Positions 1 through 33,532 of a DNA stretch of 33,532 nt are shown piece after piece (position 1 is the stretch's first letter; each line of letters begins with the position of its first letter). The DNA is from Sphaerobacter sp. (GTDB lineage Bacteria; Chloroflexota; Chloroflexia; Thermomicrobiales; Thermomicrobiaceae), in NCBI RefSeq assembly GCF_019683595.1, contig NZ_JADGHZ010000024.1, positions 1-33,532 of the forward strand, given 5' to 3'. Position numbers and translations under genes: made by a program. Below the pieces are notes generated by a model. It was not told the origin of the DNA, made no database searches, and was given only the letters and a program-made list of their open reading frames with translations.

Positions 1-141
1 ACGACCCCGGCCCGCGCCCGCGACTGACCCCGGCGGGTCAGAGTTGGTGGGCTGCCGGGGATTGCCCCGTGCCGCTCCGGCTGGGATGACCGGAGCGGCA
101 CGGGCAGCGACGATCTCGATGCGGCTGGTTCTTCCGCGCGA
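1..141. other. Non-coding left edge with two hairpins
   Basis: I see no credible gene here. There is a short perfect inverted repeat, TGACCC-CGGC-GGGTCA, at 25-40, and a much larger hairpin at 66-104 that is listed separately. The left neighbour lies outside the window. Confidence 0.5.
66..104. terminator. Strong inverted repeat downstream of the M20 gene
   Basis: The arms CCCGTGCCGCTCCGG (66-80) and CCGGAGCGGCACGGG (90-104) are perfectly complementary over 15 bp around a 9-nt loop. It lies 37 nt beyond the stop of the minus-strand M20 gene, where a terminator would be expected. Neither side is followed by a T-run, so it may instead end or stabilise messages by structure alone, or be a dispersed palindromic element. 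Confidence 0.5.
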
Positions 142-1287
142 TTACTGGAGCAGGTCGAGTGCCAGGCGCAGGATGATCCGAATCGCGCCCCCGATGGTGG
201 GGATGTCGACCCACTCGTCGCGCTGGTGCAGCCCCACGCCGCGCGGGCCGAACTGGATCGTCGGGATCCCTGCGTCCGCTGAGAAGTAGTTCGCGTCCGA
301 CACGCCCGGGAAGTAGCCGAACTCCGGCTCCTTGCCTAGTTCTGCCGCGTAGGCGCGGCTGAATCGCTCCACCAGTGGGTGCTCGACCGGCTGCTCCCAG
401 GGCGGGTAGTAGGGCGGGTCGATGGCGAACTCGAAGGTCGCCGGGGAGTCGAGCGAGTCTGCCAGCGCGCGCATCTCCGCCAACACGCTCTCGTTCGTCT
501 CGCCCGGCACGATGTGGCGGTTGATGGTGAAGCGTGCTCGCTCCGGGACGGTGATGACGTACTGCTCCGAGCCGCTGTGGAAGCTGAGGACCGATTGCGA
601 GGACTTCATCCGCGGGTGCTGCCCGAGCGGCATCTCGTCCAGGCGCGCGACGAGCCGGGCCGCCTCGACCGCGGCGTTGACGCCCTCCTCCGGCATTGAG
701 CCGTGTGAGGCGCGGCCGATCACGTCGCCGCGTACGAGTACCTTGCCGACTCCGCCCAACGTCGGACGATCCCACGACGGCTCGGTGACGATGCAGGCAT
801 CAGCGCGGATCCCGGCGTCGATCAGCGCGCGGGCGCCGATGGAATACGCCTCCTCGTCGACGACCGAGCTGAAGATCACGGTCCCCCGCCAGAGATCGCG
901 CCGCTGGGCGAGGGCACGGGTGATGAGCATCGCGGCGGCGACGCCGGCTTTCATGTCGCCTGCACCGAGCCCGTAGAGCCGGTCCCCATCGCGCCGCGCC
1001 TGCCACGGGTCGCTGGACCACCCGGCCGCGGCGAGAACGGTATCGACGTGCCCGTTGAGCAGCAGCGTGGGGCCTTCACCGTTCTCGACCCGTGCCACGA
1101 CGTTTGGCCGGTCGCCCTCGGTCGGCATCAACTCGGGCTCCAGCCCGTTCTCCCGCAGCCACTCGGCAACCTTGCGCTGGACCGCGCCCTCCTCGCCCGG
1201 GTAGCTGCGGATCGCGACAAGCTGAGAGGTCAGCGTCACGGCCTCCTCCGTGTCGGAGGCGGCACGCAGCCATTGCTCGTCTACCAT
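142..1287 (-). CDS. M20 family metallopeptidase / deacylase (ArgE/DapE type)
   Basis: A 381-residue zinc-dependent amidohydrolase of the acetylornithine deacetylase / succinyl-diaminopimelate desuccinylase family, expected to cleave an N-acyl or peptide amide in the cytoplasm. The M20 signature is complete: LLLNGHVDTV (H80, D82), GAGDMKAG (D111), VVDEEA (E145 catalytic base, E146 metal), VTEPS (E169), dimerisation-domain GRASHGSMPEEG (H195) and GPRGVGLHQRDE (H354). The length fits the family. I chose the ATG at 1287 because AAAGGA lies just upstream and the protein begins right before the conserved domain; the frame stays open beyond it but that stretch does not look coding. The substrate cannot be told, since ArgE, DapE and dipeptidase members share these motifs. 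It is followed on its strand by a hairpin at 66-104. Confidence 0.88.
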   Translation of the reverse strand: MVDEQWLRAASDTEEAVTLTSQLVAIRSYPGEEGAVQRKVAEWLRENGLEPELMPTEGDRPNVVARVENGEGPTLLLNGHVDTVLAAAGWSSDPWQARRDGDRLYGLGAGDMKAGVAAAMLITRALAQRRDLWRGTVIFSSVVDEEAYSIGARALIDAGIRADACIVTEPSWDRPTLGGVGKVLVRGDVIGRASHGSMPEEGVNAAVEAARLVARLDEMPLGQHPRMKSSQSVLSFHSGSEQYVITVPERARFTINRHIVPGETNESVLAEMRALADSLDSPATFEFAIDPPYYPPWEQPVEHPLVERFSRAYAAELGKEPEFGYFPGVSDANYFSADAGIPTIQFGPRGVGLHQRDEWVDIPTIGGAIRIILRLALDLLQ

Positions 1288-1338
1288 CGAGCGTCCTTTC
1301 CTTCCCCGTTGACGTGGTCCCCCAGCGGGGCCGGCGGT

Positions 1339-1365
1339 AGTGTAGCCGATCGACGGCGCTGTCGA
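1339..1365 (-). promoter_or_regulatory. Possible promoter of the M20 gene
   Basis: Read on the minus strand, TCGACA (1365-1360) and TACACT (1344-1339) resemble -35 and -10 boxes. The 15-nt spacer is shorter than ideal, so this is tentative. It lies about 50 nt upstream of the ATG at 1287. Confidence 0.3.
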
Positions 1366-1378
1366 GCGTGCGAGGCAG

Positions 1379-3388
1379 TCACCCGCCATCGCGTGCGGTG
1401 TCCGTGGCGCCGCTCGGGGGGGCCACGGACATCGGGTCAGGTGGTGTCAGGGGGAGGCGCACCGTGAACGTGCTGCCGATGCGCGGCGTGCTCTCGACGG
1501 TGATGCTCCCGCCATGCAGCTCGACGATGCGCTTGGTGATGTGGAGTCCCAGACCGGTGCCGGGAATGTGCCCGACGATGCTGTCGGCGCGGAAGAAGGG
1601 CTCGAAGACCCGCGACTGCTCTTCCTTCGTCATCCCCACTCCCTGGTCGCGCACGCAAATCACGGCATGCGCGTCCTCGCGGCGGATCTCCATCACGATT
1701 TCCCCGCGGCCGCCCGAAAACTTGAGGGCGTTCGAGAGCAGGTTTGCCAGGACCTGGGTGATGCGTGCTCCGTCCCAGATGCCCATGAGGCTGTCGGGGG
1801 CGGACAGCCGCATCGGCTGCGCCGGATCGTGGTCGACGCTGTGCTCGACGGCGTCGAACACCTCGCGGGCGAGCGCTGCCAGGTCGCACGGTTCGCGCTG
1901 GAGGGCCAGGTTCCCGCGATCGATGCGCGAGATGTCGAGGAGGTCGCGGACGATGCGTTCAAAGCGCGCCAGTTGCGGCCGCAACTTCTCCATTGACGCC
2001 CGCAGCGCGGCGATGTCGGGCTGCTCGACGGTGAGGCGACGATCCAGCAGTTGGATGTACCCCTTGATACTCGTCAAGGGGGTGCGCAGTTCGTGCGCCG
2101 CCACCGACAGGAACTCATCTCGGGCCTTGATCGCCTCACGCGCTTCCTGGTAAAGCCGTGCGTTGTCCACGCTGAGGGCGCTGCGGCGGGCGACCTCCTC
2201 CAGGAAGGCACTGTCGATGGGCTCGTAGGGTCGAGATCCCGCGCGGCGGAGCCAGACGATCGCACCCAGCATCCGGTTGCGCGGGACCAGGGGGACGGCC
2301 ACGAAGGAGGAGACGTCGAAGGCGCGACCGAGCACGTCCTCTTCCAGGGTCAGGTCACGGCGCGTGGTCGCCCAGTCGACCGCCGATCCTACCATCGGCC
2401 CCTGACCCTCCAAGAGCTGGTTCAGCAACGCCTGGGTTCTGGCTGGAATCGGGGCGGCCAGCAGTGCCTCGGCCAGCTCCGCGTCCGCCGGGTCCGCGTG
2501 GGCCACGGCAACGCGCCGGAACCCCGCGACCGGATCGGCGAGGTAGATCAGGCACCAATCCGCCAGTTCCGGAGCCGCCAGATCGGCGACGCGCTGGAGC
2601 ATGGCCTGGTAGTTGGGCTCGACCGCCGCCAGCTCGCGGCTCATTTCGGCCAGGAACGCAACCCGCCGCGCCGCAACGGCTCGCGCCGCGGCGGCTTCTT
2701 CCCGGGCGCGCTCCGCACGGTGGCGCTCGGTCACGTCGCGGACGTAGACGGTGACGCCTCCGTCGCTGGGGGACACCCGGACCTCCAACCAGACGTCGGC
2801 TCGGGCGCAGTACGCTTCGAACTGCCGCGCGACCTGATCACTGAGCGCCTCGCGGATCATCTCCACGAAGAACGCGTCGTCGGCATCCGGCAACGCCGCT
2901 TGCAGCGTGTTCCCCAGCAACTCCTCGCGTGGCACTTTGAGGAGCTGTTCCGCGCGCCGGTTGACATAGGTGAAGCGGCCCTGCGCATCGAGGGCGACGA
3001 AGCCGTCGCTGATACTCTCCAGGATGCGCCGCGATTCGGCGTCGGCTTCCTCAGCCGTCGTGGCGCGCCGGAGGGTGCCCAGGCGGTGGCGGGCCAACTC
3101 GATCGCCAGCACGGCGATGGCCAGGAGCCCCAGGATGCCTACGACCAACGTCGCGATGGACTCCTCTCGCCTCAGAGCAGACGGGAGGTAGAGTGCCGCG
3201 GCGACCGCCCCGACGAGCATCACCAAGCGTGGGGAACCACGCCGCGCCACAATCATCATCGGTATGGCGTAGAGGGAGGGCGTGAGATAGCCACGCGGGA
3301 GGATAAACTCCACCCCGGTTGCCAGGGCGAGCGACGCGCTGATGAAGGCAATCGTGAGCCAATCAGCCCGACCGCGCGCCGGCACCAC
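1379..3388 (-). CDS. Membrane-anchored hybrid PAS-GAF sensor histidine kinase
   Basis: A 669-residue sensor kinase. Hydrophobic segments in residues 9-100 form a membrane region. A PAS domain spans about 115-225 (ISDGFVALDAQGRFTYVNRRAEQLL) and a GAF-like domain about 250-415. The dimerisation domain carries the phospho-acceptor H432 in AAHELRTPL, and the ATPase domain follows with N-box NLLSNALKF (549-557), G1 DQGVGM (581-586), F-box EPFFRAD and G2 GTGLGL (610-615). All kinase motifs are intact. No response regulator is adjacent, so its partner is elsewhere. Translation probably starts at GTG 3388 or at the second GTG directly after it, behind GGGGAGGA. The next gene on this strand (M20) starts about 90 nt after the stop and probably has its own promoter. 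The stimulus is unknown. Confidence 0.88.
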   Translation of the reverse strand: MVPARGRADWLTIAFISASLALATGVEFILPRGYLTPSLYAIPMMIVARRGSPRLVMLVGAVAAALYLPSALRREESIATLVVGILGLLAIAVLAIELARHRLGTLRRATTAEEADAESRRILESISDGFVALDAQGRFTYVNRRAEQLLKVPREELLGNTLQAALPDADDAFFVEMIREALSDQVARQFEAYCARADVWLEVRVSPSDGGVTVYVRDVTERHRAERAREEAAAARAVAARRVAFLAEMSRELAAVEPNYQAMLQRVADLAAPELADWCLIYLADPVAGFRRVAVAHADPADAELAEALLAAPIPARTQALLNQLLEGQGPMVGSAVDWATTRRDLTLEEDVLGRAFDVSSFVAVPLVPRNRMLGAIVWLRRAGSRPYEPIDSAFLEEVARRSALSVDNARLYQEAREAIKARDEFLSVAAHELRTPLTSIKGYIQLLDRRLTVEQPDIAALRASMEKLRPQLARFERIVRDLLDISRIDRGNLALQREPCDLAALAREVFDAVEHSVDHDPAQPMRLSAPDSLMGIWDGARITQVLANLLSNALKFSGGRGEIVMEIRREDAHAVICVRDQGVGMTKEEQSRVFEPFFRADSIVGHIPGTGLGLHITKRIVELHGGSITVESTPRIGSTFTVRLPLTPPDPMSVAPPSGATDTARDGG

Positions 3389-3533
3389 CGTCCTCCCCTG
3401 TCTTTACCCCTCGCGGCGAGGTCGTGGTCATGCTGACGCTCCCGAAACGGGATGGGGTCAGCTTCACGATCCTCATCGGTAACCCGCATAATACCGCGTT
3501 TGGGTCAACAATGGAAGCCGCGGAAGCTGCGAA

Positions 3534-5795
3534 TCACGGCAAGACGGGGTGGTAGGAGCCGCTCACTCGGGGGGCGGTCTGCAAGAAGTGGGCGGCTGCA
3601 TCGGCCGGCATTGGCGGCGCGAAGAGGTACCCCTGAACCCGGTCGCAGCCGATCCGTTCGAGGAAATCCAGTTGCTCCGCCGTCTCAACGCCCTCGACCG
3701 TCACCTGAAGTCGCAGGGCATTGGCAGCGGCGATCATCGCCTCCACCAAGGCCTGATCCTCACGGCTCTGGCCCAGTCCCCGCGCAAAGGATCGGTCGAT
3801 CTTCATCGCGTCGGTGGGCAGGCGCTTGAGGTACGAGAGCGAGGAGTAACCGGTGCCGAAGTCGTCGACGGCCAACTGGATACCGAGCCGCTTGAGCGCG
3901 CAGAGGGTGTCGAGCGTTGACGCCGTGTCGTCCATCATCACGCTCTCGGTGATCTCCAGCTTGAGCGACTGCGGCGGCAGGCCCGTGTCGGTAAGGATCT
4001 CGGCGATGTCGGCGACCAGCGACGGGTGGCGGAACTGCCGGGCAGAGAGGTTCACGCTCACCACGCGCGGGGCGCAGTCGGGAAACTCCGTGCGCCATGC
4101 GGCGAGCTGGCGGCAGGCCTCGGCCAGCACCCAGTGTCCCAGCGGCACGATGAGTCCGGTCTCCTCGGCGATCGGGATGAACTCACTTGGCGCGACCGGA
4201 CCGCGCTCAGGATGGTGCCAGCGCAGCAGTGCCTCGACTTCCACCGGTTGGCGGGTGCGGACGTCGAGGACCGGCTGGTAGTAGAGCCGGAATTCCCCGT
4301 GCTCCAGCGCGCGACGGAGGTCGCGCTCCAGCGCGAGCCGCTCCACGGCCTGGTCGTACATGGCGGGATCAAAGACGACGCGCCGCGCTTTACCCAGCAG
4401 TTTGGCCCGGTGCATCGCCGCGTCGGCATTGCGGATCAAGTCCTCGGGCCGATCGTCAGGGTCGCCACCCAGCGCGACACCGATCGAGTTGGTGATGACC
4501 AGCTCGTGGCCGTCCACCACGTATGGCTCGGCAAGGACCGCGGCGAGCCGGTCGGCTGCCGCGAGCGCGGCGTCAGTGCCTGAGGTGCCATGCATCAGCA
4601 CGATGAACTCATCGCCGCCGAAACGGGCCGCCACGTCGCCGCACCGGATACCGCCGAGGAGGCGCTTTCCGAATTCGCTCAGAACCTGATCCCCGGCCTC
4701 GTGACCCAGGCTGTCATTGATGAGCTTGAAGTTGTCGAGATCGATGAAAAGGAGCGCGACCTTGGTACGCTCGCGCGTGGCCTGGGCCAGGGAGTCGGCG
4801 AGGCGCCTCTGGAGGAAGGCGCGGTTCGGCAAGCCGGTCAGCGCGTCGTGGTACGCCTGGTAGACCAATTCCTCCTCGAACCGCTTCCGCTCGCTGATGT
4901 CGCGCGCGTTGATGACGATGCCGCGGACGGCCGGGTTGTCAAGCAGGTTGGTGGCGGTGGCCTCGACAAAGATCCACGATCCGTCCGGCCGGCGATAGCG
5001 GAATTGGGTCGGCGGCATGGTGCCACCCCCATGGATCAGCTCCGACAGTTGCGCGCGGGCGTGAGAGAGGTCGTCCGGGTGAATGCGATCGAAGACGGAC
5101 GTCCCGATCACGTCCTCCGGGCGGTAACCCAGCACGTGCTGGATGGCAGGGCTCACGTAGCGTGCGGTCCCGTCCGGGCCGACGACGGCGACGAGGTCGG
5201 ACGCGTTTTGCACCAGCGACCGGAAGCGGACCTCGCTCTCACGGAGTGAGCGCTGCGCGACCCGGAGGCGTTCTCCCACCCAGGCGATCGCCTCGGCGAC
5301 CAGCACGCAGACCGGCGCTGTGAACACGGTAGCGCTCAACGCGGTGGAGAAGGAGGTGCCGGTAACGACCAGGGGGGTGATGTAGGCGACGACCATCAGC
5401 GGGACGAATGGAAGCGAGGTCCACCGCGGGCACGCGAGCCCAATCCAGGTGAAGCTGACGATAAAGAAGAGCCCGAACCGAGCGGGCTCGTCGCGGGCGA
5501 AGTAATTGTGGAGAGCGATCAGCGTAAACGCGACAGGGACAAACCAGAGCGCCGCCCGACGGCTCCAGGCGTCCCAGGGAAGGAACCAGTTGGTGATGCC
5601 GATGGCGATGGCCGCGAGGGCGACGAGCGCGACTCCAAGGACGTGGTGCGGCCTGGCGGGCGGCAGCAGCAACGTGAAAAGCGTGACCACGCCGGCCAGG
5701 GCGAAGAATGCAGCTCCGATGCGCCCGACCACGCGGCGGGGGAGTCCTCCGTCATCCTCGTATGCCTGGTGCGGATGGTATATGGCACTAGACAC
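3534..5795 (-). CDS. Membrane PAS-GGDEF-EAL cyclic-di-GMP synthase/phosphodiesterase
   Basis: A 753-residue bifunctional c-di-GMP enzyme. The N-terminus (about 24-175) has several hydrophobic segments forming an integral-membrane sensor. A PAS domain follows at about 185-305. The diguanylate cyclase domain (about 310-475) has an intact GGDEF at 393-397 and the inhibitory RxxD site (R384-D387) exactly five residues before it. The EAL domain (about 490-740) keeps its catalytic residues: EALLRW (521-526), ITES (615-618), DDFGTGYSSL (644-653), KIDRS (665-669), VEGVET (700-705) and QGYL (721-724). Both activities therefore look possible. I start it at GTG 5795 because GGAGGAG sits six bases upstream; the frame stays open into the divergent fumarase gene, but that extension is not credible. 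It faces fumC divergently. Confidence 0.9.
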   Translation of the reverse strand: MSSAIYHPHQAYEDDGGLPRRVVGRIGAAFFALAGVVTLFTLLLPPARPHHVLGVALVALAAIAIGITNWFLPWDAWSRRAALWFVPVAFTLIALHNYFARDEPARFGLFFIVSFTWIGLACPRWTSLPFVPLMVVAYITPLVVTGTSFSTALSATVFTAPVCVLVAEAIAWVGERLRVAQRSLRESEVRFRSLVQNASDLVAVVGPDGTARYVSPAIQHVLGYRPEDVIGTSVFDRIHPDDLSHARAQLSELIHGGGTMPPTQFRYRRPDGSWIFVEATATNLLDNPAVRGIVINARDISERKRFEEELVYQAYHDALTGLPNRAFLQRRLADSLAQATRERTKVALLFIDLDNFKLINDSLGHEAGDQVLSEFGKRLLGGIRCGDVAARFGGDEFIVLMHGTSGTDAALAAADRLAAVLAEPYVVDGHELVITNSIGVALGGDPDDRPEDLIRNADAAMHRAKLLGKARRVVFDPAMYDQAVERLALERDLRRALEHGEFRLYYQPVLDVRTRQPVEVEALLRWHHPERGPVAPSEFIPIAEETGLIVPLGHWVLAEACRQLAAWRTEFPDCAPRVVSVNLSARQFRHPSLVADIAEILTDTGLPPQSLKLEITESVMMDDTASTLDTLCALKRLGIQLAVDDFGTGYSSLSYLKRLPTDAMKIDRSFARGLGQSREDQALVEAMIAAANALRLQVTVEGVETAEQLDFLERIGCDRVQGYLFAPPMPADAAAHFLQTAPRVSGSYHPVLP

Positions 5796-6072
5796 CAGGG
5801 TCTCCTCCGGTCGGTCCACCTGCCCTTGCTTCGCACCGATCGGTTGAGAGCCACGGCCGTACCGGGCCACCCGCGCCACGATCGTATGCAATCTGCCGAT
5901 CTCGTACCATGAGCGAAAGGTCGCACGTGACGGTATGACGATCCCGAAGGGAAACAGGACGATTGTCTTGCTCCGCACCGGAGGCAGCGGGGCGGCGGTG
6001 GCTGGTGTATCCTGCGTTGGGACGGCGATAGCCGACTCGGGACCGCGAGAGGACCACACGGAGGAGACGAGG
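5796..6072. other. Divergent intergenic region, GGDEF-EAL gene / fumC
   Basis: This 277-nt stretch must hold the control signals of both neighbours. I see a small hairpin, CTCCG-CAC-CGGAG (5971-5983), and a TATCCT at 6008-6013 that could be a -10 box for fumC but has no convincing -35 box. No confident promoter could be assigned in either direction. Confidence 0.4.
5801..5808 (-). promoter_or_regulatory. Shine-Dalgarno that decides the GTG start of the GGDEF-EAL gene
   Basis: On the minus strand this reads GGAGGAGA, five bases before GTG 5795. It supports that GTG over the in-frame upstream ATG codons inside the fumarase gene. Confidence 0.7.
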
Positions 6073-7491
<1,419 letters not shown>

Positions 7492-7728
7492 GCGGGCCGC
7501 GTCCCGATGTACGCGCCAGCACGTGCCCGGGGTTGGGTGGCATGAAGGATCCCACGCCGTGGCCCGTGCCCTGGATGGGTGGTGGACGGATCTCGCGCCG
7601 CGGCGTGTGCCCGGATCGGATAGGTGACCGAAGGGTCACGCGCCGCAGCCCGTGCCCGGGGCTAAAGCCGCCGGGCACGGACCGGGTAGCGGGTACCTAA
7701 CGTAGGAGAAGCGGACCTTCTCCCTCGC
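7492..7728. repeat. Degenerate ~43-bp tandem repeat with terminal hairpin
   Basis: Between the convergent fumC and Mut7-C genes, three imperfect units follow each other, each built around GAAGGRTC...CRCGCCGYRG and ending in a CGTGCCC-like core. The cores lie near 7522, 7565, 7606 and 7651, giving spacings of 43, 41 and 45 nt. The last core opens a perfect 10-bp hairpin, CCGTGCCCGG (7650-7659) with CCGGGCACGG (7671-7680), and an inner GGCT/AGCC pairing extends it. The hairpin may act as a shared terminator. No open frame here looks coding. Confidence 0.65.
7650..7680. terminator. Hairpin between convergent fumC and Mut7-C genes
   Basis: Ten-base arms CCGTGCCCGG/CCGGGCACGG with an inner GGCT-AA-AGCC pairing. 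It is placed where transcripts from both sides should end. No T-run follows, so its terminator role is inferred from position. Confidence 0.45.
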
Positions 7729-8487
7729 TCAGGTAGCCTCCCCTTGCACCTGCTCCATCAGTTCGGCGATCAGCGCGCGCAGGCGGTCGTAGTGAGAGCC
7801 TTGCCAGTACACGCGGTCGCACTGCTCGCAGCGCCAGAACTGGTCGTATTCATGCCGGGTGCGGGGCGGAAGGCGGTCGAGCACGGCGGCCTTCGGTACC
7901 GGATGCAGCAGGCCGTTGCAGCGCAGGCACCGGCTGAAGGGTTGGATCAACCCGGCGAGGTCGAATCGCCGCACCACCTCGCGCACCTGGTCGAGCGGCG
8001 CGGCCGCGCGGACGTAGTAGCCGTGCGTTACCGCGCTGCGCTTCAGCAACCCGCGGTCCTGGGTCAGAAGGATGCGCCGCTCGTCGGCCGAGATGCGCGC
8101 CAGTGTGGCGTCGTCGTAGTCGTTGCGGTAGAGAGTATCGAAGCCGAGGAGCCGGAGGTACCCCGCCAGTTTGCCGAGGTGGGTGTCGAGGACGAAGCGC
8201 GGCTCGCGCAGCGGGCTCGGCCGGACGCGCACGAGCGGGCTGATGTCGAGCGACTCGAAGACCGGGTAGACGCTGATGAAATCCCCGGGCTGCACGACAT
8301 AATCGAAGCCGACCGATTCCCCGTTGGCGAGGAGCAGATCGACCTCGGTGTGTGGTACCCCGAGCGATTCGATCAGATCCTTGATCGAGGTGCGCCGTGC
8401 CAGCGGGTAGGTGGTGGGCACTTGACGCCGGTTGCGGGGCAGGAAATCGTTCAGTTCCGCGTAGAAGCGGACCGTGACGTGATCCAT
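7729..8487 (-). CDS. Mut7-C RNase-domain protein with N-terminal ubiquitin-like domain
   Basis: A 252-residue two-domain protein. Residues 1-85 look like the ubiquitin/MoaD-like domain that commonly precedes Mut7-C (VTVRFYAELNDFL, later QPGDFISVYPVFE). Residues 96-245 are the Mut7-C domain, a PIN-fold nuclease module: RFVLDTHLGKLAGYLRLLGFDT with D101, YDDATL (D125, D126) and LLTQDRGLL (D144) supply acidic active-site residues. A zinc-ribbon follows with CLRC (187-190) and CEQC (220-223). The expected activity is ribonuclease, but the target is unknown. ATG 8487 comes only two bases after the stop of the upstream membrane-protein gene, so the pair is probably translationally coupled; its own Shine-Dalgarno is weak. 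Confidence 0.88.
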   Translation of the reverse strand: MDHVTVRFYAELNDFLPRNRRQVPTTYPLARRTSIKDLIESLGVPHTEVDLLLANGESVGFDYVVQPGDFISVYPVFESLDISPLVRVRPSPLREPRFVLDTHLGKLAGYLRLLGFDTLYRNDYDDATLARISADERRILLTQDRGLLKRSAVTHGYYVRAAAPLDQVREVVRRFDLAGLIQPFSRCLRCNGLLHPVPKAAVLDRLPPRTRHEYDQFWRCEQCDRVYWQGSHYDRLRALIAELMEQVQGEAT

Positions 8488-8489
8488 GT

Positions 8490-8795
8490 CTAGAGCACGA
8501 TCTCCGCGTCCTGACGTCGCACGACGAGCCACTTGAGCGCGATCCCGATACCCAAGAGTAGCGCCCCCAGCGCGAGCAGGCCGATACCCATTGCCGCCTG
8601 GAACGGGCCGCCGCCGAAGTGGGAGAACGGGGCGGGACCGGAGATGATCCAGATGTAGCGGTCGTAGTCCCCATGGATCCACCAGTAGAGCGCAAGCGGC
8701 GATGCCGCGACGATCAACCCCAGTCCGAGAAACGCCGAGGCGACCAGATCGAGCATGAGCGTGCCGACGGTGATCTGCACCTGCGCGCCGTGCAT
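8490..8795 (-). CDS. Small two-helix membrane protein
   Basis: A 101-residue protein I do not recognise. It has two long hydrophobic segments, near residues 13-38 (LMLDLVASAFLGLGLIVAAS) and near 66-90 (AAMGIGLLALGALLLGIGIALKWLVV). The loop between them is rich in aromatic residues and glycine. The start is ATG 8795 behind GGAGG with a 6-7 nt spacer. It is the first gene of a two-gene unit with the Mut7-C protein; their near-contact suggests co-expression, but nothing in the sequence says why. It could be a membrane anchor or simply a DUF-type protein. Confidence 0.75.
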   Translation of the reverse strand: MHGAQVQITVGTLMLDLVASAFLGLGLIVAASPLALYWWIHGDYDRYIWIISGPAPFSHFGGGPFQAAMGIGLLALGALLLGIGIALKWLVVRRQDAEIVL

Positions 8796-8954
8796 GGTTG
8801 ACCTCCGTTTCGCTGAGGGAGCCGGCACGTGATCGCTGGTGGCGGCGACGCGATGGTACCACGTCGCGCGCTGGCCCACCGCGCAACACACCCACACCGG
8901 TTGGGTCTTGTCAGGATAGGGTGCGAACGCGCACGATGCGCTGCGGGAGAAGCA

Positions 8955-8981
8955 CGAGCGCGGCAAGACCTGCCGCGCTCG
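8955..8981. promoter_or_regulatory. Perfect inverted repeat upstream of the GH31 gene
   Basis: Arms CGAGCGCGGCA (8955-8965) and TGCCGCGCTCG (8971-8981) are perfectly complementary around the 5-nt loop AGACC. It lies about 90 nt before the glucosidase start. It could be an operator for a sugar regulator or an RNA hairpin in the leader; no T-run follows. Confidence 0.4.
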
Positions 8982-9051
8982 CGGAACGACTCGTGCGACC
9001 TTCGCGCGGGGTAGAGCTGCGATCTGGATGCATTGAGGATGTTTTCGGACC

Positions 9052-9057
9052 AGGAGG
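9052..9057 (+). promoter_or_regulatory. Shine-Dalgarno of the GH31 gene
   Basis: AGGAGG lies 8 nt before GTG 9066 and 11 nt before ATG 9069. It places translation at one of these codons instead of the upstream ATG 9039 or TTG 9033, which have no good ribosome site. Confidence 0.6.
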
Positions 9058-9068
9058 ATGCGGCCGTG

Positions 9069-11489
9069 ATGCAAGATGTCGCAGCGGTCCAGATCCCGGA
9101 TGGGTACGAGGCGGTGGGCGCAGCCGAGGTGGTTGAGCAGGGACCCACCAGTGTTCGCCTGCGGGCCGGCACCACGACGGTCGAGGTAACGGTGCTGTCA
9201 CCGGACCTGTTTCGGGTCGGGATGTTCCCCGATAGCCGGCCGGTGGTCTACCCGGACGCCGCCATCGCCCGGCACGACTGGGCGGCGGGAGAGGTGACCA
9301 TCGCGGAAGAGTCGGGCTCACTGCGTCTAGAGACCGGTGCCGCCGCGGTGGTGATCGACCTCGATCCGCTCCGGATCGGCTTCCGCGACGGTTCCGGGCG
9401 ACCCTTCCTGGAGGACGATCCCGAGTTGGGGATGGGCGCCGCCGGGCCGGCTCCGGCGGGGGGCGTCCCTGCCGCGCTGGGCCGGCCGGTCTACCTCTAC
9501 AAGCGGCGCATCCCCGGAGAGCGCTATTTCGGCTGCGGCGAACGCACCGGCGGGCTGGAGAAGACCTCGTCGCATCAGGTCTTCTGGAACGTCGACCCGC
9601 CCGTCGGCCACAACGCGGCCATGAATGCTCTCTACACCTCGATTCCGTTCCTCGTGGCACTCCGCGAGGGCAGGGCATGGGGGCTCTTCTTCGACAACCC
9701 CTGCCGGAGCGAGTTCGACCTCGCCCGGCTCGATCCATCGCGGCTGTGCTTCAGCGCGATCGGGGGCGATCTGGTCTACTACGTCTTCAGCGGGCCCTCG
9801 CCGCGGGATGTGCTGGAGCGCTATACCGACCTGACCGGCCGCATCCCGATGCCGCCGCTCTGGGGGCTCGGCTACCACCAGAGTTCCTGGAACTACGAGA
9901 CGGCGGAGGACATCGAGGAGGTCGCGCGCGCCTTCCGCGAGCGCGATATCCCGTGCGACGCGATCTACCTTGACATCGACTACATGGACGGGTTCCGCGT
10001 TTTCACCTGGAGCCCCGAGCGATTCCCCGACCCGGACGGCTTCATCGCGCGCCTCGGCGAGCAGGGCTTCCGGGTGGTAACGATCGTCGACCCGGGCGTG
10101 CGCGTCGATGAGGCGTACCCGGTCTACACCTCCGGTCGCGATGCGGGCTACTTCTGCCTGACCCCGACGGGTGAGGAGTACCGCAACGTGGTCTGGCCTG
10201 GCCTGTGCGCCTTCCCCGACTTCAGCGATCCGAATGTCCGTGCCTGGTGGGGCGAGCAGCACGCGGCACTCCTGGACCGGGGCGTGGCCGGCATCTGGTG
10301 CGACATGAACGAGCCGACGGTCTTCATCCCGTCGCGCGGGACCCTGCCGGACGACACGGTGCATCCCGGTGGTGGGCAGGCGCGGCTGCACGCGCAGGTG
10401 CACAACCTGTACGCCAACTACATGGCCCAGGCGGCGCGCGAAGGAATGGAGCGGCTGCGGCCGGACCGCCGCCCCTTCGTCATCTCCCGCGCCGGGTACG
10501 CCGGGTTGCAGCGCTTCGCCCTGCAGTGGACCGGCGACAACTCGGCCTGGTGGGAACACCTTTGGATGGCGATGCCGCAGCTCCAGAACATGGGGCTATC
10601 CGGTATGGCCTGGGCCGGGGTCGATATCGGTGGCTTCTCCGGCGACGCGACGGGCGAGCTGCTGGCACGTTGGACGGAGTTCGGCATCTTCCAGCCGTAT
10701 TGCCGCAATCACAGCGAGAAGGGAACGGCTCGTCAGGAGCCGTGGGCGTTCGGCGAGCCGTACGAGTCGATCATTCGGAACATGCTCAAGCTCCGCCAGC
10801 GGCTGCTCCCCTACCTGTACACGCTGTTCGAAGAGTGCCATCGCACCGGCGCACCCATCCTGCGCCCGCTGCTGTTCGAGTATCCGGAGGACGAGGCGAC
10901 GTACGCCGCTGACGATGAGTTCCTGCTGGGTGACCGGATCCTCGTGGCCCCGATCACACGCCATGGCCAATCCTACCGCCACGTCTACCTGCCCGCCGGC
11001 TCCTGGTTCCACCTGTGGCGGGGCGAGCGCTACGAGGGACCGGCCGACGTGCTGATCCACGCGCCTCTGGGGGAGCCGGCGGTCTTCGTGCGGGGCGACG
11101 CGCCGGTGCCGCTCTGGCCCGCCATGAACTACGTCGGCGAGCGGCCCGCCGACCCGCTGACCTTGCTGATCTATCCCGCCGGCGGGAGGGGCGCGCTGGA
11201 GCTGTACGAGGACGCCGGGGACGGCTATGCCTACCTGGACGGAGAGTACGCCCGCACGCGCGTTACCTGCCGCTCGGACGATGCCGGAATCACGGTCGAG
11301 ATCGGCGCGCGTGCGGGCAACTTCGTGCCGGAGCGCACCCGCGTCATGGTCGAGTTGCGCGGGCTGGAGACTGCGCCGTCGCAGGTGCTGGTCGAAGGGG
11401 AGCCGGCCGAGACGACCTTCGACGACGGCGTCGTGACCATAGCCCTCGATGCGAGCGCCGAGGCGCGGACGATCGAAGTCCGCCGCTGA
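9069..11489 (+). CDS. Alpha-glucosidase, glycoside hydrolase family 31
   Basis: An 806-residue GH31 enzyme, a retaining exo-acting alpha-glycosidase. The catalytic barrel shows the family motifs: YLDIDYMDGFRVFTW, the nucleophile D412 in GIWCDMNEP, the acid/base D490 in WTGDNSAWWEHL, and GVDIGGFSG after it. The N-terminal part (about 1-230) is the usual beta-sandwich with YFGCGERTGGLEK, and the C-terminus has the beta-domains that follow the barrel. No signal peptide is visible, so it probably acts inside the cell on imported malto-oligosaccharides or related alpha-glucosides. GTG 9066 is an almost equal start choice. GH31 also includes alpha-xylosidases and sulfoquinovosidases, so exact specificity is open. 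No sugar transporter or regulator lies beside it. Confidence 0.92.
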   Translation: MQDVAAVQIPDGYEAVGAAEVVEQGPTSVRLRAGTTTVEVTVLSPDLFRVGMFPDSRPVVYPDAAIARHDWAAGEVTIAEESGSLRLETGAAAVVIDLDPLRIGFRDGSGRPFLEDDPELGMGAAGPAPAGGVPAALGRPVYLYKRRIPGERYFGCGERTGGLEKTSSHQVFWNVDPPVGHNAAMNALYTSIPFLVALREGRAWGLFFDNPCRSEFDLARLDPSRLCFSAIGGDLVYYVFSGPSPRDVLERYTDLTGRIPMPPLWGLGYHQSSWNYETAEDIEEVARAFRERDIPCDAIYLDIDYMDGFRVFTWSPERFPDPDGFIARLGEQGFRVVTIVDPGVRVDEAYPVYTSGRDAGYFCLTPTGEEYRNVVWPGLCAFPDFSDPNVRAWWGEQHAALLDRGVAGIWCDMNEPTVFIPSRGTLPDDTVHPGGGQARLHAQVHNLYANYMAQAAREGMERLRPDRRPFVISRAGYAGLQRFALQWTGDNSAWWEHLWMAMPQLQNMGLSGMAWAGVDIGGFSGDATGELLARWTEFGIFQPYCRNHSEKGTARQEPWAFGEPYESIIRNMLKLRQRLLPYLYTLFEECHRTGAPILRPLLFEYPEDEATYAADDEFLLGDRILVAPITRHGQSYRHVYLPAGSWFHLWRGERYEGPADVLIHAPLGEPAVFVRGDAPVPLWPAMNYVGERPADPLTLLIYPAGGRGALELYEDAGDGYAYLDGEYARTRVTCRSDDAGITVEIGARAGNFVPERTRVMVELRGLETAPSQVLVEGEPAETTFDDGVVTIALDASAEARTIEVRR

Positions 11490-11570
11490 CGGCGTCGGAC
11501 AGCCGAACGGGGACTAGTGCGCCAAGTCCGCCGGGCGCGACGTGGACGCAGGGCGCGGGTCGTGGGCATA

Positions 11571-11590
11571 CTTTCCGGCCGTCCGGAAAG
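11571..11590. promoter_or_regulatory. Inverted repeat abutting the RBS of the Imm5-like gene
   Basis: CTTTCCGG (11571-11578) and CCGGAAAG (11583-11590) are perfectly complementary around CCGT. The right arm runs into the purine-rich ribosome-binding stretch just upstream of ATG 11600. It could serve as an operator, or as a hairpin limiting ribosome access. Confidence 0.4.
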
Positions 11591-11599
11591 GGGGCGGAG

Positions 11600-12115
11600 A
11601 TGATCCTGCCGAAAGTTCGCGACCCGCGTTTGGTCACGATTCGCCGCGGTGGAACTCTCACCGATGCGGATCACCAGCTCCTCGCCCTCTGGGCGGCGCT
11701 GTGTGCGGAGCACGTCCTACCCCTCTTCGAGGCCGTGCAGCCGGAGGATCCGCGACCGCGCCACGCGATCGAGCAGGTCCGCGCCTGGGCGCGCGGCGAG
11801 ATTCGAATGTCCCAGTCGCGTGCGGCAGCCGGTCATGCGAACGCCGCGGCCAGGCACCTGAGTGGTGCACCGCGGTTTGCGGCGTTTGCGGCCGGGCAGG
11901 CGGCGGCGGTCGCCCACGTCGCCGCGCACGCGCTCGGCGCGGCTGCCTACGCGATTAAGGCCGTGCGCGCCGTCGCACCGGAAGGACAGGCCGTGCAGGC
12001 CGGGCGTCTGGAGTGCCAGTGGCAGCGGGACCAGCTCCCGGAGCCGATCCGCGAACTGGTGCTCGACGATCAGCGGCTCCGGAATCACCTCTGCTGGGGC
12101 GTGTTCGACTGCTGA
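11600..12115 (+). CDS. Imm5-type immunity-like protein
   Basis: A 171-residue protein that I recognise as an Imm5-family putative immunity protein. The visible family features are LTDADHQLLALWAALCAEHVLPLF near residues 20-43, PEDPRPRHAIEQVRAWARGEI near 48-68, and an alanine/histidine-rich helical stretch (AAGQAAAVAHVAAHALGAAAYA) near 98-119. Imm5 proteins were predicted computationally from polymorphic-toxin loci, but many, like this one, stand alone with no toxin next door, so an immunity role here is unproven. No signal peptide or membrane segment is present. The start at ATG 11600 follows AAGGGGGCGGAG. A hairpin overlaps that ribosome site. The upstream neighbour is the GH31 gene, 110 nt away; the downstream side is a long non-coding stretch. 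Confidence 0.8.
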   Translation: MILPKVRDPRLVTIRRGGTLTDADHQLLALWAALCAEHVLPLFEAVQPEDPRPRHAIEQVRAWARGEIRMSQSRAAAGHANAAARHLSGAPRFAAFAAGQAAAVAHVAAHALGAAAYAIKAVRAVAPEGQAVQAGRLECQWQRDQLPEPIRELVLDDQRLRNHLCWGVFDC

Positions 12116-12238
12116 CTGGGCGACGCGCCTGCCCATGCGACAATCCGTTGAATCCAACCCGGGCGCATCACCCGTTGTTATGGTACGCGGGACTCGGTCC
12201 ACGCCAACGGATCTAGCGGGTGGGGCGGCCGCTCCAGC

Positions 12239-12268
12239 GTGAGATCCTTCGCTTCGCTCAGGATGACG
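12239..12268. repeat. Dispersed intergenic repeat (HPERSEGS-encoding type)
   Basis: The stretch reads, on the minus strand, TCATCCTGAGCGAAGCGAAG followed by GATCTCAC. This is a familiar short element scattered in intergenic DNA of many bacterial genomes, which gives spurious peptides such as HPERSEGSH when translated. Identification is from memory. It contains a GCTTCGCT/AGCGAAGC-like self-complementary core. Confidence 0.6.
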
Positions 12269-12388
12269 GGTGTCGTGAAGCGGTCTCCGGGGAGGTAGAC
12301 GAGGTTCGTTCCTCACGGGTCACCTCGGCCCACCGCCGAGGCGCACGTCGCGCAATGGACGGAGCGCCGTCCTGCGAATCCCTTGGCG

Positions 12389-12417
12389 TTGACGCCCGTA
12401 ACAGCCTTTGCTACAGT
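12389..12417 (+). promoter_or_regulatory. Promoter of the LIV transporter operon
   Basis: TTGACG (12389-12394) and TACAGT (12412-12417) are separated by exactly 17 nt, a good match to a housekeeping sigma promoter. Transcription would start near 12424, leaving about 520 nt before the first start codon at 12947. Confidence 0.6.
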
Positions 12418-12765
12418 GGAGAGAGCGATATCCATGCAGCGTCTGACAACGTTGGACGGGAATGACCACGCCTGATCGTGCGGCAAATCGGGGGCCGGTC
12501 GAGGGTGCTGACCGACCCAGTCTTCGGCGCAGTTGTGCGAATCCACAGCGGTGGCAGAGCAGCATCCGGTATCGTCCGCCGCATCGGGAATTGCGCGCAG
12601 GTGCCAGCCCGGACGGATAGCGCGGTGCTCCGGTGCGCTTCCATACCTGCACGGCCGGTGGCAGTACGCGTGTGCATGGGACGGTCCGGCAATGGCCGCG
12701 CGACGGTGCCACACATGATCTTGTCCGAGGGCGGTTAGCGCGACACAAGTCCTGGCGGGTGCCGT

Positions 12766-12790
12766 TTCGCCCGGTCAACTGCCGGGCGGA
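12766..12790 (+). other. Leader hairpin upstream of the LIV operon
   Basis: Arms TTCGCCCGG and CCGGGCGGA pair over nine positions (one G-U) around the loop TCAACTG. It lies within the predicted leader RNA, about 160 nt before the first gene. Function unknown. Confidence 0.35.
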
Positions 12791-12946
12791 GATGGGAGGC
12801 CCCGCGCTTACTGGTGGAATCGGACGGCCGGGTGCGTCCGGCGGGACGGCGGGGGCCGGTCGGTCCCTGGCCAATGCGCCCGAAGAGGACGCATCCCGGC
12901 CGAAGGATGGCTGTGCACGGTTTATGGTGAGGAGGGGCAGTACGAG

Positions 12947-14302
12947 ATGCAGCACGAGTCGCAGCCACTCATGAACCACAGGCTCAGTCGCCGGTCGATG
13001 TTGCTCGGTCTCGGGACGACCGTGCTGGGTGGTCTGCTTGCCGCCTGCGGTGGCGGCGAGTCGGAGGAGACGCCCGCCGCAGCCGCTGAGACGCCGACCC
13101 AGGCTGCCGCTGCGCAGACGCCCACGACGGCCGCGGCCAGCCCGACCGCCGCTGCCAGCCCGACTGCCGGCACCCCGTCGGCGTCCTCGTCCTCCGGAGA
13201 ACCTGTCCGGGTCGGGGTCATTGGCACCATCTCGGGCGTCTACTCCACCCTCGGGCAGAACATGGTCGACGGGATGAAGCTCTACCTCTCGGAGATCCAG
13301 AACCAGGCCGGGGGGCGCCCGATCGAGCTCATCGTCGAGGACTCGGCGGGTGATCCGGATCAGGCACTCGCCAAAGCGCGGCAGCTCGTCGAGCGCGACC
13401 AGGTGCACCTCATCGCCGGGGTGACGCTGAGCAATGAGGCGGCCGCCGTCCGCGACTACATTGTCGAGGCGCAGGTTCCGTGGATCATCGGCAACGCCGG
13501 GTTGCCGGGGCTGACGCGTGACCCCAACATGCGGAGCCCATACATCTTCCGCGTCTCCTTCGCCAACGGGCAGTACGAGGCGCCCTTCGGTGACTATGCC
13601 TACAACACCCTTGGTTACAAGCGAGTCGTCGTCACGGCGCTCGACTACTCGGCCGGCCACGACAAGGCGGGTGCCTTCAGCCAGCGGTTCCAGCAGGCAG
13701 GCGGTGAGATCGTCGGCGAGGTCTACGCGCCGATGGACACGCAGGACTACGGCCCGTACCTGCAGCGCATCCAGCAGATGGACGCCGACGCCGTCTGGGC
13801 TTTCTATTCCGGCGGCGATGCGGTACGCTTTGTGTTGCAGTACACGGAGTTCGGGCTCAAGGACCAGTTCCCGCTCATCGGCGCCGGTGACACCGTGGAT
13901 GAGAATATTCTCAACCAGCAGGGCGACGCTGCCCTCGACGTTGTCAGCACCCTGCACTACAGCCCACTGTACGATTCGCCGGAGAACAAGGCCTTCGTCG
14001 AGGCGTTCCAGTCGACCTACAACGCCCAGGCGAACCAGTTTGCCTACCAGGGCTACCTGGCTGCCCGGGTCATCGCCGAGGCCTTGAACGCCACGGATGG
14101 GAATGTGGAGGATAAGCAGGCGTTCCTCGAGGCGCTGAAGGGGGTTCACTTCACCGGGCCGACCGGCGAGTTCCGGTTCCACCCCGAGTCCCAAGGACCG
14201 GTGATCACGGTGCTGGTGCGGCGCGTCGAGAAGCTTCCTGACGGCAGCTACGGGAACGTCGTGATCGATGCGATTGGGAATGTCGATGACCTGTCGTTCT
14301 AG
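12947..14302 (+). CDS. LIV-type ABC transporter substrate-binding lipoprotein (first copy)
   Basis: A 451-residue receptor of the branched-chain amino acid/amide type (Peripla_BP_6 fold). The N-terminus combines a twin-arginine motif (SRRSMLLG, R15-R16) with a lipobox ending at C34 (GGLLAAC), so it is probably exported folded and lipid-anchored outside the membrane. A linker rich in A, T, P and S (about 40-85) separates anchor and receptor. The mature domain starts RVGVIGTISGVYSTLG; the internal FYSGGDAVRF and GAGDTVDE are shared with the paralogue at 22375. It heads the Liv genes, 24 nt before livH. Such receptors bind amino acids, amides, urea or aromatic acids; here the neighbouring enzymes suggest a non-amino-acid ligand. 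Start chosen behind GGAGGGG (spacer about 11). Confidence 0.9.
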   Translation: MQHESQPLMNHRLSRRSMLLGLGTTVLGGLLAACGGGESEETPAAAAETPTQAAAAQTPTTAAASPTAAASPTAGTPSASSSSGEPVRVGVIGTISGVYSTLGQNMVDGMKLYLSEIQNQAGGRPIELIVEDSAGDPDQALAKARQLVERDQVHLIAGVTLSNEAAAVRDYIVEAQVPWIIGNAGLPGLTRDPNMRSPYIFRVSFANGQYEAPFGDYAYNTLGYKRVVVTALDYSAGHDKAGAFSQRFQQAGGEIVGEVYAPMDTQDYGPYLQRIQQMDADAVWAFYSGGDAVRFVLQYTEFGLKDQFPLIGAGDTVDENILNQQGDAALDVVSTLHYSPLYDSPENKAFVEAFQSTYNAQANQFAYQGYLAARVIAEALNATDGNVEDKQAFLEALKGVHFTGPTGEFRFHPESQGPVITVLVRRVEKLPDGSYGNVVIDAIGNVDDLSF

Positions 14303-14326
14303 TGGCAGGCTGCAGGGGAGGGTAGC

Positions 14327-15184
14327 ATGCCGATCAACGCGGCAAGCGTAGTCATCGGCCTGTCATACGCGAGCCTGCTCTTTCTGATCTCGGTCGGGCT
14401 GTCGGTGGTGTTCGGGTTGATGCGGTTCGTCAACCTGGCCACCGGCGCCCTCTACCTCGTCGGTGGCTACGTCGCCTGGAGCGTGGCGAACCGGACCGAC
14501 AACTTCTGGCTGGCGCTCCCGGCCGGGGCGCTCGTGGCCCTGGTGATCGGGGTCGTGATCGAGCGTGGCTTCCTGGACCGGCTGCTCGGCAAGGAGTTGA
14601 TGCAGGTCTCCCTGACGCTGGGGGTCGCGTACATCGTGGCCGATGTCACGCGCTGGATCTGGGGCGGCGACCCGTTGCGGGTGCGTGCTCCGGAGGCGCT
14701 GCGCGGCTCGACCCGCATTTTCGGCTCCGTCGTCCCCACCTATCGTCTCGCGTTGATCGTGATCGGCGCGATCTTGGCGATCGTCGTCTGGTACCTGCTG
14801 GAGCGCACGCGCTGGGGCGCCTACGTCCGCGCGGGCGTGGACGACATGGAGATGCTCGAGTGCCTCGGCGTGAACGGGCGCCGCATCTTCTCGGTGGTCT
14901 TCGCGTTGGGCGCGCTCCTGTGCGGCCTGGGCGGGGCGCTGGGCACGCCGGTGACCGGCGTCTCGCCGGGCATCGACTCGCAGATGCTGCTGATGGCGCT
15001 GATCGTGGTCGTGCTCGGAGGACTGGGATCGGTGCTCGGCGCGATCGTGGCGAGCGGCGTAGTCGGCATGGTCGACAACATGGTGCGCACCTTCTGGCCT
15101 GAGGCGTCGTTCTTCGTCGTCTGGGTGCTCGTCGCCCTGGTGCTGATCGTACGGCCGCAGGGCCTGTTCGGCCGCGCGGTCTAG
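14327..15184 (+). CDS. livH: LIV-type ABC transporter permease, LivH family
   Basis: A 285-residue integral membrane permease, one half of the channel for the LIV-type importer. It begins directly with hydrophobic helices (SVVIGLSYASLLFLISVGLSVVFGLM), then the FVNLATGALYLVGGY segment typical of LivH. A cytoplasmic loop holds GVDDMEMLECLGVNGRRIFSVVFALGA, the family's equivalent of the EAA motif that contacts the ATPases. It ends with VRPQGLFGR, a common LivH/LivM terminus. Start is ATG 14327 behind GGGGAGG. It lies in a tight series with the receptor before it and livM 21 nt after it. The symbol describes family membership; leucine transport is not implied. Confidence 0.93.
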   Translation: MPINAASVVIGLSYASLLFLISVGLSVVFGLMRFVNLATGALYLVGGYVAWSVANRTDNFWLALPAGALVALVIGVVIERGFLDRLLGKELMQVSLTLGVAYIVADVTRWIWGGDPLRVRAPEALRGSTRIFGSVVPTYRLALIVIGAILAIVVWYLLERTRWGAYVRAGVDDMEMLECLGVNGRRIFSVVFALGALLCGLGGALGTPVTGVSPGIDSQMLLMALIVVVLGGLGSVLGAIVASGVVGMVDNMVRTFWPEASFFVVWVLVALVLIVRPQGLFGRAV

Positions 15185-15205
15185 GGAGAGGCAGGGCGAA
15201 CCGGC

Positions 15206-16258
15206 ATGCATCGCAAGGGTCTGGACGTACGCAGCGCGCGCTCGAGCCGCCTGCTGCTGCTCGCGGTCGCCGTGATCGCGCTCCTGGTCGCCCCGGCTGT
15301 GCTACCCGACTATCCCCTGAGCGTCCTCACCGAGATCGTGATCTTCTCGCTCTTCGTCATGTCCCTCAACTTGCTGGTCGGGTACACCGGACTGCCCTCA
15401 CTGGGCCACTCGGCCTTCTTCGGCACGGGCGGGTACGCGGTGGCCTTGCTGGCGATCCGCGCGCACCTCTCGGCGATCCCGGCGCTCATCGTCGCGGTAC
15501 TCGCGGGAATCGCGCTCGCGCTCATCACCGGCCCGTTCGTGCTCCGGACGAGCGGCGCCTACTTCCTCATCCTCACGCTCTCGCTGACGCAGGTGCTCTT
15601 CGGGATCGTCTGGCTCTGGCGCGGGATGACGGGCGGCGATGACGGCCTCCCCGGCGTCCCCAGGCCGCAGCTCCCGTTCCTGTCCGGCGTCGTGGGGAGT
15701 TGGACGAACTTCTACTATGTGGTGCTCCTCGTCGTGGCCATCGCCGTGGCCACCCTGTGGTGGGTCGTGCGATCCAGCTTCGGACTGACGCTCGTCGGAA
15801 TCCGGGAGAACGAGCGGATCGTCGAGGGGCTGGGGTACCCGACCTGGTGGACCAAGTACATCGTCTACATCCTTGCCGGGGGCTACGGCGCCCTGGCCGG
15901 TGGGCTCTTCGCCTACTTCAAGGGGTACGTCGGCCCCGGCCAGCTTAGCTGGCTCACGGCGGGCGAGGCGCTGGTGATGGTCATCCTCGGCGGGGCCGGA
16001 ACCTTTTGGGGGCCGGTCCTGGGAGCTACGGTGGTCCTGCTGCTTCGGTACGAGGTGAGCAGCTTCACGCAGCGCTGGGAGACCATCCTGGGTCTGGTCT
16101 TCATCCTGGCTGTGCTCTTCCTCCCTGAGGGGCTCGCGCGCCTGCCTGACCGGATCAGGGACATCCGGGCGAAGGGCCGACCCGCGGCCGCGCCTGCGGA
16201 GCAACCCGCCGCGGAGGCTGTCGGGTCCACAGCGATTGCGGAGAGGTCGGAGCAATGA
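15206..16258 (+). CDS. livM: LIV-type ABC transporter permease, LivM family
   Basis: A 350-residue integral membrane permease, the second channel half. A short basic N-terminus precedes the first helix (LLLLAVAVIALLVAPAV). The LivM signature MSLNLLVGYTGLPSLGHSAFFGTGGY is present (about 51-76), as are GLTLVGIRENERIVEGLGYPTWWTKY (the loop contacting the ATPases) and GAGTFWGPVLGA. The hydrophilic tail after residue 315 is rich in A, E and P and is probably cytoplasmic. Its stop overlaps the livG start in an ATGA junction, indicating translational coupling. The ribosome site for ATG 15206 is poorly placed, so an alternative nearby start is possible. Confidence 0.93.
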   Translation: MHRKGLDVRSARSSRLLLLAVAVIALLVAPAVLPDYPLSVLTEIVIFSLFVMSLNLLVGYTGLPSLGHSAFFGTGGYAVALLAIRAHLSAIPALIVAVLAGIALALITGPFVLRTSGAYFLILTLSLTQVLFGIVWLWRGMTGGDDGLPGVPRPQLPFLSGVVGSWTNFYYVVLLVVAIAVATLWWVVRSSFGLTLVGIRENERIVEGLGYPTWWTKYIVYILAGGYGALAGGLFAYFKGYVGPGQLSWLTAGEALVMVILGGAGTFWGPVLGATVVLLLRYEVSSFTQRWETILGLVFILAVLFLPEGLARLPDRIRDIRAKGRPAAAPAEQPAAEAVGSTAIAERSEQ

Positions 16259-17019
16259 CGGCGCCGGCGTTACAGCTTGAGGACATCACCAAGACCATCG
16301 GTGGCCTCACCATCCTGGATGGGATCCCGCTGAAGGTCGAGCCGGGGGAGCGGCGCGCGATCATCGGGCCGAACGGCGCCGGAAAGACGACGCTCTTGAA
16401 CGTCATCGCCGGGTTCCTCCCGCCGACCCGCGGGCGAGTGCTGATCTTCGGCCACGACGTTACCCGGCTGCCGGCCCATCGCCGCGTCGACGTCGGGCTG
16501 ATGAAGACGAACCAGCAGCCGGCTGTGCTGCGGGAGCTGACGGCGCTGGAGAACGTGATGCTCGCGCTGCTGCGGGGGCGGCACCGCTTCTTCGGTCTCG
16601 CCGGATCGGTGGACCGCGACCACGAGGCGCGGCGCCAGGCGATGTCGGTGCTGGAGGAGTGGGATCTGCTGGATGTCGCGCACGAGCGCGTCCAGCACCT
16701 GTCGCACGGCTACCAGCGCCGCCTGGAGCTGGCAGCGCGCTTCGCCATGCGGCCTCGCCTGCTGCTCCTCGATGAGCCGGCGGCAGGCCTCGCCGCCGAC
16801 GAGATTCCGGCGTTCCTTGAGCGGCTTCAGCGGCTGCCGCGCGACATGACCGTCATCCTCGTCGAGCACAGTATGCGCGTGGTCTTCGCCTTCGCCGATC
16901 GCATCACCGTGCTCCACCACGGCGCGGTGCTCACCGAAGGCACTCCGGACGAGGTACGACAGGACCGGTACGCACAGGAGGCATACCTGAGTGGCGGGAC
17001 GCGGAGGAAAGATGCTTGA
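16255..17019 (+). CDS. livG: LIV-type ABC transporter ATPase, LivG family
   Basis: A 254-residue cytoplasmic ATPase subunit. Walker A is GPNGAGKTT (about 38-46), Walker B is LLLLDEPAAGL (about 170), and the switch histidine is in VILVEHSMRVV. The ABC signature reads LSHGYQRRLEL, a mild variation of the usual LSYGQQRRLEIA of LivG. The insertion between Q-loop and signature (HRFFGLAGSVDRDHEARRQAM) is typical of LivG rather than LivF. It overlaps livM by 4 nt and livF by 8 nt, so the three are coupled. It would pair with LivF to energise LivH-LivM. Confidence 0.93.
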   Translation: MTAPALQLEDITKTIGGLTILDGIPLKVEPGERRAIIGPNGAGKTTLLNVIAGFLPPTRGRVLIFGHDVTRLPAHRRVDVGLMKTNQQPAVLRELTALENVMLALLRGRHRFFGLAGSVDRDHEARRQAMSVLEEWDLLDVAHERVQHLSHGYQRRLELAARFAMRPRLLLLDEPAAGLAADEIPAFLERLQRLPRDMTVILVEHSMRVVFAFADRITVLHHGAVLTEGTPDEVRQDRYAQEAYLSGGTRRKDA

Positions 17020-17731
17020 GCTCCGTGATCTCTCGGGCGGGTACGGCGACGGCTCGGTGCTCAACGGGCTCTCGCTCACGGTGGAGGAGGGGCAGGTCGT
17101 CGCCCTGCTCGGCCGCAACGGTGCGGGCAAGACGACGACGATGCGGGCCATCTTCAACCTGTTGCCCCAGCTCACCGGCAGCGTGACGCTGCGCGGCGAG
17201 TCGCTGCGTGGCCTGGCGCCCTACGAGGTGTCCGCGCGCGGCGTGGCCCTCGTGCCCCAGGGGCGCCGGATCTTTCCCTCGCTCACGGTCGAGGAGAACC
17301 TGCTCATCGGCGCCCGGCCTCCGCGGTCCGACTCGAAACTCCGCTGGACCGTCGATGAGATCTATTCCCTCTTCCCGGTGCTGCGCGAGCGCGGCCGGGT
17401 ACGCGGGACGCTGCTCAGCGGTGGTGAGCAGCAGATGCTGACCCTCGCGCGCTCGCTCATGACGCAGCCGCTTCTGCTCCTGTGCGATGAGCCGTCGGAG
17501 GGGCTCGCGCCGGTGATGGTCGACCGGGTGGGCGAGGTGCTGCAACGCCTCCGCGCCGCCGGGCTGTCGATCCTGCTGGCCGAGCAGAACCTCGATCTGG
17601 CGCTCTCCGTCGCTGACGTGGCCTACATCATCGAAGAGGGCCGGGTGATCTGGCACGGCACGAGCGCCGACCTGCTGGCCAACGAGGACGTACAGGCCAC
17701 CTACCTCGGCATCCGCATCCAGGGGGACTGA
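17012..17731 (+). CDS. livF: LIV-type ABC transporter ATPase, LivF family
   Basis: A 239-residue ATPase. Walker A is GRNGAGKTT, the Q-loop region reads VPQGRRIFPSLTVEENL (characteristic of LivF), the signature is LSGGEQQMLTLARSL, Walker B is LLLCDEPSEGLAP, and the switch region is ILLAEQNLDLAL, where Q replaces the usual histidine as is normal in LivF. It ends TYLGIRIQGD. I chose ATG 17012 (GGAGGAAAG upstream, overlap of 8 nt with livG) over the in-frame ATG at 16991. It is the last Liv gene; a 306-nt non-coding gap follows. Confidence 0.93.
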   Translation: MLELRDLSGGYGDGSVLNGLSLTVEEGQVVALLGRNGAGKTTTMRAIFNLLPQLTGSVTLRGESLRGLAPYEVSARGVALVPQGRRIFPSLTVEENLLIGARPPRSDSKLRWTVDEIYSLFPVLRERGRVRGTLLSGGEQQMLTLARSLMTQPLLLLCDEPSEGLAPVMVDRVGEVLQRLRAAGLSILLAEQNLDLALSVADVAYIIEEGRVIWHGTSADLLANEDVQATYLGIRIQGD

Positions 17732-17909
17732 GGCGCGTCCGCGACCCGCTCCTCCGTCCCCCGCTTCGTTTTCCCCAGCTCCGTAGACCGTTCCGCAGCG
17801 TTCTCCACCCTCGAACTGCCCCGGGTGTGTATCGTGCCGCCCCGGCTCATTCCTGTGTCTCCTGCTCCGCCGAAATCCGCGCCGGTAAGCTGCTAACGAT
17901 ACCTGGGGG

Positions 17910-17939
17910 TTGCCGAATCTTGATCTCCCCGGTTAGACT
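17910..17939 (+). promoter_or_regulatory. Weak promoter candidate for the NitT/TauT-type set
   Basis: TTGCCG (17910-17915) and TAGACT (17934-17939) with an 18-nt spacer loosely match a housekeeping promoter. It would allow the second transporter set to be expressed separately from the Liv genes. Confidence 0.3.
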
Positions 17940-18025
17940 GCTGATTGTTACGCCGGCAGATAAAGCGAACTCATTCGTCAACAGCCAGATCCTCGCTGGA
18001 CAGGCGTTTGAGTCCAGACTGGGAC

Positions 18026-18033
18026 GGAGGTGA
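18026..18033 (+). promoter_or_regulatory. Strong Shine-Dalgarno supporting a TTG start
   Basis: GGAGGTGA is close to a full complement of the 16S tail and lies 4 nt before TTG 18038, which supports this unusual start codon over the in-frame ATG far upstream at 17945. Confidence 0.7.
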
Positions 18034-18037
18034 GGCG

Positions 18038-18859
18038 TTGGCCGGTACAGGAGGGACGACCTCGACCGGCGCCACCGGTACTCAGTTCGCGTTGCGCGTG
18101 GACGCCGTGTCCAAGCGCTTCCGCCAGGGGCAGCGTGAACTGCTGGCGCTCGACAATGTGAGTTTTGACATCGAGGTCGGGCGCTTCCTCGTCATCGTTG
18201 GCCCGAGCGGCTGCGGCAAGACGACGCTCCTGCGCATCCTCGCCGGGTTGGAGCGCCAGGACGAGGGACAGATCTGGATCCGTCCCAACGCCGACGGACA
18301 CCCGGCAGCCGCCATGGTCTTTCAGGAGCAGTCGGTCTTCCCCTGGATGACGGTGCGGGACAACGTCGCCTACGGGCTGGCGCTCCGCGGTGTGGGACGA
18401 CGGGAGCGCTTCCGCGAGGCCGAGCGCTGGATCCGGAGCGTCGGGCTGGAGGGATTCGAGCGTGCGTACCCGCACCAGCTCTCCGGTGGAATGAAACAGC
18501 GCGTCAGTATCGCGCGGGCGTTCGCGGTCGATCCCGACGTGCTGCTCATGGACGAGCCCTTCTCCGCGCTCGACGAGCAGACCCGCACGATCCTGCAGCA
18601 GGAAGTGTCATCGCTCTCCGAGCAGCAGCACAAGACGGTGATCTTTGTCACCCACAGCATCGACGAGGCGATCACGCTGGGCGATGAGGTGCTGGTCATG
18701 ACCCACCGGCCGGGTCGCGTGAAGCGCCTGATCTCCATTCCCTTCGCGCGCCCGCGCGACGTGGTCGGCGTGCGCGCGAACCCGCGCTACGGCGAACTCT
18801 ACGAGGAGATCTGGCAGCTCATCGCGGAGGAAGTCCAGCAGGGGCCGAGGGAGGAATGA
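18038..18859 (+). CDS. NitT/TauT-type ABC transporter ATPase (SsuB/TauB-like)
   Basis: A 273-residue ATPase of the nitrate/sulfonate/taurine/pyrimidine importer group. After a T/G-rich start (about 1-15) come Walker A GPSGCGKTT, Q-loop VFQEQSVFPWMTVRDNV, signature LSGGMKQRVSIARA, Walker B VLLMDEPFSALD and the switch histidine in VTHSIDEAI. The set matches this subfamily, in which Q-loop FPWMTV is characteristic. It is one nucleotide from the permease gene that follows. Two binding-protein genes complete the transporter. The ligand could be a sulfonate, pyrimidine, nitrate, phthalate or another small organic anion. Confidence 0.92.
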   Translation: MAGTGGTTSTGATGTQFALRVDAVSKRFRQGQRELLALDNVSFDIEVGRFLVIVGPSGCGKTTLLRILAGLERQDEGQIWIRPNADGHPAAAMVFQEQSVFPWMTVRDNVAYGLALRGVGRRERFREAERWIRSVGLEGFERAYPHQLSGGMKQRVSIARAFAVDPDVLLMDEPFSALDEQTRTILQQEVSSLSEQQHKTVIFVTHSIDEAITLGDEVLVMTHRPGRVKRLISIPFARPRDVVGVRANPRYGELYEEIWQLIAEEVQQGPREE

Positions 18860-18860
18860 C

Positions 18861-19694
18861 GTGTCTGAGCAAGGTGTGAGCGTACCGAGCGAAGCCCTTC
18901 CCGCCGGGCGGGCGTTGCGCCGCCCGCGCGCAGGGGCCAAAACCGAGGTCGCCGTCCAGCTCCTGTCGCCTCTGGCGCTCCTCGCTGTCTGGGAGATCAC
19001 CGCGCGAGCCGGCTACATCGACCAGCGGTTCTATCCGGCTCCCAGTTCGATCGTCCAGGCGTTCTGGGACGCAGTGACGACCGGCGTCTTGCTGCACCAT
19101 CTCAAGATCACGCTCGGGCGGCTCGCGCTCGGCACCCTGATCGGTGGGGTACCGGCCGTGCTGCTCGGGCTGGCGATGGGACTCTCGCGCTGGCTGCGGC
19201 TGGCGCTCGACCCCATCATCGCCGCGACCTATCCCCTGCCCAAGAGCGCCCTCTTCCCATTGCTGCTGCTCATCTTCGGCCTCGGTGAGGGGTCGAAAGT
19301 GGCCATGGTTGCCATCGGGGTCTTCTACCTCGCGGTCACCAACTCCATGGAGGGCGTGCTGGCCATCAACCCCGTCTATCTCGACGTCGCCAAGACCTTC
19401 GGCGCGCGGCGACTCGACGTCGTCCGCACCGTGGCGCTCCCCGGGGCGCTGCCGCTGGTGCTTGCGGGTCTTCGGCTCGGCGTTGGGACCGGGCTCATCC
19501 TGGGGGTGCTGGCCGAGATGCTCGGGGCGCGCGACGGCCTGGGGTACCTCTTGTGGAGCGCCTGGCAGACCTTCTCGGTGTCGTCGCTCTACGCGGTGCT
19601 CTTCGTGACCGCGGTGCTCGGGTTCGTGAGCGTCAAAGTGGTGGACATCCTGCGCCGGTGGCTCGTGCCCTGGCAGTCCGGCTCGCGGAACTGA
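18861..19694 (+). CDS. NitT/TauT-type ABC transporter permease (SsuC/TauC-like)
   Basis: A 277-residue binding-protein-dependent permease. A hydrophilic, basic N-terminus (about 1-30) precedes the first helix (LLSPLALLAVWEITARAGY), and RFYPAPSSIVQAFWD is typical of SsuC-like permeases. The EAA loop reads AKTFGARRLDVVRTVALPGALP. Several further hydrophobic segments follow. GTG 18861 is used, one nucleotide after the ATPase stop, with AGGGAGGA just upstream. It probably works as a homodimer with the ATPase encoded before it. A hairpin and then the first receptor gene follow. Confidence 0.92.
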   Translation: MSEQGVSVPSEALPAGRALRRPRAGAKTEVAVQLLSPLALLAVWEITARAGYIDQRFYPAPSSIVQAFWDAVTTGVLLHHLKITLGRLALGTLIGGVPAVLLGLAMGLSRWLRLALDPIIAATYPLPKSALFPLLLLIFGLGEGSKVAMVAIGVFYLAVTNSMEGVLAINPVYLDVAKTFGARRLDVVRTVALPGALPLVLAGLRLGVGTGLILGVLAEMLGARDGLGYLLWSAWQTFSVSSLYAVLFVTAVLGFVSVKVVDILRRWLVPWQSGSRN

Positions 19695-19755
19695 TCGCCG
19701 CCGGCGGGAGCTTTCGTCCCACGCCACGGCTACCGGTGCCGGAGTGTGGTGTCGG

Positions 19756-19781
19756 ATGCGGCTGGAACCGGCCAGCCGCAT
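19756..19781 (+). other. Intergenic hairpin before the first NMT1-like receptor
   Basis: ATGCGGCTGG (19756-19765) and CCAGCCGCAT (19772-19781) form a perfect 10-bp stem with a 6-nt loop, 31 nt before the receptor start. No T-run follows. Such hairpins often raise or separate receptor expression from the rest of a transporter message by protecting RNA ends; that role is inferred. Confidence 0.5.
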
Positions 19782-19812
19782 GGTGCCCGGCAGGGTTAGT
19801 GAGGAGGGGAGC

Positions 19813-21009
19813 ATGACCCAAGACTCGAAGTTGACGCGGCGCTCGTTCGTCCGGGGTGCGGCGCTCCTCGCGGCCGCCCCGCTGACGACGCTCCTGGCGG
19901 CGTGCGGCGGTGGGGAAGCCGAGCCAACCGAGCAGTCGGCCCAGGCACCGACGACCGCCCCCTCGCCGACGAGCGCGAGCGGCGGGACTGCAGCGGGCCC
20001 GGCCGCGTCCCCGGCGGCGTCTCCGGCAGCCGAGGCGCCGACTCCGACGGTCGTGACCGGCCAGGGCGCCAAGACGCCGTTTAAGTTCGCCACGGCACGA
20101 CAGATCGCCTCCCTCACCCCGTACATCGCCCTGGAGAAGGGGTACTTTGACGAGGAGGGGCTCGAGGTCGAGCTCGCCGAGATCCAGACGCTCGGCCAGA
20201 TGGTGCCGTTCCTGGGGACCGGTGAGATCCTGGCGGCCGGCGGCGCGCTCTCCGCCGCACTGTTTAACGCCATCCGCCAGGGCATCGAGATGAAGGTGGT
20301 GGCGTCACGCACGGCCCTGACCCGCGGCTTCACCTTCCACGGCGTCTACGCCGCAAAGTCGCGCTACGACAGCGGCGAGATCCGCTCGATCGCCGACCTG
20401 CGGGGGCGGACCATCGCCAATACCAACGTTGAGGGCCTGGTTGCCTGGGAGAATGCCCGGATCCTCCAGAGCGCGGGATTGACGCTCAACGACGTCGAGC
20501 TGGTCGGCATGACCCCGCCCGATATGCCGACCGCCCTCGCCAACGGGGCCGTCGATGCCGCGCTCTTGATCGAGCCGTACGTGGTGATGACGAAGCGGCT
20601 GGGAGCCGGGGAGCCCCTGGTCGAGGGAGATGGAATCCACGACCTGCTCGGCCAGGATGTCCCGATCGGTGTGGTGCTGGCGTCGCCGGCGCTCCTGGAG
20701 GACCGCGACCTCGCCATTCGCTTCCTCCGCGCGCACCTCAAGGCCGCGCGCTTCTACAACGAGGCGCTGGTAGATCCGGCCACCAAGAGCGAGGTGATCG
20801 ACATCGCGCTCAAGTACCTGCCCGGCCAGGATCGCTCGCTGTACGAAGAGATGATCTGGCCAGGCATTCCCGAGGACGGCGGCTTCAACCCTGAGTTCGT
20901 CGATGAACTCCAGCAGTTCATGATCGAGCGAGGGGAGATTGAATCCGCGCTGCCGGTCGAGGACGTAGTAGATCTGAGCCTGCTCGAGGACGCGCGGAAC
21001 TCGCTGTGA
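19813..21009 (+). CDS. NMT1/THI5-like ABC transporter substrate-binding lipoprotein (first copy)
   Basis: A 398-residue receptor for the NitT/TauT-type importer. It has a twin-arginine motif (TRRSFVRG, R9-R10) and a lipobox with C31 (TLLAAC), then a T/P/S/A-rich linker (about 38-85). The receptor domain starts KFATARQIASLTPYIALEKGYFDEEGLEVEL, the pattern of the NMT1/THI5 and SsuA family in which the bound ligand is caught by residues after the first strand. SIADLRGRTIAN and PPDMPTALANGAVDAALLIEPY are further family landmarks. ATG 19813 follows GAGGAGGGGAGC. It is paralogous to the next gene, with matching order and motifs throughout. Confidence 0.9.
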   Translation: MTQDSKLTRRSFVRGAALLAAAPLTTLLAACGGGEAEPTEQSAQAPTTAPSPTSASGGTAAGPAASPAASPAAEAPTPTVVTGQGAKTPFKFATARQIASLTPYIALEKGYFDEEGLEVELAEIQTLGQMVPFLGTGEILAAGGALSAALFNAIRQGIEMKVVASRTALTRGFTFHGVYAAKSRYDSGEIRSIADLRGRTIANTNVEGLVAWENARILQSAGLTLNDVELVGMTPPDMPTALANGAVDAALLIEPYVVMTKRLGAGEPLVEGDGIHDLLGQDVPIGVVLASPALLEDRDLAIRFLRAHLKAARFYNEALVDPATKSEVIDIALKYLPGQDRSLYEEMIWPGIPEDGGFNPEFVDELQQFMIERGEIESALPVEDVVDLSLLEDARNSL

Positions 21010-21109
21010 TGTGACGGAGCCGCTGTCTGCCCCGCACGCCGGCGGCGTCCGGCGCGCCTCGATGCGGCGCGGCATTGCTGGTGGGTAGACCATTGGGGAG
21101 GAGCGAGAT
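21010..21109. other. Short gap between the tandem receptors, with hairpin
   Basis: CGCCGG (21037-21042) and CCGGCG (21049-21054) can form a small GC-rich hairpin. Otherwise only the ribosome site GGGGAGGAG of the next gene is visible. Confidence 0.4.
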
Positions 21110-22276
21110 ATGCCCAGACGACTCACTCGACGTTCGTTTCTCGCCCTGTGGGGTGGCGCGCTTGCCGGGGGCCTGCTCGCGGCGTGCGGCGGTGAGGATT
21201 CGACCCAGGAGGCCGCGGCATCGACTCCGACGCCGGCGTCGACGCCGACCCAGGCGGCCTCGAGTAGCGACGCAAGCCCGGCCCCGGCGACCACTCCGAC
21301 GCCGGTTGCGACTCCGACGGTCCAGCAGGCGACGCGCACGCTCCGCGTCACGACGATCGGCGCGGTGTCGGACGCCGGCATCTTCATCGCCATGGAGCAG
21401 GGCTACTTCCAGGAGGTCGGCATCGAGATCGAGCTCGACACGGCTGCGCGCACGGCGGGGGAGACGATCCCGCTGCTGAGCACGCAGCAGTTGGACATCT
21501 CCGGCGGCTCCTTCTCCGCCGCGCTGCTCAACGCGGTGGCACAGGGGGTCCGCGTTCCCGCGGTCGCCACCAAGGGGTCTCTGAGCCGCGGGTTCGGCTT
21601 CCACGCCATCGGCGTGCCCAAGCACCGCTACGACGACGGGACCATCACCACCGTGGCCGATCTCCGGGGCAAGAAGTTCGCCGTCACCAACGACTCGGGC
21701 ATCGACATCCTGGAGGCGAAACGGGTGCTGGAGAGTGGCGGCCTGACCCTTGACGACGTCGAGATCGTGGTCATGCGCGTCCCGGACATGCCGGCTGCGC
21801 TCCAGAACGAGGCGATCCATGCCGCGGAGCTGGTCGAGCCGACGGCCGCGATCGCCATCGATCAGCTCGGCGTCGCCGCGCCACTCCTCCGGGGCGACTC
21901 CCTGGTCGACGTGATCGGGGACGACTTCCCCATCGCCGGGATCTTCTTCGGGCCGCACATCGCGGAGGATCGCGACCTGGCGGTGCGCTGGATGGTCGCC
22001 TACCTCCGGGGGTTGCAGTTCTACAACGACGGCTTGCAGGACCCGGAGCAGCGGAAGCGAGTCATCGAGATCCTCAAGCTGTACACGCCCGTCCAGGATG
22101 ATGCGCTGTTCGACCGGATGGTCTGGCCCGGCCTGCGAGCGGACGGACGGTTCGACACGGCGCCCTTGGAGCAGGTGCAGGAGATTTGGCTTGCGCGCGG
22201 GGCGATCCAGCAGACGGTACCGGTGGACCAACTGGTGGACTTCAGCTACATCGAGGAGGCAATGCAGCAGCTCTAA
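21110..22276 (+). CDS. NMT1/THI5-like ABC transporter substrate-binding lipoprotein (second copy)
   Basis: A 388-residue paralogue of the preceding receptor. Signal: twin arginine TRRSFLAL (R7-R8) and lipobox C26 (GGLLAAC); linker rich in T, P, S and A (about 33-72). The receptor domain shares with the first copy the patterns GYFQEVGIEIEL, GFGFHAIGVPKHRYDDG, VADLRGKKFAVTN, GLTLDDVEIV, PDMPAAL and MVWPGLRADGRF. The two differ most at the start of the domain (DAGIFIAMEQ versus LTPYIALEK), where family members contact ligand, so they may bind different compounds while sharing one permease. ATG 21110 has GGGGAGGAG upstream. Confidence 0.9.
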   Translation: MPRRLTRRSFLALWGGALAGGLLAACGGEDSTQEAAASTPTPASTPTQAASSSDASPAPATTPTPVATPTVQQATRTLRVTTIGAVSDAGIFIAMEQGYFQEVGIEIELDTAARTAGETIPLLSTQQLDISGGSFSAALLNAVAQGVRVPAVATKGSLSRGFGFHAIGVPKHRYDDGTITTVADLRGKKFAVTNDSGIDILEAKRVLESGGLTLDDVEIVVMRVPDMPAALQNEAIHAAELVEPTAAIAIDQLGVAAPLLRGDSLVDVIGDDFPIAGIFFGPHIAEDRDLAVRWMVAYLRGLQFYNDGLQDPEQRKRVIEILKLYTPVQDDALFDRMVWPGLRADGRFDTAPLEQVQEIWLARGAIQQTVPVDQLVDFSYIEEAMQQL

Positions 22277-22374
22277 GCACGGACGCGGCCCAATGGGCTC
22301 GTCACGGGGTTCCCGTCGCCCGTGGCGCGGTGGTCACAGATCGCGTGCATGCGCGGAGGAGGGATGGTGTGCGG

Positions 22375-23742
22375 ATGCCCAGCCATGAGGATCAGCCCGC
22401 TTCGGCGCTTGAGCGCCGCCTGACGCGCCGTGGCACCGTGAAGCTCGTCACGCTCGGACTGAGCTCGGTTGTCATCGGACCACTGCTCGCCGCCTGCGGC
22501 GAGGCGGGCGAGACGGCGTCAGGCGGGGACACGTCGCCCACAGCCACAACGGCACTCGCTTCGGCCGATCCCACGCCCACCTCAGCGCCCACGACCGAGA
22601 CGGCCGGGACGGGTGAGTCGACGCCCCAGGCTGAGGGCGAGCCGATCCGGCTCGGTATCCTGCTTCCGTTCACCGGCGTCTACGCCCAGCCCGCAGCGGA
22701 TGTCGAGCGCGGGGTCATGGTCTACCTGAAGGGCATCGGCAACGAGATCGCCGGTCGACCGGTGACCGTCATCCGCGAAGACTCCGAGGCCGATCCGTCC
22801 ACCGGTATCACCAAAGCGCGCAAGCTGATCGAGCGCGATCAGGTCGACGTCATGATCGGGCCGCTGAGCAGCGCCGTCGGGACCGCCGTGCGCGATCTGG
22901 TCGTCAGTAGTGGCATCCCACAGATCTACCCGATCCCCGGCACACTGGAGGAAAGCGGCACTCCCCCGGCGCCCAACATCTTCCGGGTTTCGTATTCCCC
23001 CGCGCAGCTCGGCGTCGCCTCCGCACGGTACCTGTACGAGACACTCGGGTACCGCACCATGGCGATCATGTGCCCGGACTATGTCTGGGGTCAGAAGGTG
23101 GCCGAAGCCTTCAAGTCCAGCTTCGAGGAGCTGGGGGGCACCATCGCCGACGTGACCTTCACCCCGCTCGACACCACCGACTTTGCGCCGTACTTGGGTA
23201 GAGTGGACCCGGCCAGTCTCGACGCGATGTGGGTCTTCTACTCGGGCGGGGACGCCATCCGCTTCGTGGTGCAGTACGGGGAGATGGGTCTCACGTCCGA
23301 CCTGCCGCTGACCGGTGCCGGGGACGTGGTGGACGAGGCCTTCCTCCCCTCGCAGGGTGATGCTGCCCTCGGCTTCGTCAGTTTCCTGCCCTACACGCCC
23401 AGCCTGGAGAATGACGCGAACGCGGCCTTCGTCAATGCCTACCAGACGGAGTACGATGCCGCGCCGGGCTTCTTCAACGAGATTGGCTGGGTTGCGGCGG
23501 CGATCGTCGACGAAGCAATCCGTGCCGTCGACGGCGATGTGAGCGACAAGGCGAAGCTCGCTGCCGCGATGGAGCAGGTCGAGTTCGACTCACCGCACGG
23601 GCGCTTCCGCTTCGACATGAACCGCTTCCCGATCCTCGACATGCAAGTCCGCCGCGTGGAGCTGGATGATTCCGGGGAGTACGTCAACACCATCATCGAC
23701 GTCATCGAGGGCATCGACAGCAACGGGATGATCGGCGGGTGA
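22375..23742 (+). CDS. LIV-type ABC transporter substrate-binding lipoprotein (second copy)
   Basis: A 455-residue LIV-type receptor, paralogous to the one at 12947. The signal has a twin arginine (LTRRGTVKL, R18-R19) and a lipobox with C41 (PLLAAC), followed by a T/P/A/S-rich linker (about 45-83). The receptor domain begins IRLGILLPFTGVYAQPAADVERG; shared landmarks are KARKLIERDQVDV, FYSGGDAIRF and GAGDVVDE. It has no permease or ATPase of its own and probably docks on LivHMGF encoded about 5 kb upstream. Position just before the hydrolase genes ties it to that pathway. GTG 22369 (spacer 5 from GGAGGG) is an equally good start, adding two residues. Confidence 0.9.
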   Translation: MPSHEDQPASALERRLTRRGTVKLVTLGLSSVVIGPLLAACGEAGETASGGDTSPTATTALASADPTPTSAPTTETAGTGESTPQAEGEPIRLGILLPFTGVYAQPAADVERGVMVYLKGIGNEIAGRPVTVIREDSEADPSTGITKARKLIERDQVDVMIGPLSSAVGTAVRDLVVSSGIPQIYPIPGTLEESGTPPAPNIFRVSYSPAQLGVASARYLYETLGYRTMAIMCPDYVWGQKVAEAFKSSFEELGGTIADVTFTPLDTTDFAPYLGRVDPASLDAMWVFYSGGDAIRFVVQYGEMGLTSDLPLTGAGDVVDEAFLPSQGDAALGFVSFLPYTPSLENDANAAFVNAYQTEYDAAPGFFNEIGWVAAAIVDEAIRAVDGDVSDKAKLAAAMEQVEFDSPHGRFRFDMNRFPILDMQVRRVELDDSGEYVNTIIDVIEGIDSNGMIGG

Positions 23743-23791
23743 ATCGCGTGCGGGGTATGCGGCCGACGTCGGTACAGCGAAGGAGGGAACC

Positions 23792-24511
23792 ATGCAGCCG
23801 GACACGAGTCTGCGGGTGACGATCCCGGCAGAGCCAGAGGCGATCGAGGTCGACCTGAAACGCACCGCGGCCATCGTGGTCGACATGCAAAACGCCTTTC
23901 TTTCGAAGGGCGGGATGCTGGACATTGCCGGGCATGACATCTCGCGCGCCGACGAGACCATCGCCGCGGCCAGTCGGACGCTGTCGGCCCTGCGTCGTGC
24001 CGGGTCGACGGTGATTTACCTGCAGATGGGCTATACACCGGACCTGTCCAACGCCGGTGGCCCACACTCGCCCAACCCGCACAAGGAGCTCGCCCTGTGC
24101 CTGATGGCGGCGCAGCCGGAGCTGCGCGGCAAGCTCCTCATCTGGGGCGACTGGGACGCAGAGATCGTCGACGCGCTGAAGCCGGAGCCGGGCGACTTGG
24201 TCGTGCGCAAGTCGCGCTACAGCGGCTTCGCGGGGACCAATCTGGATGCGCTGCTCCGGACGCGCGGGATCACGCACGTCGTCGTGATGGGCGTGGCCAC
24301 CAACGTCTGTGTGGAGTCAACCGTGCGCGACGCGTTCTTCCACGAGTACTGGCCGGTGGTCGTCACGGATGCGACCTATCAGGCCGGCCCGCCGGAGATC
24401 CAGGAGGCCAGCCTCTTCAATATCCGCACCTTCTTCGGCTGGGTCACGACCTCGCACGATGTCGCGCGGGCGGTCGATCAGGCACTCGCAGCCGGTGCGC
24501 GTGCGGGGTGA
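23792..24511 (+). CDS. RutB-like cysteine hydrolase (isochorismatase fold)
   Basis: A 239-residue cytoplasmic amidase of the isochorismatase-like superfamily. The catalytic triad is visible: D31 (IVVDMQNAF), K140 (VRKSRYSGF) and C173 (GVATNVCVEST). Beyond the triad it resembles E. coli RutB as I remember it, with matching AGGPxSPNxHK, GxWDxxxVDxL, RYSGF, ATNVCVESTxRDxFFxEY and DATxQAGP patterns. RutB hydrolyses ureidoacrylate (or its peroxy form) in uracil breakdown, releasing carbamate. No other rut genes are in the window, so here the substrate may be a different ureido, carbamoyl or amide compound. ATG 23792 follows GGAGGG. It lies between receptor and amidohydrolase genes. Confidence 0.85.
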   Translation: MQPDTSLRVTIPAEPEAIEVDLKRTAAIVVDMQNAFLSKGGMLDIAGHDISRADETIAAASRTLSALRRAGSTVIYLQMGYTPDLSNAGGPHSPNPHKELALCLMAAQPELRGKLLIWGDWDAEIVDALKPEPGDLVVRKSRYSGFAGTNLDALLRTRGITHVVVMGVATNVCVESTVRDAFFHEYWPVVVTDATYQAGPPEIQEASLFNIRTFFGWVTTSHDVARAVDQALAAGARAG

Positions 24512-24637
24512 CTGAGAGGCGGGATCGGACTCGGCCGTAGACACAAAGGAATCCATGTCGGAGCGATGACTGTGCCGCGGACGCGGGCCAGTGGCCGGCT
24601 CGCGTGATGTGGTTCCGGATGAAGGGAGTAGTGGTTC

Positions 24638-25660
24638 GTGCCGCTGAAGATCGATGTCTTTTGTCACTTCTTCCCGACGCGCTACTGGCAGGCGATGCTG
24701 GATCAGGCCGCGGGCTCAGCCTATATGCAGAAGCGCGTGCGGGGGATTGCCGCGCTCCATGATCTGGACGAGCGTCTCCGGCTGATGGAGCCACATGAGA
24801 ACTACGTGCAGGTGTTGTCCCTGCCTGGACCGCCGATCGAGGCGTTCTGCCCGCCGGAGAAGGCTCCGGAGCTGGCTCGGATCGGCAACGAGGGGATGGC
24901 GGAGCTGGTCGACCGCTATCCCGACCGCTTCGTCGGCTTCATCGCCGGGCTCCCGATGAACAACCCGGATGCGGCCGTGCGTGAGGCGGAACACGCCATC
25001 ACGCAACTCGGTGCCACCGGAGTCCAGATCTACACCAACGTGAACGGCGCGCCGCTGGATCAGGACGTCTATCTGCCGCTCTTTGCCCTCATGGCGGAGC
25101 ACGACCTCCCGATCTGGGTGCACCCGTCGCGCGAGCCCGACGTGCCCGACTACCGCACGGAGGAGCGCTCCAAGTACGACATCTGGTGGGCCTTCGGCTG
25201 GCCCTACGAGACGAGCGTCTTCATGGCGCGGATGGTCTTCTGGGGCCTGTTCGACCGCTTCCCGAACATCAAGATCATTACCCACCACATGGGCGGGATG
25301 ATCCCGTACTTCGAGGGGCGCGTCGGCTTCGGGCTCGACTCGCTGGGCCGGCGCACCGACGAGGCGGAGGACCTGGAGGCGCGACAGCGGCTCCAGCACC
25401 GGCCATACGACTACTTCCGCCGCTTCTACGCCGACACGGCGCTCTTCGGGGCGCTCCCGGCAACCGAGTGTGGCCTGGCATTCTTCGGCACCGAGCGCGT
25501 CTTGTTCGCCTCCGACTTCCCCTTCGACCCGAAGGGTGGGGCGCTGTTCATCGGCGAGACCGTGCGCGTGGTGGAGAACATGACGGCATCGGCGGAGGAC
25601 AAGCAGGCCATCTTCGAGGGCAACGCCCGGCGGCTGCTGCGGTTGCGCCTCCCCGACTAG
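24638..25660 (+). CDS. Amidohydrolase-family protein (ACMSD-like decarboxylase/hydrolase)
   Basis: A 340-residue metal-dependent TIM-barrel protein of the amidohydrolase_2 / ACMSD group, which includes aminocarboxymuconate-semialdehyde, resorcylate and 5-carboxyvanillate decarboxylases and some hydrolases. Barrel landmarks: VHPSRE (H162), ITHHMGGMIPYFEGR (H216, H217) and ASDFPFDPKGG (D293). The N-terminal metal motif, usually HxH, reads DVFCHFFP, so F8 stands in place of the first histidine while H10 is kept. This may be a subfamily trait; I recall similar DVFCH starts in annotated amidohydrolases but cannot confirm. GTG 24638 is preceded by AAGGGAG at a long spacing. It likely acts on the ring or ring-cleavage product of the imported compound; this is inference. 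Confidence 0.82.
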   Translation: MPLKIDVFCHFFPTRYWQAMLDQAAGSAYMQKRVRGIAALHDLDERLRLMEPHENYVQVLSLPGPPIEAFCPPEKAPELARIGNEGMAELVDRYPDRFVGFIAGLPMNNPDAAVREAEHAITQLGATGVQIYTNVNGAPLDQDVYLPLFALMAEHDLPIWVHPSREPDVPDYRTEERSKYDIWWAFGWPYETSVFMARMVFWGLFDRFPNIKIITHHMGGMIPYFEGRVGFGLDSLGRRTDEAEDLEARQRLQHRPYDYFRRFYADTALFGALPATECGLAFFGTERVLFASDFPFDPKGGALFIGETVRVVENMTASAEDKQAIFEGNARRLLRLRLPD

Positions 25661-25957
25661 CATGGTCGCGCGGGCAGATGCGGGCGTGCCGTGCCGGGGG
25701 TCCTTGACCGTGGTCGGCTTGCGACCTACACTGGAGCGGGCCGAGACCGGGGATGCGTTGGGACGGGGCGTTCCGCCCCGCCCTGCCGTGCGCGACGCGC
25801 GTAGGATGCGTCGTTTGCGCCGGGATCACGGTGGCTGTGCCGCGCCGGCGGCTGCCGTCGCCCGCCGCCCAGGGGCAGCGGGCCGCGCGGCATGCGTCGG
25901 TGGGCCGTCGCCGTGGGTGCGGCCAACGGGCAGGTAGTACGGAAAGGACGGTCAGCC
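25661..25957. other. Intergenic leader of the LigM-like gene
   Basis: This 297-nt gap contains a strong promoter at 25704-25732 and then a leader of about 220 nt. The leader includes a GC-rich hairpin near 25763-25779 (CGGGGCG-TTC-CGCCCCG) and other G/C-rich inverted segments. No coding frame is credible. Confidence 0.5.
25704..25732 (+). promoter_or_regulatory. Promoter of the LigM-like demethylase gene
   Basis: TTGACC (25704-25709) and TACACT (25727-25732) are separated by exactly 17 nt. It would start transcription near 25739 and express the demethylase independently of the transporter genes. Confidence 0.6.
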
Positions 25958-27358
25958 ATGAGTTCCGCTGCCAAGCCGCGGAGCTTGCAGGACATCGTCG
26001 ACAGTGTGCCCAATATCGCCCAGTACCTGTACAACAACCAGACCGGCCCCCGGATCTACCCGGTGGTGCAGCCTGAGTACACCAACTGGCGCGATGAGCA
26101 GCGGTCCTGGCGGGAGACGGCCTGTCTGTTCGACCTCTCCTACCACATGACCGACCTGTATGTGAGCGGGCCGGATGCCTTCCGCCTGCTGGAGCGGCTG
26201 TCGATCAACAGCTTCAAGGGGTTCAAGCCGGGGCGGGCCAAGCAGATGGTGGCCTGCAGCCCGGCCGGCTACGTCATCGGCGACGTGATCCTGTTCTACC
26301 TGGACGAGGAGTCGTTCAACCTCGTCGGGCGCCCCTCGGTGCACAACTGGGTGCAGTTCCACGCCGAGACAGGCGGCTACGATGTCAAGCTCGAGCGCGA
26401 TGAGTGGGCGGTGGGCGACCCCAACCGGCGGCGCAAGGTGTTCCGCTTCCAGGTGCAGGGGCCGAACGCCACGCAGATCCTGGAGAAGCTGAACGGTGGG
26501 CCACTGCCCGACGTCAAGTTCTTCCACATGGGCTGGATCACCATCGCCGGGCACCAGGTGCGGATGTTGCACCACGGGATGTCCGGGGTGGCCGGCGCCG
26601 AGCTGATCGGGCCGTTCGAGCACGGGCCGGAGGTCAAGGCGGCGATCGTCGAGGCGGGTAAGGAGTTCGGCCTGCGCCAGGTCGGCTCGCGGGCGTACGC
26701 CACCAACACGCTGGAGTCGGGCTGGATCCCCTCACCGCTGCCGGCGGTGTACACGGGCGAGGAGCTGCGGGCCTACCGCGAGTGGCTGCCGGCGGCCAGC
26801 TACGAGGGGGGCGGCGCCATCGGCGGGAGCTTCGTCTCGGACAACATCGAGGATTACTACCTCGACCCGTGGGAGTTGGGCTACGGGCCGATCCTCAAGT
26901 TCGACCACGACTTCATCGGGCGCGAAGCGCTGGAGGAGATGGCCAAGCAGCCGCACCGCAAGAAGGTGACGCTGGCCTGGAACGGCGAGGATGTCGCCAA
27001 GGTCTTCGCCTCGCTGTTCGGCAAGGACACGCCGGGCAAGCACATCGACCTGCCGCTGTCGCAGTACGCCACCTGGATGTACGACAAGGTGGTGAACGCG
27101 CAGGGCGAGACGGTGGGCATCTCCACCTTCTGCGGCTATAGCTGGAACGAGCGGTCGATGCTGTCGCTGGCGATGCTGGACGAGGCGTATGCCGAGCCGG
27201 GCACCGAGGTGACGCTGATCTGGGGCGAGCCGGACGGTGGCTCGCGCAAGCCGTCGATCGAGCCGCACCAGCAGTTCGAGATTCGGGCCACGGTCGGGCC
27301 GGTGCCGTATGCCGAGCCGGCGCGGCAGTACCGCGCGCAATTGCAGCAGCGCCGCTAG
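25958..27358 (+). CDS. LigM/DesA-like tetrahydrofolate-dependent O-demethylase (GcvT fold)
   Basis: A 466-residue aminomethyltransferase-fold protein. It resembles LigM and DesA of Sphingobium, which move the methyl group of vanillate, 3-O-methylgallate or syringate to tetrahydrofolate, giving 5-methyl-THF and the phenol. Recognised features, from memory: YPVVQPEYTNWRDEQRSWRE near 40-59, LFDLSYHMTDLYVSGPDA, KQMVACSPAGYVIGD, GRPSVHNWVQFHAETGG, VQGPNA, QVGSRAYATNTLESGWIPSP near 247-266, and the C-terminal barrel with FDHDFIGREAL. Glycine-cleavage GcvT is much shorter, and this lacks its typical start. N- or S-demethylation is an alternative. ATG 25958 has AAAGGAC upstream. A terminator follows; metF faces it, fitting recycling of the methyl group. 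Confidence 0.85.
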   Translation: MSSAAKPRSLQDIVDSVPNIAQYLYNNQTGPRIYPVVQPEYTNWRDEQRSWRETACLFDLSYHMTDLYVSGPDAFRLLERLSINSFKGFKPGRAKQMVACSPAGYVIGDVILFYLDEESFNLVGRPSVHNWVQFHAETGGYDVKLERDEWAVGDPNRRRKVFRFQVQGPNATQILEKLNGGPLPDVKFFHMGWITIAGHQVRMLHHGMSGVAGAELIGPFEHGPEVKAAIVEAGKEFGLRQVGSRAYATNTLESGWIPSPLPAVYTGEELRAYREWLPAASYEGGGAIGGSFVSDNIEDYYLDPWELGYGPILKFDHDFIGREALEEMAKQPHRKKVTLAWNGEDVAKVFASLFGKDTPGKHIDLPLSQYATWMYDKVVNAQGETVGISTFCGYSWNERSMLSLAMLDEAYAEPGTEVTLIWGEPDGGSRKPSIEPHQQFEIRATVGPVPYAEPARQYRAQLQQRR

Positions 27359-27388
27359 CCGCGTCGTTCGCGGGATGGCACACACCAA

Positions 27389-27412
27389 GCCCCGGGGGCA
27401 TTCCCCCGGGGC
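27389..27412. terminator. Terminator between LigM-like gene and metF
   Basis: GCCCCGGGGG (27389-27398) and CCCCCGGGGC (27403-27412) form a perfect 10-bp stem with the loop CATT. On the plus strand CACATTTT follows, so it is a good Rho-independent terminator for the upstream gene. Because metF converges, it may serve both directions. Confidence 0.85.
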
Positions 27413-27446
27413 CACATTTTGCTGGGCTCTGGGTGGGCGCTTATGG

Positions 27447-28301
27447 CTATGCCGAACCGTCGCCCGGACACCCGAGCTCGCGCTGCTTTTCCTGCACCCA
27501 CTTGACGGTGGATTCCACCGCGTTGAACGTGCTCCAGTGGACGCCGATGATTCGGTCGCGAGCGGCGTCGGCCGACTCGGCCAACTCCCCGATGGTCGCC
27601 CATGGGTCGTAGCGCGCGCCGCCGGTCAGCACGAACCGCGCGAGACCCCGCTGCTTCTCGAGGTAGCGGAGCGACGCACCGATCCCCAGCCGCATGGCGA
27701 TCCGCACCAGCCGGTCGAAGCGGATCGTGCCCGGAAGACAGAGGTAGAGGGGCAGCGTGAAACCGGCCGCGGTCGCGTCATTGATCCACTTCAGCATCGC
27801 CTCCGGGTTGAAACTGATCTGCATGATGGCGTAGGAGGCATAGCGCTGCTTCGCCAGGAGCGCGGACGTGAGCGCGTCGTCGGAGATCTTCGGGTGCCCC
27901 TCCGGGTAGGCGCCGATGCCGATGGTGCTCGGGCGCTGCGGCAGCGTCGCGAGTGACTCCAGCAGGTCCAGCGCGCTCTCGAACTCCCCGACCGGTCGAT
28001 CCGGGTCGCCGCCGATGACGAACACCTCATCGATGCCGAGCTCCATCAATCGGGCGATGATGCGCTCAAGCTGGGACGGCCCGGCGATACCCCGTGCCGT
28101 GAGATGCGGCACGACCCGAACCCCGCGCCGGTGCAGATCCTCCGTGAGCGCGAGCGTGGCGTCGATGCCGAGGTCCGGCGAGACCGTCACGGTTACCTTC
28201 ATCGAGGATGGCACGAGCGGGGCGAGCTTCTCGGCCGTAATCGTTGGGAGCACCTCGAGCCGCGAGTCCCCCAAGACGCGACACGCCCACGAGTTGTCCA
28301 T
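27447..28301 (-). CDS. Methylenetetrahydrofolate reductase family protein
   Basis: A 284-residue MetF-type TIM-barrel flavoprotein that interconverts 5,10-methylene-THF and 5-methyl-THF. Features include LEVLPTITAEKLAPLV near the start (position of the catalytic glutamate region), PHLTARGI (equivalent of the VxHLT motif), EVFVIGGDPDRPVGEF (equivalent of the RGDxP loop holding the catalytic aspartate) and IGIGAYPEGHPK (equivalent of gVAxYPExH). All point to MetF, though the GGDPD loop differs from the classic RGD. ATG 28301 has GGAGGGGAG upstream. Facing the LigM-like gene across a terminator, it probably oxidises the 5-methyl-THF made there; a biosynthetic MetF role is also possible. It has its own promoter at 28437-28466. 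Confidence 0.87.
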   Translation of the reverse strand: MDNSWACRVLGDSRLEVLPTITAEKLAPLVPSSMKVTVTVSPDLGIDATLALTEDLHRRGVRVVPHLTARGIAGPSQLERIIARLMELGIDEVFVIGGDPDRPVGEFESALDLLESLATLPQRPSTIGIGAYPEGHPKISDDALTSALLAKQRYASYAIMQISFNPEAMLKWINDATAAGFTLPLYLCLPGTIRFDRLVRIAMRLGIGASLRYLEKQRGLARFVLTGGARYDPWATIGELAESADAARDRIIGVHWSTFNAVESTVKWVQEKQRELGCPGDGSA

Positions 28302-28329
28302 GCGTTCGCTCCCCTCCCGCTTCGGTCGG

Positions 28330-28412
28330 GCACGCCGTTCGGGCTAGCGCCAAACGGCATGCACTGTTCTGGCAACGGGGACACTCCGGCACACGCCGTT
28401 CGGCCCGTTGCC
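28330..28412 (-). promoter_or_regulatory. Structured leader / repeated motif upstream of metF
   Basis: Within the predicted metF 5' leader, CCCGTTGCC pairs with GGCAACGGG around a 24-nt loop. Next to it, GCACGCCGTTCG and CAAACGGCATGC are near-complementary (10 of 12). A third GCCGTTCGG copy sits inside the first loop. It could be a cis-regulatory RNA or a cluster of operator half-sites. I do not recognise it as a SAM or THF riboswitch. Confidence 0.4.
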
Positions 28413-28436
28413 CCGCTGCTTCGCACGTTCGTGCCG

Positions 28437-28466
28437 ATTGTAGGTGCTTCACGGATGCTGTCGCAA
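28437..28466 (-). promoter_or_regulatory. Promoter of metF
   Basis: On the minus strand TTGCGA (28466-28461) and TACAAT (28442-28437) are separated by 18 nt. Transcription would begin near 28430, giving a leader of about 130 nt. Confidence 0.55.
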
Positions 28467-28558
28467 CGTCGCCCCATGCGGGGTCGCGCGCTCGGGAGTT
28501 CTGAGGCGCACGACGTGCTTGCTCAGGCGTGTACGAGCGTTCTCGTTGATCGCACGGG

Positions 28559-28587
28559 TTGACCAGCGCAGCAGACGCCTTTAGAAT
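28559..28587 (+). promoter_or_regulatory. Promoter of the family-1 receptor operon
   Basis: TTGACC (28559-28564) and TAGAAT (28582-28587) with a 17-nt spacer form one of the best promoter matches in the window. Transcription would start near 28594, about 47 nt before the start codon at 28641. Confidence 0.65.
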
Positions 28588-28640
28588 GCCATTGGCCGAA
28601 TCTCCGGGGTACACAACAAGCGAGATCGATGGGAGGCAAC

Positions 28641-29858
28641 GTGGATCGTCTTCTGTCGCGACGTGACGTGCTGCGTTACAGTGCCTTCTCCTTCGTCACC
28701 CTCGGCGCGAGTGCCCTGTTGAGTGCGTGTGGCGGTGGATCCGAGTCGCCGACGCAGGAAGCCGCGGCTCAAACAACGCCCACGCCGACGGAGGCCCCGG
28801 CGACGGCCGCCGCGTCGCCCACCGAAAGTGCTTCCCCTTCCGCGAGCCCAGAGGCGGAGTCCTCGCCCACAGCGAGTGGGTCGACCGCCGCGTGGGACGA
28901 GGTCGTCGCCCAGGCGAAGGAAGAGGGACAGCTCGTGCTCTATGACGGGCACGGCGGCGCGATTCCCACCATCGGATATGCGGCGGAGCAGTTCCAGTCC
29001 GAGTACGGCATCCAGGTCGACGTCTCGGCCATGCGCGCCAGTGAGGGGCAGGAGCGCGTCCGTGTCGAGCAGCAGGCCGGCCAGCCCGTTGCCGACCTCG
29101 TGACGATCGGGTCGACGCAGGCCTGGCTCATGATCAACCAGGACAAGACGGTCCAGCCGATCGGGGATCTCCCCAACCTCTCGCGAGTCTCGCAGGAGGT
29201 CATGGCTCAGGCTGAAGGATTCGGCCTGACCGAGCACGCCGTATTTGAAGCCATTCAGGTGTATGGGGTTCTGGTCAATACGCGATTGGTGCCCGAGGGT
29301 GAGGAGCCCAAGACCTGGCAGGATGTCCTCGATCCCAAGTGGAGCGGCCAGATCGTCATGGACGATCCCCGGGCCATCGGTGGCGGGTTCGTCTTCTTCT
29401 CCGCCGCGCTCGTTGCGCTGGGTGAGGATTTCCTCCGGAACCTCGCGGCCCAGAAGCCGGTGCTGACCCGGAACATCGCCGATTCGGCCAACCGCGTCGC
29501 ACGTGGCGAGTTCGCGCTGATGATCCCGTTTGCGCTGGGTCTCTTCCCGCAGGTGAAGGATGTCCCGACGGTCAAGGTCGTGATGCCGGAACCGGGCGCG
29601 CCGTTCGTCCTCCAGGGCATCTCCATCCCGGCCCAGGTGCGCCACCCGAACGCGGCTCGGCTCTTCATCGACTACCTGCTGTCGGACAAGGTTCAAGAGC
29701 ATCTCGCCGCCAACTACCTGCGTCCGGTCGTGGATTCCGCGCTGGACGCGGCGCCGCCGGAGGCGCGGGATCTGCTGTCCGCCCCGCTCTTGGGAACCTC
29801 CGATCCGCCGCGCAGCGAGGAGCGGCTGGCGCTCGCTGCGGAGATCTTCACGGACTGA
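28641..29858 (+). CDS. Family-1 ABC transporter substrate-binding lipoprotein (Fe3+/polyamine type)
   Basis: A 405-residue receptor of the FbpA/AfuA/PotD-like group. Signal: twin arginine (LSRRDVLRY, R7-R8) and lipobox with C30 (ALLSAC), then a T/P/A/S-rich linker (about 35-75). The receptor domain begins WDEVVAQAKEEGQLVLYDGHGG, the common 'A..EG.v.vY' pattern, with later VYGVLVNTRLVPEGEEPKTWQDVLDPKWSGQIVM and a C-terminal PNAARLFIDYLLSDKVQE. These are typical of iron(III), phosphonate, thiamine and organic-acid receptors, so ligand is open. The GTG at 28641 has GGGAGG 4 nt upstream; ATG 28629, four codons earlier, lacks a clear ribosome site. A hairpin separates it from the permease. Confidence 0.87.
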   Translation: MDRLLSRRDVLRYSAFSFVTLGASALLSACGGGSESPTQEAAAQTTPTPTEAPATAAASPTESASPSASPEAESSPTASGSTAAWDEVVAQAKEEGQLVLYDGHGGAIPTIGYAAEQFQSEYGIQVDVSAMRASEGQERVRVEQQAGQPVADLVTIGSTQAWLMINQDKTVQPIGDLPNLSRVSQEVMAQAEGFGLTEHAVFEAIQVYGVLVNTRLVPEGEEPKTWQDVLDPKWSGQIVMDDPRAIGGGFVFFSAALVALGEDFLRNLAAQKPVLTRNIADSANRVARGEFALMIPFALGLFPQVKDVPTVKVVMPEPGAPFVLQGISIPAQVRHPNAARLFIDYLLSDKVQEHLAANYLRPVVDSALDAAPPEARDLLSAPLLGTSDPPRSEERLALAAEIFTD

Positions 29859-29885
29859 GGCGCGCGGCCGGACTCACCATGGTAC

Positions 29886-29932
29886 CGCGGTTGGCGGATC
29901 ACGCCGTCTCGCACGGTGTGCCGCCGACCGCG
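29886..29932 (+). other. Long intergenic hairpin between receptor and permease genes
   Basis: CGCGGTTGGCGG (29886-29897) and CCGCCGACCGCG (29921-29932) pair over 12 bp with one G-U, enclosing 23 nt that can form a small inner stem (CCGT/ACGG). It ends just before the permease ribosome site. This is the usual place for an element that keeps receptor mRNA more abundant than permease mRNA; no T-run follows. Confidence 0.55.
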
Positions 29933-29949
29933 CTGGAAGCGAGAGGTCC

Positions 29950-31671
29950 ATGGCGATCGCAGATATCATGAGGCAGTCGCGCCGCCGCACGTCGACCGTG
30001 CTCACCGGTCCCGTCTTGCTCCTAGTGATTGTGGCGGTCTTGACGGTCTCGCCGGTGCTGCTCCTCGCCTATGGCGGTCTGCGGGATGCCCCCATCGGTG
30101 CGCCCGGCAACCTGACGCTGGACAACATCTCCCGCCTCGTTCTCTCCTCGGCCTGGCTGGTCATCCTGGAGACCGCGGTCATCTCGGCATCGGCCGTGAT
30201 CGGTGGCTTCCTGGTCGGCGGGGTCGCACTCGCCTGGCTGGTGGGCCGCACCAATCTGCCGGGTGCGTCCTTCTTCGAGGCGGTGCTCACCCTGCCGCTG
30301 TACATCCCTCCGATCATGATGGCCGTCGCCTGGGCCATGCTCGGCGCCCCGCGGGTCGGTCTCCTGAACGTGATCTCGCGGGAGACGCTGGGGTTCGAAG
30401 TCCTGGATGTCTACTCGCACACCGGCGTTATCTGGTACCTCCTGGTGTTCAGCGTCGCCTTTCAACTCAGCTTCGCCGCCAGCGCTTTCCGCACCTTTGA
30501 TGCGTCGCTGGAGGAGGCGGGGCGTGTCTCCGGAGCCCGTCCATTCCGGGTGCTGGTTCGTATCGTCGTCCCGCTGCTCTTCCCGATCCTGTCCGGGGTG
30601 TTTCTCTACTCCCTGGTGCGCTCCTTCGAGGCATTCGAAGGCCCCCTCCTCTTGGGTGCCCAGGCTGGTGTGGACATGATCTCGGTGGAGATCTACGACC
30701 TGGTGCAGAATCGGCTCCCCCCGGACTACCCGATGGCGTCCATCATGGGGGTGTTCTCAGTGCTCATCGTCCTGCCGCTGACGTGGTATCAGTGGCACGT
30801 GTTGGGGCGGCGGAGCTTCACCGTCCTGGGCGCCAGAGGGTACAAGTCGGGTTCGTACGACCTCGGCGTGTGGAAGATCCCCGCCTTCCTCCTCTGCGTC
30901 CTGGCGACCGTGCTGGTGGTCTTCCTACCGATCTCTCAGCTCGTGCTGGGCTCCTTCACCCGGTTCTTCGGCGTCTTCGAAGCCGGCTTTACCCTGGACC
31001 ATTACTCCAGCGTCCTGCACAACGGCCAGCTTCTGCGGGCGCTGCGGAACTCGGCGGTCCTGGGGACGATCGGGGCGACGCTCGCCCTCCTCCTGAGCGG
31101 CCTGGTGGCGTACGTGATCGCCCGTGGCCGTACCGTCCCGCGCTGGGTGCGGATAACCCTGAATTTCCTGAGCTGGCTCCCGCTCACGGTGCCGGGCATC
31201 GTGCTCGCGCTCGGCTTCCTCTGGCTCTACGCCTTCGCGCCCATCCCGCTCTACGCGACGCGGGTGGGACTGGTGATCGCCTACGTGGTGCTGGTCCTGC
31301 CGCTGGCGGCGCGCGCCATGGTGGGGTCGCTGTCGCAGATTTCGGCCGACATCGAGGAAGCCGGCCGGGTCGCCGGGAGTGGCTGGCTGCGGACCGTCGT
31401 CACCATCCTGATCCCGCTGATCTGGCCCTCGGCCATGGTCGCGTGGATCCTGGCCTTCGTCGGGATCTTCCGCGACCTGAGCACGTCGGTGCTCCTGGTG
31501 CCCCCCGGGCAGCCGGTGTTCTCCACCGCGCTCCTGGAACTGTGGGGCGTGGGCAAGATCGAAGAGGTCTGCGTCTTGTCCGTCCTCGCCATGCTCCCGA
31601 TGGTGGTGGCGCGATACCTGGTTGGCCGCCTGCAGGGTTACGAGATGCGGATGCGGTCGACCAGCCGGTGA
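29950..31671 (+). CDS. Fused two-domain ABC transporter permease (AfuB/FbpB type)
   Basis: A 573-residue membrane protein made of two homologous permease halves. Each half has about six hydrophobic segments and one EAA loop: EEAGRVSGARPFRVLVRIVVP near 188-208 and EEAGRVAGSGWLRTVVTILIP near 470-490, the sites that contact the ATPase dimer. This layout is typical of iron(III), thiamine and related family-1 importers. ATG 29950 follows GAGAGG. The matching ATPase is not in the window; the next genes encode a dehydratase and a HAD-like protein, so the ATPase may lie beyond the right edge. Together with the preceding receptor it forms an importer for an unknown solute. Confidence 0.92.
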   Translation: MAIADIMRQSRRRTSTVLTGPVLLLVIVAVLTVSPVLLLAYGGLRDAPIGAPGNLTLDNISRLVLSSAWLVILETAVISASAVIGGFLVGGVALAWLVGRTNLPGASFFEAVLTLPLYIPPIMMAVAWAMLGAPRVGLLNVISRETLGFEVLDVYSHTGVIWYLLVFSVAFQLSFAASAFRTFDASLEEAGRVSGARPFRVLVRIVVPLLFPILSGVFLYSLVRSFEAFEGPLLLGAQAGVDMISVEIYDLVQNRLPPDYPMASIMGVFSVLIVLPLTWYQWHVLGRRSFTVLGARGYKSGSYDLGVWKIPAFLLCVLATVLVVFLPISQLVLGSFTRFFGVFEAGFTLDHYSSVLHNGQLLRALRNSAVLGTIGATLALLLSGLVAYVIARGRTVPRWVRITLNFLSWLPLTVPGIVLALGFLWLYAFAPIPLYATRVGLVIAYVVLVLPLAARAMVGSLSQISADIEEAGRVAGSGWLRTVVTILIPLIWPSAMVAWILAFVGIFRDLSTSVLLVPPGQPVFSTALLELWGVGKIEEVCVLSVLAMLPMVVARYLVGRLQGYEMRMRSTSR

Positions 31672-31681
31672 GGGAGGTTCG

Positions 31682-33364
31682 ATGCCGCGCTTGCGTAGTG
31701 TGCTACCGGTAGGAAGTCCGCGGTGGGCCGTCCGGCTCGCTCAGTGGCACGCCCTGGGACTCGCGGACGACGACCTGGACAAGCCCAAGATCGCGATCGT
31801 CAACTCCTCATCGGAACTCGCCATCTGCTACAGCCATCTGGACCAGATCGCTGCCCGCCTCAAGCCCATCATCCGCGCAGCGGGTGGGGTGCCGTTCGAG
31901 GTCCGCACGACTGCCCCCAGCGACTTCATCACCAGCGTCGGGGGCCGGGGTGGGTACATCCTCTCCGCACGCGACCTGATCTCGTTCGACATCGAGGCGA
32001 TGGTCGAGGGCGCGTACCTGGACGGGATGATCTGCCTCTCCTCGTGCGACAAGACGCTGCCCGGTCACCTGATGGCCGCGGCACGGCTCGACATTCCGAC
32101 CCTCATCCTCGCGTGCGGCTACCAGCCGTCCGGCTGCTGCCGGGGTGAGCCGGTGGACATCGAAGAGGTGTTCGTCTCCGCCGTCCACCATGTCCTGGAC
32201 GGGACCGACGAGGGCCGCGAACGGCTGGCTGAGTGTGCCCGGGAGGCCATCGGTGGGCCCGGCGTCTGCTCGGGTCTCGGCACCGCGAACACGATGCACA
32301 TGGTCGCCGAAGCGCTGGGCATGACCCTGTTCGGCACCACGCCGGTCCAGGCGAACAGCCCGCGGATGTGGGAGGCCGTCGAGCGTGCTGGCCGCCGCGT
32401 GGTGGAGATGGTCCAGGAGGACCTCCGGCCGAGCCGGGTTCTCACCCCCGGGGCGTTCCGGAACGCGGCGACACTCCTCCTGGCGACCGGCGGATCGCTC
32501 AACGCCGTCAAGCATCTCCAGGCGATCGCTGAGGCAGGCCGGATCGACGTCGACCTCTTCGACCTGCTCAGCGAGCTCTACGATCGCGTTCCGCTCCTCG
32601 TCGAAGTGCGACCCAACGGGCAGACCTCCATCGAGGAACTCGAACAGGCGGGCGGCGCCGCGGAGTGCCTGCGGCGCCTCGCGTCCATCCTCGACCTCGA
32701 CGCACTCACGGTCGAGGGCACGGTGCTGGGCGACCTGCTGGAGCGCACGAGTGCCGGCGAGGCGTCATCGCGCATCGCCTCGCTGGAGTCCCCGGTCCGG
32801 CGCCAGAGCACGCTGATGCCGGTCCGGGGAACGCTGGCCCCGGGTGGCGCGCTGGTGCGGTCGACGGCGTGGGTGCAGGAACGCAGTGGCGAGCCGTTCC
32901 GTGGCCGCGCGATGGTCTTCCACGATCAGGACCGCATCGTCGAAGCGGTGCGCGACGGGCAGATTCAGCCGGGCACAGTGGTCGTGCTGCGCGGCATCGG
33001 CCCGCGCGGGCAGCCCGGCATGGGGATGGCCTCGTTCGCCGCCTTTGCCCTGGCGCGGCCGGAGCTGGTGGACCATGTGGCCCTCGTCACCGATGGGCAG
33101 ATCTCGGGCCTGGTCAATCAGGGGCTCGTGGTCGCCGAGGTGACGCCCGAAGCCGCGGTCCCGGACTCGCCGCTCGGTCGCGTGCAGGACGGCGACGAGA
33201 TCGTCGTGGACCTCAGCGCGCGGCGGGTGGACCTGCTGGTCGACGAGGCGACGCTCCGGCAGCGGGAGCCGTATCAGGGGCCGGAATCCCTGCCGGACGG
33301 CTGGCTGGGCGTCTACGCGCGGCTCGCCAGTGATCTACGAAGGGGGAACATCGTGAAGCCGTGA
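31682..33364 (+). CDS. IlvD/Edd-family iron-sulfur dehydratase
   Basis: A 560-residue dehydratase of the dihydroxy-acid / sugar-acid dehydratase family, which removes water from 2,3-dihydroxy acids or aldonic acids to give 2-keto acids. The three cysteines that bind the cluster are present: C49 (NSSSELAICYSHL), C122 (CLSSCDKTLPGH) and C196 (GVCSGLGTANTM). K124 follows in the CDK motif. The C-terminal part has GRAMVFHDQDRIVEAV and the family's VTDGQISG. Divergence in the first motif (SELAICYSHL) and its place in a transporter operon argue against housekeeping IlvD and for a catabolic sugar-acid or hydroxy-acid dehydratase. ATG 31682 follows GGGAGG, 10 nt after the permease stop, so they are co-expressed. 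Confidence 0.87.
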   Translation: MPRLRSVLPVGSPRWAVRLAQWHALGLADDDLDKPKIAIVNSSSELAICYSHLDQIAARLKPIIRAAGGVPFEVRTTAPSDFITSVGGRGGYILSARDLISFDIEAMVEGAYLDGMICLSSCDKTLPGHLMAAARLDIPTLILACGYQPSGCCRGEPVDIEEVFVSAVHHVLDGTDEGRERLAECAREAIGGPGVCSGLGTANTMHMVAEALGMTLFGTTPVQANSPRMWEAVERAGRRVVEMVQEDLRPSRVLTPGAFRNAATLLLATGGSLNAVKHLQAIAEAGRIDVDLFDLLSELYDRVPLLVEVRPNGQTSIEELEQAGGAAECLRRLASILDLDALTVEGTVLGDLLERTSAGEASSRIASLESPVRRQSTLMPVRGTLAPGGALVRSTAWVQERSGEPFRGRAMVFHDQDRIVEAVRDGQIQPGTVVVLRGIGPRGQPGMGMASFAAFALARPELVDHVALVTDGQISGLVNQGLVVAEVTPEAAVPDSPLGRVQDGDEIVVDLSARRVDLLVDEATLRQREPYQGPESLPDGWLGVYARLASDLRRGNIVKP

Positions 33365-33432
33365 GAAGGCTGAACCTGTAGGCAGAGCGGATGATTCGTG
33401 CTCGCAGTGAACTCGCGTAGAGGGAGGACAGC

Positions 33433-33532
33433 ATGGCGATTGTGGGACGCTGGCCGCGGGCGATCTTCTACGATTCGAAGACCACCCTGTTCGACTGGGC
33501 CTGGAGCTGGCGCGATGCCGCCCAGTCCTACC
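33433..33532 (+). CDS. HAD-like protein, N-terminal fragment (cut by window edge)
   Basis: Only the first 33 residues are visible. ATG 33433 follows AGGGAGGA. The sequence AIFYDSKTTLFDWAWSW resembles motif I of haloacid dehalogenase-like hydrolases (DxxxT followed by LFDW, as in type II 2-haloacid dehalogenases). The nucleophile aspartate is kept, but the usual DxYGT or DxDGT reads DSKTT. It lies 68 nt after the dehydratase and probably belongs to the same operon. Function cannot be assigned from this fragment. Confidence 0.6.
   Translation, partial: MAIVGRWPRAIFYDSKTTLFDWAWSWRDAAQSY

Follow-up and report, generated by a model that had tools for sequence, protein, structure and literature searches.

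The protein encoded at positions 24638–25660 of the analysed stretch of Sphaerobacter sp. DNA (33,532 nucleotides, hereafter the window) was found to belong to a clade of PF04909-type proteins that carry no metal-ligand residue at the first position of the strand-1 HxH pair and in which an additional histidine, H216, stands just before the catalytic histidine of strand 6 in every member compared. The explanation that we favour, with a probability of roughly 0.42, is that this protein is a working mononuclear-metal decarboxylase of the ACMSD-like (PF04909) group whose ligand has moved to H216. On this large and old branch one of the metal-binding histidines would have left strand 1 and come to stand where strand 6 ends, beside the catalytic histidine, giving a site composed of His10, His162, His216 and Asp293. 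The HxH pair serves as a signature for recognising PF04909-type enzymes, and a clade extending over several phyla has lost half of it. If the explanation is true, the metal site was rewired without loss of the fold, with the other site residues kept and one invariant histidine added.

The product of the open reading frame matched PF04909 (Amidohydro_2) at 130.6 bits, exceeding the gathering score of 26.4, and had no match among the NCBIfam models at an E-value of 0.001. An AGGGAG stretch lies 5' of the GTG start, and the in-frame codons that precede the start are TAG, TGG and TTC. Because the stop lies only three codons ahead, no longer start and no hidden HxH exist, which disposes of the concern, raised with the original prediction, that the start had been misread and a full motif lay upstream. 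The codons GAT GTC TTT TGT CAC encode D6, V7, F8, C9 and H10, with TTT at 24659–24661, and the N-terminal motif reads KIDVFCHFFP.

Alignment to human ACMSD paired F8 with H6, H10 with H8, H162 with H174, H217 with H224, R228 with R235 and D293 with D291, and placed H216 opposite Ala223. The original prediction that the first histidine of HxH is missing, while H10, H162, H216/H217 and D293 remain, is thus borne out. It had listed H216 and H217 together, and both are present; it passed without comment over H216, the invariant extra histidine of the clade and the likely replacement. R46 was considered as the catalytic arginine of ACMSD and dropped, as it aligns with human R59; the catalytic human R47 has no aligned equivalent in the window protein, which leaves a substrate-binding arginine of ACMSD unplaced and counts against the favoured explanation. 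The positions of these residues and of the genes discussed below are listed in Table 1.

Table 1. Coordinates of the residues and genes considered in this analysis; positions are those of the window unless a locus is named.
Feature	Location	Strand	Remarks
ACMSD-like PF04909 protein, 340 aa	24638..25660	+	GTG start; PF04909 130.6 bits
Strand-1 motif D6-V7-F8-C9-H10	24653..24667	+	F8 at the place of the first metal His; H10 kept
H162, strand-5 metal ligand position	25121..25123	+	= human ACMSD H174; 60/60 clade rows
W188, clade-diagnostic Trp of the FGWPYE motif	25199..25201	+	60/60 in clade, 4% outside
H216-H217	25283..25288	+	H217 = catalytic strand-6 His (human ACMSD H224); H216 = clade-specific extra His, proposed replacement ligand
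R228	25319..25321	+	= human ACMSD R235 / P. fluorescens R239; 60/60 clade rows
D293, strand-8 ligand and catalytic Asp position	25514..25516	+	= human ACMSD D291
ABC transporter ATPase, NMT1/SsuABC-type importer	17945..18859	+	~81% identical relatives upstream of the sister-genus orthologous amidohydrolase
Permease of NMT1/SsuABC-type importer (BPD_transp_1)	18861..19694	+	
NMT1/THI5-like substrate-binding protein	19744..21009	+	
Second NMT1/THI5-like substrate-binding protein	21110..22276	+	
Isochorismatase-family amidohydrolase	23792..24511	+	RutB-like, 290 bits, below RutB cut-off 378
LigM/DesA-like THF-dependent aromatic O-demethylase	25892..27358	+	NF047885 631 bits, cut-off 580
Haloarchaeal Gly8 genes (DFG-A/G-H)	L054:8641-9579, L186:4001-4963, L187:1468-2442, L188:1495-2451		L188 = Natronococcus, Asp216
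HxY-type PF04909-like genes	L113:11035-11874 (-), L116:4973-5812, L121:13554-14681 (-), L122:2455-3336, L123:4871-5770		

The first position is known to vary among characterised relatives. It is His in ACMSD and IDCase and Glu in LigW and in the resorcylate, salicylate and 2,3-dihydroxybenzoate decarboxylases (PMC7894528 Table 1; PMC8187880), and each of the eight enzymes in Table 1 of PMC7894528 has a ligand there. PMC11650718 gives His9, His11, His177 and Asp294 as the zinc ligands of P. fluorescens ACMSD and assigns the activation of the metal-bound water to His228. The window protein shares with ACMSD the fold, the second histidine of HxH, the strand-5 His (H162), the strand-6 His (H217), the strand-8 Asp (D293) and the equivalent of Arg235. 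It is not ACMSD proper, however, since the strand-1 HxH is replaced by F8-C9-H10; ACMSD retains the first histidine (His6 in human, His9 in P. fluorescens) and, in human, has Ala before the strand-6 His (Ala223-His224), where the window protein has H216-H217. The LigW, gamma-resorcylate and 2,3-dihydroxybenzoate decarboxylases likewise share the fold, the strand-5 His, the strand-8 Asp and a plastic first position, but the LigW type is defined by Glu at that position, where the window protein has Phe8. On strand 6, LigW and the resorcylate enzyme read GHMGE (Gly before the His, Glu after), whereas the window protein reads HHMGG. Ligand swaps are already known in the amidohydrolase superfamily, so the window protein counts as a variant, within PF04909, of a known kind of enzyme.

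To place the protein among its relatives, a tree was built from a main alignment of 148 rows after removal of columns 8 and 216. The His216 clade comprised 60 of these rows with an SH-aLRT of 99; they represent 59 distinct proteins, the window's own protein being counted twice. The window protein carries the full set of residues that defines the clade, namely no ligand residue at position 8 together with H10, H162, W188, H216-H217 and D293. Members were found in Chloroflexota (the phylum of the window), Armatimonadota, Rokubacteria, Pseudomonadota, haloarchaea and Lactobacillus (PDB 3IJ6). Among 150 genomes of the class, orthologues 75–96% identical were present in five genomes besides that of the window, and all of them, one 96% identical (G029) and four from the sister genus, keep DVFCH. 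A scan of named genomes gave nine loci, seven at 43–73% identity (Armatimonadota, Rokubacteria, an uncultured bacterium and an Immundisolibacteraceae bin), all seven with F or Y at position 8, and two distant ones (28–29%). Homologues of at least 43% identity in these two scans thus have F or Y at position 8 in 12/12 cases, whereas the distant relatives (36% identity or less) with a readable N-terminal motif have HxH (five distant rows gave no motif), a pattern that goes beyond chance. The window's genome itself holds one further relative, 34% identical, which bears HxH.

Plasmid sequences were also searched; 160 records matched, and 10 places were retrieved and then 6 more. These 16 of 160 matches added Rhizobiales, Rhodobacterales, haloarchaea and a Thermus plasmid copy that is split in two, with a transposase gene annotated across the gap. 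Membership was also assigned by score, a minimum of 245 bits against profile A1 being required, where the first HxH row scores 217.6. By this measure a clade member was present in 26/251 sampled genomes of the window's phylum (the window's own genome included), in 14/43 of Armatimonadota, the phylum of locus L032, and in 1/299 of the phylum of locus L038. The clade is therefore broad but patchy in distribution. The missing His8, which the original prediction had correctly recognised as an anomaly without seeing that it is subfamily-wide and already present in 3IJ6 (Tyr9, His205-His206), is the shared mark of an uncharacterised subfamily and not a private loss. Wherever annotation could be read, the clade proteins were labelled only "amidohydrolase family protein", and W188 together with H216-H217 provides simple sequence marks that define this group. 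Of 10 scanned members of the clade, and a single relative from haloarchaea, none matched an NCBIfam model (E-values of 0.001 and 0.00001), and no named function for the clade was found; nor was any paper on the clade or on 3IJ6 seen in a literature collection lacking most subscription journals.

Comparisons within the clade showed that position 8 drifts while the rest of the site is fixed. Residue 8 is F in 43, Y in 8, A in 6, W in 2 and S in 1 of the 60 rows, and Phe8 as a functional requirement is ruled out by the Y, W, A and S found in its place. Six rows from the Armatimonadota sample (L162–L166 and L169) have Ala for the first histidine (DVAAH and similar) together with HH on strand 6, and are the clearest sign that an aromatic residue at position 8 is not required. 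The neighbouring Cys9, with which the original prediction suggested that the metal site might be rebuilt, does not bear this role, because residue 9 is Cys in only 15 of the 60 rows (Ala in 16, Pro in 12, Thr in 7, with others besides). D6, H10, H162, H216, H217, R228, D266 and D293 are each found in 60/60 rows, and D171 (53/53) and Y172 (52/52) are fixed in the rows where they are present. The drift at position 8 against the complete fixation at 216 suggests that 216 matters and 8 does not.

An extended alignment of 154 rows (the 148 and six more) showed how the two positions are paired. Among the 68 rows without H, E or D at position 8, 64 have His216, one has Asp216 and three have neither (L137, L142 and L035, which show odd or truncated N-termini or Glu217). 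His216 is absent from all 86 rows with H, E or D at position 8, one of which carries Asp216 (L152, in which the first His is present); in the HxH and ExH rows, position 216 is usually Gly, Ala, Thr, Ser or Pro. As the main clade is one lineage, its 61 rows (the 60 and L189) count as one event and not as 61, and the drift at 8 against a fixed 216 within the clade is, in our reading of the alignment, a better argument than the row counts.

In a haloarchaeal group of four (the second copy in L054, L186, L187 and L188) position 8 is Gly and position 216 is His, except in L188, where it is Asp, another metal-capable residue. The group falls apart from the main clade in the trees, on a long branch, and the arrangement may have arisen in it independently. 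Placing them with the main clade was not rejected (p-AU 0.304, on 49 of the 154 rows, chosen by hand), and His8 may have been lost and His216 gained only once, in one historical event. We therefore do not claim that the two changes occurred together repeatedly, since the main clade is one event and the independence of the haloarchaeal group is unsupported at this p-AU.

An AlphaFold2 model of the window protein, made from alignment A2 (59 rows), had a pLDDT of 93.8 and a pTM of 0.93 and showed the ACMSD-like barrel fold (Foldseek 2.5e-26 to 3IJ6 and 1.1e-21 to human ACMSD). The closest structure was 3IJ6, with Z 41.0 and an rmsd of 1.8 over 302 residues; LigW scored Z 37.8 and human ACMSD 37.0. 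3IJ6, an uncharacterised metal-dependent hydrolase of Lactobacillus acidophilus, was also the best PDB match by sequence (4.5e-47; 2.7e-68 by profile). It belongs to the same clade, with the motif KIDAYAHILP and, in chain-sequence numbering, Tyr9 at the place of the first His, His11, His161, His205-His206 and Asp263; yet it is only 32–35% identical to the window protein and is without most of the segment around window D171–E175. In the model, strand 6 comprises residues 213–215, H216 follows directly at its C-terminal end, and residues 217–219 form a short helix. Neighbouring residues of a strand usually face opposite sides, and the side chain of H217 would be expected to point inward, which would argue against H216 reaching the metal.

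This geometry bears on a different reading, in which H10, H162 and D293 hold the metal, water or substrate occupies the vacancy, and H216 acts in the second shell or on the substrate. Because H216 adjoins H217 and strand neighbours tend to face opposite ways, we consider this arrangement a serious possibility, somewhat less probable than the relocated ligand. Three protein ligands are listed in PMC7894528 Table 1 for LigW, salicylate decarboxylase and 2,3-dihydroxybenzoate decarboxylase, the last with Glu8, His167 and Asp293. Those enzymes retain a carboxylate at position 8, however, whereas here position 8 is not kept and the extra histidine is present in 60/60 rows; the Asp that takes position 216 in one haloarchaeal relative also argues for a residue able to bind metal. 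Catalysis without any metal, with the remaining His and Asp residues acting as acid-base groups, has a precedent in PF04909 enzymes described as working without a cofactor, LigI being cited (PMC10811679), but seems improbable here, as H10, H162, H217 and D293, the other metal-site residues of ACMSD, are invariant in 60/60 rows, which catalysis of that kind would not require.

Still less probable, in our view, is a dinuclear oxygenase of the AibH2/PtmU3 type (ARO), in which H216 and H217 would serve a second metal. AibH2, PtmU3 and SfbO, the amidohydrolase-related dinuclear oxygenases, do share the PF04909 fold, AibH1H2 is among the structural neighbours of the model (Z 28.0), and a gene for a Rieske protein lies near one clade gene (L189). 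The metal ligands of AibH2 include Asp25 and Glu265 (PMC7782822), and its strand-1 Asp and this Glu, which falls at position 217 in similar rows, help to bind two metals; neither is found in the window protein. All four alignment rows with Asp8 carry Glu217, whereas the window protein has F8 and H217, so by these residues it falls outside the AibH2 type and the ARO group. That the gene is a non-functional or decaying copy, or a sequencing error, is hardly credible: one relative (L037) has an internal stop and the copy on Thermus thermophilus plasmid pAK1c (L051) is split in two (7450–8013 and 8983–9705), but DVFCH recurs in the 96% identical and the four sister-genus orthologues, a non-ligand stands at position 8 in 60/60 clade rows, and invariance elsewhere is strong.

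The favoured mononuclear-metal explanation can be stated as a sequence of steps. The first His of HxH would have been lost across the whole subfamily, and the added H216 would most likely have taken over its role, completing a set of four protein ligands with H10, H162 and D293 and leaving position 8 free to drift. H217 would activate the metal-bound water and R228 would bind the substrate carboxylate; most likely, the enzyme would decarboxylate non-oxidatively an aromatic acid, or the product of its ring cleavage, that Sphaerobacter sp. imports through the neighbouring NMT1-type ABC transporter. The sequence, the clade, its invariant residues, the predicted fold and the gene neighbours are observed here, whereas metal content, ligation by H216, decarboxylation and substrate class are inferred. 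The window protein is very probably an active metalloenzyme, and the odds that H216 is a direct metal ligand fall a little short of even.

The window has, in order, the NMT1 importer, a branched-chain-type binding protein, the isochorismatase-family gene, the gene under study and the LigM/DesA-like gene. Relatives of the importer lie directly upstream in the sister genus, with one or two NMT1 proteins at three loci (L042, L044 and L045) and with ATPase and permease only, and no NMT1 protein, at a fourth (L043); NMT1 binding proteins also occur near clade genes at L052, L053, L111, L113 and L116. By clustering of open reading frames, relatives of the importer permease were present in 11/38 neighbourhoods, a raw count that includes long, possibly merged frames at L034 and L035. 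The isochorismatase-family and LigM-like genes adjoin the clade gene only in the window's genus among the loci compared, and we dropped both as core partners because neither is found in the stretches around the sister-genus orthologues. A short methylenetetrahydrofolate-reductase-like protein (27447–28301, minus strand; PF02219, 46.6 bits) is encoded convergently with the LigM-like demethylase, whose methyl-THF it could recycle. Binding proteins of three kinds of ABC importer (two branched-chain-type, two NMT1 and one SBP_bac_8) lie within 20 kb at 12947–33364, with an IlvD/Edd dehydratase at the end, and this region looks like a catabolic island.

Catabolic genes were also observed near other members of the clade. 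The sister-genus locus L042 has a catechol 2,3-dioxygenase above the NCBIfam cut-off, with a tautomerase-like protein nearby, and an HpaB-type monooxygenase above the Pfam but below the NCBIfam cut-off. A TPP-dependent enzyme at L034 and a UbiD at L036 both exceeded NCBIfam cut-offs. Catabolic genes, including pcaGH, gentisate-type genes, FAD monooxygenases, 4-hydroxybenzoate 3-monooxygenase, xanthine dehydrogenase and aldehyde dehydrogenase, were present in all six annotated plasmid neighbourhoods among the first ten (L046, L048, L049, L050, L051 and L054), and an aldehyde dehydrogenase gene is directly 3' of the clade gene in 3/10 plasmid loci (L049, L054 and L055). The same kinds of partner genes are described for a published cluster whose OpaD is an ACMSD-like enzyme that decarboxylates a carboxymuconate semialdehyde (PMC6362003). 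We see an even chance that the window protein is a decarboxylase of aromatic-derived acids. Since the gene neighbours vary between lineages, one common substrate for the clade is unlikely.

At five loci of the window's phylum, a second PF04909-like gene was observed within about 5 kb of the His216-clade gene. Its product has the opposite defect, with His-x-Tyr on strand 1 and "MIDVG", that is, Asp at the place of the strand-5 His. It is conceivable that this protein and the His216-clade protein form a paired complex like AibH1H2. An AMP-binding ligase gene is present at 5/5 of these loci and an SDR gene at 4/5.
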